Positions 1 to 53,235 of a stretch of DNA of 53,235 nucleotides are shown one piece after another. The position numbers and the translations under genes were made by a program. Under the pieces are notes generated by a model that saw nothing but the letters and a program-made list of their open reading frames with translations, ran no database searches and had not been told where the DNA came from. Every line of letters starts with the position of its first letter. The first letter of the stretch is position 1. This DNA is from a virus: the IMG/VR virus record IMGVR_UViG_3300025083_000044, positions 1 through 53,235 of that record; one strand, 5' to 3'.

Positions 1-108
1 AAAAGAGGGCCAAGAATAAAAAAATTTATCCCTGGAATTATAGAAAATGACAGCTCCGCAAGGCTAACGGCTGCTAGGCGGCCAAAAGTAGAAAAAAAGG
101 CCTAAAAT

Positions 109-117
109 TGCTATAAT
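109..117 (+). promoter_or_regulatory. Candidate extended -10 promoter
   Basis: The sequence TGCTATAAT is a perfect extended -10 element (TG-n-TATAAT). It lies about 35 bases before the first start codon at 153 and is preceded by AT-rich DNA without a clear TTGACA-like -35. It would drive the small operon 153-1092. This rests on motif match and position only. Confidence 0.45.
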
Positions 118-152
118 TTACTTACCCGCAAGGGCATTTATAGGAAAAAAAA

Positions 153-425
153 ATGAATAAGCTAAATAGCACTTTTAAACCCTCCAATACTTTTAGGGGA
201 TCGCGTCATATCGTCAAAGGGCAAATCATTCAAGGGGATGATTTCGAGGTTGACGGAATTAGACGGGCATTTTGGTCTAATCCCGATAAAACGCACTCTT
301 GTCATCTGTTCCGCCTAAAAGGTGGCTCGGTTATTGATCGCGTAACCGTTGACTCATTCGAGAATGAAACCTTGAATGACTTTATCGCAAGAACTGAAAC
401 TATTTTAATAGGGGGTAAAAAATGA
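153..425 (+). CDS. Hypothetical phage protein, 90 aa
   Basis: I do not recognise this small soluble protein. It has a basic N-terminus, no membrane segment and mixed polar composition with a few aromatics (FWSNPDK around residue 40). The ATG follows an A-rich leader with a weak GG-type ribosome site. Its stop TGA (423-425) overlaps the ATG of the next gene at 422, so the two are translationally coupled. It is first in a three-gene operon that ends at the terminator at 1112, consistent with an early host-takeover or regulatory role, but the sequence shows no specific function. Confidence 0.6.
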   Translation: MNKLNSTFKPSNTFRGSRHIVKGQIIQGDDFEVDGIRRAFWSNPDKTHSCHLFRLKGGSVIDRVTVDSFENETLNDFIARTETILIGGKK

Positions 426-565
426 ACGATAAGAAAATAGAAAAGGCTTTTTTAGAAATGGCTAGTAAATCAAAAGCGGTTGAAAAATTGCTTATTGACT
501 ACAACCCAAACAATAAGAAAGTTATTGATAAATATAAGAAAAATCTTCAAGGGGGTTCAAAGTGA
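422..565 (+). CDS. Small Lys-rich hypothetical protein, 47 aa
   Basis: This short frame runs from ATG at 422 to TGA at 563-565. It overlaps its upstream neighbour by ATGA and its downstream neighbour by GTGA. The product starts MNDKKIEKAF, is rich in Lys and Asn, and is predicted to be helical. The tight coupling on both sides is the main evidence that it is real. The function is unknown. Confidence 0.6.
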   Translation: MNDKKIEKAFLEMASKSKAVEKLLIDYNPNNKKVIDKYKKNLQGGSK

Positions 566-1092
566 GTATTTTAAAAAGTGAAATAGATTTGAAAGGAACT
601 AAACCCGATTATCTAAGAACAACAAAAAATCTTTATAGCCATTCAGTAGATGGCTATAAGTTGTTTTTTAGTTATCAGACCTTAGTAGCTATTGACGATT
701 TAATTAGCGTTAATTATTGGTCTAATACAACTGCAAGGCATTTGTATTGGATTAATCCTAATAAGGATATAAGGGTTGAGAACTTTGACGAACTTGCAAG
801 AAAGATATTAGGAAAGGCTCAATTGCTTGAAAAAGAAAGATTACCTCTTGCTAATATCTCGGCAATATCCTCTATCTTTTCAATTATGGCAAATGCTGAA
901 ACAGAGGAATCAATCCGAGCAAGTAACGAGCAAAGGAAAAGATTTTACCTTACTCAAGAGGGAATCTCTTTCCCTAGCGATTGGGATTCTCTAAGCGTTG
1001 CCGATCAAAAGAAACGCTTAGATATGTGCGATTATATTGGATTGAATAAGGCTACCGAAGTCTTGAACAATTCGACATCTAAAACAATATAA
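562..1092 (+). CDS. Hypothetical phage protein, 176 aa (possible DUF8033-like N-terminus)
   Basis: This is the third gene of the leftmost operon. It has a GTG start at 562, a GGGGG tract just upstream and a GTGA overlap with the preceding gene. The N-terminal half contains FFSYQTLVAI (about residues 35-44) followed by WSNTTARHLYWI (about residues 53-64). This resembles, from memory, a short domain (DUF8033) in phage proteins that follow a SYxTxVA then WSxTTxxHL pattern. The C-terminal half is helical and polar. The function is unknown and the family match is tentative. A strong terminator follows 20 bases after the stop. Confidence 0.65.
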   Translation: MSILKSEIDLKGTKPDYLRTTKNLYSHSVDGYKLFFSYQTLVAIDDLISVNYWSNTTARHLYWINPNKDIRVENFDELARKILGKAQLLEKERLPLANISAISSIFSIMANAETEESIRASNEQRKRFYLTQEGISFPSDWDSLSVADQKKRLDMCDYIGLNKATEVLNNSTSKTI

Positions 1093-1111
1093 ATAACTAT
1101 CGGGAAACTAA

Positions 1112-1135
1112 GGCGGGACAACCCGCCTTTTTTTT
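1112..1135 (+). terminator. Rho-independent terminator
   Basis: A GGCGGG stem (1112-1117), ACAA loop and CCCGCC stem (1122-1127) are followed by eight T residues. The form is textbook. It ends the operon 153-1092 and separates it from the structural module. Confidence 0.92.
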
Positions 1136-1162
1136 GTCTTGAATAAAGGGACTCTATACGAT

Positions 1163-1185
1163 ATGAAACGGGTGAATGAAACGGG
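1163..1185 (+). repeat. Tandem 10-bp direct repeat, ATGAAACGGG x2
   Basis: Two exact copies of ATGAAACGGG start 13 bases apart (1163 and 1176), just downstream of the terminator. It could be a small operator. No protein is known to bind it. Confidence 0.5.
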
Positions 1186-1515
1186 ACTAAAACAAAAGGC
1201 CACACCCCATATTGTATATTGGGACTCCGTCAGGTGCAGAGAAGAACAATAAAACACATACTCAATCTCTCATATCTAAAGATTGCCTTTTTTTTATCCC
1301 TCATATATCATTCGTATGCAGGTAAGGTATTTTTGCACTTCGTTCAATCTATCTTCTCCAAGATCTTTACTTTGCCTGCCCTAAAAAAATTTTTTCCAGC
1401 CAAAAAAAATCCTGAGACAAAAAAGTTATTCACACTTTTTCCCCAGATCAAATCCAAATAAACAAAAGGGTACCCATACCCCCCAAAATTTTTCTATACT
1501 TTTTAAACTTTTGAG

Positions 1516-1537
1516 TGTTAGAATAAAGCAACCGAGG
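1516..1537 (+). promoter_or_regulatory. Candidate extended -10 and ribosome site of the structural operon
   Basis: TGTTAGAAT (1516-1524) fits an extended -10 with one mismatch. It is followed by ACCGAGG (1531-1537), seven bases before the ATG at 1545. The gene at 10740 has the same TAGAAT then ACCGAGG arrangement with the same seven-base gap to its ATG. Confidence 0.35.
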
Positions 1538-1544
1538 AAAGGAT

Positions 1545-2405
1545 ATGGGATTTTTAAGTAAAGCATTTAAAAGAGTTAAGAAACAAATACGGCCTAACAA
1601 TATGATGATTGGCAATATACGTAAGATGCCAAGACGTCCAGGTATGATAGGAGACATGCGTTTTCGAGGTAGAATGCCAAGACGTGGCGGTTTTGGATTC
1701 GGATTAGGTGAAGCCATTCGCAGGTTAAAAAAACAACGCGATATGGGTATGCCAAGAAGACCAAGTACGCCAGGTATAGGTTTTCTAGGCGGATCTCTTG
1801 GATTTTACGATAGAATGATTGGAACACCCCAACCTATACCAAGAGCAGAAATAGACATTTCAGCTTTAGAGCCTTTGCCGATGGGCGAGATGCCGATGAC
1901 TCAAGACCTTCCAGAGGTTTCACCTGTTGGAATGATGGCGGGCAGAACTTTACAACAAGACTTTCCAGCTGAGCCACGTATGATGATGGCTGAGGGTGAT
2001 GAGGCTGACTCAGATGATTTCCCAGATTTAAGCGGAGACGGAGAAACAACTTTTAAAGACGTATTAATTGGTAGAGGAGTTCAACTTAAAGCCGAGGGAG
2101 GCGAAATGATGACTCAAGAAAATGAAATAGATGCCATGTTAGGCGGTATGGATTCTGAAGAATCTGGAGCAATGGAAGACCTAGAGCAGATGGCTCCAGA
2201 AATGGAGATGATCGATCAGCTTGTAACAATGGTTGTCCAAATGATTCAGCAAGGCGCAAGCGAAGAAGAGGTAATAATGTTCCTCAGAGAGCAAGGGCTC
2301 GACGATGAAGATATTGGTACTGTTCTCCAACTTGTAGCTGAGATGGCAGAAGCCGAATCGATGCCTGAAGATGGTATCGACGCAGAACTAGAACAACTAG
2401 CTTAG
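1545..2405 (+). CDS. Putative virion-associated protein with a dockerin/EF-hand-like calcium loop, 286 aa
   Basis: This is the first gene of the structural module, two bases upstream of the next. The N-terminal third is very basic, with repeated Met-Pro-Arg-Arg blocks (about residues 27-75). The middle is Met/Pro-rich. Around residues 153-173 a segment reading DLSGDGETTFKD has Asp/Ser/Asp at positions 1, 3 and 5, Gly at 6 and Asp at 12, as in dockerin-type EF-hand calcium loops. The C-terminal 100 residues are acidic and helical (GASEEEVIMFLREQG). Repeats, basic N-terminus and position before terL suggest a virion or packaging-associated role. No catalytic motif was seen. Confidence 0.7.
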   Translation: MGFLSKAFKRVKKQIRPNNMMIGNIRKMPRRPGMIGDMRFRGRMPRRGGFGFGLGEAIRRLKKQRDMGMPRRPSTPGIGFLGGSLGFYDRMIGTPQPIPRAEIDISALEPLPMGEMPMTQDLPEVSPVGMMAGRTLQQDFPAEPRMMMAEGDEADSDDFPDLSGDGETTFKDVLIGRGVQLKAEGGEMMTQENEIDAMLGGMDSEESGAMEDLEQMAPEMEMIDQLVTMVVQMIQQGASEEEVIMFLREQGLDDEDIGTVLQLVAEMAEAESMPEDGIDAELEQLA

Positions 2406-2407
2406 CA

Positions 2408-2845
2408 ATGGCCAACGAGCCAACCAATATAGAAAATCTTTTACAGATGCTGAATCAATCAGCGCCTGTAACTGAGGCTCCCCCAAGTACTTTCGATCTA
2501 GGTACTATTGAACCATTCAATCCGATAATGGAAAGGTATAAACCTAATCCTTTGGATGAGTTTGTAATGATGATGGCTGACCCAACCAAAAAATTAAAAG
2601 TTATTTCTACTCCAATTAAAATGCAACTCAAGCCTTTATTTGCTAAAAGAAATAAAATCAAACAATTAATAGATAAACAAAAATTTAATTACGATAGAGG
2701 TCAAGACTTAGCATCTAAAGCTGACCCTGACGCTATAGATCAAGGCAACTATATGATGAATGCTGCGATTAAAAGCGGTCAAAGATTTCAAAAACAATTA
2801 AATGAATTAGAAGAAAAGATTAGAAAAATATACCAAAGTAAATAA
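2408..2845 (+). CDS. Hypothetical protein upstream of terminase, 145 aa
   Basis: An unrecognised protein lying exactly between the first structural gene and terL, and directly abutting terL (stop ends 2845, terL ATG at 2846). The N-terminus is polar and Pro-rich. Residues 55-145 are highly charged, Lys-rich and probably coiled-coil (ELEEKIRKI near the end). By position alone it might assist packaging. It does not look like the small terminase, which is more likely the gene at 51246. Confidence 0.65.
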   Translation: MANEPTNIENLLQMLNQSAPVTEAPPSTFDLGTIEPFNPIMERYKPNPLDEFVMMMADPTKKLKVISTPIKMQLKPLFAKRNKIKQLIDKQKFNYDRGQDLASKADPDAIDQGNYMMNAAIKSGQRFQKQLNELEEKIRKIYQSK

Positions 2846-4306
2846 ATGGATTTTTCCAAACTTACAGAGGCTGAACTCAAAGAAGCCCTGCTGCTTTTAG
2901 AAAAGCAAGACGGTTACTCAACGCAAGATGAGTGTCAAGAATCTTTTTTGAGTTACGTCAATCACATGTGGCCAGAGTTTGTCTGCGGTCGTCATCATCA
3001 GATATTTGCAGAAAAGCTAGAACAAGTTGCTCGAGGTGAAATCAATCGTTTGATTGTTAACATGCCGCCTCGACATACCAAATCTGAGTTTGCTTCGACC
3101 TTCTTTCCGTCTTGGGTGATGGGGCTCAAACCTAAAATGAAAATAATGGAGACGACCCATACGGGTGAACTCGCCGTTAGGTTCGGTCGTAAGGTGCGTA
3201 ACTTGATGGATCAAAAAGAATACAAACAAGTTTTTCCCGATGTCAGTTTGCAGGCTGATAACAAATCAGCAGGACGTTGGGAAACCAATAAGGGTGGCGA
3301 ATACTTTGCAGCAGGTGTGGGTGGAGCTGTAACTGGGCGGGGTGCGGATTTGTTAATCATCGACGATCCGCATTCTGAACAGGATGCACTTTCGCCGACT
3401 GCTTTAGAGTCTGCCTACGAGTGGTACACTTCTGGACCCCGCCAGCGTTTACAGCCTAAAGGTGCAATTGTAATAGTGATGACGCGCTGGTCTTCGATCG
3501 ACCTAACCGCTAAATTACTAGACGCGCAAAAAGAACCTTTGGCTGACCAATGGGAAGTGATAGAGTTCCCTGCCATCTTCCCCGATACCGAAAAACCTCT
3601 TTGGCCCGAGTATTGGGCTTTAGATGAATTGCAGAAAGTTAAAGCGTCTTTACCTGGAATGAAGTGGAATGCTCAATGGATGCAAACGCCGACCGCTGAA
3701 GAGGGTTCGATTATCAAACGAGACTGGTGGCAAAGATGGAAGCATGATTCTTTACCCTCCGTTCAATATATTATGCAGTCTTATGATACGGCGTTTTCTA
3801 AAAAAGAAACGGCTGACTTTTCGGCTATCTCAACTTGGGGCGTTTTTAGACCCAGCGAAGATTCGCCCGATTGCGTCATGTTATTGGATTGTCAAAAAGG
3901 CAGGTGGGACTTCCCCGAACTCAAAGAAATAGCGATGCGCGAGTATCAATACTGGGAAACCGATATGGTTTTGATTGAAGCCAAAGCAAGTGGCACGCCG
4001 CTTACCCATGAGCTAAGACGAATGGGCATACCTGTAGTAAATTACTCGCCGACTAGAGGTCATGATAAAACAACAAGAATGCACTCGGTTGCTCCCATCT
4101 TTGAGTCTGGTATGGTGTATGCTCCGAATATGGCATTTGCCGAGGATATGATTGAAGAATGTGCATCATTTCCGTTTGGAGCTCACGATGATTTATGTGA
4201 TACTATGACTCAAGCGTTGATGCGATTCCGCGAGGGCGGTTTTGTAAATTTAGATAGTGATTACGAAGACGAAGAACGCGAACCTAGACAGAGAGTTTAT
4301 TACTAA
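2846..4306 (+). CDS. terL: Terminase large subunit (DNA-packaging ATPase and nuclease)
   Basis: This is the packaging motor that translocates DNA into the prohead and cuts concatemers. The 486 residues show both expected domains. The ATPase has a Walker A-like MPPRHTKSE (73-81), Walker B LLIIDDP (169-175, D173/D174) and coupling motif VMTRW (211-215). The RNase H-like nuclease has Asp314 in SYDTAF, Glu378 in LIEAKASG and Asp448/Asp449 in AHDDLCD. The length is normal for the family and resembles the psiM2-type terminase group with a PRHxKS loop. It overlaps the portal gene start by one base (TAATG), as usual for the terL-portal pair. Confidence 0.96.
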   Translation: MDFSKLTEAELKEALLLLEKQDGYSTQDECQESFLSYVNHMWPEFVCGRHHQIFAEKLEQVARGEINRLIVNMPPRHTKSEFASTFFPSWVMGLKPKMKIMETTHTGELAVRFGRKVRNLMDQKEYKQVFPDVSLQADNKSAGRWETNKGGEYFAAGVGGAVTGRGADLLIIDDPHSEQDALSPTALESAYEWYTSGPRQRLQPKGAIVIVMTRWSSIDLTAKLLDAQKEPLADQWEVIEFPAIFPDTEKPLWPEYWALDELQKVKASLPGMKWNAQWMQTPTAEEGSIIKRDWWQRWKHDSLPSVQYIMQSYDTAFSKKETADFSAISTWGVFRPSEDSPDCVMLLDCQKGRWDFPELKEIAMREYQYWETDMVLIEAKASGTPLTHELRRMGIPVVNYSPTRGHDKTTRMHSVAPIFESGMVYAPNMAFAEDMIEECASFPFGAHDDLCDTMTQALMRFREGGFVNLDSDYEDEEREPRQRVYY

Positions 4307-6813
4307 TGGCAATAGAAAGACAAACACCCGATCCTGCTCAAGAAGTAGAAGACATGCAAGATATGACAACTGAAAGGTCAACCGAAGATATTGATAATGA
4401 AATTATTGAAATCTTAGAAGGTTTAGACGAAGAAGAGGGCATTCAAGTTCAAGACGATGGCTCAGTTATTTTGGGTGAGATGGAAGAAGAAATGGGGGCT
4501 GTTGGTTTTAGCGAAAACCTAGCCGAAGTTGTTTCTCAAAATGAGCTAAGTAAAATTTATATTGAGCTAACAGCCGCGATAGAAAACGACAAGTCTGCTA
4601 GAAAAGATTGGGAAAAAACTTATACCGATGGACTCAAGTATCTAGGTATGAAGTTTGATGATGGCAGGTCTGAACCTTTTGAGGGTGCAAGTGGTGTTAT
4701 CCATCCGTTGCTTGGCGAATCTGTAACTCAGTTCCAAGCGCAGGCTTACAAAGAATTACTACCCCCGCAAGGCCCAGTTAAAACTCAAGTGGTTGGTGAA
4801 TATAGTTCAGCTGTAGAAGAACAAGCCCAACGTGTTAAAGAATTTATGAACTATCAAATAGTTCACGTGATGGAAGAGTACGACGAAGATCTAGATCAAA
4901 TGCTTTTCTATTTGCCTTTAGCAGGCTCTGCTTTTAAGAAAGTTTATTACGATGAAACTTTGCAACGACCTGTTTCTAAGTTTGTTGCACCCGAAGATTT
5001 AATTGTTCCTTACTATACAACCGATCTAGAATCTTGCCCAAGAATCACTCACGTGATTAAGATGCCAGAAAACGAAGTTAAAAAACTTCAAGCAATTGGT
5101 TTTTATAGAGACGTAAGAGTAAGTGATGGCAGCGATCTATCAAACGCATCTGGCGTTAAAGAAGAAATAGAAAAGCTAGAAGGAATGGAACCATCTTACG
5201 ATACAGGTGAAGTTTCTAATCTTTACGAAGTTCATTGTAATTTAGACCTTGAAGGGTTTGAAGATGTAAATGAAGAGGGCGAGTATACAGAAGTTAAGTT
5301 GCCTTACATCGTAACAATTGATAGCAACAGCGAAAACATTTTATCTATTCGTAGAAACTTTGAAGAAGACGATCCGATGAAAAATAAAATCGAATACTTC
5401 GTTCACTTCAAGTTCTTGCCTGGTTTAGGCTTCTACGGATTTGGCTTAACTCATATGATTGGTGGTTTATCCAAAGCCTCAACTTCAATCGTTAGACAAT
5501 TGATTGATGCTGGTACTTTGGCTAACTTGCCAGCTGGTTTTAAAACTAGGGGTATTAGAATTAGAGACGAAGATTCTCCGATTCAACCAGGTGAGTTTAG
5601 AGATGTGGATGCACCCGCAGGATCTTTGCGAGACGCAATTCAACCTTTGCCATTTAAAGAACCAAGCGGAACTTTACTTTCTTTATTAGGCTTATTGGTT
5701 CAAAGCGGCCAACGATTTGCATCTATTGCTGAGATAAATGTAGGCGAAGGTAATTCGCAAGCACCTGTAGGAACGACGGTTGCTTTGTTAGAAAAATCTA
5801 CCAAGGTTTTATCTGCGATTCATAAGCGTTTGCATGCAGGCCAAAAGAAAGAGTTTAATTTATTAGCAGATATTTTTGCCAAAAGTTTACCCGAAGCATA
5901 TCCATATGCTGTATCGGGTGGACAGATGGAAATTAAGCAGGCTGACTTTGACGATAGAGTAGATGTATTCCCTGTCTCTAACCCAGACATATTCTCTACC
6001 AGCCAAAGAATTATTATGGCTCAAGAAATGATGCAATTGGTTCAATCCAATCCGCAGATTCATGGTCCAAATGGTATGTATGAAGCTTATCGCAGAATGT
6101 ATGCTGCGTTAGGAACAGACAATATTGATGCGTTATTAATTCCACCCCCAGACACTCAACCTAAACCGATTGAGTCTGGAATGGAAAACAGCACCTTATT
6201 AATGGGTGGAACAGCGCAGGCATTTATTCAGCAAAACCATGATGCTCATATTGCATCTCACGTTAACTTGTTGAACATGCAACCAGTTCAAATGAACGCT
6301 CAGATTCAAGCAAACATACATTCGCATATCATGCAGCACTTACAAATGAAAGCTGACTTGATCGCGCAACAACAGATGCCGCCCGAGGCCATGCAGCAAT
6401 ATCAACAATTGCAGCAACAAGCCCAACAATCCACACCTGTTGACGCGGCGGCGCTCAATCAACAAGCCAACGAACTGTTGGCGCAGTTTAGCTCGCCAAT
6501 AATGACCGATCTAATGGCTCAGTTTGCTCAGCAAGTAGCAACTCCGCCGCAAGAAGATCCGTTGGTAGCAATTAGAAAACAAGAGTTAGCACTCAAAGGT
6601 CAAGAGTTGCAACAAGACAAAGAACAATTTGCCGTTAAAGAGCAAATGCGTGCAGAGGAAAAATCCCGACAAGATCAAATAGACCGAGAACGTATTGACG
6701 CCCAGCGAGATATTGCTAGAATGAAGGACGATACGACTCAAGATAGACTTGATCAACAAAAAGAATTAAAATTGATTGATATCGGTCTAAAACAGTTCGA
6801 TCAATTTAGGTAA
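4306..6813 (+). CDS. Portal protein, P22-like
   Basis: This protein forms the dodecameric ring at the capsid vertex through which DNA enters and leaves. At 835 residues it is in the size class of podoviral P22-type portals (about 700-800). The N-terminus is acidic. The core (about 95-600) contains typical portal features such as ARKDWEKTYTDGLKYLG, GVIHPLLGESVTQFQAQAYKEL and the domain around VAPEDLIVPYYTTDLESCPR. The C-terminal 200 residues are Gln/Ala-rich and helical, as expected for a barrel extension. It sits directly after terL and before the scaffold genes. Confidence 0.93.
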   Translation: MAIERQTPDPAQEVEDMQDMTTERSTEDIDNEIIEILEGLDEEEGIQVQDDGSVILGEMEEEMGAVGFSENLAEVVSQNELSKIYIELTAAIENDKSARKDWEKTYTDGLKYLGMKFDDGRSEPFEGASGVIHPLLGESVTQFQAQAYKELLPPQGPVKTQVVGEYSSAVEEQAQRVKEFMNYQIVHVMEEYDEDLDQMLFYLPLAGSAFKKVYYDETLQRPVSKFVAPEDLIVPYYTTDLESCPRITHVIKMPENEVKKLQAIGFYRDVRVSDGSDLSNASGVKEEIEKLEGMEPSYDTGEVSNLYEVHCNLDLEGFEDVNEEGEYTEVKLPYIVTIDSNSENILSIRRNFEEDDPMKNKIEYFVHFKFLPGLGFYGFGLTHMIGGLSKASTSIVRQLIDAGTLANLPAGFKTRGIRIRDEDSPIQPGEFRDVDAPAGSLRDAIQPLPFKEPSGTLLSLLGLLVQSGQRFASIAEINVGEGNSQAPVGTTVALLEKSTKVLSAIHKRLHAGQKKEFNLLADIFAKSLPEAYPYAVSGGQMEIKQADFDDRVDVFPVSNPDIFSTSQRIIMAQEMMQLVQSNPQIHGPNGMYEAYRRMYAALGTDNIDALLIPPPDTQPKPIESGMENSTLLMGGTAQAFIQQNHDAHIASHVNLLNMQPVQMNAQIQANIHSHIMQHLQMKADLIAQQQMPPEAMQQYQQLQQQAQQSTPVDAAALNQQANELLAQFSSPIMTDLMAQFAQQVATPPQEDPLVAIRKQELALKGQELQQDKEQFAVKEQMRAEEKSRQDQIDRERIDAQRDIARMKDDTTQDRLDQQKELKLIDIGLKQFDQFR

Positions 6814-6817
6814 ACAA

Positions 6818-7000
6818 ATGGCTAAAAATATAAAAGTAGACAAAAACAAACTATCATACAGCAACAAAGGAACTGTCCCTTCTAAAAATAATGAAGGCAC
6901 TTTCTCTGCTGACGCTTCGCCAAAGCCAGGAATGGGTAAAGGCAAAGCTAGAGGTATGGGCGCTGCTGAGTTCGGCGGTAAGTTTTCTGGCATTTATTAA
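6818..7000 (+). CDS. Small basic Gly-rich hypothetical protein, 60 aa
   Basis: A short protein between portal and co-chaperonin that shares its stop with the next start (TAATG at 7000). It is Lys/Gly-rich with a C-terminal GMGKGKARGMGAAEFGGKF. It could be a minor virion or scaffold-associated protein. No family was recognised. Confidence 0.6.
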   Translation: MAKNIKVDKNKLSYSNKGTVPSKNNEGTFSADASPKPGMGKGKARGMGAAEFGGKFSGIY

Positions 7001-7212
7001 TGTCAACGATTTGGGTAGCTGACCAATTAAAAAAAAGGCTAAAGGAGAAGAAAGACGATACCCAGAGTCAATTACTCAATGGTGTTCAATCTTTCGACGA
7101 CTATCAATATCTACGTGGGCGTTACAATTCCCTCGTTGACGTAGAGGAAGAACTTAGGGAGTTGCTAGAGAGGATAGAAGAAAATGACGAAGAACAAAGT
7201 ATTGGTACCTGA
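7000..7212 (+). CDS. Small coiled-coil protein, 70 aa
   Basis: A highly charged helical protein. Residues 5-25 are Lys-rich and residues 45-66 Glu-rich (VEEELRELLERIEEN). It begins at the portal-side TAATG overlap and runs 29 bases into the next gene. Many phages with P22-like portals carry a similar short helical protein between portal and scaffold. The role is unknown. Confidence 0.65.
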   Translation: MSTIWVADQLKKRLKEKKDDTQSQLLNGVQSFDDYQYLRGRYNSLVDVEEELRELLERIEENDEEQSIGT

Positions 7213-7681
7213 CCATATTGCAGCTGAATTAGAAAACGACAAAGCCGCAGAAACAAAAGCAGAAGAAAACAAATCTGAAGTTGACAAAGCTTTTGTCAGC
7301 GCAGAAGAACGTGTTTTAGATCCTACCTTGGTTGATAAAACCTTAATAGAAAGAATGCCTAGTCCTACTGGATGGAGAATGTTGATTCTTCCTTACAGAG
7401 GCAGAGGTGTATCTAAGGGTGGAATTGTATTAACAAAAGAATCAGTTGACAGAGAAGCTTTGGCCTCAGTAGTCGCGTATGTGATTAAAATGGGCCCGCT
7501 CTGTTATAAAGACAAAGACAAATTTGGAGACACACCTTGGTGTGAAGAGAAGCAATGGGTGCTAATTGGTCGGTATGCTGGAGCTCGCTTTAAGTTAGGC
7601 GATGATGCAGAATGCCGTATTATTAACGACGACGAAGTTATCGCGACCATTCAAGATCCCGATGATATCGTCACGCTGTAA
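7184..7681 (+). CDS. GroES-like co-chaperonin
   Basis: This is a probable phage co-chaperonin that would cap host GroEL during capsid folding. The GroES-like fold spans about residues 58-158: a first strand GWRMLILP, a mobile loop rich in Gly (YRGRGVSKGGIVLTKE, about 71-86), then SVVAYVIKMGP, where cellular GroES has GEVVAVGPG. WVLIGRYAGARFKLGDDAECRIINDDEVIATI (126-156) parallels the C-terminal strands of GroES. An acidic N-terminal extension of about 55 residues and a Cys-flanked insert (107-120) are extra. Placement between portal and scaffold/capsid matches a capsid-folding role, as for T4 gp31. It overlaps the preceding gene by 29 bases. Confidence 0.85.
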   Translation: MTKNKVLVPDHIAAELENDKAAETKAEENKSEVDKAFVSAEERVLDPTLVDKTLIERMPSPTGWRMLILPYRGRGVSKGGIVLTKESVDREALASVVAYVIKMGPLCYKDKDKFGDTPWCEEKQWVLIGRYAGARFKLGDDAECRIINDDEVIATIQDPDDIVTL

Positions 7682-7696
7682 ACGTGAGGAGGACTC

Positions 7697-8608
7697 ATGC
7701 TAGAAGAAGAAAATAATCAAGCTCCAGAACAAGAGGTTGAGGAAGGCGAGGTTGTAGAACTTGATGTTCCAGAGGAAGATCAAGAGGAGCAAGCCGCTGT
7801 AGAAGAGGTTCCCGAAGAGGAAACTAAAAAGGATGAAGAGCAAGACGAACTAGAGAACTATTCAAAAAATGTTCAAAAGCGTATTGCTAACTTAACCAAA
7901 AAAATGCGTGAGCAAGAGCGTGCCGCTCAATCTGCTTACGAGTATGCAAAAAGCTTACAAGAAGAGAATGAAAATTTAAAAACCAGCACATCTGAGTTAA
8001 ATAAAAACTACTATGGTGAAGCTGAAAATAGATTAAAGTCTCAAAGAGCTCAAGCTAATACTGTTTTAAAAGGAGCCTATCAAGAACAAGACTGGGACAA
8101 GGTAACAAAAGCTCAAGAAATTCTTGATAAGATTACTGTTGAAGAAAGTAAATTAGCTAATAACAGAATGCAAATTGAAAGAGAGCCTCAGTATCAAGAA
8201 GTTCCAAATCAACAAGCATTTCAAGAACAAGTTCAAGCTCCGCCTCCGCAAGCAGACCCTGCTGCAGAAGGTTGGGCACAAAAAAACGAGTGGTTTGGTC
8301 AAGATGAAATCATGACTATGGCCGCTTTTAACATTCATCAGAAATTAATTGAGGAAGAAGGGTTTGATCCTAGCGACTCAATGTACTATGATGAGATAGA
8401 CAAACGTATTAGAGTCGAATTTCCACATAAGTTTAACGACGGTGGAGAAGCAAAACCTAAAGCGAAGATGCAACAAACCGTTGCTCCAGCTGGAAGGTCA
8501 GAAAGCTCTGGTAAGAAACGACAAGTCAGACTTAGCAAAAGCGAAGTTGAAATGGCTCGTCGTTTAAATGTACCAGTTCAAGAATACGCTAAGCATATTA
8601 AAAGGTAA
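7697..8608 (+). CDS. Capsid scaffold protein (predicted)
   Basis: This protein is expected to guide capsid assembly and then be expelled. It has 303 residues. The N-terminal 55 are extremely acidic (runs of Glu), and about 55-165 are long amphipathic helix or coiled coil. A Gln/Pro-rich linker follows (about 165-195). The C-terminal region is basic with a terminal helix (VRLSKSEVEMARRLNVPVQEYAKH). Such acidic-to-basic helical architecture directly upstream of the capsid gene is typical of scaffolds. A clear GAGGAGG-like ribosome site precedes the ATG (7685-7692). Confidence 0.8.
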   Translation: MLEEENNQAPEQEVEEGEVVELDVPEEDQEEQAAVEEVPEEETKKDEEQDELENYSKNVQKRIANLTKKMREQERAAQSAYEYAKSLQEENENLKTSTSELNKNYYGEAENRLKSQRAQANTVLKGAYQEQDWDKVTKAQEILDKITVEESKLANNRMQIEREPQYQEVPNQQAFQEQVQAPPPQADPAAEGWAQKNEWFGQDEIMTMAAFNIHQKLIEEEGFDPSDSMYYDEIDKRIRVEFPHKFNDGGEAKPKAKMQQTVAPAGRSESSGKKRQVRLSKSEVEMARRLNVPVQEYAKHIKR

Positions 8609-8613
8609 TAAAT

Positions 8614-9087
8614 ATGGCTGATAATAAAAAAACTAATAACAGAACTCCTCGTTCTGCTGATACTCGAGCTACTATGAACGCTCGCAAACCATGGCGTCCC
8701 CCATCTATGTTGGAGACACCACCTGCACCTGAAGGTTATACCTATAGGTGGATAAGAGCCGAAATTGTCGGTCAGGAAGATAAAAAGAATGTAATGTCTA
8801 GGCTACGTGAGGGCTTTGAGCTCGTAACTGCTGATGAGATTGGAGACTTTGAACTTCCTTCGATTGATGATGGAAAGCACGCTGGTGTTGTATCCGTGGG
8901 TGGTTTGCTTTTGGCTAAGATTCCGAATGAAACACGTGAAGAAAGAAACGCCTATTTCTCAGACCGTGCTCAACAGCAACAAGAAGCTATTGATAATGAT
9001 CTATTAAAGGAATCAGATCCAAGTTCTCCGATGTTAAAACCTCAGAGAACATCAAGCGTAACTTTTGGTGGCGGTAAAAGAAGTTAA
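8614..9087 (+). CDS. Conserved structural-module protein, 157 aa
   Basis: A basic N-terminal tail leads into a compact region beginning RPPSMLETPPAPEGYTYRWIR (about residues 28-48). A Gln-rich helix and a Gly/Ser tail end the protein. I recall similar short proteins between scaffold and decoration or capsid genes in marine podoviruses, but the function is not established. Its position suggests a minor head protein. Confidence 0.7.
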   Translation: MADNKKTNNRTPRSADTRATMNARKPWRPPSMLETPPAPEGYTYRWIRAEIVGQEDKKNVMSRLREGFELVTADEIGDFELPSIDDGKHAGVVSVGGLLLAKIPNETREERNAYFSDRAQQQQEAIDNDLLKESDPSSPMLKPQRTSSVTFGGGKRS

Positions 9088-9129
9088 TTCTTATACCGTT
9101 AAATAAATATTTAATTTAAAGGTAATAAT

Positions 9130-9711
9130 ATGTCTAATCAAAATGCACCTTTCGGATTAAAACCAGTAGGAAAAGTTGGTTCGGGCTACAACAGCGAAGG
9201 AGTAACCGAATACAAAATTGCTTCTGGTGCATCTGGAAACATTTTTTCAGGCGACCTAGTGAAGATGACCAACGCGGGAACTATTTTAGTTGCTGGCGCT
9301 ACGGATAATCCTGTACTAGGAGTCTTTAGAGGATGTCAATATACAGACTCAAGCGGAGATACGATTTTTTCATCGTATTGGCCAAATGGAACTGTGACAT
9401 CTGACGCGGTGGCATTCATAGTTGACGATCCTAATGCCTTGTTTGAAGTTCAATCAGCTGCTACTGGTTCAGTAGTGCAAACAGTTGTTGGTAATAATGC
9501 TGACTCTGTTTACTCAACTGGTTCAACACAAACAGGTATTTCTGGAGTTAAAATTAGTGGCACTACTGCTGCTACTACAGCTCAGTTAAGGATTGTGGGC
9601 GTTTCTACTGATCCTGAAAACAGCACCCTAGGTACTGGTTCAGCTTCAACAAACGTGAACTTGATTGTTAAAATTAACGAGCACTTCTATGCTCAAACCA
9701 CAGGGGTATAA
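9130..9711 (+). CDS. Head decoration/stabilising protein (predicted)
   Basis: The 193 residues are almost entirely beta-rich with small residues (Gly, Ser, Thr, Val), starting with NAPFGLKPVGKVGSGYNS. It lies immediately upstream of the major capsid gene with only three bases between. Small beta-rich proteins in this position are usually capsid decoration proteins. No enzymatic motif is visible. Confidence 0.7.
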   Translation: MSNQNAPFGLKPVGKVGSGYNSEGVTEYKIASGASGNIFSGDLVKMTNAGTILVAGATDNPVLGVFRGCQYTDSSGDTIFSSYWPNGTVTSDAVAFIVDDPNALFEVQSAATGSVVQTVVGNNADSVYSTGSTQTGISGVKISGTTAATTAQLRIVGVSTDPENSTLGTGSASTNVNLIVKINEHFYAQTTGV

Positions 9712-9714
9712 ATA

Positions 9715-10623
9715 ATGGCTATTAATAGATCCCAATTAGCAAAAGAACTAGAGCCTGGTCTTAATGCCCTTTTCGGCATGGAGTATGCAAGGTACGATTC
9801 TGAACACGAAGAAATCTACGAAACAGAATCTTCAGATAGAGCGTTTGAAGAAGAAGTAATGATTGTTGGTTTTGGTAACGCTTCAGTTAAAGCTGAAGGA
9901 GCTGGAGTATCGTTTGATAACGCTACTGAAGGCTTTACATCACGTTATAACCATGAAACTGTTGCTTTAGCTTTTGCTCTTACAGAAGAAGCTGTAGAAG
10001 ATAATCTTTACGATAGACTTGGTTCAAGGTATACAAAAGCCTTGGCTAGATCTATGGCTAACACTAAGCAGATTAAAGCTGCTTCTGTGTTAAACAATGC
10101 GTTTGACAGTAATTTTACTGGTGGCGACGGTCAACCACTTGTTTCTAGCTCTCACCCTCTCGGTGGTGGCGGAACTGCAAGTAACAGACCTTCAACATAT
10201 ACAGACCTTAACGAAACTTCATTAGAAGATGCGTTAATTTCTATCTCAACTTTAACCGATGACAGACAATTACAAATTGCTCTAAAAGGTATGAAGTTGA
10301 TTGTTCCACCTCAATTGCAGTTTGTCGCTGATAGATTGATCAACACTCCTGGCAGAGTTGGTACATCTGACAATGACATTAACGCTATTAGGAATATGGG
10401 TATGTGTCCTGATGGATATGTGGTTAACCACTATCTAACAGACAATGATGCTTGGTTCTTAAAAACAGATTGTCCAGATGGCTTTAAACACTTCCAAAGA
10501 AGTCCTATGTCAACAGCCCTAGAGGGTGATTTCGATACTGGTAACATGCGTTACAAAGCTAGAGAAAGATACTCTTTCGGTTTCTCCAATTGGAGAGCTG
10601 TTTTCGCTTCTCAAGGTGCTTAA
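9715..10623 (+). CDS. Major capsid protein (HK97-fold, Mu gpT-like)
   Basis: This is the main shell protein. The 302-residue length and the order scaffold, decoration, capsid, terminator support this. Sequence features fit HK97-type major capsid proteins related to Mu gpT: an N-terminal ELEPGLNALFGMEY, a central helix-rich part (TKALARSMANTKQIKAASVLNNAF, about residues 103-126), and a C-terminal GMKLIVPPQLQFVADRLINTPGR (about 196-218) followed by RYKARERYSFGFSNWR near the end. The strong terminator beginning 18 bases after the stop fits a highly expressed gene. Confidence 0.9.
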   Translation: MAINRSQLAKELEPGLNALFGMEYARYDSEHEEIYETESSDRAFEEEVMIVGFGNASVKAEGAGVSFDNATEGFTSRYNHETVALAFALTEEAVEDNLYDRLGSRYTKALARSMANTKQIKAASVLNNAFDSNFTGGDGQPLVSSSHPLGGGGTASNRPSTYTDLNETSLEDALISISTLTDDRQLQIALKGMKLIVPPQLQFVADRLINTPGRVGTSDNDINAIRNMGMCPDGYVVNHYLTDNDAWFLKTDCPDGFKHFQRSPMSTALEGDFDTGNMRYKARERYSFGFSNWRAVFASQGA

Positions 10624-10640
10624 TTCTTAGCAATTGATAA

Positions 10641-10667
10641 AAGGGGAGCATTTGCTCCCCTTTTTTT
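10641..10667 (+). terminator. Rho-independent terminator after capsid gene
   Basis: The GGGGAGC stem (10643-10649) and GCTCCCC stem (10654-10660) have an ATTT loop and a run of seven T residues. It would insulate the abundant capsid transcript from the downstream genes. Confidence 0.93.
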
Positions 10668-10692
10668 ATACAAAAATTTACAAAAAGCTACC

Positions 10693-10732
10693 TATAATTA
10701 GATTCTTGATGTAGAATTTGAGTAAACCGAGG
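10693..10732 (+). promoter_or_regulatory. Candidate promoter/leader of the post-capsid genes
   Basis: A consensus TATAAT lies at 10693-10698 just after the capsid terminator, without an evident -35. Further on, TAGAAT (10712-10717) and ACCGAGG (10726-10732) precede the ATG at 10740 by seven bases, echoing the leader at 1519-1537. A new promoter is needed here if the terminator is efficient. Confidence 0.4.
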
Positions 10733-10739
10733 TATATTT

Positions 10740-11156
10740 ATGAATACTGGTTTACATATGAGTATTAGCTTAGCTAACTCACCCTGCAATGGGCGTTGTT
10801 CAACGTCAATGGCTCCCTTTGACGAAAGATGTCAAGGTTGCGGCCGAGATATAGAAGAAATAAGAGACTGGGAAACATATCCAGACTTCAGCAAAAAACT
10901 AATTAATGTAAAAAACTGGCTGGATGGTTATAATATTAGACAGAAAAAAGAATCTACAATGACAGCAAAAGATATTCAAAAAATAAAAGATATAGATGGC
11001 AGAATGACAACTGTTATAGCTCTAGTTGAGATGATTGGTAAAGATATGATAGATGAGTTTGGCAAAGATCCAGCAATTAAAGAGTCTTATCAAGCTTTAT
11101 TTAAATGCAGAGAAGAAATTTTAAAATCTAAAGAAAACTTCCCTCAAGACCTCTAA
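10740..11156 (+). CDS. DUF1289-type zinc protein with helical C-terminal extension, 138 aa
   Basis: The N-terminus carries a DUF1289-like signature: SPCNGRC (C16, C20) then CQGCGRDIEEIRDW (C31, C34), a four-Cys cluster probably binding zinc. DUF1289 proteins are short bacterial proteins of unknown function, so this is probably host-derived. Residues 45-138 form a separate charged helical region (KDIQKIKDIDGRMTTVIALVEMIGKDMIDEF) not expected in the cellular family. The start could be the in-frame ATG seven codons in. It is the first gene after the capsid terminator. Confidence 0.7.
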   Translation: MNTGLHMSISLANSPCNGRCSTSMAPFDERCQGCGRDIEEIRDWETYPDFSKKLINVKNWLDGYNIRQKKESTMTAKDIQKIKDIDGRMTTVIALVEMIGKDMIDEFGKDPAIKESYQALFKCREEILKSKENFPQDL

Positions 11157-11252
11157 AGTAGTATAGTTATCTAAACCGAAGTAACCCGTTGTACCAACTG
11201 ATTCGGCAGACTTACTCCAAGATGGCGCAACATATTTAGTTAGGAGACAATA

Positions 11253-11762
11253 ATGGCTAAATCAACTTTTTCAGGTCCAGTCAAATCTTTGGCAGGATTT
11301 ATTTCAGCAGGGGTTAATAACTCTGTTTCTTTAACCGCAGATACTACTTTAACAGTAGATGCACATGCAGGGAAAATCTTGTTGTGTAACGATGCAGATG
11401 GTAAATTTACTTTGCCTTCAATCGTATCAACAACACCAAGCGATCCTACAGATCCTAATCAGACAAACAATATTGGTGCTACTTTCAATTTCTATATTGA
11501 AACAGCAGCTACTGATCTTGATATTAAAACTGATGGAACTGATAAATTCAAAGGTGCAATTCTTATCGCTATCGATGATAGTACAAAGAAAGCTTTTGTT
11601 CCAGGTGCATCCAATGATGTTATAACAATGAATGGTTCAACCAAAGGTGGAATCGTGGGAAGTATTGTTAGCTGTACAGCTATTGATACTGCTACATATC
11701 TTGTTCATAATTCATTATTAATTGGTTCAGGAACTATAGTTACACCATACGCTGACGCGTAA
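11253..11762 (+). CDS. Putative virion protein, beta-rich, 169 aa
   Basis: It starts MAKSTFSGPVKSLAGFISAG after a good TTAGGAG ribosome site. The body is Thr/Asp/Ala-rich and predicted beta, with no charged clusters, signal peptide or enzyme motif. I associate similar proteins with marine phage structural modules. It may be a head decoration or fibre-like protein. The exact role is unknown. Confidence 0.65.
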   Translation: MAKSTFSGPVKSLAGFISAGVNNSVSLTADTTLTVDAHAGKILLCNDADGKFTLPSIVSTTPSDPTDPNQTNNIGATFNFYIETAATDLDIKTDGTDKFKGAILIAIDDSTKKAFVPGASNDVITMNGSTKGGIVGSIVSCTAIDTATYLVHNSLLIGSGTIVTPYADA

Positions 11763-11776
11763 TTTAGGAGCTAACT

Positions 11777-12076
11777 ATGGCAGGTAGAATTGTAGGCTCA
11801 GATGTAAAAACAGCTACTAGCACCAGCTCCGCTACTGGCGGAGCTGTTTTGCAAGCAGGCAGATCTAGATTAAGAGGTTATGTTATCGCAGGAGGATCTT
11901 CTGACGGTACTGTAACTTTTAGAGACGGTTCTGTTACTGGCACCACTCTTCTTATTGCTCCTTGTAATGCAAATGATACTGAAACTATGAATATTCCAGA
12001 TTCTGGGGTTTTATTTTCAGATGGTATTCATGTTGTATTAAGCAATATAGACAGAGTAACTGTTTTTCATTCTTAG
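11777..12076 (+). CDS. Small beta-rich structural-type protein, 99 aa
   Basis: The product is Gly/Ser/Thr/Val-rich with alternating polar and hydrophobic strands (RSRLRGYVIAGGSSDGTVTFRD). A strong TAGGAG ribosome site lies six bases before the ATG. The hairpin at 12089-12113 follows its stop. Composition resembles small phage capsid-surface or tail-associated proteins. The function is unknown. Confidence 0.65.
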   Translation: MAGRIVGSDVKTATSTSSATGGAVLQAGRSRLRGYVIAGGSSDGTVTFRDGSVTGTTLLIAPCNANDTETMNIPDSGVLFSDGIHVVLSNIDRVTVFHS

Positions 12077-12088
12077 TTTTTATTTTTG

Positions 12089-12113
12089 TAGTAGCACTTC
12101 TATAGTGCTACTA
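12089..12113 (+). other. Perfect 10-bp inverted repeat (hairpin)
   Basis: TAGTAGCACT and AGTGCTACTA pair perfectly around a five-base TCTAT loop. No U-run follows, so a canonical terminator is doubtful. It could be an RNA processing or stabilising hairpin at the end of the gene at 11777, or an operator dyad before the basic-protein cluster. Confidence 0.6.
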
Positions 12114-12124
12114 TATTAAGTGTT

Positions 12125-12427
12125 ATGGCAGAACGAAAAAAAGCAAAACCTATACGTAAAACAACTAAAGGTAAAGGCGCTAATTACCGCCCCACCAAGT
12201 CTGGTGCTGGTATGACTAAAAAAGGTGTGGCAGCCTATCGTAAAGCTAATCCTGGATCTAAATTAAAAACAGCTGTAACAGGCAAAGTTAAAAAAGGCAG
12301 CAAAGCTGCAAAAAGACGTAAATCATATTGCGCTAGATCTCTTGGACAGCTTAAACGTAGTTCAGCTAAAACAAGAAATGATCCTAACTCAAGAATACGT
12401 CAAGCAAGACGAAGGTGGAAATGTTAA
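12125..12427 (+). CDS. Small basic Cys-containing phage protein (DUF6321-like), 100 aa
   Basis: This extremely Lys/Arg-rich protein contains GAGMTKKGVAAYRKANPGSKL (about residues 27-47). KSYCARSLGQ and a C-terminal DPNSRIRQARRRWKC follow. I recall this conserved pattern from small proteins of marine phages and some large viruses, probably DUF6321. It heads four consecutive basic proteins. The likely role is nucleic-acid binding, perhaps internal to the virion, but this is inference. Confidence 0.7.
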   Translation: MAERKKAKPIRKTTKGKGANYRPTKSGAGMTKKGVAAYRKANPGSKLKTAVTGKVKKGSKAAKRRKSYCARSLGQLKRSSAKTRNDPNSRIRQARRRWKC

Positions 12428-12661
12428 ATGGCTAGTGGAAAAAAAGATGCTTGTTATCATAAAGTAAAGCGTAGTGCGAAAGTTTGGCCTAGTGCATATG
12501 CTAGTGGCAGATTAGTCCAATGCAGAAAAGTTGGCGCAGCTAATTACGGCAATAGCAAGAAAAGAACAAAAAAATTTGCTGGTGGCGAAGTAACATTTGT
12601 TAAAGCAAAAGGTTTAAACAAGATGCTTTCAGGCAAAAGAACAAAAACCAAATTAAGCTAA
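12428..12661 (+). CDS. Small basic Cys-containing phage protein (DUF5872-like), 77 aa
   Basis: It starts one base after the previous stop. The conserved-looking core DACYHKVKRSAKVWPSAYASG and LVQCRKVGAANYG (about residues 7-40) matches my memory of a family (probably DUF5872) that travels with the preceding protein. The tail is Lys-rich. Spaced Cys and His residues allow metal or nucleic-acid binding. The family name is uncertain. Confidence 0.7.
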   Translation: MASGKKDACYHKVKRSAKVWPSAYASGRLVQCRKVGAANYGNSKKRTKKFAGGEVTFVKAKGLNKMLSGKRTKTKLS

Positions 12662-12960
12662 TGGCTAAAAAAGAAACACTTAGAGATTGGTTTTCTAAAA
12701 ATGATGGTACAGGATGGGTGGACTGTAAAACTGGCAAGCCGTGCGGTAGAAAAAAAGGTGAAAAACGCAGAAGTTATCCTGCCTGTAGACCAACAAAAGC
12801 TCAATGTACATCAGCAGCCAAAAAAAAGACCAGCTCCAAAAGAATTAGCTGGAAAGACGGTAGGACAAAAAAAGCAAAAGGAGGTCCTATAAATATCTAT
12901 ATAGCAAGAGGTTGTGGTAAAGTAATGAGCAACCGAAGAAAGAAAACTAAAGAATATTAG
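12661..12960 (+). CDS. Small basic Cys-rich phage protein, 99 aa
   Basis: It overlaps the previous stop by one base. Residues 5-50 read LRDWFSKNDGTGWVDCKTG, PCGRKKGEKRRSYPACRP and TKAQC, a conserved-looking Cys pattern (four Cys in about 30 residues) that resembles the same family group as its neighbours. The rest is Lys/Arg-rich with one further Cys. It is likely a structural-Cys or zinc-containing basic protein of unknown function. Confidence 0.7.
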   Translation: MAKKETLRDWFSKNDGTGWVDCKTGKPCGRKKGEKRRSYPACRPTKAQCTSAAKKKTSSKRISWKDGRTKKAKGGPINIYIARGCGKVMSNRRKKTKEY

Positions 12961-12968
12961 GAGTAATA

Positions 12969-13184
12969 ATGTTTAAAAAAACTAAAGGCTACTCTAAAGG
13001 TGGCAAAAAAGGCGGAATAAAATCCAAAGGTATGTCTAAAGGCGGGAAAAGAGGCGGAATAAAAAAAATGTCTAAGGGCGGTATGGCTAAAGGATATAGG
13101 AATGGTGGCGTGACTAAAGGATATAGGAATGGCGGCATGACTAAAGGAAACTCAAAAGGTGGGAAAAAGGGCGGAAAAGGATAA
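12969..13184 (+). CDS. Lys-Gly-Gly repeat protein, 71 aa
   Basis: The protein consists almost wholly of Lys/Gly/Ser repeats: SKGGKKGGIKSKGM, SKGGKRGGIKKM, then two near-identical KGYRNGG units. At DNA level a block of about 20 bases containing GGATATAGGAATGG is duplicated near 13090 and 13117. A GGAG ribosome site precedes it. High positive charge without hydrophobic residues suggests an unstructured DNA- or RNA-binding or condensing protein. No enzyme role is plausible. Confidence 0.65.
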   Translation: MFKKTKGYSKGGKKGGIKSKGMSKGGKRGGIKKMSKGGMAKGYRNGGVTKGYRNGGMTKGNSKGGKKGGKG

Positions 13185-13190
13185 GTAGTA

Positions 13191-13868
13191 GTGTCTTATC
13201 TATATAGTAATATTCCTCATTTCAAATGTTGGGTGAGGAAAGAATATACGCACAATCATGATAAGTATCATGGTGAGTTTTTGCATGCTATGGCTGTTGG
13301 CGTTACAACAATGCCAAACAGATGTCTTAGTTTCCATATAATTTTTACTGGTGTTGAAGCAGAAGGCGAGCCAGAAGATACGATTCATGGTGGCGCTATG
13401 TGGGCTCGTATGCCAATTACAGCTTTAGTTGGTGATACTCCTTTTGAAGAATGGCCAGAGCCAATGCAAGTTCATGACGCTCAGCCCTGGGATTGTTCTT
13501 CTCATCATAATTCAGTCTACGTTATTGATAGGGCAACTCCTTGTCCTTGGTTGGCTAAAATAGACGGTAAAATGTTTCCAGCAAAATATTACTTTACTGT
13601 TGATTATGCAGAAAGCGAGATAGCAGATGATCCTGCCCAGCATAAAAGCAGTCATGTTTTAGAGTTATTAGACGCAGGAGAATGGACTGGAAATATAGTT
13701 GCTCTGCCAAATAATAGAGTTAGGGTTACACACCCAGCTTGGTTCCAAGTTGGCTCTGGGGCGCCTGACTTTAGACCATCTCAACATATACATTATTCTA
13801 AATCTGATTTAGACTATACCTTAGATGTAAATCGAGTTTTCGATAATTTATATAACGAGGATGAATAA
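13191..13868 (+). CDS. Conserved hypothetical phage protein, 225 aa
   Basis: A GTG start at 13191 follows six bases after the previous stop. The protein begins SYLYSNIPHFKCWVRKEYTH and is rich in His, Trp, Tyr and Asp throughout. QPWDCSSHHNSVYVID and PCPWLAKIDGKMFP lie in the centre, and FQVGSGAPDFRPSQHIHYS near the end. It looks like a compact globular, perhaps metal-binding, protein. I recall similar proteins in marine phages but no function. Its stop overlaps the next ATG. Confidence 0.7.
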   Translation: MSYLYSNIPHFKCWVRKEYTHNHDKYHGEFLHAMAVGVTTMPNRCLSFHIIFTGVEAEGEPEDTIHGGAMWARMPITALVGDTPFEEWPEPMQVHDAQPWDCSSHHNSVYVIDRATPCPWLAKIDGKMFPAKYYFTVDYAESEIADDPAQHKSSHVLELLDAGEWTGNIVALPNNRVRVTHPAWFQVGSGAPDFRPSQHIHYSKSDLDYTLDVNRVFDNLYNEDE

Positions 13869-13993
13869 TGGCTGATCTATCAGTTGCTCAAAAAAGAAAA
13901 TTAATAAAAGAACTTAAAGGCGCTTCTAAGCTTCATGCAAAGCAAGCGGCTCAAATAGAAAGATCTTTAAAAAAAACTAAAAAGAAAAAATAA
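13868..13993 (+). CDS. Small Lys-rich helical protein, 41 aa
   Basis: A short frame, ATG at 13868 to TAA at 13991-13993, overlapping both neighbours by one base (TAATG at each end). It begins MADLSVAQKRKLIKELKG and ends in a Lys run. The amphipathic helix followed by a basic tail is compatible with peptide-like nucleic-acid or connector binding. The double overlap is the strongest evidence that it is expressed. Confidence 0.65.
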   Translation: MADLSVAQKRKLIKELKGASKLHAKQAAQIERSLKKTKKKK

Positions 13994-14664
13994 TGTCAGT
14001 TTCAGGCAGTACAGATTTTGAACCGAATGTAGCTGAGTTCGTTGAGGAAGCGTTTGAAAGATGCGGCCTAGAACTTAGAACTGGTTATGATTTAAAAACT
14101 GCTAGAAGATCTATTAATTTAATGCTTGCTGAATGGGCTAACAGAGGTCTAAACCAATGGACAATAGAACAAGACACTCAAACTGTTACTAAAGGAACGG
14201 CTGAATACACCTTAAATTCTAATGTAATTGACATTCTAGATGTTGTCTTAAGACGTACAACAAATGGAGAGCAAACTGATATTTCTATAGAAAGATTAAG
14301 TAGAAGTTCTTATTTGAATATTCCTAATAAAACAACTCAAAGCATGCCGTCTCAATGGTTTTTAGATAAGCTAAATACACCTGTTTTAAAAGTTTGGCCT
14401 ACGCCAGAAAACTCAACAGACATTTTGGTTTTTAACAAAATGGTAAGAATGGATGATGCCGACGCTGGAACTAATACAATGGATATGCCATTTAGGTTTT
14501 ATCCTTGTTTTGCAGCAGGTCTTGCATATTATATTGCAATTAAAAGAGCGCCAGAAAAAGCTCAACTACTAAAACAATTATACGAAGAAGAATTTGATAG
14601 GGCCATGTCTACTGATGAGGATAAAGCATCATTTAGAATTAGGCCTTTTAATAGTTTGAGGTAA
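13993..14664 (+). CDS. Head-tail connector, P22 gp4-like
   Basis: This is the predicted adaptor that docks below the portal and starts tail assembly. The N-terminal half has the P22 gp4-like arrangement FVEEAFERCGLELRTGYDLKTARRSINLMLAEWANRG (about residues 16-52), then a Trp-containing turn and a beta-rich middle ending LKVWPTPEN. A long C-terminal helix follows (PFRFYPCFAAGLAYYIAIKRAPEKAQLLKQLYEEEFDRA). The length of 223 is near the family norm. It lies between small coupled genes and the second adaptor at 15390. Confidence 0.8.
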   Translation: MSVSGSTDFEPNVAEFVEEAFERCGLELRTGYDLKTARRSINLMLAEWANRGLNQWTIEQDTQTVTKGTAEYTLNSNVIDILDVVLRRTTNGEQTDISIERLSRSSYLNIPNKTTQSMPSQWFLDKLNTPVLKVWPTPENSTDILVFNKMVRMDDADAGTNTMDMPFRFYPCFAAGLAYYIAIKRAPEKAQLLKQLYEEEFDRAMSTDEDKASFRIRPFNSLR

Positions 14665-14665
14665 C

Positions 14666-15388
14666 ATGTCTTACGCTTCAGGTAAATTTGCAGTAGGTTT
14701 ATGCGATAGATGCGCGTTTGAATATCCTTTAAAAGACTTAAAAAAAGAATGGACTGGTTTTAAAGTTTGTAGTGAATGCTTTGAACCAAAACACCCTCAA
14801 TTAGAACCGCATACAGCTCCAGCTGATTCTCAAGCAATTTATCAGCCAAGACCAGATACAGATAAAGAAGTAGGCGAAGGTCAAGTTGTCGTTGTTTATA
14901 ATGATATTTACAAACCTCACTTTATGAGTTCAAGCATTATAGGTTCAAATTTTTCATTGCCTCAATCAACTGGTGATATTGGAAGTATAACTGTTAGTAC
15001 AGATGGATCAGTAACACCTAGTCCTAGCCCAACACCTGCACCAACACCTAGTCCATCTGTTACAACCTATACAGTAACTGTTGCTAGTTATTATGGATCT
15101 AATTATTATTATATAGATGGGTCTAGGGCTCCAACCCTTTCTTTAACAGAAGGACAAACTTACAAATTTGACCAGTCTGATAGTACAAATAACAATCATC
15201 CCTTAAGGATTTCAACTACTGCAAATGGAACTCATGCTGGTGGATCTGAATATACAACAGGAGTTACAACAAGCGGAACGCCTGGAAGCTCAGGAGCATA
15301 TACTCAGATAGAAGTTGCATCAGGGGCACCTACGCTTTATTATTACTGTACTAACCACTCAGGTATGGGTGGGCAATTAAATACTTAA
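14666..15388 (+). CDS. Zinc-ribbon / cupredoxin fusion protein, 240 aa
   Basis: The protein has two domains. Residues 8-42 form a treble-clef or ribbon-like zinc site, LCDRC (C13, C16) and VCSEC (C35, C38). After a Pro-Ser-Thr linker (117-130), residues 133-238 look like a cupredoxin with a complete type-1 copper ligand set. These are His178 in NNNHPLRIS and Cys228, His231 and Met234 in YYYCTNHSGMGG, spaced as in amicyanin (C-x2-H-x2-M). It lies between the two connector/adaptor genes, so the zinc part may anchor it at the neck or tail. Copper binding is inferred; the domain could instead be structural. Confidence 0.75.
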   Translation: MSYASGKFAVGLCDRCAFEYPLKDLKKEWTGFKVCSECFEPKHPQLEPHTAPADSQAIYQPRPDTDKEVGEGQVVVVYNDIYKPHFMSSSIIGSNFSLPQSTGDIGSITVSTDGSVTPSPSPTPAPTPSPSVTTYTVTVASYYGSNYYYIDGSRAPTLSLTEGQTYKFDQSDSTNNNHPLRISTTANGTHAGGSEYTTGVTTSGTPGSSGAYTQIEVASGAPTLYYYCTNHSGMGGQLNT

Positions 15389-15389
15389 T

Positions 15390-16073
15390 ATGAGCAGTCC
15401 TTTAACATTATCAGAATTAAAAACTTTAATTCAAGATTTTTCAGAAAACTCTGAAACAACTTTTGTTAATACTTTAGATGATATTATTAAAAATGCAGAA
15501 GAAAGAATATTTGAATTAGTTCAGTTTGATTATTTTAGAAGAAATGTTCAAGGATCTATGACAGCTGGCTCTAGGTTTTTAACAGCACCAGATGATTTTG
15601 AATTGTCTTTTTCTCTTGCATGTATAGATAGTACAGGTAAATATTATTATCTTGATAAAAAACATCCGAGTTTTATGCAAGAATATACTCCAGATCCAAC
15701 AGATTCAGGATCAAGAGGTCTTCCTTTATATTATGGTGACTTTGACAAAAACTTAAATACTGGAACAAAAGAATCAACACTAATCATTGCTCCAGTTCCA
15801 GATCAAAATTATACAACTGAGCTACACTATTTATATAAACCTAACTCTTTAGTTACAGATACAACAGGGACTTGGATGTCAGAACATGCAAGAAATGGGT
15901 TATTATACGCATGTCTAGTTGAGGCTTATATTTTTATGAAAGGCGATGCTGATATGATGAAACTATACGAAGATAGATTTCAACAAGAAATGGCAAGATT
16001 AAAAAATAAAGCAGAGGCAAGAGGAAGAAGAGACGAATACAGATATGATTCGTTGAGAACACAGATTACTTAG
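15390..16073 (+). CDS. Phage adaptor / head-tail joining protein, 227 aa
   Basis: The N-terminus LTLSELKTLIQDFSENSETTFV (residues 5-26) leads into TLDDIIKNAEERIFELVQFDYFRR and a beta-rich middle. A C-terminal helix follows (ARNGLLYACLVEAYIFMKGDADMMKLYEDRFQQEMARL). This organisation is that of phage adaptor proteins, which resemble T7 gp11 and related neck proteins. It follows the gp4-like and cupredoxin genes. The precise place in the neck is inferred. Confidence 0.75.
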   Translation: MSSPLTLSELKTLIQDFSENSETTFVNTLDDIIKNAEERIFELVQFDYFRRNVQGSMTAGSRFLTAPDDFELSFSLACIDSTGKYYYLDKKHPSFMQEYTPDPTDSGSRGLPLYYGDFDKNLNTGTKESTLIIAPVPDQNYTTELHYLYKPNSLVTDTTGTWMSEHARNGLLYACLVEAYIFMKGDADMMKLYEDRFQQEMARLKNKAEARGRRDEYRYDSLRTQIT

Positions 16074-16093
16074 TTTTTAAAAAAGGAGAAGAT

Positions 16094-16837
16094 ATGAAAC
16101 CAATCAAGAAACTTGAAGGTAAAACCGTAGCTATTGTCGGAATGGGTAGTAGTTGGTTTGATTATAATTTAGCAAAATCGCATGGAGCTCATTTTGATGA
16201 GGTTTGGGCTATTAACTCAGTAGCCTCTGTTATATTTCATGACAGGGTGTTTATGATGGACCCAGCTTCTAGATTTTTAGATACTGATGATGCGGGCGGC
16301 CAAACCAATAGTATGTCTAAACTTCTTACAGAGCATGAAGGCCCAGTTTACACATGCGAAAAAGATGATCGTTGTCCTGGGTTAGTAGAATACCCGATTG
16401 AAGAAGTGTTAAGTGCATGTGGCTGTCATTATTTAAACAATACAGTTTCTTATGCAGTAGCATTTGCTGTTTGGAATAAGGTTGCAAAAATAAAATTATT
16501 TGGAATTGATTTTAGTTATAAAGGTAATTTGCATTTTGCTGAATCAGGCAGAGCATCTGTAGAGTTTTGGTTAAGCAAAGCTATGAATCAAGGCATCCAA
16601 GTTGAAGTTGCACATACAAGCTATTTGCTTGATACAGCAGTTCCTGCTGATGAAAAACTTTATGGCTATCATAGGCTGGATGACCCCTTGGTTGTTATTA
16701 CAGATGAAAATGGAATATTAATTGCTAAAAAAAGAAGCCAAGTTCAACAGTTTAAACAAGAGCAAGAACCTGTTTTAATTGATAGAAATGATAGCCACCT
16801 TAAAAAAAATAAAGTAGGAGAGCCTAACAAATGGTAA
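16094..16837 (+). CDS. Rossmann-like conserved phage protein, 247 aa
   Basis: The N-terminus VAIVGMGSSWFDYNLAKSHG (about residues 11-30) has a Gly-rich loop after a hydrophobic strand. EVWAINSVASVIFHDRVFMMDP and KIKLFGIDFSYKG (about 37-58 and 147-159) follow. The pattern resembles the DUF115/MptE-like or sialyltransferase-like Rossmann group, in which nucleotides or nucleotide-sugars are bound. A clear AAAGGAG site precedes the ATG. It may be an enzyme carried in the tail module. The activity is not known, and the last 50 residues are charged and probably disordered. Confidence 0.6.
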   Translation: MKPIKKLEGKTVAIVGMGSSWFDYNLAKSHGAHFDEVWAINSVASVIFHDRVFMMDPASRFLDTDDAGGQTNSMSKLLTEHEGPVYTCEKDDRCPGLVEYPIEEVLSACGCHYLNNTVSYAVAFAVWNKVAKIKLFGIDFSYKGNLHFAESGRASVEFWLSKAMNQGIQVEVAHTSYLLDTAVPADEKLYGYHRLDDPLVVITDENGILIAKKRSQVQQFKQEQEPVLIDRNDSHLKKNKVGEPNKW

Positions 16838-17124
16838 TGAGTTATAAAGCTGGTCCAGAGCTAGGCGTAATAGAGGTTCATACAACAGATGAGGGAGGAC
16901 ACTCTACTGAGTTTTGGGCAAAGCGTTGTATAGAAAAAATGATTCATGTTAGTGATGATGCGCCTGAAGAAATAAAAAAACAGGTGCAGACCTACAAAGA
17001 CAATATAGAAAAACTTATTGAACTATATATGCAAAATGCTATAAAATCTGATAGGATTACAATTAATAATCAATTAGATAAAGCAGGCTTAAAAGAGGCT
17101 GCCGATTTAATTAGGAAACTATAA
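16831..17124 (+). CDS. Hypothetical phage protein, 97 aa
   Basis: This mostly helical, charged protein starts inside the last codons of its upstream neighbour (seven-base overlap) after a TAGGAG site. An ATG two codons further in (MSYKAG) is an alternative start. It contains TEFWAKRCIEKMIHVSDDAPEEIKKQ (about residues 25-50). Similar small proteins occur in marine podovirus tail modules. The role is unknown. Confidence 0.65.
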   Translation: MVMSYKAGPELGVIEVHTTDEGGHSTEFWAKRCIEKMIHVSDDAPEEIKKQVQTYKDNIEKLIELYMQNAIKSDRITINNQLDKAGLKEAADLIRKL

Positions 17125-17128
17125 TATT

Positions 17129-17554
17129 ATGGCAATATCATCAACACTTACAACAAGCTTTAAGAAAGAGCTTCTTCTTGGCAATCATAACTTTGCTACC
17201 AATGGAGATGCGTTTAAATTAGCTTTGTATACTTCATCAGCTACTTTAGGAGCTACCACAACTTCTTTCACCACTACAGGTCAAGCATCTGGTACTAACT
17301 ATTCTTCAGGTGGAGGAACTTTAACTAAAGTTGCACCTACAAGTTCTGGTACTACAGCCTTTACTGATTTTGGTGATTTGACTTTTAGTACAGCTACTAT
17401 TACTGCTAGAGGATGTATGATTTATAACAGCTCTGACAGTAACAAATCAGTAGCAACAATTGACTTTGGTGGCGATAAAACATCTACCGCTGGAGACTTC
17501 ACTATTGTATTCCCAGCAGCAGCAGCTTCTACAGCGATTATAAGAATCGCCTAG
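17129..17554 (+). CDS. Tail-associated beta-rich protein, 141 aa
   Basis: The Thr/Ser/Gly-rich product begins MAISSTLTTSFKKELLLGNHNF and contains DAFKLALYTSSATLG, a pattern common in phage structural proteins near tail fibres. It contains no enzyme motif. It is probably a minor tail or fibre protein. Confidence 0.65.
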   Translation: MAISSTLTTSFKKELLLGNHNFATNGDAFKLALYTSSATLGATTTSFTTTGQASGTNYSSGGGTLTKVAPTSSGTTAFTDFGDLTFSTATITARGCMIYNSSDSNKSVATIDFGGDKTSTAGDFTIVFPAAAASTAIIRIA

Positions 17555-17560
17555 CCTTAA

Positions 17561-18208
17561 ATGGCTATCATTAACGGTTGGGGTCGAGGCACCTGGGGTC
17601 AATTAACCTGGGGCGAACCCATTCCCGTTACTCTTTCAGCGCCTTCGGCGGCAACATCTGCTTTAGGTACTGTATCAGTTGTAGCGAAAGCAAAAGTATC
17701 ACCTAGCGGTTTATCTGCCACAATTACTAATGGAGGCGTAGCAGTTGATGCTGCTGGTGAAGTTGGAGTCAATGGCTTTGCTGGTGTATCAGCGGTTGGA
17801 GTTCCGACAACTGTATCTACTAACAATATTAGCGTAAGTGGGCTAGCGGCCACATCTGCTCTAGGTGCGCCTGGAGTAAACGGTCAAGCTGTAGCATCAG
17901 TTGCAGGGCTTACATCAACTCTTGGCTCAGTATCAGTAGATGTAGATGGTGAGGCTAATGTTGCAGTTACAGGTGTAGCAGCAACAGGAGCTGTAGCCAC
18001 ACCTAGCACCATAACTGATAATAGGTTTAGTGTAAGCGATACTCTTGGCAACCTTCGTAGTTCTGACCCGTTTGTTAATCCAACGGTTAACGCAGCATGC
18101 AACTTTACAATAACAGGCGTATCAGCTACAGGAGAAATAGGACATGTATTTAAATGGCAAGATATTGATGAATCTCAAACGCCTAATTGGACAGACGTAG
18201 CTGCATAA
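17561..18208 (+). CDS. Repetitive Ala/Val/Gly structural protein, 215 aa
   Basis: It opens with INGWGRGTWGQLTWGEP (Trp-Gly motif repeated), a head seen on marine phage tail proteins. It then runs through several degenerate repeats of about 20 residues built on V-x-G-x-x-A-T-x-x-L-G. Examples are VSGLAATSALGAPGV, VAGLTSTLGSVSV and VTGVAATGAVATP. The repeats predict beta-strand stacks as in fibre shafts. The C-terminus DIDESQTPNWTDV is polar. Confidence 0.65.
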   Translation: MAIINGWGRGTWGQLTWGEPIPVTLSAPSAATSALGTVSVVAKAKVSPSGLSATITNGGVAVDAAGEVGVNGFAGVSAVGVPTTVSTNNISVSGLAATSALGAPGVNGQAVASVAGLTSTLGSVSVDVDGEANVAVTGVAATGAVATPSTITDNRFSVSDTLGNLRSSDPFVNPTVNAACNFTITGVSATGEIGHVFKWQDIDESQTPNWTDVAA

Positions 18209-18262
18209 TTTAATATACAATAAGCAATTTAAAATGGCATAATAAATGCTCAGAGGTAAGAA

Positions 18263-19243
18263 ATGGCAACTTATGTAAATAATTTAAGACTCAAAGAAAT
18301 CGCTACAGGTGACGAAAGCGGAACTTGGGGTACTTCTACAAATACCAACTTAGAATTAATTGGTGAAGCTCTCGGTATAGGTACTGAAGCTATTACCACC
18401 AACGCAGATACTCATACAACTACAGTCGCAGATGGATCAGCAGATGCTGGTCGAGCCATGTATCTTAAATATACAGGCACGTTAGATTCAGCTTGTACGA
18501 TTACGATTGGTCCAAATACTATGAAGCGAGTTCAAATAATTGAAAACGCTACGAGTGGATCTCAAAATATTATTATTTCACAAGGCTCAGGAGCTAACGT
18601 AACTATTGCTGCTGGCAAGGTGGCTATAGTTCAATTAGACGGAGCAGGTGCGGGAGCAGCAGTTTTAGATGTGCTTACCGATTTACAACTTTCCGACAGT
18701 TTAACTTTAAATGGCCCAACGCTAACGATAGGTGATGCAACAGCCGAAGATACTAAAATAGTATTTGACGGTAATGCTCAAGACTACTATGTAGGACTTG
18801 ATGATAGTGCTGATGATTTGGTTATAGGTCTTGGTTCAGCAGTAGGTACAACTCCTGGTATTTCAATAGATGAAAACCAGTTTGTTACTATGCCTAAAAA
18901 AGTTACAGCTTCTACTTCAGCTAATATTAGCCAAGTAGCTATTACCTCAAGCTCTAATGCAGTAGCTTGGGACGCAAGAGCTGCCGCAAACGCATATCAT
19001 GTAACCACAGAAAATACGACTTTCTCAGCACCAACTAACGCTGTAGAAGGTGCGATTATTTCTGTAGAAATAGCTCAAGGTGGAACAGCAAGAACGATAG
19101 CGTTCAATACTGTGTTTGAATTTGCTTCCAGCACAGCTCCTACTATCACAGCTACCGCAAACAAAACAGATATACTAGCCTTTCGTTATAATGGCAGCGT
19201 TTGGCAAGAAATTGGTAGAGTTCAAAACCTAGCACAAACATAA
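18263..19243 (+). CDS. Tail fibre protein, 326 aa
   Basis: Virtually all beta-forming residues, with the opening TYVNNLRLKEIATGDESGTWGTSTNTNLELIG typical of fibre proteins I associate with marine phages. The middle has short repeated segments (TLNGPTLTIGDATAEDTKIVFDGNAQDYYVGLDDSADDLVIG), as in receptor-binding fibre shafts. It is the first of four fibre-type genes (18263-22416). It is probably a structural tail fibre contacting the host. Confidence 0.72.
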   Translation: MATYVNNLRLKEIATGDESGTWGTSTNTNLELIGEALGIGTEAITTNADTHTTTVADGSADAGRAMYLKYTGTLDSACTITIGPNTMKRVQIIENATSGSQNIIISQGSGANVTIAAGKVAIVQLDGAGAGAAVLDVLTDLQLSDSLTLNGPTLTIGDATAEDTKIVFDGNAQDYYVGLDDSADDLVIGLGSAVGTTPGISIDENQFVTMPKKVTASTSANISQVAITSSSNAVAWDARAAANAYHVTTENTTFSAPTNAVEGAIISVEIAQGGTARTIAFNTVFEFASSTAPTITATANKTDILAFRYNGSVWQEIGRVQNLAQT

Positions 19244-19244
19244 T

Positions 19245-20675
19245 ATGGAAACGCTACAGCGTACAGCAAATAGAGGAAGCATATCTACTGGTCCTTATGA
19301 GATTGATAATTCTATAAAGCTAGAAGATTCTAATTTCGAGCATATCACTAAAAATTACAGTGGTGATGGTGATATGAAAACTTGGACATACAGCACCTGG
19401 GTAAAAAAAATGAAGTTTGGCTCAGACTTCGATTACATGTATATGTTTGCTGGTCAAAATACTTCTATACATTTTTTGAACAATGGTATTTTGAGAGTTG
19501 CATTATATAATGGTTCAAGCACTGTTTATGCTGACATTGATCGAGTTTTTAGGGATGGATCGGCTTGGTATCATATAATTGTTGTTTTAGATACAACACA
19601 AGGTACTGCGGCAGATAGAGTAAAAATATATATCAATGGGGTAAGACAAACAGAATTTGATAATTCTACATACACTAGCATGTCTCAAAATGAAGAATTC
19701 ACTATTGGTCAGGCATCTGCTAATTATCAAGTTGGTTATTTTTATGCAGGTGGTGGTTCTAATTATGGGTTTAGTGGCTACATGGCAGAAACACACTATG
19801 TTAATGGAACTGCATTAGATGAAACTTCTTTTGGTGAATTTGATAGTGATACTGGTATCTGGATTCCTAAAAGATATACAGGCTCACATGGAAGCAAAGG
19901 TTTTTATTTAAAATTTGATGATTCTTCTAATTTAGGCAAAGATTCAGCAAGTAGTGGTATAGGAGATTTTACTATATCAAATATTGCAGCTATAGACCAA
20001 GCGACAGATACACCAACCAACAATTTTTGCACCATTAACCCTTTGGTAGACAATGCTTTTGCAATATGGCATTTAACAGAAGGTGGTACAAGGGGACCGA
20101 ACACAGCAGAAGGTAATAAAGCTGTAGGCACTTTTGGTGTAAGTTCAGGCAAATGGTATTGGGAAGGTGTTACTACAGCCGCTTCAGGAACTAACTATTG
20201 GCAATGGGGAATAACTCGAATAGATATGCAACAAGGTTTAAGTCACGACCCAGGGCAAGGATCAGCGTGGTACTCAGCAGAAAATACTTTTCTTACTCAA
20301 ACAGGTGTAGGTGCTAGTGACCCTACTTATAATACAGGAATTACATCATATACTGTTGGAGACATTTGGAGCATTTCTTTAAACTGTGATGTTAATCCTT
20401 ATCAAATGACACTTAGATTCAATAATTCAGTAGCTGGAACTTCTGCTAACAATACCGACAGGTCGGTTGGTACTTTTGCAAGTGCAGATGCAGTAATGCC
20501 TTTCTATTTTTTATACAATATTGCTAGTGATGATACATGGCACAATTTTGGCAATCCATTTATAGCAACATTAAGTGGTGGAAATTCTGATGAAAATGGA
20601 TATGGAGATTTTAAATATGCACCCCCATCGGGCTACTACGCTTTGTGTTCAAAGAATTTAGCAGAATTTGGATAA
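19245..20675 (+). CDS. LamG/concanavalin-like tail fibre or spike, 476 aa
   Basis: The N-terminal half (about residues 35-195) carries a LamG-like lectin domain: YSTWVKKMKFG, WYHIIVVLDTTQG, VKIYINGVRQTEFD and the terminal YVNGTALDETSFGEF. A second beta-sandwich resembling a SPRY domain follows (GVSSGKWYWEGVTTAASGTNYWQWGIT, about 298-325). Both domain types bind carbohydrate or protein surfaces, so this is a strong candidate for receptor binding. It starts one base after the previous stop. Confidence 0.78.
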   Translation: METLQRTANRGSISTGPYEIDNSIKLEDSNFEHITKNYSGDGDMKTWTYSTWVKKMKFGSDFDYMYMFAGQNTSIHFLNNGILRVALYNGSSTVYADIDRVFRDGSAWYHIIVVLDTTQGTAADRVKIYINGVRQTEFDNSTYTSMSQNEEFTIGQASANYQVGYFYAGGGSNYGFSGYMAETHYVNGTALDETSFGEFDSDTGIWIPKRYTGSHGSKGFYLKFDDSSNLGKDSASSGIGDFTISNIAAIDQATDTPTNNFCTINPLVDNAFAIWHLTEGGTRGPNTAEGNKAVGTFGVSSGKWYWEGVTTAASGTNYWQWGITRIDMQQGLSHDPGQGSAWYSAENTFLTQTGVGASDPTYNTGITSYTVGDIWSISLNCDVNPYQMTLRFNNSVAGTSANNTDRSVGTFASADAVMPFYFLYNIASDDTWHNFGNPFIATLSGGNSDENGYGDFKYAPPSGYYALCSKNLAEFG

Positions 20676-20681
20676 TTAATT

Positions 20682-21764
20682 ATGGCTTATACAACAATAG
20701 ATAAACCTGAAGATTTCTTTAACACGGTTACCTATACAGGAGATGGAAGTGCTGACCAAAGCATGACTGGTGTAGGATTTAAACCTGACTTTCTTTGGAT
20801 AAAAAGAAGAAATGCAAGTGAACGACATGTATTAACAAATGTTCAAATGGGTGTTTCTAGTGGTGCTTATAAATGGCTAGACTCTTCTGATAGTGAAGCG
20901 GCATTTAGTGGTGGAACTGGTGTTGAATCTTTTGATTCAGATGGTTTTACAATTAAAACTTCTGATTCTACTTGGAACGCTAGTGGTAGCACTTATGTTT
21001 TTTGGAGTTGGAAAGTAAATGGCGGTACAACTTCTTCAAATTCGGATGGAGATATAACCTCAACTGTACAAGCTAATACTACATCAGGGGTTAGTATTAT
21101 GAGTTACTCAGGTACAACTGGTGATGTTCATACTATAGGACATGGACTAGGAGTAACACCTGAAGTTTGGATTGTAAAATCAAGAAGTGATGGTGGAAGT
21201 TTTGATGATTGGTTCTTTTGGCATCACCGAATGGCGGCAAGTAATATTATTGACAACAGAGTAATGTATCTTAATTCAAATGACCCACTACAAACATACA
21301 CAGGTATTAATGCTGTTACGAGTAGCACCATAAGAGTAAAAAGTTCCACAACAGCACAAAATGGAGAAGATTACATAGCTTACGCCTTTGTAGGAAAAAA
21401 AGGCTACAGTAAGTTTGGCAGTTATGTCGGTAATGGCTCTGGAAACGGTCCGTTCGTCTATACAGGTTTTAAACCTGCTTTGGTTATTTTTAAAAGAGTT
21501 GGAGATCAAAGTTGGGATATGCACGATAATACAAGAGACCCCTTTAACCCAATGCCAAAAAGATTACTACCTAATCTTCAAGCCGCAGAAGAATCAAGAC
21601 CAACATCAGGAGGTAGTATAGATTGCATGGATTTTTTATCGAACGGATTTAAAATAAGGTCAATAGAAAGCATACTAAATACAAGTGGTGATACATACGT
21701 TTACATGGCATGGGCGGAAAATCCATTTGTGACTTCAACAGGGATTCCAACAACAGCTAGGTAA
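20682..21764 (+). CDS. Tail fibre protein with DUF7483-like repeats, 360 aa
   Basis: Two related halves are visible, each with GFKPDFLWIKRR or GFKPALVIFKRV followed by a Trp-containing strand. Each ends with a SxGFxI then TYVxxxW pattern (about residues 85-110 and 325-350). This duplicated unit matches the DUF7483 domain I recall from marine phage fibres. It is likely host-surface binding and works with the LamG protein encoded upstream. Confidence 0.75.
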   Translation: MAYTTIDKPEDFFNTVTYTGDGSADQSMTGVGFKPDFLWIKRRNASERHVLTNVQMGVSSGAYKWLDSSDSEAAFSGGTGVESFDSDGFTIKTSDSTWNASGSTYVFWSWKVNGGTTSSNSDGDITSTVQANTTSGVSIMSYSGTTGDVHTIGHGLGVTPEVWIVKSRSDGGSFDDWFFWHHRMAASNIIDNRVMYLNSNDPLQTYTGINAVTSSTIRVKSSTTAQNGEDYIAYAFVGKKGYSKFGSYVGNGSGNGPFVYTGFKPALVIFKRVGDQSWDMHDNTRDPFNPMPKRLLPNLQAAEESRPTSGGSIDCMDFLSNGFKIRSIESILNTSGDTYVYMAWAENPFVTSTGIPTTAR

Positions 21765-21792
21765 AAAAATTAATTTGAGGTAATATAGAATC

Positions 21793-22416
21793 ATGTGGGC
21801 ATCAATAGATACAGACAATAACGTAACCAAGGTTTATACAAGACCGACAGCCATTACTTATGGGGATGTAAATTATCCCTCAAACGTAATGTCTTCTTGG
21901 TCTAATTCTGAACTAGCAACGATAGGGGTTTATCCAGCTATAACTGACAATAGTAATTACGAAGACCCTGCTTACTATATTAATACTAACGAAACTTTTA
22001 CTTATTACGATAGCGTAAGCGTAGGTGGCACAACTTATACAAAAACAGTCGTAGGAGCTTACGGAACAGCAACACCTATGCCTTTAGGCGATACAACAAC
22101 AACCGATTCTGATGGTGAAACAATCACAACTCCAGGTTTAAAATCAAAAGCTATTTCAACTCAACAAACTGAAGCGTATAGCATTCTTCAACCTTCTGAT
22201 TGGTATGTAGTACGCAAGTCTGAAAACGGAACAGCTATACCTACGGATTGGGATGATTGGAGAGAGTCAATTAGAACGACTTATCAAAGCCAAGTAACGA
22301 TGATTAACGCTTGTACAACGGTTCCTCAGCTACAGGCTTTGTATGTGTATAACAATGCAACGCCGCCAGTTAGGCCGTTGCCTGTATTTCCACCTTCACC
22401 TGATCAAACTTCATAG
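21793..22416 (+). CDS. Tail fibre-associated protein, 207 aa
   Basis: The beginning MWASIDTDNNVTKVYTRP and the C-terminal DWYVVRKSENGTAIPTDWDDWRESIRTTY (about residues 145-173) match an arrangement seen in phage tail-fibre assembly or chaperone-type proteins. The C-terminus is Pro-rich. It ends the fibre gene group and is followed by small genes. Confidence 0.6.
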   Translation: MWASIDTDNNVTKVYTRPTAITYGDVNYPSNVMSSWSNSELATIGVYPAITDNSNYEDPAYYINTNETFTYYDSVSVGGTTYTKTVVGAYGTATPMPLGDTTTTDSDGETITTPGLKSKAISTQQTEAYSILQPSDWYVVRKSENGTAIPTDWDDWRESIRTTYQSQVTMINACTTVPQLQALYVYNNATPPVRPLPVFPPSPDQTS

Positions 22417-22425
22417 GAGTAAAAT

Positions 22426-22554
22426 ATGGATATATTAATACCATTAGCAATTGTTCTTGTAGTTGCATGTTTAGCGGCCAAAAAATTTTCACCCAAACAT
22501 TGGGATATAGGCGTTTCTAATTTTAAAAAAATAATTTCTAAATTTAAGAAGTAA
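22426..22554 (+). CDS. Small single-pass membrane protein, 42 aa
   Basis: ATG at 22426 follows a GGAG ribosome site. Residues 3-18 are a hydrophobic helix (ILIPLAIVLVVACLAA), followed by a basic Lys-rich tail. The stop is one base before the next ATG. It could be a holin-like or membrane-anchoring peptide. Confidence 0.6.
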   Translation: MDILIPLAIVLVVACLAAKKFSPKHWDIGVSNFKKIISKFKK

Positions 22555-22555
22555 C

Positions 22556-22759
22556 ATGTCTTGGTTTAAAAAAGTATTACATTTTTTTACTCCTCTTAGT
22601 TCAGCAGAACTACCCAATCCTCTTAAAGAGAAAATGGAAACAGTTAGAGCCAGAAATAAAAAAGGCAGATATGTTGCTGACGATCCTAGCACTCTAGACG
22701 TAAACGAAGCTTATACAAAAGTTCCAAAAAAAAGAGGCCGACCTCGTAAGAAAAAATAA
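22556..22759 (+). CDS. Small basic protein with AT-hook-like C-terminus, 67 aa
   Basis: An N-terminal WFKKVLHFFTP is followed by NKKGRYVADDPST and a C-terminal PKKRGRPRKKK. The GRP core flanked by basic residues is the classic AT-hook, which binds the minor groove of AT-rich DNA. It overlaps the next start by one base. Similar small marine-phage proteins carry the VADDPST and RGRP pattern. The role is unknown. Confidence 0.65.
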   Translation: MSWFKKVLHFFTPLSSAELPNPLKEKMETVRARNKKGRYVADDPSTLDVNEAYTKVPKKRGRPRKKK

Positions 22760-23202
22760 TGTATGAGTATAGTTGCCAGGTCACTAGGGTGGTTGATGGC
22801 GACACTATTGACGCTGATCTGGATCTCGGTTTTAATATTCATCATAAGTGTCGCGTACGTTTATACGGTATTGACACTCCCGAGTCGAGAACTCGCGACA
22901 AAGACGAAAAGGCTAGAGGTAAGATAGCTGCTAAGTTTTTACAAGACGCCATATCAAATGGCAAGCACGTCATCTTACAGACGCAATTAAAAGACTCTAA
23001 AGGTAAATTCGGTAGAGTTTTGGCATCAGTTATCGTAGATGGAATAGATATTAACCAGCAAATGATTGAAAAATATATGGCGGTTAAATATACAGGCCAA
23101 AGCAAGCAGGATATTAAATTAGAGCATATGAATAATAGAGCTAAATTAATTGAACTAGGAGTTTATAAGCCAAATGGACAAGGAGCAGCAACATCACGAT
23201 AA
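22759..23202 (+). CDS. Staphylococcal nuclease-like (SNase/thermonuclease) protein
   Basis: It is predicted to be a calcium-dependent phosphodiesterase cutting DNA or RNA. The 147 residues contain the OB-fold and conserved positions: VVDGDTI (Asp13, Asp15), RLYGIDTPESR (Arg34, Asp39, Thr40, Glu42) and GKFGR with Arg86. These correspond to the SNase calcium ligands and catalytic arginines. No signal peptide is present, so it acts inside the cell or in the virion. The next gene starts 29 bases inside its C-terminus. Confidence 0.88.
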   Translation: MYEYSCQVTRVVDGDTIDADLDLGFNIHHKCRVRLYGIDTPESRTRDKDEKARGKIAAKFLQDAISNGKHVILQTQLKDSKGKFGRVLASVIVDGIDINQQMIEKYMAVKYTGQSKQDIKLEHMNNRAKLIELGVYKPNGQGAATSR

Positions 23203-24280
23203 AATAATAGCTTGGTCGGCTATTGGGTTTTTAGTAACTTTAGTTATTGGTTTATCTGTAAATGTTAGCGCTCAGTCCTCTCAACAGTCTGGTACAGCTT
23301 GCGTCAACGGATCTCAGTATTGCGAAAACAATAGTTTGGATACAGTCAATACGACTACAACCACAAATACCAACACGAACACCAACACCAATCAAAACAC
23401 TAATACGAATACCAATACTAATTCTAATACCAACGTATCGACTAATACGAATAATTCGACTAATACAAATTCCAATACGAATGTTTCGACTAATTCAAAT
23501 ACAAATGTAAATACTTCGACCTCGAATAACACTAATACGAATAACAACGTCAATACTTCGACATCTAACTCAACGGTTAATTCAACCGTTAATCAAAATG
23601 TTAACAATACTAATAACTCGACTTCGACTAGCTCTAATACAAATCAAAACACCAATATTAATCAATCGACTTCAGATTCTAACGTCAAAACTGACAACAG
23701 AAACGTAAACGAAAATAATACTAAATCTGATAATACAAACCGAAATATTAACGAATCTAATTCTACTCAAACAATTAATCAAAACGTCAAGAGCAAGGCT
23801 CCTCCAGCGTCTGCAATAGCCCCAAGCATTATGTCCTATTCGCAAGATCTTTGTACTGTAGGCCGCTCTGGTGCGTTCCAGGGACAAGTATTTGGCTTCT
23901 CTACAGGAGCTACTGTTACTGACGAAAACTGCGAACGGTTAAAACTATCTAAGTATCTTTACGATACTGGTATGAAAGTAGCCAGCGTTAGTATTCTTTG
24001 CCAAGACGAAAGGGTGTTTAAAGCTATGGAAATGGCTGGTACTCCTTGTCCTTACAGAGGCAAAATAGGAGCAGAAGCAACTTTAGCTTGGGCTGAAAAT
24101 AAATCTAAAAGACCAGATGTTAAAGATCAAGAAAAGTTATTCATACAAAAATGTACACACGATTCAAACCCCAACAGAGAAAAAATAAATAAAGATGTTG
24201 TTGGCGCAGTTAAAGTTATATATACAAGAAAAACTAAAACCAACAAACAATGCCGAAACGAATTCTATGCTACGCAGTAG
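23174..24280 (+). CDS. Membrane-anchored or exported Asn/Thr-repeat protein, 368 aa
   Basis: An N-terminal hydrophobic segment (IIAWSAIGFLVTLVIGLSVNVSA, about residues 11-33) is probably a signal peptide or anchor, with a possible cleavage after VSA. Residues 57-205 are almost only Asn and Thr/Ser in a TN-TN pattern of low complexity. The C-terminal 160 residues form a globular Cys-containing domain (PSIMSYSQDLCTVGRSGAFQGQVFGFSTGATV, then CERLKLS) with about six Cys. It starts within the SNase gene and overlaps the next gene by 31 bases. It may be an envelope-acting or surface protein made late in infection. The function is unknown. Confidence 0.7.
   Translation: MDKEQQHHDKIIAWSAIGFLVTLVIGLSVNVSAQSSQQSGTACVNGSQYCENNSLDTVNTTTTTNTNTNTNTNQNTNTNTNTNSNTNVSTNTNNSTNTNSNTNVSTNSNTNVNTSTSNNTNTNNNVNTSTSNSTVNSTVNQNVNNTNNSTSTSSNTNQNTNINQSTSDSNVKTDNRNVNENNTKSDNTNRNINESNSTQTINQNVKSKAPPASAIAPSIMSYSQDLCTVGRSGAFQGQVFGFSTGATVTDENCERLKLSKYLYDTGMKVASVSILCQDERVFKAMEMAGTPCPYRGKIGAEATLAWAENKSKRPDVKDQEKLFIQKCTHDSNPNREKINKDVVGAVKVIYTRKTKTNKQCRNEFYATQ
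23350..23790 (+). repeat. Low-complexity Asn/Thr-coding repeat
   Basis: Within the gene at 23174 the DNA consists of AATAC/AACAC/TCGAC-type units coding alternating Asn and Thr/Ser. No regular spacers are present, so it is a protein repeat and not a CRISPR array. Such tracts are prone to slippage length change. Confidence 0.85.
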
Positions 24281-26406
24281 CTAGTCTGCTATCCTTTAGT
24301 GTATATGGACAATACACTTATGAATCAGGACAAGACTTATATCACCTGCAAACAAACGCAAACAGCTTTGAAGGCGAGTTAGCTTACGAGGTAGTAGATG
24401 ATGGCATTTCTCCCGCAATTGATCTTTCTTTTAATTTTACTTTTTATGGCTCTACATTCAGCCAAGCGAGGATGGCTACTAATGGATGTCTCCATTTTGG
24501 CGCTAGTGGTAGCTACTGTAACGATTACACTCCTGACCCTATTAACGGACAGCACACCTACACTATATATGCTTTTTGGACTGACTTAATTAGGGATAAC
24601 AATTCTCGTATGAAGTCTTGGGGAGACTCAAGCAAAATGATATTTGGTTGGTATGATCTTAGAGAGTACAACAGAAGCAATACAGACAACAGCTTTGAGA
24701 TTATACTTTGGAACAACAACTCGTTTGATCTTCGTTATGGCCATCTAGATATTATTAATCATGATGTATTGATAGGAGAGGTAGGATCTAAAAAAGAAGA
24801 CTCATACACTTATTACTATCATGATGAATGCAGCACAGGTACAACCAACTCATCCTCTTGCGTCAATAAAAATTGGAATGCAACATCTATCAATACCACG
24901 CTAGAAAATGGTGGATCTTTATATGGCGCAGGTAGTGGCAACGGTATTGATTGCAGCAATCCTTTAAATGATTCTAGTTGTAGTGGTTATGCAGATGCTT
25001 TATTAACCCAACAATGTAATATAAGCTCTCTTTATAGTGAGTCATGTCCTAACTATTGGGACGCATACGATGACCAGCAATGTGATTTAGATCCTCAGTA
25101 TGGCCCTTTCTGCCCTGGATACAGACAACAAGAAGATGTAGGTTACTTTCAAGAAGATCAATTTGATTACGGTTATGAAGAAGAAGAGCAGTTTGGTTAT
25201 GAAGAAGAGCCTATATTTGAAGAGTTTGTATTTGAGTTTGATGAGCAGAACTTTGATGAACAAGAGTTTATGTTTGAAGAAGAAATAATCTTTGAAGAAA
25301 TGTTTCGTCAAGATGAGTTTGTAGATCCGTTTCCCTTAATACCAGATTTTGAAATGCCGCGTGAAGAAATATTTATCCCTGTAGAAGATTTAATTATTGA
25401 AGAGTTTATTTTTCAAGAAACATTTTTAGTAGAAGATTTTAGAGAGCCTGAAACTTTTATTGAACTAGAGACTATCGAAGAATTAGAAGAATGGTTTGAA
25501 GAAGAAACCAGAAGAGAAGAAGAGATTGCAGTATTAGAAGACCCAGAGGAAGAGTTTATAGAAGAAATTTTTGAAGAAGAAGCCGTTGAGGAGGTTTTTG
25601 AAGCTATAGAAGAAAGATTGGCTGAAGCTGAAATAGAAGAAGAAAGAATAGAAAGAGAAGAGACTATAGAAGAAGATGTATTTGAAGAAGAGTTCCAAGT
25701 TGCTGAAAGAGAAAATGTAAAAGGTGAAAGCTCAATTAGCAGAGAGGTTGCTCTTAGGGTGGTTGCATCTACAATAAGAACCGCAAATCAGAGTGTTAGC
25801 GGTACTAACGCTGGCAATTCTATACATGCTACAGGCAATAGCGTAGCTGCTGGAAATGCCGTAAGTAACTCATCTACCGCTGGTTTTAGTACCAGTAGTT
25901 CACCTAGCATGTCAGATCAGTTTGCATCATCTACAGCTCAAACCAATCAAGTTCTTGATATGAGCAGTATGTCTATATCAAATTCTTCTTTTGGTTCAAC
26001 AGCAGAAACAGAAACGGTAACAGCAGAGGTAGCAGTTGCTAACGTAACAACAGAAAAAACGCAAGATCAGATAGATACGTCTATTGCATCTGTTGATTCT
26101 GATTCAGAAACTACCGTTGAAAATATTATTGCTCAAAACCTACAAACAGCTCAAGAGCAAGTTGCGGCCCAACAAGAAGAAACTGGAGAATATGGCTCAG
26201 AAAACGCTATTATAGAGGTTATGGGCTTTTTGCCAGGTTTTAATAGTTACAGAGCAGTAAACATACCCGAAAAAGAATTTTGGTATGAACCAAAAAGCAT
26301 TTATACTAATAGCAACCTTTCAGATAATACTGCGGCTTTTTATGGGCTAGCAGGACAGAGTATAAAAACTTTGACTGAATTAAAACAAATGCAGCCAACT
26401 CTTTAG
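24250..26406 (+). CDS. Exported NIDO-like, Cys-repeat, Glu/Phe-rich protein, 718 aa
   Basis: A clear signal peptide lies at residues 1-20 (basic start, hydrophobic core, ending VYG). Residues 40-170 resemble an extracellular nidogen (NIDO) domain: FNFTFYGSTFSQARMATNG, TIYAFWTDL, FGWYDLREY and FEIILWNNNSFDLRYG. Three repeats of about 21 residues each have a Cys pair (235/244, 256/266, 278/288). Residues 300-495 are dominated by Glu and Phe, a highly charged acidic region. A Ser/Thr/Asn-rich part and a final domain follow. It could be secreted, cell-surface or virion-associated. It overlaps the previous gene by 31 bases. Confidence 0.72.
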   Translation: MPKRILCYAVASLLSFSVYGQYTYESGQDLYHLQTNANSFEGELAYEVVDDGISPAIDLSFNFTFYGSTFSQARMATNGCLHFGASGSYCNDYTPDPINGQHTYTIYAFWTDLIRDNNSRMKSWGDSSKMIFGWYDLREYNRSNTDNSFEIILWNNNSFDLRYGHLDIINHDVLIGEVGSKKEDSYTYYYHDECSTGTTNSSSCVNKNWNATSINTTLENGGSLYGAGSGNGIDCSNPLNDSSCSGYADALLTQQCNISSLYSESCPNYWDAYDDQQCDLDPQYGPFCPGYRQQEDVGYFQEDQFDYGYEEEEQFGYEEEPIFEEFVFEFDEQNFDEQEFMFEEEIIFEEMFRQDEFVDPFPLIPDFEMPREEIFIPVEDLIIEEFIFQETFLVEDFREPETFIELETIEELEEWFEEETRREEEIAVLEDPEEEFIEEIFEEEAVEEVFEAIEERLAEAEIEEERIEREETIEEDVFEEEFQVAERENVKGESSISREVALRVVASTIRTANQSVSGTNAGNSIHATGNSVAAGNAVSNSSTAGFSTSSSPSMSDQFASSTAQTNQVLDMSSMSISNSSFGSTAETETVTAEVAVANVTTEKTQDQIDTSIASVDSDSETTVENIIAQNLQTAQEQVAAQQEETGEYGSENAIIEVMGFLPGFNSYRAVNIPEKEFWYEPKSIYTNSNLSDNTAAFYGLAGQSIKTLTELKQMQPTL

Positions 26407-26415
26407 GAGGTTTAA

Positions 26416-26769
26416 ATGAATTGGTTTGAAAATAAAACAACGCAACTCATAGCTCTTGTTGGTATTGTTACAACACTTGCTGGCTTTGGCTATCAAGGCG
26501 CTCAGTATGTTAACAGATTAGATAACCTAGAAGCTCAAATAGGCGGTATAGGTGATACCGAACAAAAACAAAAAGTTATTGAGGAAAGATTTGCAGGTAT
26601 AGAAAAGTCTGTACAGTATTTAGAAAAACAAATAGACGGCATTTCTGTTCCAGATGTTACTGAAATAAAAACAGATATAGCTACAATTAAAGCTGACATT
26701 CAATCTTTAAACAAAGAAGTAGATAAGATAGAAGCAAAGATGAATGATAAAAATCCATTAGCGGGGTAA
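26416..26769 (+). CDS. Membrane-anchored coiled-coil protein, 117 aa
   Basis: A strong AGGAGG ribosome site precedes the ATG. Residues 9-27 (TQLIALVGIVTTLAGFGYQ) are a hydrophobic helix and residues 30-112 a coiled coil with heptad-like Ile/Leu/Val spacing. Placement before holin and lysozyme suggests a lysis accessory (spanin-like) role, but it lacks a lipobox partner that I can see. A structural role is also possible. Confidence 0.65.
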   Translation: MNWFENKTTQLIALVGIVTTLAGFGYQGAQYVNRLDNLEAQIGGIGDTEQKQKVIEERFAGIEKSVQYLEKQIDGISVPDVTEIKTDIATIKADIQSLNKEVDKIEAKMNDKNPLAG

Positions 26770-26771
26770 TT

Positions 26772-27260
26772 ATGAAATTTGGTTTAATTAAAAATGTAGT
26801 AGGAGCGCTTGCTCCAACTTTAGGATCTGCATTAGGCGGGCCGTTAGGTGGCCAAGCAGCGTCCGTTATTGCTGGTGTACTTGGCTGTCAATCAGATCCA
26901 AAGTCTATTAATAAAGCTATACAAGAGGCTACTCCAGAACAAATGTTAGAGCTTAAAAAAGCTGAACAAGGTTTTGAGCTTCAGATGAAAGAGCTAGATG
27001 TAGATATATTTAAATTAGAAACAGTAGAAAAACAAGACGCTAGAAAAACTTTTAACAAAGATTGGACAGCTAGAATTATGGGTATTGCTGTTGTTGGTGG
27101 ATTTATGGGCTATATATTTTTAGTAACTTTACAACCGCCAGAGCAAAATTCTGAAGCTTTAATTAATTTAGTGTTAGGATATTTAGGTGGGTTGGCATCA
27201 GCAGTTATATCGTTTTACTTTGGAGCATCCAATACGGGTGATAAAAAAGATGGCGAATAG
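26772..27260 (+). CDS. Holin, GTA 3TM-type
   Basis: It is predicted to form lesions in the inner membrane and allow lysozyme to escape. The 162 residues have an N-terminal Gly/Ala-rich hydrophobic part (about 8-38) and the conserved-looking central EATPEQMLELKKAEQGFELQMKELDVDIFKLE (about 52-83). Two clear membrane helices follow, at 102-120 and 130-150. This matches the holin-of-3TMs family first seen in gene transfer agents (PF11351). The adjacent lysozyme gene supports it. Confidence 0.82.
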   Translation: MKFGLIKNVVGALAPTLGSALGGPLGGQAASVIAGVLGCQSDPKSINKAIQEATPEQMLELKKAEQGFELQMKELDVDIFKLETVEKQDARKTFNKDWTARIMGIAVVGGFMGYIFLVTLQPPEQNSEALINLVLGYLGGLASAVISFYFGASNTGDKKDGE

Positions 27261-27465
27261 AACTACAGTTCAATCTGTTGCATCAGACTTAAAATCGCAC
27301 GAAGCGAAATGTGAGGAAAGATGGAAAACCATATTCAAAGAAACAGCAGAGATAAAGCAAGAAATGAACGATTTAAACAAAACCCTAAGAATAGCAATGT
27401 TTGGGACTTTTGGTTTTATAGGAACTTTATTCATCGCTTTTGTAACAATCGTATTTGGAAACTAA
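27250..27465 (+). CDS. Small C-terminal-anchored membrane protein, 71 aa (lysis accessory)
   Basis: The ATG at 27250 overlaps the holin stop. An upstream in-frame start inside the holin gene is unlikely. Residues 1-46 are charged and coiled coil (EIKQEMNDLNKTLR) and 48-70 a hydrophobic C-terminal helix. It sits exactly between holin and lysozyme, so it may be an antiholin- or spanin-like lysis partner. The overlap with the lysozyme start (TAATG) indicates coupling. Confidence 0.7.
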   Translation: MANRTTVQSVASDLKSHEAKCEERWKTIFKETAEIKQEMNDLNKTLRIAMFGTFGFIGTLFIAFVTIVFGN

Positions 27466-27911
27466 TGCACACTTCAGACAAAGGCTTTGAGCTTATAAAA
27501 AAATTTGAAGGCTGTGAGCTTGAGGCTTACCAATGTGCTGCAGGTGTTTGGACTATAGGATATGGCCATACTAAAGATGTACAAGAAGGTGATAAGTGGA
27601 CCGAAGAAAAAGCAGACTTTATGTTATGGCGTGAGCTTGATGATGAGTATGAACATTATGTTAACTCATTGGTAACTGCCCCAATGAATCAATCCCAATT
27701 TGATTCTTTGGTTTCTTGGACATACAACTTAGGACCAAATAATTTAAAAAAATCTAGCATGCTTAGAGTTTTAAATGAGGGTAAATACGACGAAGTTCCC
27801 GCGCAAATGAAAAGATGGAATAAGGCAAAAGGCAAAGTTTTAGCTGGTCTTACAAGAAGAAGAGAAGCTGAGGCTTTGATGTTTGAGGGTAAAAGCTGGG
27901 AACACATATAA
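27465..27911 (+). CDS. Endolysin: phage lysozyme (GH24 muramidase)
   Basis: It hydrolyses the glycan backbone of peptidoglycan. The 148 residues show the family core FELIKKFEGCELEAY (Glu15 catalytic), then GVWTIGYGHT (Thr30, His35) and the C-terminal LTRRREAEALMF. The position normally held by the second catalytic Asp (T4 Asp20) appears as Cys24 in QCAAGVW, as in some lambdoid-type lysozymes. The ATG at 27465 is the proper start. No signal peptide is present, so export depends on the holin. Confidence 0.9.
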   Translation: MHTSDKGFELIKKFEGCELEAYQCAAGVWTIGYGHTKDVQEGDKWTEEKADFMLWRELDDEYEHYVNSLVTAPMNQSQFDSLVSWTYNLGPNNLKKSSMLRVLNEGKYDEVPAQMKRWNKAKGKVLAGLTRRREAEALMFEGKSWEHI

Positions 27912-27912
27912 A

Positions 27913-29790
27913 ATGGGTTTACAAAAAACATTATTCAAACCAGGGATAAACAGAGAGGGAACTGATTATAGTAACGAAGGCGGTTGGTTTGATATTAATC
28001 TTGTAAGATTTAGAAAGGGCTTACCAGAAAAATTTGGCGGTTGGGCAAAAAACAATTTAAATATTTTTTTAGGAACTTGTAGAGCTTTGCATTCTTGGGT
28101 TTCTTTAGGCGGAACAAAATTTTTAGGATTAGGAACAACATTTAAATACTATATAGAAGAAGGATCTACATTTAATGATATTACCCCAATAAGATCTACG
28201 ACTAGCGCTGGAGATGTTACCTTTTCTGCTTCTAATGGCGATGCGACAATTACTGTTGCTGATACAGCCCATGGAGCAGTTGCCAATGATTTCGTAACTT
28301 TTTCTGGAGCAGCGTCTCTTGGCGGCAATATTACTGCTACCGTACTTAATCAAGAATACCAAATAGCGACAATCGTAAATGCTAACTCTTATACAATAGA
28401 AGCCAAGAATACTAGCGGAGCTACTGTAACAGCTAGCGCAAGTGACAGCGGTAACGGAGGTGGTTCTACGGTTGGAACTTATCAAATAAATGTAGGTCTT
28501 GATGTTTATGTTCCTGGAACTGGGTGGGGGTTAAATGGTTGGGGCGAAGGAACTTTTGGTTCTGTTACTGCTTTATCTGTTACCAACCAGTTAAGACTCT
28601 GGACTCATGATAACTTTGGCGAAAACTTAATTATAAATGTTAGGGGTGGCGGCATTTATCAATGGACTGAGAACAATGGGGTTACAACAAGAGCTGTTGA
28701 TATGTCTGGAATAGCTGGCGCTAATTTAGTGCCTACAGTTGGTTTACAAGTTATTACTTCAGAAATTGACAGACATTTAATTGTTTTAGGCGCTGATCCA
28801 ATTAATGATGCAGGTTCAGCTAGAACAGGAACAGTTGATCCTATGTTAATTGCTTTTAGCGATCAAGAAAACAATTTAGACTTTGAACCAACAATTACCA
28901 ATACTGCTGGGTCTTTAAGATTATCTTCTGGCTCTTCAATTATTGGGGCTGTTAAATCAAGACAAGAGGTATTGGTTTGGACTGATACTGCTTTATACAG
29001 CATGCAGTTTGTTGGACCGCCGTTTACATTTTCAGTTAACTTAATTAACGAGGGTACTGGCTTGGTAGGGCCAAAAGCTGCAACAACAGCTACTTCTGCT
29101 GTTTACTGGATGGGCTACAACAACTTTTACGCTTATAACGGTAGCGTACAAACTTTGCCTTGCAGCGTTCATAATTACGTATTCAACGATATTAACCTTA
29201 CGCAATCTTTTAAAGTTAACGCTTTTACAATTGCTGATAAAAATGAAGTGGGTTGGTTCTACTGCTCTGCTTCAAGCAACGAAATAGACAGATATATTAT
29301 TTATAATTATGCAGAACAAACTTGGGTGTATGGTCAACTTAGCAGAACGGCTTGGCTAGACGCTGGTATAGAGAACTATCCTAGAGCTGTAAGTAGTGGT
29401 TATCTGTATCAACAAGAACTAGGCTTTGACGATGATGGCTCGCCGATGACAAATGTGTTTATTGAAAGCTCTGACTTTGATATAGGTGATGGCGAACAGT
29501 TTACTTTTATTAGAAGAATCATACCCGACTTTAAATTTATTCAAAATGACAACGAGAATGGCTCAGTCAATATTGTTGTTAAAACAAGAAACTTTCCTGG
29601 AGATTCTTTAACAACCAACTCTACCAGCGCTATACAAGCCAGCACTCAGCAAGCTTACGTTAGAGGCCGAGCAAGACAAATGGTTCTTAGGTTTGAATCA
29701 AATGATGACGCTGAAAACAACGGTAATTTAGGAATTGGCTGGAGACTCGGCGCAACAAGAATAGATATCAGAACTGACGGAAGGAGATGA
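27913..29790 (+). CDS. Large tail structural protein, 625 aa
   Basis: The start is ATG at 27913, one base after the lysozyme stop. The product is beta-rich. It has TLFKPGINREGTDYSNEGGWFDINLVRFRKGLPEKFGGW at the head, repeated Gly/Thr/Ala strands (about residues 95-190), then propeller-like strands with Trp/Tyr (LRLWTHDNFGENLIINVRGGG, IYQWTENNG). A C-terminal RIDIRTDGRR ends it. I suspect a tail-tube or tail-hub protein analogous to P22 gp10 or T7 gp12, but the assignment is by size and position only. Confidence 0.6.
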   Translation: MGLQKTLFKPGINREGTDYSNEGGWFDINLVRFRKGLPEKFGGWAKNNLNIFLGTCRALHSWVSLGGTKFLGLGTTFKYYIEEGSTFNDITPIRSTTSAGDVTFSASNGDATITVADTAHGAVANDFVTFSGAASLGGNITATVLNQEYQIATIVNANSYTIEAKNTSGATVTASASDSGNGGGSTVGTYQINVGLDVYVPGTGWGLNGWGEGTFGSVTALSVTNQLRLWTHDNFGENLIINVRGGGIYQWTENNGVTTRAVDMSGIAGANLVPTVGLQVITSEIDRHLIVLGADPINDAGSARTGTVDPMLIAFSDQENNLDFEPTITNTAGSLRLSSGSSIIGAVKSRQEVLVWTDTALYSMQFVGPPFTFSVNLINEGTGLVGPKAATTATSAVYWMGYNNFYAYNGSVQTLPCSVHNYVFNDINLTQSFKVNAFTIADKNEVGWFYCSASSNEIDRYIIYNYAEQTWVYGQLSRTAWLDAGIENYPRAVSSGYLYQQELGFDDDGSPMTNVFIESSDFDIGDGEQFTFIRRIIPDFKFIQNDNENGSVNIVVKTRNFPGDSLTTNSTSAIQASTQQAYVRGRARQMVLRFESNDDAENNGNLGIGWRLGATRIDIRTDGRR

Positions 29791-30116
29791 GCAAGCTACT
29801 TCCAACTCAGCTCCCGCAAGCGCAAGGAGAGGGCGTTACTTCTTCTACTTTTAATAGACTTATAAGAATTTTAGAGATAAACTTAGGAGCAGTAGACCCT
29901 GATAATACTTTGCAATTATCAACTACTCAACGTGATAAGTTAAATTTTAATCTTGGCACGCTAATCTTTAATACAACAACCCAAGTGTTGCAAGTATTTA
30001 ACGGGACTGAGTTTATTGATTTAATGAATGAACCCAATCCTCAAGGATACGAAGCCCAAGGTTTACTGGGTAGTATTTCGGTAAAAACAAACGGAAATAT
30101 TACAATAACCTTGTAA
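29787..30116 (+). CDS. Hypothetical tail-module protein, 109 aa
   Basis: Overlaps the tail gene stop (ATGA). It has a compact polar N-terminal helix (STFNRLIRILEINLGAVDPDNTLQLSTTQRDKLNF) and a short C-terminal strand segment LGTLIFNTTTQVLQVFNGTEF. The latter is similar in style to the small C-terminal repeat of phage fibre or base proteins. The role is unknown. Confidence 0.62.
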   Translation: MSKLLPTQLPQAQGEGVTSSTFNRLIRILEINLGAVDPDNTLQLSTTQRDKLNFNLGTLIFNTTTQVLQVFNGTEFIDLMNEPNPQGYEAQGLLGSISVKTNGNITITL

Positions 30117-30132
30117 AATGATAATATAACAT

Positions 30133-31557
30133 ATGGAACAAGGTATGCTAAACAACGGACAGAGAAAGCAACTAGAAGGAATTGCAGCTTTAGGCAGAAA
30201 CGAAGATACTTATTTGGCTCACGTGGCGCCAGATGAGATGATCGTCCCAGCTCAAGCTTTACGCGATAACCCACTTTTAAAACAAGCAATTCAAAAATCT
30301 ATTTCTAAGTATGGGATTGATCCTAATCAATTCTTAGTTGGAAATGGCAGTATGGATTTAAACCCTTTAACGGGTCTACCAGAGTTTGGATTTTTATCTA
30401 AAATTTGGAAAAAAGCTAAAAAGATAGTTAAAAAAGTTGCTCCTGTAGCGGTTAATTTTATTCCTGGCGTTGGCCCTTTAGCTAAAGCAGCCTTAACAAC
30501 AGTTGCTGGTAAAGCTTCGGGTTTATCAACCAAAGAAGCTTTGTTAGGTGGCGCTTTAAGTTACGGAGGTAGCAAGCTATTTGGAGGAACTCCAGGTACA
30601 GCTACTTCAAAAGGCGGTAGTCTTTTTACAGGTGGTGGCGCTGACGGTATAGGCAGATTTGGTAAAGTGGGAGATTTTTTCGGCAACGTAAGAAAAGGTA
30701 TTGGCAGTCTGTTTGGCGGACCTCAAGTTCCAGAAGGATTACAAATGGGTGCAGACGGCATGTATGTAGATGCCGCTGGAAACACTTACGATTATCAACA
30801 GTTAGTTGATATGGGCGTGATGGATCGATCTGGAAATATAATTAATACGCCTCAAGCTGATTTAAGCAACAGAGGTGGATTTTTAGATACAGTTAAAAAT
30901 GTAATTCGACCAGACCAACCAGGTCAAAGTCAGTTAGGTCTTATTGAAGATATGATTAAAGGAAAGACTTCAGATCCTGTAAGAGCAGGTGGAGGATTTT
31001 TAGGCGGCTCTCCAGGTCAAGGCGGGGGCGGTAACGCTTTTAGCGGACTGATGGGCGGATTAACAAGTCCGATGGGTCTAGCTGGATTAACAGGACTAGC
31101 AGCATATATGGCGGCCAAGAAAGAAGAGGGTGGCTTGTCAGAAACTCCTAAAGTAACGATGGATCAACTGGGTAGATACCAAATGGCTCAAAACTTAGGA
31201 ACAGGCGGTAGTAGAGCAGACTTCGGTTTAGCTCCTGCACCTGTAGCTTTAGAGTTTGCTAACGGCGGTGAGGCTAGACAATATTTTAATCAAGGCGGTT
31301 TAGCAACGATGATTGGTGAACTAGATATGAGAGACGGCGGTGAATCTGCTGGACCAGGTACTGGAACTTCAGATGATATACCAGCGATGTTAAGTGATGG
31401 TGAATTTGTAATGACTGCCAAAGCTACACGCGGAGCTGGAGCATTTGACGTTAACAAAACCAAATCTGGTATCGAGCTTATTAAAGGTGGCAGCGCTTCA
31501 CGTGAAGAAGGCGTAAAAAATATGCGCGAGTTAATGAATATTTTTGAGGCAATATAA
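30133..31557 (+). CDS. Putative internal virion/ejection protein 1, 474 aa
   Basis: It starts MEQGMLNNGQRKQLEGIAALGRNEDTYL and includes AHVAPDEMIVPAQAL. A strongly cationic-hydrophobic segment follows (KIWKKAKKIVKKVAPVAVNFIPGVGPLAKAAL, about residues 90-121), typical of membrane-penetrating ejection proteins. The middle is Gly-rich. The C-terminal GTGTSDDIPAMLSDGEFVMTAKA (about 413-435) is a motif I associate with marine phage virion proteins. Its stop overlaps the next start by one base. It may be ejected with DNA into the host. Confidence 0.62.
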   Translation: MEQGMLNNGQRKQLEGIAALGRNEDTYLAHVAPDEMIVPAQALRDNPLLKQAIQKSISKYGIDPNQFLVGNGSMDLNPLTGLPEFGFLSKIWKKAKKIVKKVAPVAVNFIPGVGPLAKAALTTVAGKASGLSTKEALLGGALSYGGSKLFGGTPGTATSKGGSLFTGGGADGIGRFGKVGDFFGNVRKGIGSLFGGPQVPEGLQMGADGMYVDAAGNTYDYQQLVDMGVMDRSGNIINTPQADLSNRGGFLDTVKNVIRPDQPGQSQLGLIEDMIKGKTSDPVRAGGGFLGGSPGQGGGGNAFSGLMGGLTSPMGLAGLTGLAAYMAAKKEEGGLSETPKVTMDQLGRYQMAQNLGTGGSRADFGLAPAPVALEFANGGEARQYFNQGGLATMIGELDMRDGGESAGPGTGTSDDIPAMLSDGEFVMTAKATRGAGAFDVNKTKSGIELIKGGSASREEGVKNMRELMNIFEAI

Positions 31558-33137
31558 TGGCAACGACCGTTGATCCTATTTTATCTGGAATAGACAGAAC
31601 TGAAGTTATTTCAGATCCTGCGTTAAGAGAGCTATATTTTGGCTCTACTGATACGCCAGGTTTAATTAATCAAGCAACAAGAGCCGCTCAAAAAGCTTAT
31701 TTAGATCAACCTGCTATTTTACAAGAAACAGCTGGCTTAACAGCGCAAGAGCAACAAGCAAGACAACTTGCTCAATCTGGTATTGGTTCTTATCAACCAT
31801 TTTTAGATAGACAGAGAGGTTTAATAGAGCAAGGTATATCTGATTTAGGTACGCAAAGAGGTTTGTTAGATGAGTCTTTAGGTGGTTATAGAGCCGCTTA
31901 CGGCATGCAACAACCTTACTTTGGACAAGCTGAAGGACAATTAGGAGCGGGGCTTGGCGGTCTTTTTGGCAGTTTAGGTTTTGGCGGGCCATCAGCTAGA
32001 CAGCTTCTTGGTCAATCTTTACAAGGTTACGATCCAAGAATGGCAGGCCAGTTCTACAATCCATTTGAACAACAAGTTGTTGACCAAACAATTCAAGACG
32101 TTCTAAAAGCTGGAGAAATGCAGGACATCCAACAAAGGGCATCTGATATTTCTCGAGGTGGCGAATCAGCGTTTGGCTCAAGAGCTAGGTTAACAGCTCA
32201 AGAAAGACAAGAATCTTTAGGTAGAGGTTTAGGCGACGTATTAAGCAAAATTAGATCTGGCGGATTTAATACTGCTCAAGAAAGAGCATTACAAGAATTA
32301 CAAAATCAAAGATCAGCAGCTCAAAGAGGGGCTCAGCTAGAGGCTGGGTTTGGAGCGCAAGGATCTGAAGCTCAAAGACAATACGCTCAAGATCTACTTG
32401 GTTTAGGTCAAGGCAGATCAGCAGCAGCAAGACAGCTGGCTGGAGATATCTCTGGCGTAGGTACTGGGATTGCTGGAATAGGAGCTAACTTAGCAGGATA
32501 TGGAAGTTCTTTAGGTCAGCTAGGCGAAACTCAACAAAGATTAAGAGGGTTAGACGTTGCTCAGTTAGAAAACTTGGGTGCGACTGAAAGGGGTATTGAA
32601 CAACAAAGATTAAATAATCAGTATGCTCAACAACTTGAACAAAGACAATCTCCATTGTTGGCCGCTCAGTTTGTACAAGGCTTTGCTCCTCAGTATCAAG
32701 CAAGCAAAACTCAAGTGGGTAAAACTTACGGCATGCCTGTTGATCCTTTATCGCAAGGACTAGGAGCGGCGTTAAGTGCATATCAAGCGTTAAAACCGCC
32801 GATGCAGTATCAGCAACCTCAGTACAACCCACCACAATCAAATCAGCCTGCTCAAACTAGCGGAAATAATCAAGCATATTTTAGTCCAGATATTTACAAC
32901 CCGCAGTCTTCTTTATATCAATCTCCAAATATTAATGCCTCGACTCCAGCTGGACAACAACAAATTTTAGCTGGCGGACAATTTGCAGGACAGATGGGTC
33001 CTCCAAACCCAATTAATCTACCTAACACTTTGCCAGCCCAAACATACGGGCCATATGGTATAGGACAAGCTCCAACTTTTAATCCTAATAACCTAGGCGC
33101 TAATCTACCTTACAACCCATTCGGACCAAGAAGCTAA
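31557..33137 (+). CDS. Putative internal virion/ejection protein 2, Gln/Ala/Gly-rich, 526 aa
   Basis: The long helical region (about residues 35-400) has many Gln, Ala and Leu residues (e.g. LTAQEQQARQLAQSGIG and EYR-type repeats) and a Tyr/Asn/Pro/Gln-rich tail (YQQPQYNPPQSNQPAQ). It starts one base inside its neighbour and ends one base before the next. It is probably structural and internal to the capsid. Confidence 0.62.
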   Translation: MATTVDPILSGIDRTEVISDPALRELYFGSTDTPGLINQATRAAQKAYLDQPAILQETAGLTAQEQQARQLAQSGIGSYQPFLDRQRGLIEQGISDLGTQRGLLDESLGGYRAAYGMQQPYFGQAEGQLGAGLGGLFGSLGFGGPSARQLLGQSLQGYDPRMAGQFYNPFEQQVVDQTIQDVLKAGEMQDIQQRASDISRGGESAFGSRARLTAQERQESLGRGLGDVLSKIRSGGFNTAQERALQELQNQRSAAQRGAQLEAGFGAQGSEAQRQYAQDLLGLGQGRSAAARQLAGDISGVGTGIAGIGANLAGYGSSLGQLGETQQRLRGLDVAQLENLGATERGIEQQRLNNQYAQQLEQRQSPLLAAQFVQGFAPQYQASKTQVGKTYGMPVDPLSQGLGAALSAYQALKPPMQYQQPQYNPPQSNQPAQTSGNNQAYFSPDIYNPQSSLYQSPNINASTPAGQQQILAGGQFAGQMGPPNPINLPNTLPAQTYGPYGIGQAPTFNPNNLGANLPYNPFGPRS

Positions 33138-34667
33138 ATGAATGTATTACAAAGAAAAATGTTTGCAACAGGAGATGTTGCCACCAACCCTTTTGTTGAT
33201 TCGTATGACGAGTTTCAACCGTATGAATTAGATTTTAATATTGAGCCAAAAGGCGAAGGATATGTAGCTATTCAAAGAAATCCAAGAGGAGAGGTGGTCA
33301 AGGAAACCCCAATCAATCTTGCTCTTTCTGCTAAAAGAGATCCTGTTGAGGCTTTTCAAGTGCAAACAAAAAACGAGGGTTTAAGGGCTGTCAAAGAAGC
33401 AGGTTTAGGAATTGCAGGTTTAGCTGGGGGAAGAGGTGCTTTAACATATGCTGGCAAAAAAATTGCTCCATATATTACTCAAGCAGTTACTTCAAATAGA
33501 TTTTTAAATCCTTTTACTTCAGTTAAAAAACCTGGAGTAGCAGTACCTGGAAAGAAAGGGTTTCAAAGCTTAGACCCAACAAAACTTTCATCTTTTAACG
33601 TAGGTATAAAACCTGGCGCTAAATATGGTTTTTTAGGAGCATTAGGTTTTGGCGGTTTAACAGCGGCTCAAACAACTGAAGAAGAAGTTGCCGAAGAATT
33701 AAAAAAGTTAGAAGAAAAAAGCTCTACAGAAACACAAGAGAAAAAAGATAAAGTAGCGCCCGATCCATATATGGGTGGTATTTCAGATGAAGAGATAGAC
33801 GCTGTTATTGGAGCTGATACAGATGCTGTTACAGAAGCAATGGCGAAAGCTGATTACGACGTAGAATATGCTGAAACAGTAAGAGACTCAATAACTGATT
33901 TTCAAGATCGTTATATGGACAATAAAAATATGGATAGATTCCTTAGAAATATTGGCAAAAGTCTTGTTGAAGAAGGCAGATTTACTGGAATTGCAACAGG
34001 TGCTGTAGCTGCGGCCGACGAAAGAGAAGCTGAAAGAATCTTGGAAGCAGAAAGAGAAGCTGATATAAGTTTAGCAAGCGCCAAAGCAGGATTGAAGGAC
34101 AAACCAAGCTCAAAAGTTATTACTGATTATAAAATAGATTTGGCAGCTTCTGCAGCAGATGTTGAGCAATCTGAATTAACAGGTCAACTATTAGACCAAG
34201 TTGAAGGGATTATTACAACAAAAGACATTACGGGCTTTTCCCCAATATTACAAAGCGTTTATAAAAAAGCGTTAGGTTTTGCAGGCGTTCAAAGCCCTCT
34301 TGATCCAAGAGAAAGAGCAATTGTTTTATTAGAACAAATTGCTAACGGAAATATCAAAACCATTACAGGCGAAAGCGGAAGAACAATTTCAAACGTAGAT
34401 AGGCAAATAGCTCAAAAACTTATTGGAGATTTAAAAAATCCATTGACAAGAGAGGATGAAATTTTAGGAAATTTAAGATCTCAGCAAATTAATGTTTCCC
34501 AAAGAAGAAATGCTGCTTTTAGTAAATATAGAGTTCTTGCTGAGTTTTTCCAAGAGCAAGGATTGCCAGTTCCTGTTGGAATACAAGGCTATGACACATC
34601 TTCTATATTTGGTCAAAAAGGATCTAAAGTTATTACTTTAGACATGGATGGAAATAAAATATCGTGA
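33138..34667 (+). CDS. Putative internal virion/ejection protein 3, 509 aa
   Basis: Residues 80-165 contain a Gly/Ala/Leu-rich amphipathic or membrane-active segment (AGLGIAGLAGGRGALTYAGKKIAPYITQAV). The rest is charged helix and loop (EEEVAEELKKLEEKSSTETQEKKDK, then ADEREAERILEAEREADIS). It is coupled to the next gene by a GTGA overlap. Together with its neighbours it resembles the ejection-protein block of podoviruses. Confidence 0.6.
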   Translation: MNVLQRKMFATGDVATNPFVDSYDEFQPYELDFNIEPKGEGYVAIQRNPRGEVVKETPINLALSAKRDPVEAFQVQTKNEGLRAVKEAGLGIAGLAGGRGALTYAGKKIAPYITQAVTSNRFLNPFTSVKKPGVAVPGKKGFQSLDPTKLSSFNVGIKPGAKYGFLGALGFGGLTAAQTTEEEVAEELKKLEEKSSTETQEKKDKVAPDPYMGGISDEEIDAVIGADTDAVTEAMAKADYDVEYAETVRDSITDFQDRYMDNKNMDRFLRNIGKSLVEEGRFTGIATGAVAAADEREAERILEAEREADISLASAKAGLKDKPSSKVITDYKIDLAASAADVEQSELTGQLLDQVEGIITTKDITGFSPILQSVYKKALGFAGVQSPLDPRERAIVLLEQIANGNIKTITGESGRTISNVDRQIAQKLIGDLKNPLTREDEILGNLRSQQINVSQRRNAAFSKYRVLAEFFQEQGLPVPVGIQGYDTSSIFGQKGSKVITLDMDGNKIS

Positions 34668-37600
34668 TATACAAAATAAAGACTCCTGATGGAAGATTTA
34701 TTGAAGTCGAGGGAGAAGAAGGTCAAGAAGCAAAAGCTATAGAGGCCGTTAGAAAATATCTAGCAAACGAAACTGTATCTAGCGATTTTGACGCAGAAAA
34801 TTTTGATTATCAAACAGGTGTAGACGCACCAGGTTTACGAGCTCAGCTAGACTTAGCTGAAACAGTTGAAGAAAAAGAACTTGTTTTAACCAATAGAGTT
34901 GGTAGCCAAGGCTTTACTAGGGATTCATCTGGAAACTTTGCGCTTACGCCAAGTGGTTTAAAAAGACTTGGTATAAGAGGTGGTAGCGATAAAAACATTA
35001 TTATTGATGAGTCAGGTCTTGCTAAAGGAGACTTTGCGGATTTGGCTGGAATTGTTGGCCCTATCGCAGGTGCTGTTGCTGCCTTGTCACCACATGGCAG
35101 AGCTTTAAGATTATTAAAAAATGTTTTTAAGAATGACAGAATATCTAGAACTGTTGCATCTGCTCTTGGTACAGCTGGTGGTAAAGGTGTTGAAGAGGCT
35201 GGAGAGTTGGCTGTTGGATTGCAAAGACAATCTGCTGGCGAAGTAGCAGAAGATTTAGCGTATGAAGCGGCAATAGGTGGTATATCTCAAGGTTTATTTG
35301 AGGTGGGTGGTATGGCTTTGCATGGTCTTCTAGGTAGAAAAGCACCAATTATAGATGTAGATATATCTAGAGCTATTGCTCAAGGTGCAGATCCTTCAGA
35401 GTTAGTAACCTTGGCAAAAAATTTAGGCAGAACTCCTACATTTAAAGATGTACAAGAAGCTCAAAAAAATAAAATTATCGAAACATTTACTCCTGCAGCA
35501 GTATCTCAAAGAGCTTTAGGTAGATCTATTCCAGGTCGAGTTCAAGCAGCGGCCGAAACTGTATTTGGTAGAAAGGAAAGAGATGAAAAATTAATTGAAT
35601 ATGGCAACCAAAGACTGCAAAAATTTTTAGAAAAATTAAACGCTCAAGATTTAACTTTAGAAAACTTTGAAGCTGGAATAACCGCAGGAAGATTAACAAG
35701 CGCTCAAGTAGATGATTATATAAAAAATCTTTCTAGAGACTCAGATGTTGCTAATAAAGAGCTGAGAGAAGTTATTAATAATTCTGTTAAAGCTATTGAT
35801 GAGGGTGCTTTTTCGGGCAGCCCAGATTCAGCAGCAACTGGAAGATTGATAAGAGATCAATTAAAAGAAGCCTACGAACAGGGTGTAATTAAACCATTCC
35901 AAAGAAGAGAAAGAAATATTGATACTTTTTTACAAAAAAAAGGATTGGATGCAGTATATGGACAAATAGGAATTAAATTAAATAGTTTAGAAAGATATGT
36001 AGATAACTTGGTTAAAAAAAATCCAACCATAGACAAAATATTGGCAGATGAAATATCTGCATCCCCCATAAAAGTTATTAAGGATGTTATTAAAGAAGCT
36101 AAAAAAGATGGGGGAGGCCTATCAATAGAAGCTTTAAATAGCGTGCGAGGAGCTTTGCTAACAATTGACAGAGCTAAAGGAGCTTTCTCTGGTAAACAAG
36201 GATACTATTTAAAACAAACCTTAGATGAAATAGATAAAATATTTGACGATTTAGCAAGCGGAAATAGTTTTGTTGCAGATATGATAAAAGTTGGTCCAAG
36301 AAGACAGCAAAAAGCTGCAATTAAAAATGTAACCAAAGCAGCTCAAATGATTAGAGGCTACAACGCAGATTATAAAGCAGCAGTTCAAGCATTTAACGAT
36401 CCTGTTATTGCTAAAATTACACATGATGCGGCTAGAGGTGCTTTTGACGTAGATACAATTTTTAATCAAGTTGTTAAAAATAATAGACCAGAATTAATTA
36501 ATAAAGTTATAAACGCTTTGCCTAGCGAAGCTGAAAAAAAACTTGTTCTAGAAGGATTAAGGGAAAACATTATTAAAAACGCAGTTAGAGATTCTATAGA
36601 TATAACAACCAATGAAATAAATCCTGTATTCTTTGCTAAACATTTTGGAAAACTTGGTAGTACCGCAGACGTTATATTTAAAGACATACCAAATTTTAAA
36701 AGCACAATAGATGATTTTTTAAAAATTAATACTAACTTTAAGGCTGAAAAATTAGCTAGAATATCAGCAGATTTAAACTCTAAAGAATTTACCCAAGCTT
36801 TAAAAAGATTTACTGACGCTGAAAATGAACTCGCGATAGCAAACTCAGACAGATTTTTAACTAGAGTGTCTAGCGCAAGTCCAGATGAGGTGGTTGGAAC
36901 TTTGTTTAGAAATGGCCAAGCAGAAAATATTTCTAAAATGAAAAAAATATTAGAAAACGATCCAGATACATTTCAAAAAATTCAACAAGAAGGCATGCGT
37001 GATTTGATGAGGTTAACTTCTGGACCTGGTACAAGAGTAGATGAGGTATTTGATCCGAATGCTTTAGAGAGAGCTTTAAACTCTAAGGGCGATAACGTCC
37101 TTAATGAAATGTTTGGCAAAGAAACCACTCAAAGTTTAAGAGCCTTAGTTAGAGATTTAAGAGTAATGACAGAACCAGAAAAAGGTGGAGCTGGTACTTT
37201 AATTGCTGGAGCAATTGCTGTTAACGCTTTTAATCTAGCAATGCTACCGACTGTAGCAAAATTAGGAGTTATTGGTATGGTTATGAGACAACCATCGGTT
37301 GTTAGAAAATTAGCTAAATCAGACGCTGAAAGTGTGAATGTTGTTTATCAAGCTTTTAAAGATGCTGTTAGATTATACGCTCCAATGCAACTAACTGGAG
37401 ATGTAGTTGGGGGTCTTAGAGATGTTGGATCAGTCGCAGCTGAAGAAATAAGTCAACTAACCGAAGACTCTAATCTAGGAGCCATATCACAACAATTAGG
37501 CACAGAACTTCAAACCACAAATCGCACACTCCCTAGACTTCCAAATTTAACAACATCCGCACAATTGCCACAAGTACAACCTGTTGCAGGCGGGATTATG

Positions 37601-37669
37601 AGCCCTAGCATTTTAGGATATAACAGAGCAAACGAAGACATAGCTAGAAGATTCTCAAACACGGTCTAA
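34664..37669 (+). CDS. Large internal virion/ejection protein, 1001 aa
   Basis: A GTG start overlaps the previous stop. The N-terminus IYKIKTPDGRFIEVEGEEGQEAKAIEAVRKYL (2-33) is a small folded head. Residues 115-225 hold a hydrophobic Gly/Ala block (VGPIAGAVAALSPHGRALRLL, then ASALGTAGGKGVEEAGELAVGL). The middle (about 300-860) is long charged helices, and a second hydrophobic stretch lies at about 843-885 (GAIAVNAFNLAMLPTVAKLGVIGMVMRQ). The size, helical nature and end-of-operon position are like T7 gp16 or other ejection proteins. No lytic transglycosylase motif was found. Confidence 0.62.
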   Translation: MIYKIKTPDGRFIEVEGEEGQEAKAIEAVRKYLANETVSSDFDAENFDYQTGVDAPGLRAQLDLAETVEEKELVLTNRVGSQGFTRDSSGNFALTPSGLKRLGIRGGSDKNIIIDESGLAKGDFADLAGIVGPIAGAVAALSPHGRALRLLKNVFKNDRISRTVASALGTAGGKGVEEAGELAVGLQRQSAGEVAEDLAYEAAIGGISQGLFEVGGMALHGLLGRKAPIIDVDISRAIAQGADPSELVTLAKNLGRTPTFKDVQEAQKNKIIETFTPAAVSQRALGRSIPGRVQAAAETVFGRKERDEKLIEYGNQRLQKFLEKLNAQDLTLENFEAGITAGRLTSAQVDDYIKNLSRDSDVANKELREVINNSVKAIDEGAFSGSPDSAATGRLIRDQLKEAYEQGVIKPFQRRERNIDTFLQKKGLDAVYGQIGIKLNSLERYVDNLVKKNPTIDKILADEISASPIKVIKDVIKEAKKDGGGLSIEALNSVRGALLTIDRAKGAFSGKQGYYLKQTLDEIDKIFDDLASGNSFVADMIKVGPRRQQKAAIKNVTKAAQMIRGYNADYKAAVQAFNDPVIAKITHDAARGAFDVDTIFNQVVKNNRPELINKVINALPSEAEKKLVLEGLRENIIKNAVRDSIDITTNEINPVFFAKHFGKLGSTADVIFKDIPNFKSTIDDFLKINTNFKAEKLARISADLNSKEFTQALKRFTDAENELAIANSDRFLTRVSSASPDEVVGTLFRNGQAENISKMKKILENDPDTFQKIQQEGMRDLMRLTSGPGTRVDEVFDPNALERALNSKGDNVLNEMFGKETTQSLRALVRDLRVMTEPEKGGAGTLIAGAIAVNAFNLAMLPTVAKLGVIGMVMRQPSVVRKLAKSDAESVNVVYQAFKDAVRLYAPMQLTGDVVGGLRDVGSVAAEEISQLTEDSNLGAISQQLGTELQTTNRTLPRLPNLTTSAQLPQVQPVAGGIMSPSILGYNRANEDIARRFSNTV

Positions 37670-38079
37670 CCTTTAATTAAATAAAGATCCCAGTTATTTC
37701 TTAGCACTTCCAACCATTCTTCGATTGGCATAACTGTTACCTTATCGTTATCTTCGTCCCACTCTGGATTAATTGCATATAACGGAACGCAAACCCGAAT
37801 AGGCTTACGATTGTATTTAAAAATTAAAACAGGGATACGGCCTTCTGTCGCTTTGCAGACTTGATCCCACCACCCTTGTTGATACCAGTCTCCTTCCTTA
37901 TAAAACTTGCACTCTACGGCGTGATGAGGAATATTTATATCGCAAAGATCTTTAGATTGATATTGGTCTAGGTTACGCTTACAAACGTAGTCAATACCTT
38001 CAGATTCAAAAAACTCGTTTAATATTTTAGCAACGTCTCTTTCAAACGTCGCTCCCTTGGTTCTTGAGTTGATCGGCAT
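37666..38079 (-). CDS. PD-(D/E)XK endonuclease (Holliday-junction-resolvase-like)
   Basis: It is predicted to cut branched DNA in recombination or packaging. The 137 residues have a Glu on an N-terminal helix (TKGATFERDVAKIL, Glu13) and then DLCDINIPHHAVECKFYK. The catalytic set is Asp47, Glu56 and Lys58 (D-x8-ExK). The fold order matches the archaeal Hjc-like nucleases found in phages. It reads towards the structural operon, and its stop codon overlaps the stop of the large virion gene by two bases. Confidence 0.75.
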   Translation of the reverse strand: MPINSRTKGATFERDVAKILNEFFESEGIDYVCKRNLDQYQSKDLCDINIPHHAVECKFYKEGDWYQQGWWDQVCKATEGRIPVLIFKYNRKPIRVCVPLYAINPEWDEDNDKVTVMPIEEWLEVLRNNWDLYLIKG

Positions 38080-38194
38080 TCTTCTTCTCCTTGATATCTC
38101 TTTCTTTCATTAGTAACTCTAGCTCATGCCAGCGGTACATTCTTTTATTTACATGATCCCAAAACCAACCTTTGTAACGGGCGGTGTTTTCCAT
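38042..38194 (-). CDS. Small charged protein, 50 aa
   Basis: The ATG at 38194 overlaps the previous stop (TAATG) and the TGA lies inside the next gene (38042). The product starts MENTARYKGWFWDHVNKRMY and becomes Lys/Glu-rich. Double coupling to both neighbours supports expression. The function is unknown. Confidence 0.55.
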   Translation of the reverse strand: MENTARYKGWFWDHVNKRMYRWHELELLMKERDIKEKKNADQLKNQGSDV

Positions 38195-38685
38195 TATTTA
38201 TCCTTTTTGTAATTATTAACCAAACCCATTTCTTCTCTGTCAAAACCCAACGGGTGAGGCGATAAACACTCCAACTCATCCTTGTTAAAATGAATATAAG
38301 GTTCTGAATCTTCTTCATAAACAGGCTCTGCTATTGTACCAAATCTAACATCGTATATGTGATCTCTTTTCCAAGTATGACTGTAAACGCTATCTGTCAT
38401 TGCATAAACAATTACAAACGGCTGGTTGGTTGCTAAAGATAAAGCTGAACCCATCCTTAACTTACTGGCAGAAAGTAATAAAGTGTCATACTTTGTAATA
38501 CCAAAAGTTCTGCATTTTACTTCCAGCCAAAAAGAAACTTCTTTTGATTCACACCAATAATCTAGGCCATAACTAACTGGTAGCTTATGACACCTAACAT
38601 TCCAAAGTCCTTCTATAAAACCAGCAACACGCTCTTCGCGTTTTTGGTCGTTAATGTTTTCCATTTTTGGTTTTGGTTTATCCAT
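38194..38685 (-). CDS. Predicted PD-(D/E)XK-type nuclease-like protein, 163 aa
   Basis: I place the start at ATG 38685 because a GGGAGAG site precedes it; the earlier in-frame start would give an implausible hydrophobic leader. The sequence GLDYWCESKEVSFWLEVKCRTFGI has an Asp followed by a C-terminal ExK-like Glu-Val-Lys, which suggests a restriction-endonuclease fold. The remaining residues are polar. It is in a minus-strand recombination module next to a Holliday-junction-like nuclease. The identification is tentative. Confidence 0.55.
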   Translation of the reverse strand: MDKPKPKMENINDQKREERVAGFIEGLWNVRCHKLPVSYGLDYWCESKEVSFWLEVKCRTFGITKYDTLLLSASKLRMGSALSLATNQPFVIVYAMTDSVYSHTWKRDHIYDVRFGTIAEPVYEEDSEPYIHFNKDELECLSPHPLGFDREEMGLVNNYKKDK

Positions 38686-38899
38686 TGATCTCTCCCTTTT
38701 TAAATACAATACGAACACAATACTTGCGAACAATCGCAACAAGCGTAAATACTGTTGTTTGAATAACAGAGGTGGTTAACAAACTGGCATTAAAATAATT
38801 GCACATGTTAAGAACAAAAAAAGATAAAGGCAAAGCTATTACAACGCCAACAGCTACATCGCTAAGACTTTCTTTTAAAGCGCGTCTATCAATCTTCAT
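38678..38899 (-). CDS. Small two-helix membrane protein, DUF7220-like, 73 aa
   Basis: The likely start is ATG 38899, inside the end of the primase gene by 11 bases. Two hydrophobic helices are separated by polar residues (VAVGVVIALPLSFFVLNM and SVIQTTVFTLVAIVRKYCVRIVF). The C-terminal pattern FTLVAIVRKYCVRIVF resembles the DUF7220 membrane family of phages. The function is unknown. It is coupled to the next gene by an eight-base overlap. Confidence 0.62.
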   Translation of the reverse strand: MKIDRRALKESLSDVAVGVVIALPLSFFVLNMCNYFNASLLTTSVIQTTVFTLVAIVRKYCVRIVFKKGEING

Positions 38900-41012
38900 T
38901 AAAAAATTCTGGATCAATCGCAACAATACGTTTTGTTGGCCGCCCAGTTCCTTTTGCCCTTAAATCTTTTTCTTGTATCTCCCCTGAGTTTTTTAATCTC
39001 TCTATAATTTCTTTAACTTCGTATGACTTCATTGATCTGAATATTTCACGTCGATCAATATCACGCTTACTTATACCCCAATCTCCTTGCGATCTAATAA
39101 AGCTAAGTATCTGTTTGATACGGCCTTCCATTTCAGATCCCGCAACCTTGTCTTTACAATTCTCTATTAGCAACTGATCGTAGTAATAGACATAATCTAT
39201 CGCCCATTGAGTTATATCGCCTTTAATTGTTTTGGCTTTCCTATCATCTGCAAGCGCTCCAATCAAAGCTAAACGCATTGCTTTTTCTCTTGTTCTAGAC
39301 AATAAAACCTCAAGCCCTTCTTTCTCCAAAGCATTTTGCTGATCTACTAATTTGTATGCCAAGCTGTCCAACAAAGCATTTGAATCATCATCAAACTTTA
39401 TAATTCTTTGTTTAAAATCTAACTCAGCATTGTCTCTAGATATCTGTTCCATTTCGTTGTCAACCTGTCTTACATGTGAAACCCAGTTGTATGTTGATTG
39501 AGGAGGCTCAACGAAAGCTACCATTTTGCCGACAGTTCTTGGCACGTGAGATTCAACAACAATAAATCTATTTAAAAATCCGTCAACAATACGACCTGTT
39601 GATAAAGCGCCATAAAAGTTTTTAGGCACACTCATACCGACCAAAGTGATTGCGGGTTTAATTGTTGATCTATCTAAAACTTCTTTTTGTTGTTTATTGG
39701 TTAGAGTCATCATTGAATAGTTATCTGGTCTTAAAACACCATGACATCTTCCCCAAGTCTCCATAAGAATTTGTAATGCGTCTTCTTTGTTTGAGTTAGA
39801 AGATTTAGATATGCTTTCCAATCTTTTACCAAACTCATCCATAACAGTTATATGAGTTGGTTTATATCTAAGTAAGCTGTAGATAGCTCCGCTTGATGTA
39901 TAGCCGTCTCCCGCCATTAAATCGCTATGCTCTGCATGATCTAAAATAGTTTCAACAACTGTCTTGACATTTTCCTTGCCTTGTCCCGACTTAGCAATAC
40001 ACATAAAAAACAAAGATGAAAAGTTATTCATATTGGTTCTATACATTCTTCCTAAAGCTACCGAGCCTAAAGATAATGCTGCTTGCATACTAATGGCTGG
40101 CTGAGATATGTGCGCTATCTTTTCTGAGTATTCATAAATGTCTTTTAATACACCAGGCGGAGAATAAAGATTAGCTGGCTCTTTTACTGTTTTGGTTGTT
40201 GATATATAAGCAGGTGCTTGTTGGTTTTTTCTGTCATGAGTTTTTTGAACTGAATTAACTGTTGTTGATATTTCACTTGCTGATAAAGGTGGAGAGTTTT
40301 GTTCGTTCCAAGACTGCACAAAGAACTCTGTAAAATCTGTATTTAAACCTTTAGCTATTAAATAACCCGCCAGTCTTGCCGCTTGATCGTTACGGCCGCC
40401 CTCAGAAACACCTTGAATAGATAAAGGTGTAGAGATTGGTTTGCCGTTGAGTTTCTCAACCCCAGTTATCTTCACCCATAATTCTTGAGTTAAGTTTGGT
40501 AAATCATCAACATCATTTAAATCCCAATCTTCAATTCTTGTAGGGGTATATATAGCTCCTGTTGCATGGATATTATGCGGAGCAACAATCAAACCACCCA
40601 CACCTCTAATATCAATAAGCTTGGCTGGATCATAGCCTTCAGTTCTTTTGGCTACCCAAGTAGTAAAATTTTCTGGATTGTTGTAATAATAATGAACCCC
40701 CTTACCTGTTGCTACTTTAAAAGGTGTTACTGGTAAGTTGGCCTCACACCAATTTACCGCTTCGGGTGTATCTGCATCTATAACAATAAACTTGCCACAG
40801 ACTAAAGCGACGACTAGATCATCTCGCCCCTTAAACCATTTCTCTATTTCTTCCGTCGTCGGCTGTCGCTCTTGGAATTTTTGCCACCCCCCTAATTCTT
40901 TGGGCGGAACTTTATTATGCCTATGGAGAGGTACTACACTTATCCCATATTCTGCATAAGCCAGAGCTAAGTCCAACGCAGAGTCTTGCGCTGTTACTTG
41001 TAAATTGAACAC
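38889..41012 (-). CDS. Bifunctional primase (PrimPol) - helicase (DUF3987)
   Basis: This is predicted to prime and unwind DNA at the replication fork. Residues 12-165 form an archaeo-eukaryotic primase (PrimPol, PF09250-like) with IVIDAD (Asp79, Asp81), GVHYYY (His107) and LIDIRGVGGLIVAP (Asp134). A PriCT-like segment follows (GGRNDQAARLAGYLIAKGL, about 210-230). Residues 290-600 match DUF3987 helicases, with a Walker A variant AKSGQGKENVK. The start is GTG at 41012, two bases after the HTH gene stop. No DNA polymerase was found nearby, so the host enzyme is likely used. Confidence 0.82.
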   Translation of the reverse strand: MFNLQVTAQDSALDLALAYAEYGISVVPLHRHNKVPPKELGGWQKFQERQPTTEEIEKWFKGRDDLVVALVCGKFIVIDADTPEAVNWCEANLPVTPFKVATGKGVHYYYNNPENFTTWVAKRTEGYDPAKLIDIRGVGGLIVAPHNIHATGAIYTPTRIEDWDLNDVDDLPNLTQELWVKITGVEKLNGKPISTPLSIQGVSEGGRNDQAARLAGYLIAKGLNTDFTEFFVQSWNEQNSPPLSASEISTTVNSVQKTHDRKNQQAPAYISTTKTVKEPANLYSPPGVLKDIYEYSEKIAHISQPAISMQAALSLGSVALGRMYRTNMNNFSSLFFMCIAKSGQGKENVKTVVETILDHAEHSDLMAGDGYTSSGAIYSLLRYKPTHITVMDEFGKRLESISKSSNSNKEDALQILMETWGRCHGVLRPDNYSMMTLTNKQQKEVLDRSTIKPAITLVGMSVPKNFYGALSTGRIVDGFLNRFIVVESHVPRTVGKMVAFVEPPQSTYNWVSHVRQVDNEMEQISRDNAELDFKQRIIKFDDDSNALLDSLAYKLVDQQNALEKEGLEVLLSRTREKAMRLALIGALADDRKAKTIKGDITQWAIDYVYYYDQLLIENCKDKVAGSEMEGRIKQILSFIRSQGDWGISKRDIDRREIFRSMKSYEVKEIIERLKNSGEIQEKDLRAKGTGRPTKRIVAIDPEFFNED

Positions 41013-41014
41013 TC

Positions 41015-41350
41015 TTAACTTTCACTAGTTTCTTCAATAGGACCAAAAATGGATTCAAAATCTAACTTACCGCCAGAAGCTTTAATAATTTTTTTTGCCT
41101 GTTTAATAGAAGGTTGTCTAAGGCCATACCTCCACGCTTTAGTTGACGCTGCTGAACAATCAAACAGCTCCGCAGCTGGCTCTGTACCAATAAATTCTAT
41201 GTACTTCTTCAAAGTTATTCTTTGCACTTCTCTCTCCTTATATTGTGGTTCTAGATTTTTTTTCTTAAATGATTTAAGCTCTTCTTCGGTAAGACTTTTT
41301 AACCGCCATAGGTAGTTTACCTTCCATTGATTTCGGTCTACTTCTCTCAT
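41015..41350 (-). CDS. Helix-turn-helix transcriptional regulator, 111 aa
   Basis: I prefer the ATG at 41350, where ACGGA lies about eight bases upstream, over the earlier GTG. The C-terminal half (TEPAAELFDCSAASTKAWRYGLRQPSIKQAKKIIKA, about residues 57-91) has the spacing of a Cro/CI- or YdaS-type helix-turn-helix. It lies between divergent operons and may repress or activate one or both. No dimer domain or protease-cleavage motif is visible. Confidence 0.7.
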   Translation of the reverse strand: MREVDRNQWKVNYLWRLKSLTEEELKSFKKKNLEPQYKEREVQRITLKKYIEFIGTEPAAELFDCSAASTKAWRYGLRQPSIKQAKKIIKASGGKLDFESIFGPIEETSES

Positions 41351-41442
41351 TTTACATTCCGTTAAAAAATTAATGTTCACACATTGTAATTCATATTAAA
41401 ATAAATTAAAATAGTATTTTTAAATAAAACGGAGAAGATTAA
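41351..41442. promoter_or_regulatory. Divergent promoter region of the HTH and recombinase operons
   Basis: This AT-rich 92-base interval separates the divergent genes at 41015 and 41443. On the minus strand TACAAT (41383-41388) could be a -10. On the plus strand TTCATA (41390-41395) and TAGTAT (41412-41417) are a weak pair with a 16-base spacer. Overlapping promoters next to an HTH gene are a natural regulator target. Individual elements are weak. Confidence 0.4.
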
Positions 41443-42153
41443 ATGTCTGATATTTTAAGTAGAATTGTAAGTCCTAGCGAATTGGTTGAAAATCAAGGCG
41501 CTAAGATTTTAATGTATGGAGCATCTGGAGCTGGTAAAACGACTGCATGTGCTACATCACCTGGAAAAACTTTAATCATAAGTATGGAAGCTGGTTTGTT
41601 GTCTATTAAAGATGCAAACAATGTTACTGCTATTGAGGTTAAAGAAGCTTCAGAAATAGAACAGATTGCTGAAATGCTTGAAAGCGGAGATCTTGATTAC
41701 GATACTGTCTGTTTAGATAGTGTTACCGAGATGTCTGAACTTTTATTAGCGCAAGAAAAAGCAAGGTCTAAAGATCCTCGACAAGCCTACGGAGAAGTTA
41801 TTAATGTAATGACTAGAACGATGCGTAGGTTTAGAGATCTTAAAATGCACGTTATTTTTGTTGCTAAAGAGGACAAGCTTCGAGACGAAGCAACAGGTAT
41901 GTTTCATTATCAACCAATGATGGTTGGCGCTAAACTACCTACCCAAATTCCTTACTTCTTTGATGAAGTGTTGTGTCTTAGGACTTTCACCGAAGAAAAT
42001 GATGAAGGGAAAAAAGTAACCAATCGTTGGTTGCAAACAGTTCTTGGGGATAATTACATCGCTAAGGATAGGAGTGGCAAGCTAGATTCTTTTGAAGAAC
42101 CTAACTTGACATATATTATTAATAAACTTGGATTTTCAAAAGGAGAAAAATAA
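41443..42153 (+). CDS. Sak4-like RecA-fold recombination ATPase
   Basis: This is predicted to anneal or exchange single strands. The 236 residues carry Walker A GASGAGKTT (26-34) and Walker B YDTVCLDSVTE, with a RecA-like fold (AAA_24/PF13479 group). The length matches Sak4-type phage recombinases. AGGAGA-type signals precede the ATG, and its stop overlaps the start of a DUF669 SSB-like protein, the usual Sak4 partner. Confidence 0.85.
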   Translation: MSDILSRIVSPSELVENQGAKILMYGASGAGKTTACATSPGKTLIISMEAGLLSIKDANNVTAIEVKEASEIEQIAEMLESGDLDYDTVCLDSVTEMSELLLAQEKARSKDPRQAYGEVINVMTRTMRRFRDLKMHVIFVAKEDKLRDEATGMFHYQPMMVGAKLPTQIPYFFDEVLCLRTFTEENDEGKKVTNRWLQTVLGDNYIAKDRSGKLDSFEEPNLTYIINKLGFSKGEK

Positions 42154-42665
42154 TGAGCGATTTTGCAGACGTCAAGTTTGATTTTGAATCTGGTGGTAGT
42201 GGTGAATCTACTATTCCAGAAGGGGACTATTTAACAGAGATAAGCAAATGCGAGAAGACTACTTCTAGCAATGGCAACGACTATCTTGCGTTAGAGGTCA
42301 AAGTATGTGGTGAAAAATACAAAGGCTGGATTGCTAGAGACAATCTAAACCTTTGGTACAAAAATAGCGACGCTGAAAAGCAAGAAATGGTTAGAGAGAT
42401 AGCCTCTAGGAAATTCTCTGGCTTGGTCAAAGCGTTAGGCAGAAAAGACAACCCACCCGCTAATGGTGGCGAGCTGGTTGGTAACAAAGTGATTTGTACT
42501 TTTGGCATTGAGAAAAGTAAAAATCCTGACTATCCCGACGATAAAAACAATATCAAGGGTTTCAAGCCGTTGGAAAAGATGTCGCCTAAACAAGCAGACG
42601 ACACCCCAGCTTGGGTAACAGAAGGAACTTCTGAAGCCAAAGCTCCAGCTAAACCAAGCTTGTAA
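42153..42665 (+). CDS. DUF669-family ssDNA-binding protein
   Basis: The sequence FDFESGG, then TIPEGDYLTEISKCEKTTSSNGNDYLALEVKV, GEKYKGWIARDNLNLWY and LVGNKVICTFGIEKS has the hallmarks of DUF669 (PF05037), proteins regarded as phage SSB-like. The C-terminus is charged and Pro/Ala-rich, perhaps an SSB-type tail. It is directly coupled to the Sak4-like gene, supporting a joint recombination or replication function. Confidence 0.8.
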   Translation: MSDFADVKFDFESGGSGESTIPEGDYLTEISKCEKTTSSNGNDYLALEVKVCGEKYKGWIARDNLNLWYKNSDAEKQEMVREIASRKFSGLVKALGRKDNPPANGGELVGNKVICTFGIEKSKNPDYPDDKNNIKGFKPLEKMSPKQADDTPAWVTEGTSEAKAPAKPSL

Positions 42666-42670
42666 TTGTT

Positions 42671-42689
42671 AGGCTTTGCTAGGAAGCCT
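42671..42689 (+). terminator. Weak hairpin after the DUF669 gene
   Basis: AGGCTT (42671-42676) pairs with AAGCCT (42684-42689) around a seven-base loop. The following sequence has no U-run, so terminator strength is doubtful. It lies in the convergent gap 42666-42833. Confidence 0.3.
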
Positions 42690-42799
42690 TAAAGGTATTA
42701 TCTCCCCCCATTTAGATAGTATGTACCTACCTAGCACTTTTTTAGACAGGGGCCTTAATAAGAGTTATCCCTTAGTGTCTGGTCCTGTAAAGTGTCTTG

Positions 42800-42828
42800 A
42801 GAGCGCAGGCATTGTCGAAAAGCGCTCT
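42800..42828. terminator. Hairpin AGAGCGC / GCGCTCT between convergent genes
   Basis: AGAGCGC (42800-42806) pairs with GCGCTCT (42822-42828) around a 15-base loop. A short T run (CCTTTT) follows on the plus strand. It is plausible as a terminator for the plus-strand recombination genes. Confidence 0.4.
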
Positions 42829-42833
42829 ACCTT

Positions 42834-43052
42834 TTAATGAATGGTTAGACTAATATGGTGAGCAGGATCTATTTCACTAACGTCTAAAATTTTTCCAAAC
42901 GTATAATCGGAACTTTCTTCCATAGAACGAAGCAAAGCAAATAGCTCTGCGGTATCAGAGTTTCTGGCCTGTAAAACAACCATATGCAGGTTGCTGTCTA
43001 TCTCATAGACGCACAGATATTGAGGAATGCTAGGAAATAACATACCTATCAT
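42834..43052 (-). CDS. Hypothetical protein, 72 aa
   Basis: The likely start is ATG at 43052, 13 bases after the preceding stop; another ATG nine bases further in is possible. It is compact, with IPQYLCVYEIDSNLHMVVLQARNSDTAELFALL. It lies last in the minus-strand train. No family was recognised. Confidence 0.5.
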   Translation of the reverse strand: MIGMLFPSIPQYLCVYEIDSNLHMVVLQARNSDTAELFALLRSMEESSDYTFGKILDVSEIDPAHHISLTIH

Positions 43053-43065
43053 CCTAGCATAATTT

Positions 43066-43323
43066 TTATTGATCGTTGACGTACAAAGCAATCATTGCAT
43101 AGTGAATGATTTTAAGAAGCTCTTTTTTCTTATCGTCTTTTTTGCCATAGCGCATGGCGTATTTCATTATATTACCAATACAAAACCCTTCGCCAAAACC
43201 AGCATCTACAATCATATCTGTTGCCTGGTACTTGCCCTTGGCATAGTGCTGATCGTAGGTGCTGTCTATATAATCTTTTAGCTCAGCAAGAGTAATATCT
43301 TCCTTGAATTTATAATCAATCAT
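43066..43323 (-). CDS. DUF3310-like phage protein, 85 aa
   Basis: ATG at 43323 overlaps the previous gene by eight bases; the upstream in-frame start would lie well inside that gene. The sequence ends GEGFCIGNIMKYAMRYGKKDDKKKELLKIIHYAMIAL, matching the DUF3310 (SaV) pattern of phage proteins with GN-x-x-KY-x-x-R-(Y/F)-x-x-K-D. The function is unknown; some family members are called nucleotide kinase-like. It is linked to the replication/recombination train. Confidence 0.7.
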   Translation of the reverse strand: MIDYKFKEDITLAELKDYIDSTYDQHYAKGKYQATDMIVDAGFGEGFCIGNIMKYAMRYGKKDDKKKELLKIIHYAMIALYVNDQ

Positions 43324-44182
43324 GGCAAAAACAATCCATGTTATCGTCATCAAATGGAAACTCTTGTTGCACATCAACCAAAGTAATTAATTCTCTATAA
43401 CTTGGTCTGTCAGTTCTAAATCTATTATTAAATTTTTCTTCAGTTTCCGCCCACCACTTTGCTTTTGACTTATCCTCTTTAATAATTTGGTTAATTTTTT
43501 TTCTGCTTTTTAAAAAACATAAATCGCAATTACCATGAGGGGTTTCGTTGTCTATAATTGGTAAATTAAGATCAAAATTTTGTTTTCTCCAAAAGTTATT
43601 AACATCTTCTTTTGTTGCCTTGGCTTCGTAAAGAGGTGTTAAATTAAATTTCTTTTGTGTATTTTTTGCTTTTTGTCTAGCTACCCTTCTTGGTTCGTCA
43701 TACCTAAGACCAAGAACAGTATCGTAAATCTTTATGCCTTGTTGCTTCATGTAATCGTTAATTCTTACAATTTTTAATTTATCAGTACAAAATCTAGCAA
43801 CAGGATTTGGCAATAATGCTGAATCTTTGTCATATTTGCCTGGTGTATTTAGTTCGGTTCTTGTTTTGAAATACTTAATCATTTTTGTAAATGGTTCACC
43901 ATTTCTGCTTGCTGTTTCATAATTAACTATTTTTGTGATCTGTTTATCACCACCGATCCAATCAAACTCTAACCAAATAATGCTTACACCCCATTTTTCT
44001 TGACAATCTTTAACAAAATCTAATGTTTCTGGACATTCTTTACCTGTATTGGCAAAGATCACATATAAATCTTTTGGCAGCTTTCCATTGTGTGCTTGAA
44101 TTATGTGATACAACATATAAGCAGAAGTTCTGCCACCACTAAAACTAATTAATGCTGGGCCGTTTATTTTGTATGGATTCAC
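43316..44182 (-). CDS. PP-loop ATPase, PAPS-reductase/adenylating-type
   Basis: This 288-residue protein has the PP-loop SFSGGRTSA (13-21), which binds ATP pyrophosphate, then VIFANTGKECPETLDFV (41-57). Conserved-looking Cys residues at 132, 219/222 (CDLC) and 284/286 could hold an iron-sulfur cluster or act in sulfur transfer. Relatives include PAPS reductases, DndC-type proteins of DNA phosphorothioation and tRNA-thiolating enzymes, so the substrate cannot be stated. It starts four bases inside the exonuclease gene's end and is tightly linked to replication genes. Confidence 0.75.
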   Translation of the reverse strand: MNPYKINGPALISFSGGRTSAYMLYHIIQAHNGKLPKDLYVIFANTGKECPETLDFVKDCQEKWGVSIIWLEFDWIGGDKQITKIVNYETASRNGEPFTKMIKYFKTRTELNTPGKYDKDSALLPNPVARFCTDKLKIVRINDYMKQQGIKIYDTVLGLRYDEPRRVARQKAKNTQKKFNLTPLYEAKATKEDVNNFWRKQNFDLNLPIIDNETPHGNCDLCFLKSRKKINQIIKEDKSKAKWWAETEEKFNNRFRTDRPSYRELITLVDVQQEFPFDDDNMDCFCHD

Positions 44183-45015
44183 AAGGTTAGTGTAACGATA
44201 TTAGGCGAGTTATAAACAGATAGATGGCCACCTTCTGAGTGATTTTTGTACAGCTCCAAAAAGCCTTCCATCTTTTCCCAGCCAAGATTCATTTGTTCTT
44301 CTGAGATGATAAATACTTTAGATGCGTATGGGTAGACCTTCTCTTGCGCTACAAAGACAAACTCATCTAATTTAAAGCCAGCTTTCTCCATACCTCTGCG
44401 ATACCAAGCAGCCTGCATATCATAGCCATATTTTTTAACTGAATAAGCAAACTCTACTGGATCACATGATTGGGTGGTCTTGTAGTCCACTACACATATG
44501 GCGTTGTCTGGGTATGGGCTTTGGACTGGCGGACAGATAACATCTGGTCGGCATTTACAAAGAACCTCGCCTTCATACCAATAGAAACTAGCCTCTGCTA
44601 CTTTGCCTTCAGCGTTAAGGTAGATGTTGCCCTCTTCAATCATATGCTCTTTCATACCTTTAATTGCTGTCATTTCAGCTTCTTTAATAACTGTTAGGCC
44701 GCGCTCCTCATACTCTTTTTTCAGTTCTTTGTTGGCATTGGTATAGGGAGATCCCATTACAACTGCTACTGTTTGGTTAAAAGCTTCCTCACCTTCTACC
44801 AGCAAAGCGTGAGCAGCTGTACCAAAGTTCATTGCAGGAGTTGTCTCTTGGACTCTCTCCACCGCATGCAGTTGCGATTTGCCAAAGGCTCTAATCTTAC
44901 TGCTACTAATACCAACACCCGCATGGTAAACAGGGTTAGGTATATCTGAGAACACCAGGGTGTCGCCCTTTTGCTCAGACTCAAACTCTTTTAGTTCTTC
45001 TATTATCATATTCAT
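44179..45015 (-). CDS. RecE/RecB-like PD-(D/E)XK exonuclease
   Basis: This is predicted to resect DNA ends for recombination. Motifs in order are VYHAGVGISSSKIR (about residues 29-42), GTAAH with His69, RPDVI with Asp158, VVDYKT with Asp177 and Lys179, and QAAWY (Gln201, Tyr205). The RecB-family catalytic set D-x-K plus Q-x3-Y is complete. It would work with the Sak4-like annealing ATPase and the DUF669 SSB. The start at 45015 overlaps the previous gene end. Confidence 0.82.
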   Translation of the reverse strand: MNMIIEELKEFESEQKGDTLVFSDIPNPVYHAGVGISSSKIRAFGKSQLHAVERVQETTPAMNFGTAAHALLVEGEEAFNQTVAVVMGSPYTNANKELKKEYEERGLTVIKEAEMTAIKGMKEHMIEEGNIYLNAEGKVAEASFYWYEGEVLCKCRPDVICPPVQSPYPDNAICVVDYKTTQSCDPVEFAYSVKKYGYDMQAAWYRRGMEKAGFKLDEFVFVAQEKVYPYASKVFIISEEQMNLGWEKMEGFLELYKNHSEGGHLSVYNSPNIVTLTL

Positions 45016-45235
45016 ACTCCAAAATCATCGTTTGCACGACACTATCATTAAGCATTGGCTGAGGCCAATACCGCAACTTATTGTATAAGTTTAGCATGTT
45101 GCCTTCAAAAGACAGTTGCTTGTTATACATAGGGTTTCCTATCGAATCCCAAAAATCTTCTATTTGTTCTAAGGTATTTCTACCACCGCCAACATATTTT
45201 AATTCTGCTTCTGTATAGTCATAAGGTATAAACAT
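44981..45235 (-). CDS. Hypothetical protein between helicase and exonuclease, 84 aa
   Basis: ATG at 45235 follows a GGGAGA site; an upstream ATG at 45292 inside the helicase end is an alternative. It contains YTEAELKYVGGGRNTLEQIEDFWDSIG and NLYNKLRYWPQP. It overlaps the exonuclease start by 35 bases. No known family. Confidence 0.55.
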   Translation of the reverse strand: MFIPYDYTEAELKYVGGGRNTLEQIEDFWDSIGNPMYNKQLSFEGNMLNLYNKLRYWPQPMLNDSVVQTMILEYEYDNRRTKRV

Positions 45236-45278
45236 AAAATCTCCCGTCTCTTTCCTAAATGGATAACAACGTGTTGGC

Positions 45279-46892
45279 TTACCTATCTGCATAAATATGA
45301 TTAACGATATTAGGGAACTTGCCCGAATAATCGACTTTAATTAAATCTGGTTTGTTAACTTCTGTTTGTCTAAACAAAGCTTCATCTACTGTAGAGGGTG
45401 GGGATCTTCGCAAGCTATCACCACTTACCATTTTGTTCCACCAAGCCACAGCTTTCTCTCTTGCATAACCCGAATGCTCAAAGCAGATGTACTCACTAAT
45501 AATCTTATTGGGTGTCTTGTAGCTGACCTTTAATACAGGCAACGGCTTGCCTTGTTTCTGATGATTGCCAAACCACATGTTTATAACCTTGGTATCGTAG
45601 CGTTCTTTTTTGGCTGTCTTAGAAATAATATCTAACTTAGATGCAACCAGCTCTAGCTCTAGCTTACGCATAGGATAGACATAGCCACAATCAGGGCAAG
45701 TGGTTACAGCTTTAGGTACATATGATTGGCATTCTGGACAGCTCTTGACCAAAGCCTCGCCTGTTTTTTTGCGCTTGCCTTTTTGGTTGGGCGCTATTTG
45801 ATTGATAGGGCCATGACGTTCAATATTCTTGGCAAAGTCTAAAATCAAACAATCTTTCTTGCCCTCTGCTATACGCATGCCTCTACCCATCATTTGCACA
45901 TATAAGCCTGGTGAATGTGTAGGTCGCAGCATTATAATTAAATCTGTATTTGGCGCATCAAAACCTGTTGTTAACACATCGCAATTAACCAAAGCTCTAA
46001 TCTTGCCAGCTTTATAATCTGTTATTAGCTGATCTCTTTCGTTTTGATTTGTATCTCCTGTTACCACGCGAGAGGTTATATTGTTGGCATTTAAAATACC
46101 GCTGACCATTTCCGCATGATTGATACCAGCACAAAAGATTAACCATTGTTTTCTGTTTGCGCCTTTGATTAAAACTTCTTGCATGGCTTTGTTGGTTCGG
46201 CCGCTATCGTTCATCTTGGCCTGCAAATCTGTTTGAATAAACTCACCCCCTCTCAAACCTATATCATCAATCTCGTACTCAGTATCCATACATTTAGTTA
46301 CTAGAGGTGATAAGTAGCCGTCATCAATCAGCCGAATAAAGTTATCACCACTACCAAAGTCTATTGCGACATCATCAAAGATATATCCCTCGCCTTCAGT
46401 CAACATACCAGAGTTAAGTCTGTATGGAGTAGCCGTAAAGCCAACCACACGTAAATTTGGGTTGCGTTCTTTAAGGGCGACAACGAGGGAGCGGTACATT
46501 CCCTCGCCGTCTTTTGGAACAAGATGCGCTTCATCAATAGCGAGAAGATCGAATAAGGGCAGTTGATCTACCTTGTTCCAAACTGATTGAAGCTGAGCAT
46601 AGATAATATCGTTATCTGTATCTCGACTCTTTAAGCTGTTGCCATACAAACCTATATCTCCATAAGGCCAAGCGTCTTGTAGCTTTTCATAATTTTGAAA
46701 AAGTATTTCTTTAACATGCGAAACAATTAAAGTTTTTTGTTTTTTTTGTTCATTCATATGCAGCACAAAGTCTGCAATCACATGAGACTTACCAGAGCCT
46801 GTTGGCATAACAACCAAAGGATTGCCGTCCTCTATAGCAATATAATTTTCTAAAGCATCTAGAGCTTCTTGTTGGTAATCTCTTAACGGCAT
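45279..46892 (-). CDS. SF2 (DEAH-type) DNA helicase with zinc ribbon
   Basis: Probable ATP-dependent DNA unwinding or translocation. Visible motifs are I PTGSGKS (30-36), II DEAH (120-123), III TAT (153-155), V/VI VLTTGFDAPNTD and QMMGRGMR (333-340). A C-terminal zinc ribbon has C385, C388, C399 and C402. The length of 537 and order resemble phage RecQ/UvsW/type III-like helicases. Replication, recombination or origin remodelling are likely roles. It is separated from a Lys-rich peptide gene by zero bases. Confidence 0.88.
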   Translation of the reverse strand: MPLRDYQQEALDALENYIAIEDGNPLVVMPTGSGKSHVIADFVLHMNEQKKQKTLIVSHVKEILFQNYEKLQDAWPYGDIGLYGNSLKSRDTDNDIIYAQLQSVWNKVDQLPLFDLLAIDEAHLVPKDGEGMYRSLVVALKERNPNLRVVGFTATPYRLNSGMLTEGEGYIFDDVAIDFGSGDNFIRLIDDGYLSPLVTKCMDTEYEIDDIGLRGGEFIQTDLQAKMNDSGRTNKAMQEVLIKGANRKQWLIFCAGINHAEMVSGILNANNITSRVVTGDTNQNERDQLITDYKAGKIRALVNCDVLTTGFDAPNTDLIIMLRPTHSPGLYVQMMGRGMRIAEGKKDCLILDFAKNIERHGPINQIAPNQKGKRKKTGEALVKSCPECQSYVPKAVTTCPDCGYVYPMRKLELELVASKLDIISKTAKKERYDTKVINMWFGNHQKQGKPLPVLKVSYKTPNKIISEYICFEHSGYAREKAVAWWNKMVSGDSLRRSPPSTVDEALFRQTEVNKPDLIKVDYSGKFPNIVNHIYADR

Positions 46893-47000
46893 TTACTTCT
46901 TTTTCTTTTTAGGAAAAACTTTCTTTACAACTTTAGATAACTTGCCAGACTTCATAATTCGATCAAGCCTGTTAATTGTTTTAGCCTTTTTATTCTTCAT
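46893..47000 (-). CDS. Lys-rich small protein, 35 aa
   Basis: A tiny frame whose ATG (47000) overlaps the previous stop and whose TAA is directly followed by the helicase ATG. The product begins MKNKKAKTINRLDRIMKSG and ends in five Lys. It is probably basic nucleic-acid-binding. The strict stitching to both neighbours is the evidence. Confidence 0.5.
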   Translation of the reverse strand: MKNKKAKTINRLDRIMKSGKLSKVVKKVFPKKKKK

Positions 47001-47166
47001 CTTTATTTGCAAAATTAGTTTTAGTTTCTTTACCGCTTGCATATTTTAATTTTCTAAAATGTTCTCCAGCGCCTTTTTGATATTCATACCAAACTATTTT
47101 TTTATCATCTTCTTCAGCTTGAAGTTTTTTTCTTTGCTTCTCTACATTTTTTTTATACTGAGTCAT
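46990..47166 (-). CDS. Charged helical protein, 58 aa
   Basis: The likely ATG at 47166 has a GGGGGATC/AAGAG site upstream; the longer frame would need a TTG. It reads MTQYKKNVEKQRKKLQAEEDDK, then YQKGAGEHFRKLKYASG, and is strongly helical. The overlap with the next peptide gene supports it. Confidence 0.5.
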   Translation of the reverse strand: MTQYKKNVEKQRKKLQAEEDDKKIVWYEYQKGAGEHFRKLKYASGKETKTNFANKDEE

Positions 47167-47233
47167 TTTCTCTTGATCCCCCTGGTAATTGTTCAACGTC
47201 AAACCAACCGCACGGATAATTTACACCTCTCAT
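47153..47233 (-). CDS. Tiny protein with PCGW motif, 26 aa
   Basis: It starts within the end of the preceding gene (ATGA-type overlap at 47230-47233) and ends inside the next. The product begins MRGVNYPCGWFDVEQLPG. Its overlap on both sides is good evidence, but the size makes the call tentative. Confidence 0.4.
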   Translation of the reverse strand: MRGVNYPCGWFDVEQLPGGSRENDSV

Positions 47234-47364
47234 TTTCCTTGACCTCTATATTTTTTACGCGTTTTGCGTTTGTTAGTTCCAGCGCCTCGGCTAAGCCTTG
47301 AGTCGCCAATAGATGTTTTCTTTTTAATACTTTGTATTTTTTCTTTAATCCAAGTCTTTGCCAT
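47230..47364 (-). CDS. Lys/Arg-rich small marine-phage-type protein, 44 aa
   Basis: It starts at ATG 47364, inside the end of the HNH gene. The product contains TSIGDSRLSRGAGTNKRKTR and ends KKYRGQGK, a pattern I remember from small marine phage proteins. It is very basic, so nucleic-acid binding is likely. The function is unknown. Confidence 0.6.
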   Translation of the reverse strand: MAKTWIKEKIQSIKKKTSIGDSRLSRGAGTNKRKTRKKYRGQGK

Positions 47365-47821
47365 TGTTTTTTTCCTCTAGTTGTTTATAAAATTCTGCAA
47401 CTGCCATTATCTCCTGCCAAGTGCCGTCGCTTTTAATACAGTTGGCCCGATGAGAAACAATAAGAATGTTGCCTATAACATAACCTTTGTTGTTGTCTAT
47501 TCTCTCCATTGTGGGTGAGTTGTATCTGTTTTCATATCCATGCACAAGCTCAATACCAAGAACTGGACACTTAAAATCTTCTGGCCATACGTTCCAAATA
47601 TCTTGAGGTTTAAGAGTGCAAGGCGGCCAACCCCTGTCCAAAGTTCTGCGCCTTGCTCCAGATAACATCTTATGCGCCCAATAAGAAGGTTTGTTTCTTT
47701 TGTTTTCGTTATAGCAAGATCGACACTCCCACCTAAAAGGCGGAGCTTTCTTTAGTTTTCTATTGGGAAAGTTTACTGAGTTCAATTCTTTTGTTTCCTT
47801 GCATATAGGACATTTTCTCAC
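47345..47821 (-). CDS. HNH endonuclease with zinc ribbon (possible free-standing homing nuclease)
   Basis: Four cysteines at 4, 7, 33 and 36 form a ribbon (CPIC, then CRSC). The C-terminal half has CPVLGIEL, SPTMERIDNNKGYVIGNILIVSHRANCIKS (about residues 85-131). Arg107/Asp109, Asn118, His124 and Asn127 are in HNH-type spacing, similar to phage homing nucleases. It overlaps neighbours at both ends (20 bases with the following gene, four with the preceding one). It could be a mobile element remnant or a working nuclease. Confidence 0.78.
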   Translation of the reverse strand: MRKCPICKETKELNSVNFPNRKLKKAPPFRWECRSCYNENKRNKPSYWAHKMLSGARRRTLDRGWPPCTLKPQDIWNVWPEDFKCPVLGIELVHGYENRYNSPTMERIDNNKGYVIGNILIVSHRANCIKSDGTWQEIMAVAEFYKQLEEKNNGKDLD

Positions 47822-48084
47822 TTTGGGTCAATAGCCTTTAAATATAGTTCTTGCCAAAACTTAACTTGGTGTAAGAGATCGTTGTTTTGTTTTATTATTT
47901 CTTCTATATCTATTTTTCTGTTGTCTCCTGGTATGCAAATAGAAAAAAATATATTGTTTCTATCTACCTCAGTCTCAAACTTATCTCTCAATAAATCTGG
48001 TATGTTGGGAGCGTTTGGATCTACCTTATCTACATAAAACTTTGCTTGAACTAAAACTTCCCGCTCTTTCTTTAGTTCTTTCAT
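47818..48084 (-). CDS. Charged hypothetical protein, 88 aa
   Basis: The protein is mixed alpha/beta with an acidic middle (VDPNAPNIPDLLRDKFETEVDRNN). It starts with MKELKKEREVLVQAKF. It overlaps the HNH gene by four bases and the preceding small membrane gene by four. No family was seen. Confidence 0.6.
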   Translation of the reverse strand: MKELKKEREVLVQAKFYVDKVDPNAPNIPDLLRDKFETEVDRNNIFFSICIPGDNRKIDIEEIIKQNNDLLHQVKFWQELYLKAIDPK

Positions 48085-48176
48085 AAATGTTTATTCATTA
48101 ACCAAATAAAATAAAGCAAGCCACCTACAAGGTAAGTGGCTATCACACCTAAGATCCAAAGAAAAAACTCAAGCAT
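48081..48176 (-). CDS. Small membrane peptide, 31 aa
   Basis: ATG 48176 to TGA 48081. The product is a single hydrophobic helix (FLWILGVIATYLVGGLLYFIW) with a short polar tail. It is coupled to the next gene by ATGA and to the previous by an eight-base overlap. It might be a holin-like or envelope-interacting peptide. Confidence 0.55.
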   Translation of the reverse strand: MLEFFLWILGVIATYLVGGLLYFIWLMNKHL

Positions 48177-48318
48177 CGTTTGTAAATAAGGTTTCTTCAG
48201 TATTTCTCCAAATATCAATAAATTCTGGAGCCGCGCCTGAGTGCTCTACATATATAGTTATATCTCCTACCTTTATATACGCAGAAACTTCAGACCTTTG
48301 ATCTATCTCAATACTCAT
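48169..48318 (-). CDS. Small acidic protein, 49 aa
   Basis: ATG at 48318 to TGA at 48169; the ATG overlaps the stop of the first gene of the train. Mixed beta strands (SAYIKVGDITIYVEHSG) and a polar end. Function unknown. The reading frame is supported by the overlaps on both sides. Confidence 0.55.
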   Translation of the reverse strand: MSIEIDQRSEVSAYIKVGDITIYVEHSGAAPEFIDIWRNTEETLFTNDA

Positions 48319-48506
48319 TTGGATGCCTCCTTATAAGCATGCTCAAATAAAGCTGGGTGATGTTGGCGAATGTACTCAACAAACTTGCTCAACCTTTCGG
48401 TTGATTGCATGTCTTCTTCTACATCCGAAGTATGTTTGGGAGCTGGTAATCCTGGTTGTAAAGCTTTCATACCTTCCCTTATAAAATCTATTTCTGTCAT
48501 TGACAT
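48315..48506 (-). CDS. First gene of the minus-strand replication train, 63 aa
   Basis: ATG at 48506 follows an AGGAGA site, so a longer frame starting near 48605 is rejected. It starts MSMTEIDFIREGMKALQPG. It is helical and polar. The minus-strand promoter at 48537-48563 lies about 30 bases upstream, so this is the likely 5' end of the train down to 42834. Confidence 0.6.
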   Translation of the reverse strand: MSMTEIDFIREGMKALQPGLPAPKHTSDVEEDMQSTERLSKFVEYIRQHHPALFEHAYKEASK

Positions 48507-48536
48507 AATCTTCTCCTGATTAATTATTTCACTAAT

Positions 48537-48563
48537 AGTATAAAATTTAAGTTGCTTTGTAAA
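48537..48563 (-). promoter_or_regulatory. Candidate minus-strand promoter
   Basis: On the minus strand TTTACA (48558-48563) and TATACT (48537-48542) are separated by 15 bases, slightly short but with good hexamers. It would drive the train 48506-42834. Confidence 0.55.
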
Positions 48564-48579
48564 CACCTTTTGATATACT
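48552..48579 (+). promoter_or_regulatory. Candidate plus-strand promoter, back-to-back with the minus promoter
   Basis: TTGCTT (48552-48557) and TATACT (48574-48579) have a 16-base spacer. Its -35 abuts the -35 of the minus promoter, so both cannot be occupied at once. It would start the operon 48608-50776. Confidence 0.55.
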
Positions 48580-48607
48580 AAAGGTATATTTATTTTGGAG
48601 AACATAA

Positions 48608-48826
48608 ATGACGATAGATAAAAGAATGTCAGATTACGTAGACCACACTAGAGATTACTTACAACAATTGGTATGCCAAATCATTAAAGTTTATTTGCAG
48701 TCTGCCAGCGTTGAGATTTCTAACCCAGACGCAACCTTGCAGCAAATAGAAGCTGACAAGGATCGCTTGATCGATATGGTTAATAACTTGGCCGAGGTCG
48801 AAAAGAGAAAGATTAAGACGCATTAA
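48608..48826 (+). CDS. Hypothetical helical protein, 72 aa
   Basis: It has a TGGAG-type ribosome site. The protein is nearly all helix (YVDHTRDYLQQLVCQIIKVYLQ, LQQIEADKDRLIDMVNNLAEVEKRKIK). It is the first gene downstream of the divergent promoter and could be an early regulator. No family was recognised. Confidence 0.6.
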   Translation: MTIDKRMSDYVDHTRDYLQQLVCQIIKVYLQSASVEISNPDATLQQIEADKDRLIDMVNNLAEVEKRKIKTH

Positions 48827-48827
48827 C

Positions 48828-49082
48828 ATGGTTGAATATCAAGGCAAAAAAGTTACAGTTAGAACTAAAGTCAAACATGAATTGTCTGATGTGGTTATTG
48901 CTTGGGTCAATCAGGTTGTCAAAAATCCAGAGGATGTCATTGTTGATTGGAGTCAGATGACAACAAAGGAACAAGAAGAGTTTGAAAGACAGGCTTTCTT
49001 GTTAGAGGGTAAACTCCACAAAGTTATCGGCGTGGCGTTTGCAGAAATAATTAGTAGTAGCAACTACACTAAAAAGATATAG
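48828..49082 (+). CDS. Hypothetical protein, 84 aa
   Basis: One base after the previous stop. It contains VVIAWVNQVVKNPEDVIVDWSQMT and a helical C-terminus. It is part of the early plus-strand group. The function is unknown. Confidence 0.6.
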   Translation: MVEYQGKKVTVRTKVKHELSDVVIAWVNQVVKNPEDVIVDWSQMTTKEQEEFERQAFLLEGKLHKVIGVAFAEIISSSNYTKKI

Positions 49083-49090
49083 GAGGAGAT

Positions 49091-49279
49091 ATGAGTAAGA
49101 CAGGAGATTTACTTATCGACATTCAAGCAGATGCTCAGATAGTCGTAGGTGATTGCGAAAACTTTCAAGAGTTTTGCGATCGCATGTATGACATCAATTA
49201 TCTGTATTCGCCAGGAATGATACAGCAGACTTGGAATGATTATAAAGAAGAATGCCGTTGGAAGTACGGCGAAGGCTAA
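49091..49279 (+). CDS. Hypothetical acidic protein, 62 aa
   Basis: An AGGAGGAG site precedes the ATG, which is a strong signal. The product is acidic and aromatic at the end (YKEECRWKYGEG) with two Cys in the middle (DCENFQEFCDRMYD). It probably acts early in infection. No homology was recognised. Confidence 0.6.
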   Translation: MSKTGDLLIDIQADAQIVVGDCENFQEFCDRMYDINYLYSPGMIQQTWNDYKEECRWKYGEG

Positions 49280-49329
49280 TCGCGAACAGGCAATCATTCG
49301 GCTTGTATAAACAATAGAAGTGCAGTTGC

Positions 49330-49394
49330 GACGAGGTTTATTCATCCTCGTCTCCAGAGACTTTGAGGTGTAGTCTTGCAACGATACACACCTC
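49330..49394 (+). ncRNA. Two-hairpin leader of the methyltransferase gene
   Basis: Hairpin 1 is GACGAGG (49330-49336) with CCTCGTC (49346-49352). Hairpin 2 is GAGGTGT (49365-49371) with ACACCTC (49388-49394). The latter is followed by a T run and, at once, the AGGAGA ribosome site and the ATG (49414). This could be a regulatory leader, attenuator or small RNA. Function not known. Confidence 0.45.
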
Positions 49395-49413
49395 ACCTTT
49401 TAGGAGAAAAAAT

Positions 49414-50469
49414 ATGAATGTATTAAGTTTGTTTGACGGAATGAGTTGCGGAATGATCGCTTTAGATCGGCTGGGCATTAAAGTTGATAAGTATTACGCA
49501 AGCGAAATAGACAAATACGCCATTCAAGTCAGTCAAAACAATTACCCAGAGATTATTCAAATCGGAGATGTTTGCGACATTAGGGCTGAAGATTACCAAA
49601 ACATAGATTTAATATTATCTGGCTCGCCTTGTCAGGGTTTTAGTTTTGCGGGCAAGCAGCTTGCCTTTGACGATCCAAGATCCGCTTTGTTTTTTGAATT
49701 TATTAGGTTGTTAAAAGAAATTAAACCTAAATATTTCTTATTAGAGAATGTCAATATGAAAAAAGAGTTCTTAGATGTCATTTCAGAGCAAGTATCGTCC
49801 TGTTATCCCGAACTTCCTTTCGGTATTGAAAGAATCAAGATCAATTCAGCTCTTGTTTCAGCTCAAAACAGAGTGCGTTGGTATTGGACAAACATACCAG
49901 ACATTACCCAACCCGAACAAAGGGGGATTGTTTTGCGGGATATATTAGAAACAAATTCGTTTGAAAACTCAGCAGAAACCCACGATACCCCCAAACAAAT
50001 AGCAACGGCTATAGATGTAAACGGACACGATATTTTAAAAAGAGTTTATTCAGAAGATGGTAAGTCTCCTGTTGTTACTACTTGCGGGGGCGGTAATACT
50101 GAACCAAAAGTGGTTGTTCAATCGTATCGAGAAGTAAGAACGGAAGAAGCAAAACGATTAAGACGAGAAAGCAAACAAAAGACAGGCAAAGATCATACGC
50201 CTTTTCGAGCCAAGAAGATTGTACCCAGAGAAGATGGTAAGGTCGGAACAGTTACGCCTGGTTTAAATAACGATCACATGATTAGCCTTACTAGAGATAA
50301 AGATCAGGATGTTTATTGGCGAAAGATTACTCCGATTGAAGCGGAGAGGTTGCAAACAGTTCCAGATAACTACACCGATTGCGTTTCAACAACGCAGAGA
50401 CTCAAATGTTTAGGGAATGGTTGGACGATTGAAGTGATTACGCACATCTTAAAAAATATGGATGTTTGA
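49414..50469 (+). CDS. C5 cytosine DNA methyltransferase (Dcm/Dnmt-like)
   Basis: It transfers a methyl group from SAM to cytosine in DNA, probably to guard phage DNA from host restriction. ATG at 49414 is preferred, having an AGGAGA site 5-8 bases upstream; the longer frame is unlikely. Motif I is LFDGMSCG (6-13), motif IV GSPCQGFSF (Cys73), motif VI LLENV (Glu111), and motif VIII with QNR (151-153). The C-terminal motif X is CLGNGWTIEVI. The 351-residue length includes an apparent target-recognition insert. The cognate restriction enzyme was not found. Confidence 0.92.
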   Translation: MNVLSLFDGMSCGMIALDRLGIKVDKYYASEIDKYAIQVSQNNYPEIIQIGDVCDIRAEDYQNIDLILSGSPCQGFSFAGKQLAFDDPRSALFFEFIRLLKEIKPKYFLLENVNMKKEFLDVISEQVSSCYPELPFGIERIKINSALVSAQNRVRWYWTNIPDITQPEQRGIVLRDILETNSFENSAETHDTPKQIATAIDVNGHDILKRVYSEDGKSPVVTTCGGGNTEPKVVVQSYREVRTEEAKRLRRESKQKTGKDHTPFRAKKIVPREDGKVGTVTPGLNNDHMISLTRDKDQDVYWRKITPIEAERLQTVPDNYTDCVSTTQRLKCLGNGWTIEVITHILKNMDV

Positions 50470-50500
50470 TTGCTGCGACACTATCCTTTAAACTATTTGA

Positions 50501-50776
50501 ATGAAGATAATTAAAATGGAGAAGGGCCCACCCACAATCGAAGAAGGTCGACGCAGACTCGATACACTCTTTGAAGATTTTATTTCCAGAGGAGCTGACG
50601 CAGAATTTGTTGCCTTACTTATCTTTACTTACGGCGTAACCGAAACTCTGAATTACGCGCAATCGGTCGAAGAAGGCGTTAGAAAGATCGACGATATTCT
50701 AAATGCAGAGTTTGGAATGGAGAAAGAAATCGTCTTTACTCCCGAGTTCTTAACAGAAGAAAAAGATCCCGAATAG
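50501..50776 (+). CDS. Hypothetical acidic helical protein, 91 aa
   Basis: Starts MKIIKMEKGPPTIEEGRRRLDTLFEDFISRG; a downstream ATG five codons in is an alternative. The rest is acidic helix. It ends next to the repeat array. The function is unknown. Confidence 0.6.
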   Translation: MKIIKMEKGPPTIEEGRRRLDTLFEDFISRGADAEFVALLIFTYGVTETLNYAQSVEEGVRKIDDILNAEFGMEKEIVFTPEFLTEEKDPE

Positions 50777-51106
50777 TTTTGTCATAAAACTTTGACAAAA
50801 GTACCCCCTTTTGGGTCGATTTTGGCTGGAATTGGCTTAGTTTTGTCAGAGTGTCAGAAGTCTCTGACAGCTGGAAAGGTGATAGTAGTAGGGTTTAGGC
50901 GTTTTGTCATATTGTCAAGACACCCCTTAAATAACCCTTATATTTACCTCATAATCGTAAAATAAAGGGGGGAGTAAAGAAAAGTATGACAAAAGTATAT
51001 ATATAGGTATAAATATAATAAAATATATATAATTATTTACTGTATTAGTAGTACTTTGAGAGGTATTGATAGTTTTGTCAGAGTTTTGTCAAGAGCTCTG
51101 ACAAAA
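50777..51106. repeat. TTTTGTCA/TGACAAAA iteron-like array
   Basis: Exact octamers TTTTGTCA at 50777, 50841, 50902, 51073 and 51084, and TGACAAAA at 50793, 50987 and 51099 (eight copies in 330 bases), plus GTCAGA/TCTGAC variants at about 50846-50870. Pairs form perfect inverted repeats (50777/50793 and 51084/51099). It lies in a non-coding stretch of about 340 bases upstream of the small gene at 51119 and the probable small terminase. Candidate origin, packaging site or operator array. Confidence 0.8.
50995..51058. other. Extremely AT-rich tract within the repeat array
   Basis: Nearly uninterrupted A/T between two clusters of the octamer. It could melt easily like a DNA-unwinding element of an origin, or position a bend at a packaging site. 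Confidence 0.6.
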
Positions 51107-51118
51107 GTAGGAGAAGAT

Positions 51119-51274
51119 GTGTATAAATTAGTAAAGAAATGTCGGGAAGTTTTACCGCCAGAAGTTATAGATTTGCTAGAAAGACCAGATGTAGTAGAAT
51201 TAGTTAGGTATTTTAACGGACGATTAATCAGTTATAAGGTAGCAGATGAGCAAAAACCCAGAAAGGAGACTTAG
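51119..51274 (+). CDS. Small helical protein upstream of small terminase, 51 aa
   Basis: GTG start at 51119 with AGGAGA at 51109-51114; the longer frame would start with TTG inside the repeats and is unlikely. It contains YKLVKKCREVLPPEVIDLLERPDVVELVRYF. It overlaps the next gene by 29 bases. It may aid packaging or bind the repeat array, but no family is known. Confidence 0.55.
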   Translation: MYKLVKKCREVLPPEVIDLLERPDVVELVRYFNGRLISYKVADEQKPRKET

Positions 51275-51911
51275 AAAAGGTATTAAGGTTGAGCCTACAC
51301 TTGAAGATGTAGATGATATGCCTATTGAATACGCCAACTTGCATGAAAAAAATCTAACTAAGCGACAGCGTTTGTTAGTTTGGAATGCAGTTAACGATCC
51401 CACGCTTTCATTTACGGAAGCTGCAAAGAAGGCAGGGTTTAAAAATCCAATAGTTGTTAGTCGGTACATGACTCCTGACGGAAAATATGCTCACGTACGT
51501 CGGGAATATGAAAGACTGATGATCGAGGCCAAGAAGAAGTTTGAACTGACACATGAGAAAGCTGTTGAAGATTTGTATAAATTAAGAGATGACGCCTGGG
51601 CGCAGGGAAATTTTACGGCCGCCATTAACGCTCAGAACTTACTTTTGAAAGTCGGGGGTTTAATCGTTGATCGTCGGGAAGTCTTGCATGGGAAAGTAGA
51701 TCAAATGAGTCGGGGAGAAGTTGAAAGACGTCTGGCTGATTTATTAGGCAAACAAGCTATTGAGCATAAGTCGGGAATTGAGATCGAGGACAAGTCGGGA
51801 TCTGAAGAAGTCGGGGAAATTGTCGGGGAAGAACCCATTGAAGATAAAGGGCCAGAAAAAAAACAAGTTAGACCTATCCCTAAAGCAGCCGAAGAAGAAG
51901 ACGAGGATTAG
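51246..51911 (+). CDS. terS: Terminase small subunit (predicted)
   Basis: It would recognise phage DNA and recruit the large terminase. Residues 36-76 are HTH-like (NLTKRQRLLVWNAVND, FTEAAKKAGFKNPIVVSRYM), as in small terminases. Then comes a helical oligomerisation region (RREYERLMIEAKKKF, EKAVEDLYKLRDDAWAQGNFTAAINAQNLLLKVGGL, about 85-140). The C-terminus is acidic and basic mixed, perhaps interacting with TerL. It lies just after the repeat array, consistent with a cos/pac-like binding site. Unlike usual, it is far from terL unless the ends of the genome are joined. Confidence 0.7.
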   Translation: MSKNPERRLRKGIKVEPTLEDVDDMPIEYANLHEKNLTKRQRLLVWNAVNDPTLSFTEAAKKAGFKNPIVVSRYMTPDGKYAHVRREYERLMIEAKKKFELTHEKAVEDLYKLRDDAWAQGNFTAAINAQNLLLKVGGLIVDRREVLHGKVDQMSRGEVERRLADLLGKQAIEHKSGIEIEDKSGSEEVGEIVGEEPIEDKGPEKKQVRPIPKAAEEEDED

Positions 51912-52099
51912 GCCTCATCTTCGGTTTCCATTAGCCAATCTTTGCAACATCTTTGACTCATATAATAATATGCAGAACGATCGCCGAAACGATATTCTGT
52001 AAGCATTTCTTTAGCGTATTTTCGTCCTTCTGTAAATTCATCAACTGTTTCAAAATTGCCATAACAATCTTCTCTATTTATATAAATAGTTTTACTCAT
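51908..52099 (-). CDS. Hypothetical protein, 63 aa
   Basis: ATG at 52099 follows a GGAGAACGAAG site. Starts MSKTIYINREDCYGNFETVDEFTEG and ends in a Cys pair (RCCKDWLMETEDEA). The stop overlaps the small terminase stop from the other strand by three bases. Function unknown. Confidence 0.6.
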   Translation of the reverse strand: MSKTIYINREDCYGNFETVDEFTEGRKYAKEMLTEYRFGDRSAYYYMSQRCCKDWLMETEDEA

Positions 52100-52397
52100 C
52101 TTCGTTCTCCTTAATTTCATTGACTTCAACAATTTCTTCATCTTCATAACCATAATCAAGTCCGTTGCCTGTTAAGACTTCTTTGTTAGGATCGTAGTTT
52201 TTCTCCTCAACTAAATCAAAAGCCTGTTCTTCGGTTTCAGCTTGAACAGTTATTTCTGAATAGCCTGTCCACTTCGTAATTACTTTAAATGATTTCATTT
52301 GGTCGGGGGCAGCTAACTTAGTTTTTAGCACTTGTCTAAATTCTTCGCTAGTTCCCTCAAACCTTTCGTTGCCGAAATTAGTTATTATCTTGGCCAT
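52092..52397 (-). CDS. Hypothetical acidic protein, 101 aa
   Basis: It contains SFKVITKWTGYSEITVQAETEEQAFDLVEE (about residues 36-65), a strand-helix pattern seen in marine phage small proteins, and an acidic tail. It overlaps the next gene by eight bases. Function unknown. Confidence 0.6.
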   Translation of the reverse strand: MAKIITNFGNERFEGTSEEFRQVLKTKLAAPDQMKSFKVITKWTGYSEITVQAETEEQAFDLVEEKNYDPNKEVLTGNGLDYGYEDEEIVEVNEIKENEDE

Positions 52398-52536
52398 TAT
52401 TCACCCCCTTTTTAAAAAATTGACCTTCTGAGATGCTCTCTAAGGCGTTTTGTTTACCCAACCCAAGCCTTACCCTTAACGAAGTTAAGCCATTTGTCGG
52501 GATTTTTATTAGTTTCAGGTTTTGATTTTTATTCAT
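52378..52536 (-). CDS. Small basic protein, 52 aa
   Basis: ATG at 52536, inside the last codons of the preceding gene. It reads MNKNQNLKLIKIPTNGLTSL and then RVRLGLGKQNALES. It is positively charged. A longer frame with a hydrophobic leader is rejected because it overlaps the upstream gene deeply. No function known. Confidence 0.5.
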   Translation of the reverse strand: MNKNQNLKLIKIPTNGLTSLRVRLGLGKQNALESISEGQFFKKGVNNGQDNN

Positions 52537-52741
52537 TTTCAACCCCAATAACATTAATAATATCGTAAGGAATATCATCTATTGATGTAGACCTTATAAA
52601 ATTTGCATCAACCTCTACGAGATCAAATTCGTTTGCCCATTTATGTTCAAGGCCAACTAACTCTTTTTCGTTTGGGGCAGTTCTTGTTAAGATAACATCT
52701 ACTCCATATTTGGTTGCAACTGTAGTAATACAGATATTCAT
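52529..52741 (-). CDS. Hypothetical protein, 70 aa
   Basis: ATG at 52741 overlaps the previous gene by four bases. Beta-alpha mix, acidic, reading MNICITTVATKYGVDVILTR and FDLVEVDANFIRSTSIDDIP. It is coupled to both neighbours. Function unknown. Confidence 0.55.
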   Translation of the reverse strand: MNICITTVATKYGVDVILTRTAPNEKELVGLEHKWANEFDLVEVDANFIRSTSIDDIPYDIINVIGVENE

Positions 52742-53214
52742 TTTTCTTCTCCTTTGTTTTGGGTAATATAATCACCCCATTGTTTTGCCATAGCTTTAGC
52801 AATTCCTTGATAAAACAGACTCCTTTCTTTACCTTTGCCACTTCCTAACCACCAAATTCTATTTTTTTCTTTGGGGTGTAATTGATCTGTTTCTGCTTTC
52901 ACATTATCAGTTTCAATTAGCTTGGGTAAATCTTTTAACCATAAGCAAGTTCTTTTGTATTCTTTATGACCGAATTGATATGGGTTAATCATTTGGTCGG
53001 ATTTTCTTATATAAGATGAGATGACACTTACGGGATTTTCTATTGCGATATGTTTTATATCAGCGTCCATAAGTTTTTGAACAAAAGCTATTGCGTCATC
53101 TCGTAAGTGCATTGGCTTTTTGCCCTCAGTAAACCACCTTGCGCCACTTACTGATAAATGGGTACAAGGTGGGTGAGCAATCATTAAATCCCAATTCTGA
53201 TTTAGGATTTCCAT
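52738..53214 (-). CDS. Shortened C5 cytosine methyltransferase-like protein, 158 aa
   Basis: It has a PPCTHLSVSGARWF motif (Cys17), like motif IV of C5 methyltransferases, then IAIENPVSVISSYI (Glu59, Asn60, Pro61) like motif VI. A C-terminal FYQGIAKAMAKQWG resembles motif X. Motif I, usually upstream for SAM binding, is missing or heavily changed and the protein is half normal length. It may be a stripped-down base-modification enzyme or regulator. An AAGGAG site lies upstream of ATG 53214. It is the first gene of the rightmost minus operon. Confidence 0.7.
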   Translation of the reverse strand: MEILNQNWDLMIAHPPCTHLSVSGARWFTEGKKPMHLRDDAIAFVQKLMDADIKHIAIENPVSVISSYIRKSDQMINPYQFGHKEYKRTCLWLKDLPKLIETDNVKAETDQLHPKEKNRIWWLGSGKGKERSLFYQGIAKAMAKQWGDYITQNKGEEK

Positions 53215-53235
53215 AACATCTCCTTGATGATGTCG

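Follow-up and report, generated by a model that had tools for sequence, protein, structure and literature searches.

A probable iteron-type replication origin beside a putative small terminase gene in an uncultured marine phage

An octamer array in a 342-bp intergenic gap

The DNA analyzed here is the IMG/VR virus record IMGVR_UViG_3300025083_000044, which is classed as linear; its whole stretch of 53,235 nucleotides is referred to below as the window. An intergenic gap of 342 bp, bounded by a stop codon that ends at position 50776 and by the GTG start codon at 51119, is occupied by an array (50777-51106) of eight exact TTTTGTCA/TGACAAAA octamers distributed over both strands. Read as TTTTGTCA, the sites lie on the plus strand at 50777, 50841, 50902, 51073 and 51084 and on the minus strand at 50793, 50987 and 51099. 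An earlier note on this DNA had listed eight octamers in mixed orientation just upstream of a small GTG gene, and all eight were recovered where it had placed them, with the array ending at 51106. The gene preceding the array (50501-50776, plus strand) encodes a conserved 91-aa protein with no assigned role. The GTG-initiated gene (51119-51274, plus strand) encodes 51 aa, is kept in close relatives and matches no family; it separates the array from a 221-aa plus-strand gene (51246-51911) that is probably the terminase small subunit gene, terS. Phage HTVC027P likewise carries a small gene ahead of terS. Elsewhere in the window, two neighboring frames (23174-26406) are of low complexity; one encodes a long Asn/Thr/Ser repeat (TNTNTN), and the other is rich in Glu and Phe.

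The octamers fall into two sets. The left set (50777-50994) comprises five octamers and additional TGTCA half-sites at 50852 (plus), 50865 (minus) and 50913 (plus), while the right set (51073-51106) consists of two direct octamers 11 bp apart and one inverted octamer. Between the fifth and the sixth octamer, and hence between the two sets, lies an AT-rich block (50995-51041; 93% AT over 45 bp) that is a candidate DNA-unwinding element and that contains the AT-richest 45 bp of the 53-kb window, tied with a stretch at 41383. The latter belongs to a second AT-rich spot (41381-41442; 93% AT over 45 bp), which is devoid of octamers, is situated between a divergent repressor-like gene and a Sak4 gene, and is perhaps a divergent promoter.

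Outside the array, only two octamers occur in the remaining 53 kb, so that no similar density exists elsewhere in the window. Both had been noticed before, one correctly at 7291 and the other at 15738, its true position being 15743. The earlier expectation was about 0.01 octamers per 330 bp; the rate across the whole window gives about 0.03. The octamer total of 10 compares with 5.17 expected (sd 2.3), and 5 of 100 shuffles reach 10; the total is thus unremarkable, and it is the clustering alone that is remarkable. In 60 windows simulated with a first-order Markov model, in which 8-mers of three or more different letters were counted, the densest 8-mer cluster per 330 bp held two to four copies, against eight here.

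Several other signals were considered and set aside. GC skew, taken as an origin marker, tracks gene orientation and carries no independent signal. A DnaA-dependent origin was rejected, as the one TTATACACA (51118-51126, minus strand) is found in this window only and is missing from 13 of 13 relatives checked. A stem-loop origin of the pRN1 kind was likewise set aside: the strand does fold better than its shuffles (z -4.7), but the inverted octamers alone could account for this. The array has no match in Rfam. A literature search with the octamer gave many matches, and the titles of those listed looked unrelated.

Conservation in relatives and like arrays in other viruses

With the product of the neighboring probable terS gene as query, IMG/VR yielded 80 loci. 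At least seven exact octamers (7-11) are present beside the same gene neighbor in all 71 loci with sufficient upstream DNA; in the other nine, contig edges cut the upstream region short. Conservation of the array at this neighbor, which had been proposed as a check, is therefore borne out. The register of the octamers is near-constant inside subgroups of relatives, and in some relatives the sites extend into the flanking reading frames. Across 29 distinct arrays, exact sites outnumber one-mismatch sites by 249 to 47, and the extended consensus is approximately (T/G)AG-TTTTGTCA-GA. Within the 700 bp upstream of the gene, the 45 bp with the highest AT content lie inside the array in 71 of 71 relatives, and in 60 of these 71 the block is also the AT maximum of the whole locus. 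A replication origin is favored because the repeats, in a 5 + 3 arrangement, lie to either side of the window's AT-richest 45 bp and because an AT block within the array recurs in every one of the 71 relatives.

These data also bear on the idea that the array is a product of chance, a composition artefact or a functionless tandem repeat. The genome is indeed AT-rich, and periodic tandem TGACAAAA repeats are present in three other records (L318, L342 and L369). The array nonetheless combines irregular spacing with mixed orientation, holds eight copies where simulations gave at most four, and is conserved almost perfectly in diverged relatives, which together make this explanation negligible. 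The tandem repeats of the three records, including those at 6898-6973 and 9933-9997 of L318, are built of 8-12 bp units in one orientation per block, and they were set aside as a different kind of repeat.

In order to describe like arrays in other viruses, we draw on a pattern scan of IMG/VR for three octamers, all counts from which are to be read as "at least" values. Among the matches listed, dense arrays lie mostly beside a TerS homologue, and several of those without such a homologue end at a contig edge. In viruses that do not encode this TerS, mixed-orientation TTTTGTCA arrays (at least 6-7 copies per 400 bp) are mostly located directly 3' of a primase-helicase gene; as the octamer was itself the search query, the shared sequence is partly selected, and it is the placement of the arrays that is informative. 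L095 carries nine octamers directly after a Prim-Pol gene (weak DUF3987 match), in a module that includes Sak4, DUF669 and helicase genes. The array lies directly 3' of a P4-family primase gene in L125, of a gene whose large product matches DUF5906 weakly in L122 and L178, of a Toprim-DUF3987 gene in L229, and of a D5_N-DUF5906-Pox_D5 gene in L338, L363 and L365. Two relatives of L338 that were found by protein similarity (L454 and L455) also possess both the D5_N-DUF5906-Pox_D5 protein and an array. This placement is a second reason to favor an origin. There are two exceptions: in L134, the array and the end of an unnamed gene fragment are about 700 bp apart, and in L153 (2713-3075), nine octamers together with TGACCC-type repeats precede a different terminase gene pair, on an 8.4-kb contig where a replication primase was not found.

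Other relatives found by protein similarity give a mixed picture. Clusters of other motifs lie just 3' of the gene in L457, L458, L475 and L478, beyond what simulation produced; those of L479-L481 and L460 are borderline, and L474, L476, L477 and L461 have no cluster 3' of the gene that exceeds simulation. Phages C7 and H188 show weak repeats in AT-rich gaps, and Roseobacter phage CRP-901 shows no convincing repeat array near its Prim-Pol gene in the part examined. In the genome collection, almost all pattern matches consisted of three to five scattered copies, which we took as chance, with the exceptions of L229 and of a 21-bp periodic repeat in L256.

The placement of the arrays is also relevant to a regulatory explanation, according to which the octamers would form a multi-copy operator through which a phage regulator, such as the repressor-like product of 41015-41380, controls the small gene and terS. 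The array does sit where the promoter of the terS operon is presumed to be, and the product of 41015-41380 has a weak repressor-like match (PHROG 35, E 2.5e-4). However, promoter and terminator scans revealed no excess of signals, promoter-like matches being no commoner than in shuffles (4 vs 3.3), and like arrays elsewhere lie 3' of replication genes. Eight sites spread across 330 bp around an AT block would, moreover, be unusual for an operator. We regard this function as very unlikely.

The terminase neighborhood and the replication module

The assignment of the gene downstream of the array as terS, already suggested in the earlier note, remains probable, and its support is modest. Its product is 29-32% identical to the annotated small terminases of phages HTVC027P and HTVC023P (E 3e-8 and 1e-7), but it matched no family in Pfam, PHROGs or NCBIfam. 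A low-confidence structural model displays an N-terminal helix-turn-helix and a helical hairpin, and a fold search of the PDB with this model returned nothing significant.

If the small terminase bound the octamers just upstream of its own gene, the array would be a site of packaging initiation (pac- or cosB-like). This possibility accords with the constant position of the octamer nearest to the probable terS, about 125-190 bp upstream across the family, with the array of L153 ahead of a different terminase pair, and with the five CTAGGAAA repeats that HTVC023P carries just upstream of its own terS (L084, 5776-5930), a phage whose replication genes are of another type. It loses weight because viruses that do not encode this TerS have the same octamer array alongside primase-helicase genes, and the presence of the top AT block within the array in all 71 relatives fits an origin better. 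HTVC027P, HTVC023P, 023Pt_psg01 and DSL-LC04, four phages that share the TerL lineage (59-62%), lack both the Prim-Pol and the octamer array, HTVC027P having a single isolated octamer pair far away. As these terminase relatives without Prim-Pol are also without the array, the latter appears to go with the replication module and not with the terminase, which again favors an origin. In two of the four, however, the aligned part of TerS shows only about 30% identity, and with such divergence a changed TerS site could also explain the missing array. On balance, a role in packaging alone seems unlikely. In 023Pt_psg01, seven TGGCACA repeats are grouped within 400 bp, a short distance beyond terS (L085, 13484-13880).

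The replication module of the window contains a 707-aa primase-polymerase (Prim-Pol, PriCT_1 and DUF3987 domains by Pfam and PHROGs; 38889-41012, minus strand), which we propose as the initiator. The module further includes, by PHROGs and Pfam matches, a Sak4-like ATPase (AAA_24; 41443-42153, plus strand), a DUF669 single-strand-binding-like protein (42153-42665, plus strand) and a DEAD/ResIII helicase (45279-46892, minus strand). Prim-Pol is encoded by 12 of the 14 longer records searched, among them every family record that reaches the gene; the two records without it are a 16-kb fragment and L329, which has no TerS homologue, has only a small repeat cluster and is not counted as family. The last 68 residues (640-707; 38892-39095, minus strand) are the most conserved part of the protein in nearly all family rows, typically at 88-99% identity vs 67-89% in the other parts. 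In L438, L441 and L446, this C-terminal domain is 97% identical vs 72-83% elsewhere in the protein, while L143 is an exception in which the domain does not rank first. Within an AlphaFold model whose overall confidence is low (mean pLDDT 57), the domain follows a helix-helix-helix-strand-strand order with modest local confidence, which points tentatively to a winged-helix-like fold; a fold search of the PDB with the Prim-Pol model gave no significant match. By sequence, the nearest solved relative is ORF904 of pRN1, a distant match (E 0.003). Prim-Pol is likely to be the initiator, with its conserved C-terminal domain as the putative octamer-binding part.

The earlier note had named iteron origins, packaging sites and operators as parallels without choosing among them; the comparison supports the first, and we consider it likely that 50777-51106 is an iteron-type replication origin. 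The octamers would then be iterons bound by a phage-encoded initiator, most likely through the winged-helix-like C-terminal domain of Prim-Pol. Binding at both sets, five sites on the left and three on the right in both orientations, could assemble a helicase ring, upon which the AT-rich block between the sets would melt and Prim-Pol would lay primers at the melted block, assisted by the Sak4, DUF669 and DEAD-helicase proteins. We infer Prim-Pol binding, melting of the AT block and the start of replication at the array from sequence comparison. We also thought of a combined locus for origin and late switch, in which the octamers act as iterons and in addition control terS or start packaging, thereby tying packaging to replication; such a dual role is conceivable but doubtful.

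For uncultured marine phages, the origin is rarely known. An iteron origin at this site would give a phage family with more than 100 recovered IMG/VR contigs a short origin, together with a proposed initiator domain and its 8-base target. It would also be an iteron origin among phages whose replication protein is of the Prim-Pol/DUF3987 kind; for a related class, a stem-loop has been proposed as the origin (PMC4234260). If so, genomes with modules of this kind could be examined for further origins in a simple manner, by looking for an AT block flanked by short repeats.

Comparison with known origins

The closest parallel in build is the origin of Streptococcus phage Sfi21 (NC_000872), annotated as a 302-bp non-coding element at 34487-34784. 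It has nine AGTAAC repeats in 298 bp, in both orientations and arranged 5 + 4 around a 45-bp block of 100% AT. According to a later paper, infection activates this element, which is described there as an independent origin (PMC6356513). Both elements thus consist of about 300 bp of non-coding DNA with two repeat sets, in both orientations, around an AT block, and both phages possess a module of Sak4, helicase, SSB and Prim-Pol. An origin is favored here also because this annotated origin shares the build and the kind of replication module. The two differ in that Sfi21 uses an AGTAAC repeat, that its origin lies directly 3' of a DUF5906/Pox_D5 primase-helicase gene, and that its Prim-Pol and helicase are separate proteins; origin function is reported for Sfi21 (PMC6356513), whereas that of the marine phage is deduced.

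Two further systems illustrate how such an initiator might engage its origin. The alpha protein of P4 is reported to bind origin repeats via a winged helix (PMC4234260), and a winged helix of a primase-helicase acting on origin repeats, known for P4 from this description, is what we propose here too; the primase of P4 is of the Toprim type, whereas the marine phage has an archaeo-eukaryotic Prim-Pol. ORF904 of pRN1 is similar in joining a Prim-Pol and a helicase to a C-terminal winged helix, but the pRN1 origin is a stem-loop 3' of the gene and is without iterons (PMC4234260). The polymerase of phage NrS-1 is likewise a phage Prim-Pol whose priming needs an 8-nt template sequence (PMC7102993; PMC8718748); this sequence, TTTGGTTA, occurs in only two genome copies and marks where priming takes place, in contrast to an array of iterons.

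What speaks against an origin is the location of the array, which differs from that in Sfi21, in the islands and next to the primase-helicase genes of other viruses. The origins of PICI and SaPI islands lie immediately 3' of the initiator gene, whereas the present array is about 10 kb from the Prim-Pol gene and beside terS, the comparison with these islands being one of position. Because the array does not lie 3' of its proposed initiator gene, we claim no membership in the P4, PICI or Sfi21 types; it is in its presumed working that the array resembles P4-, island- and Sfi21-type origins.
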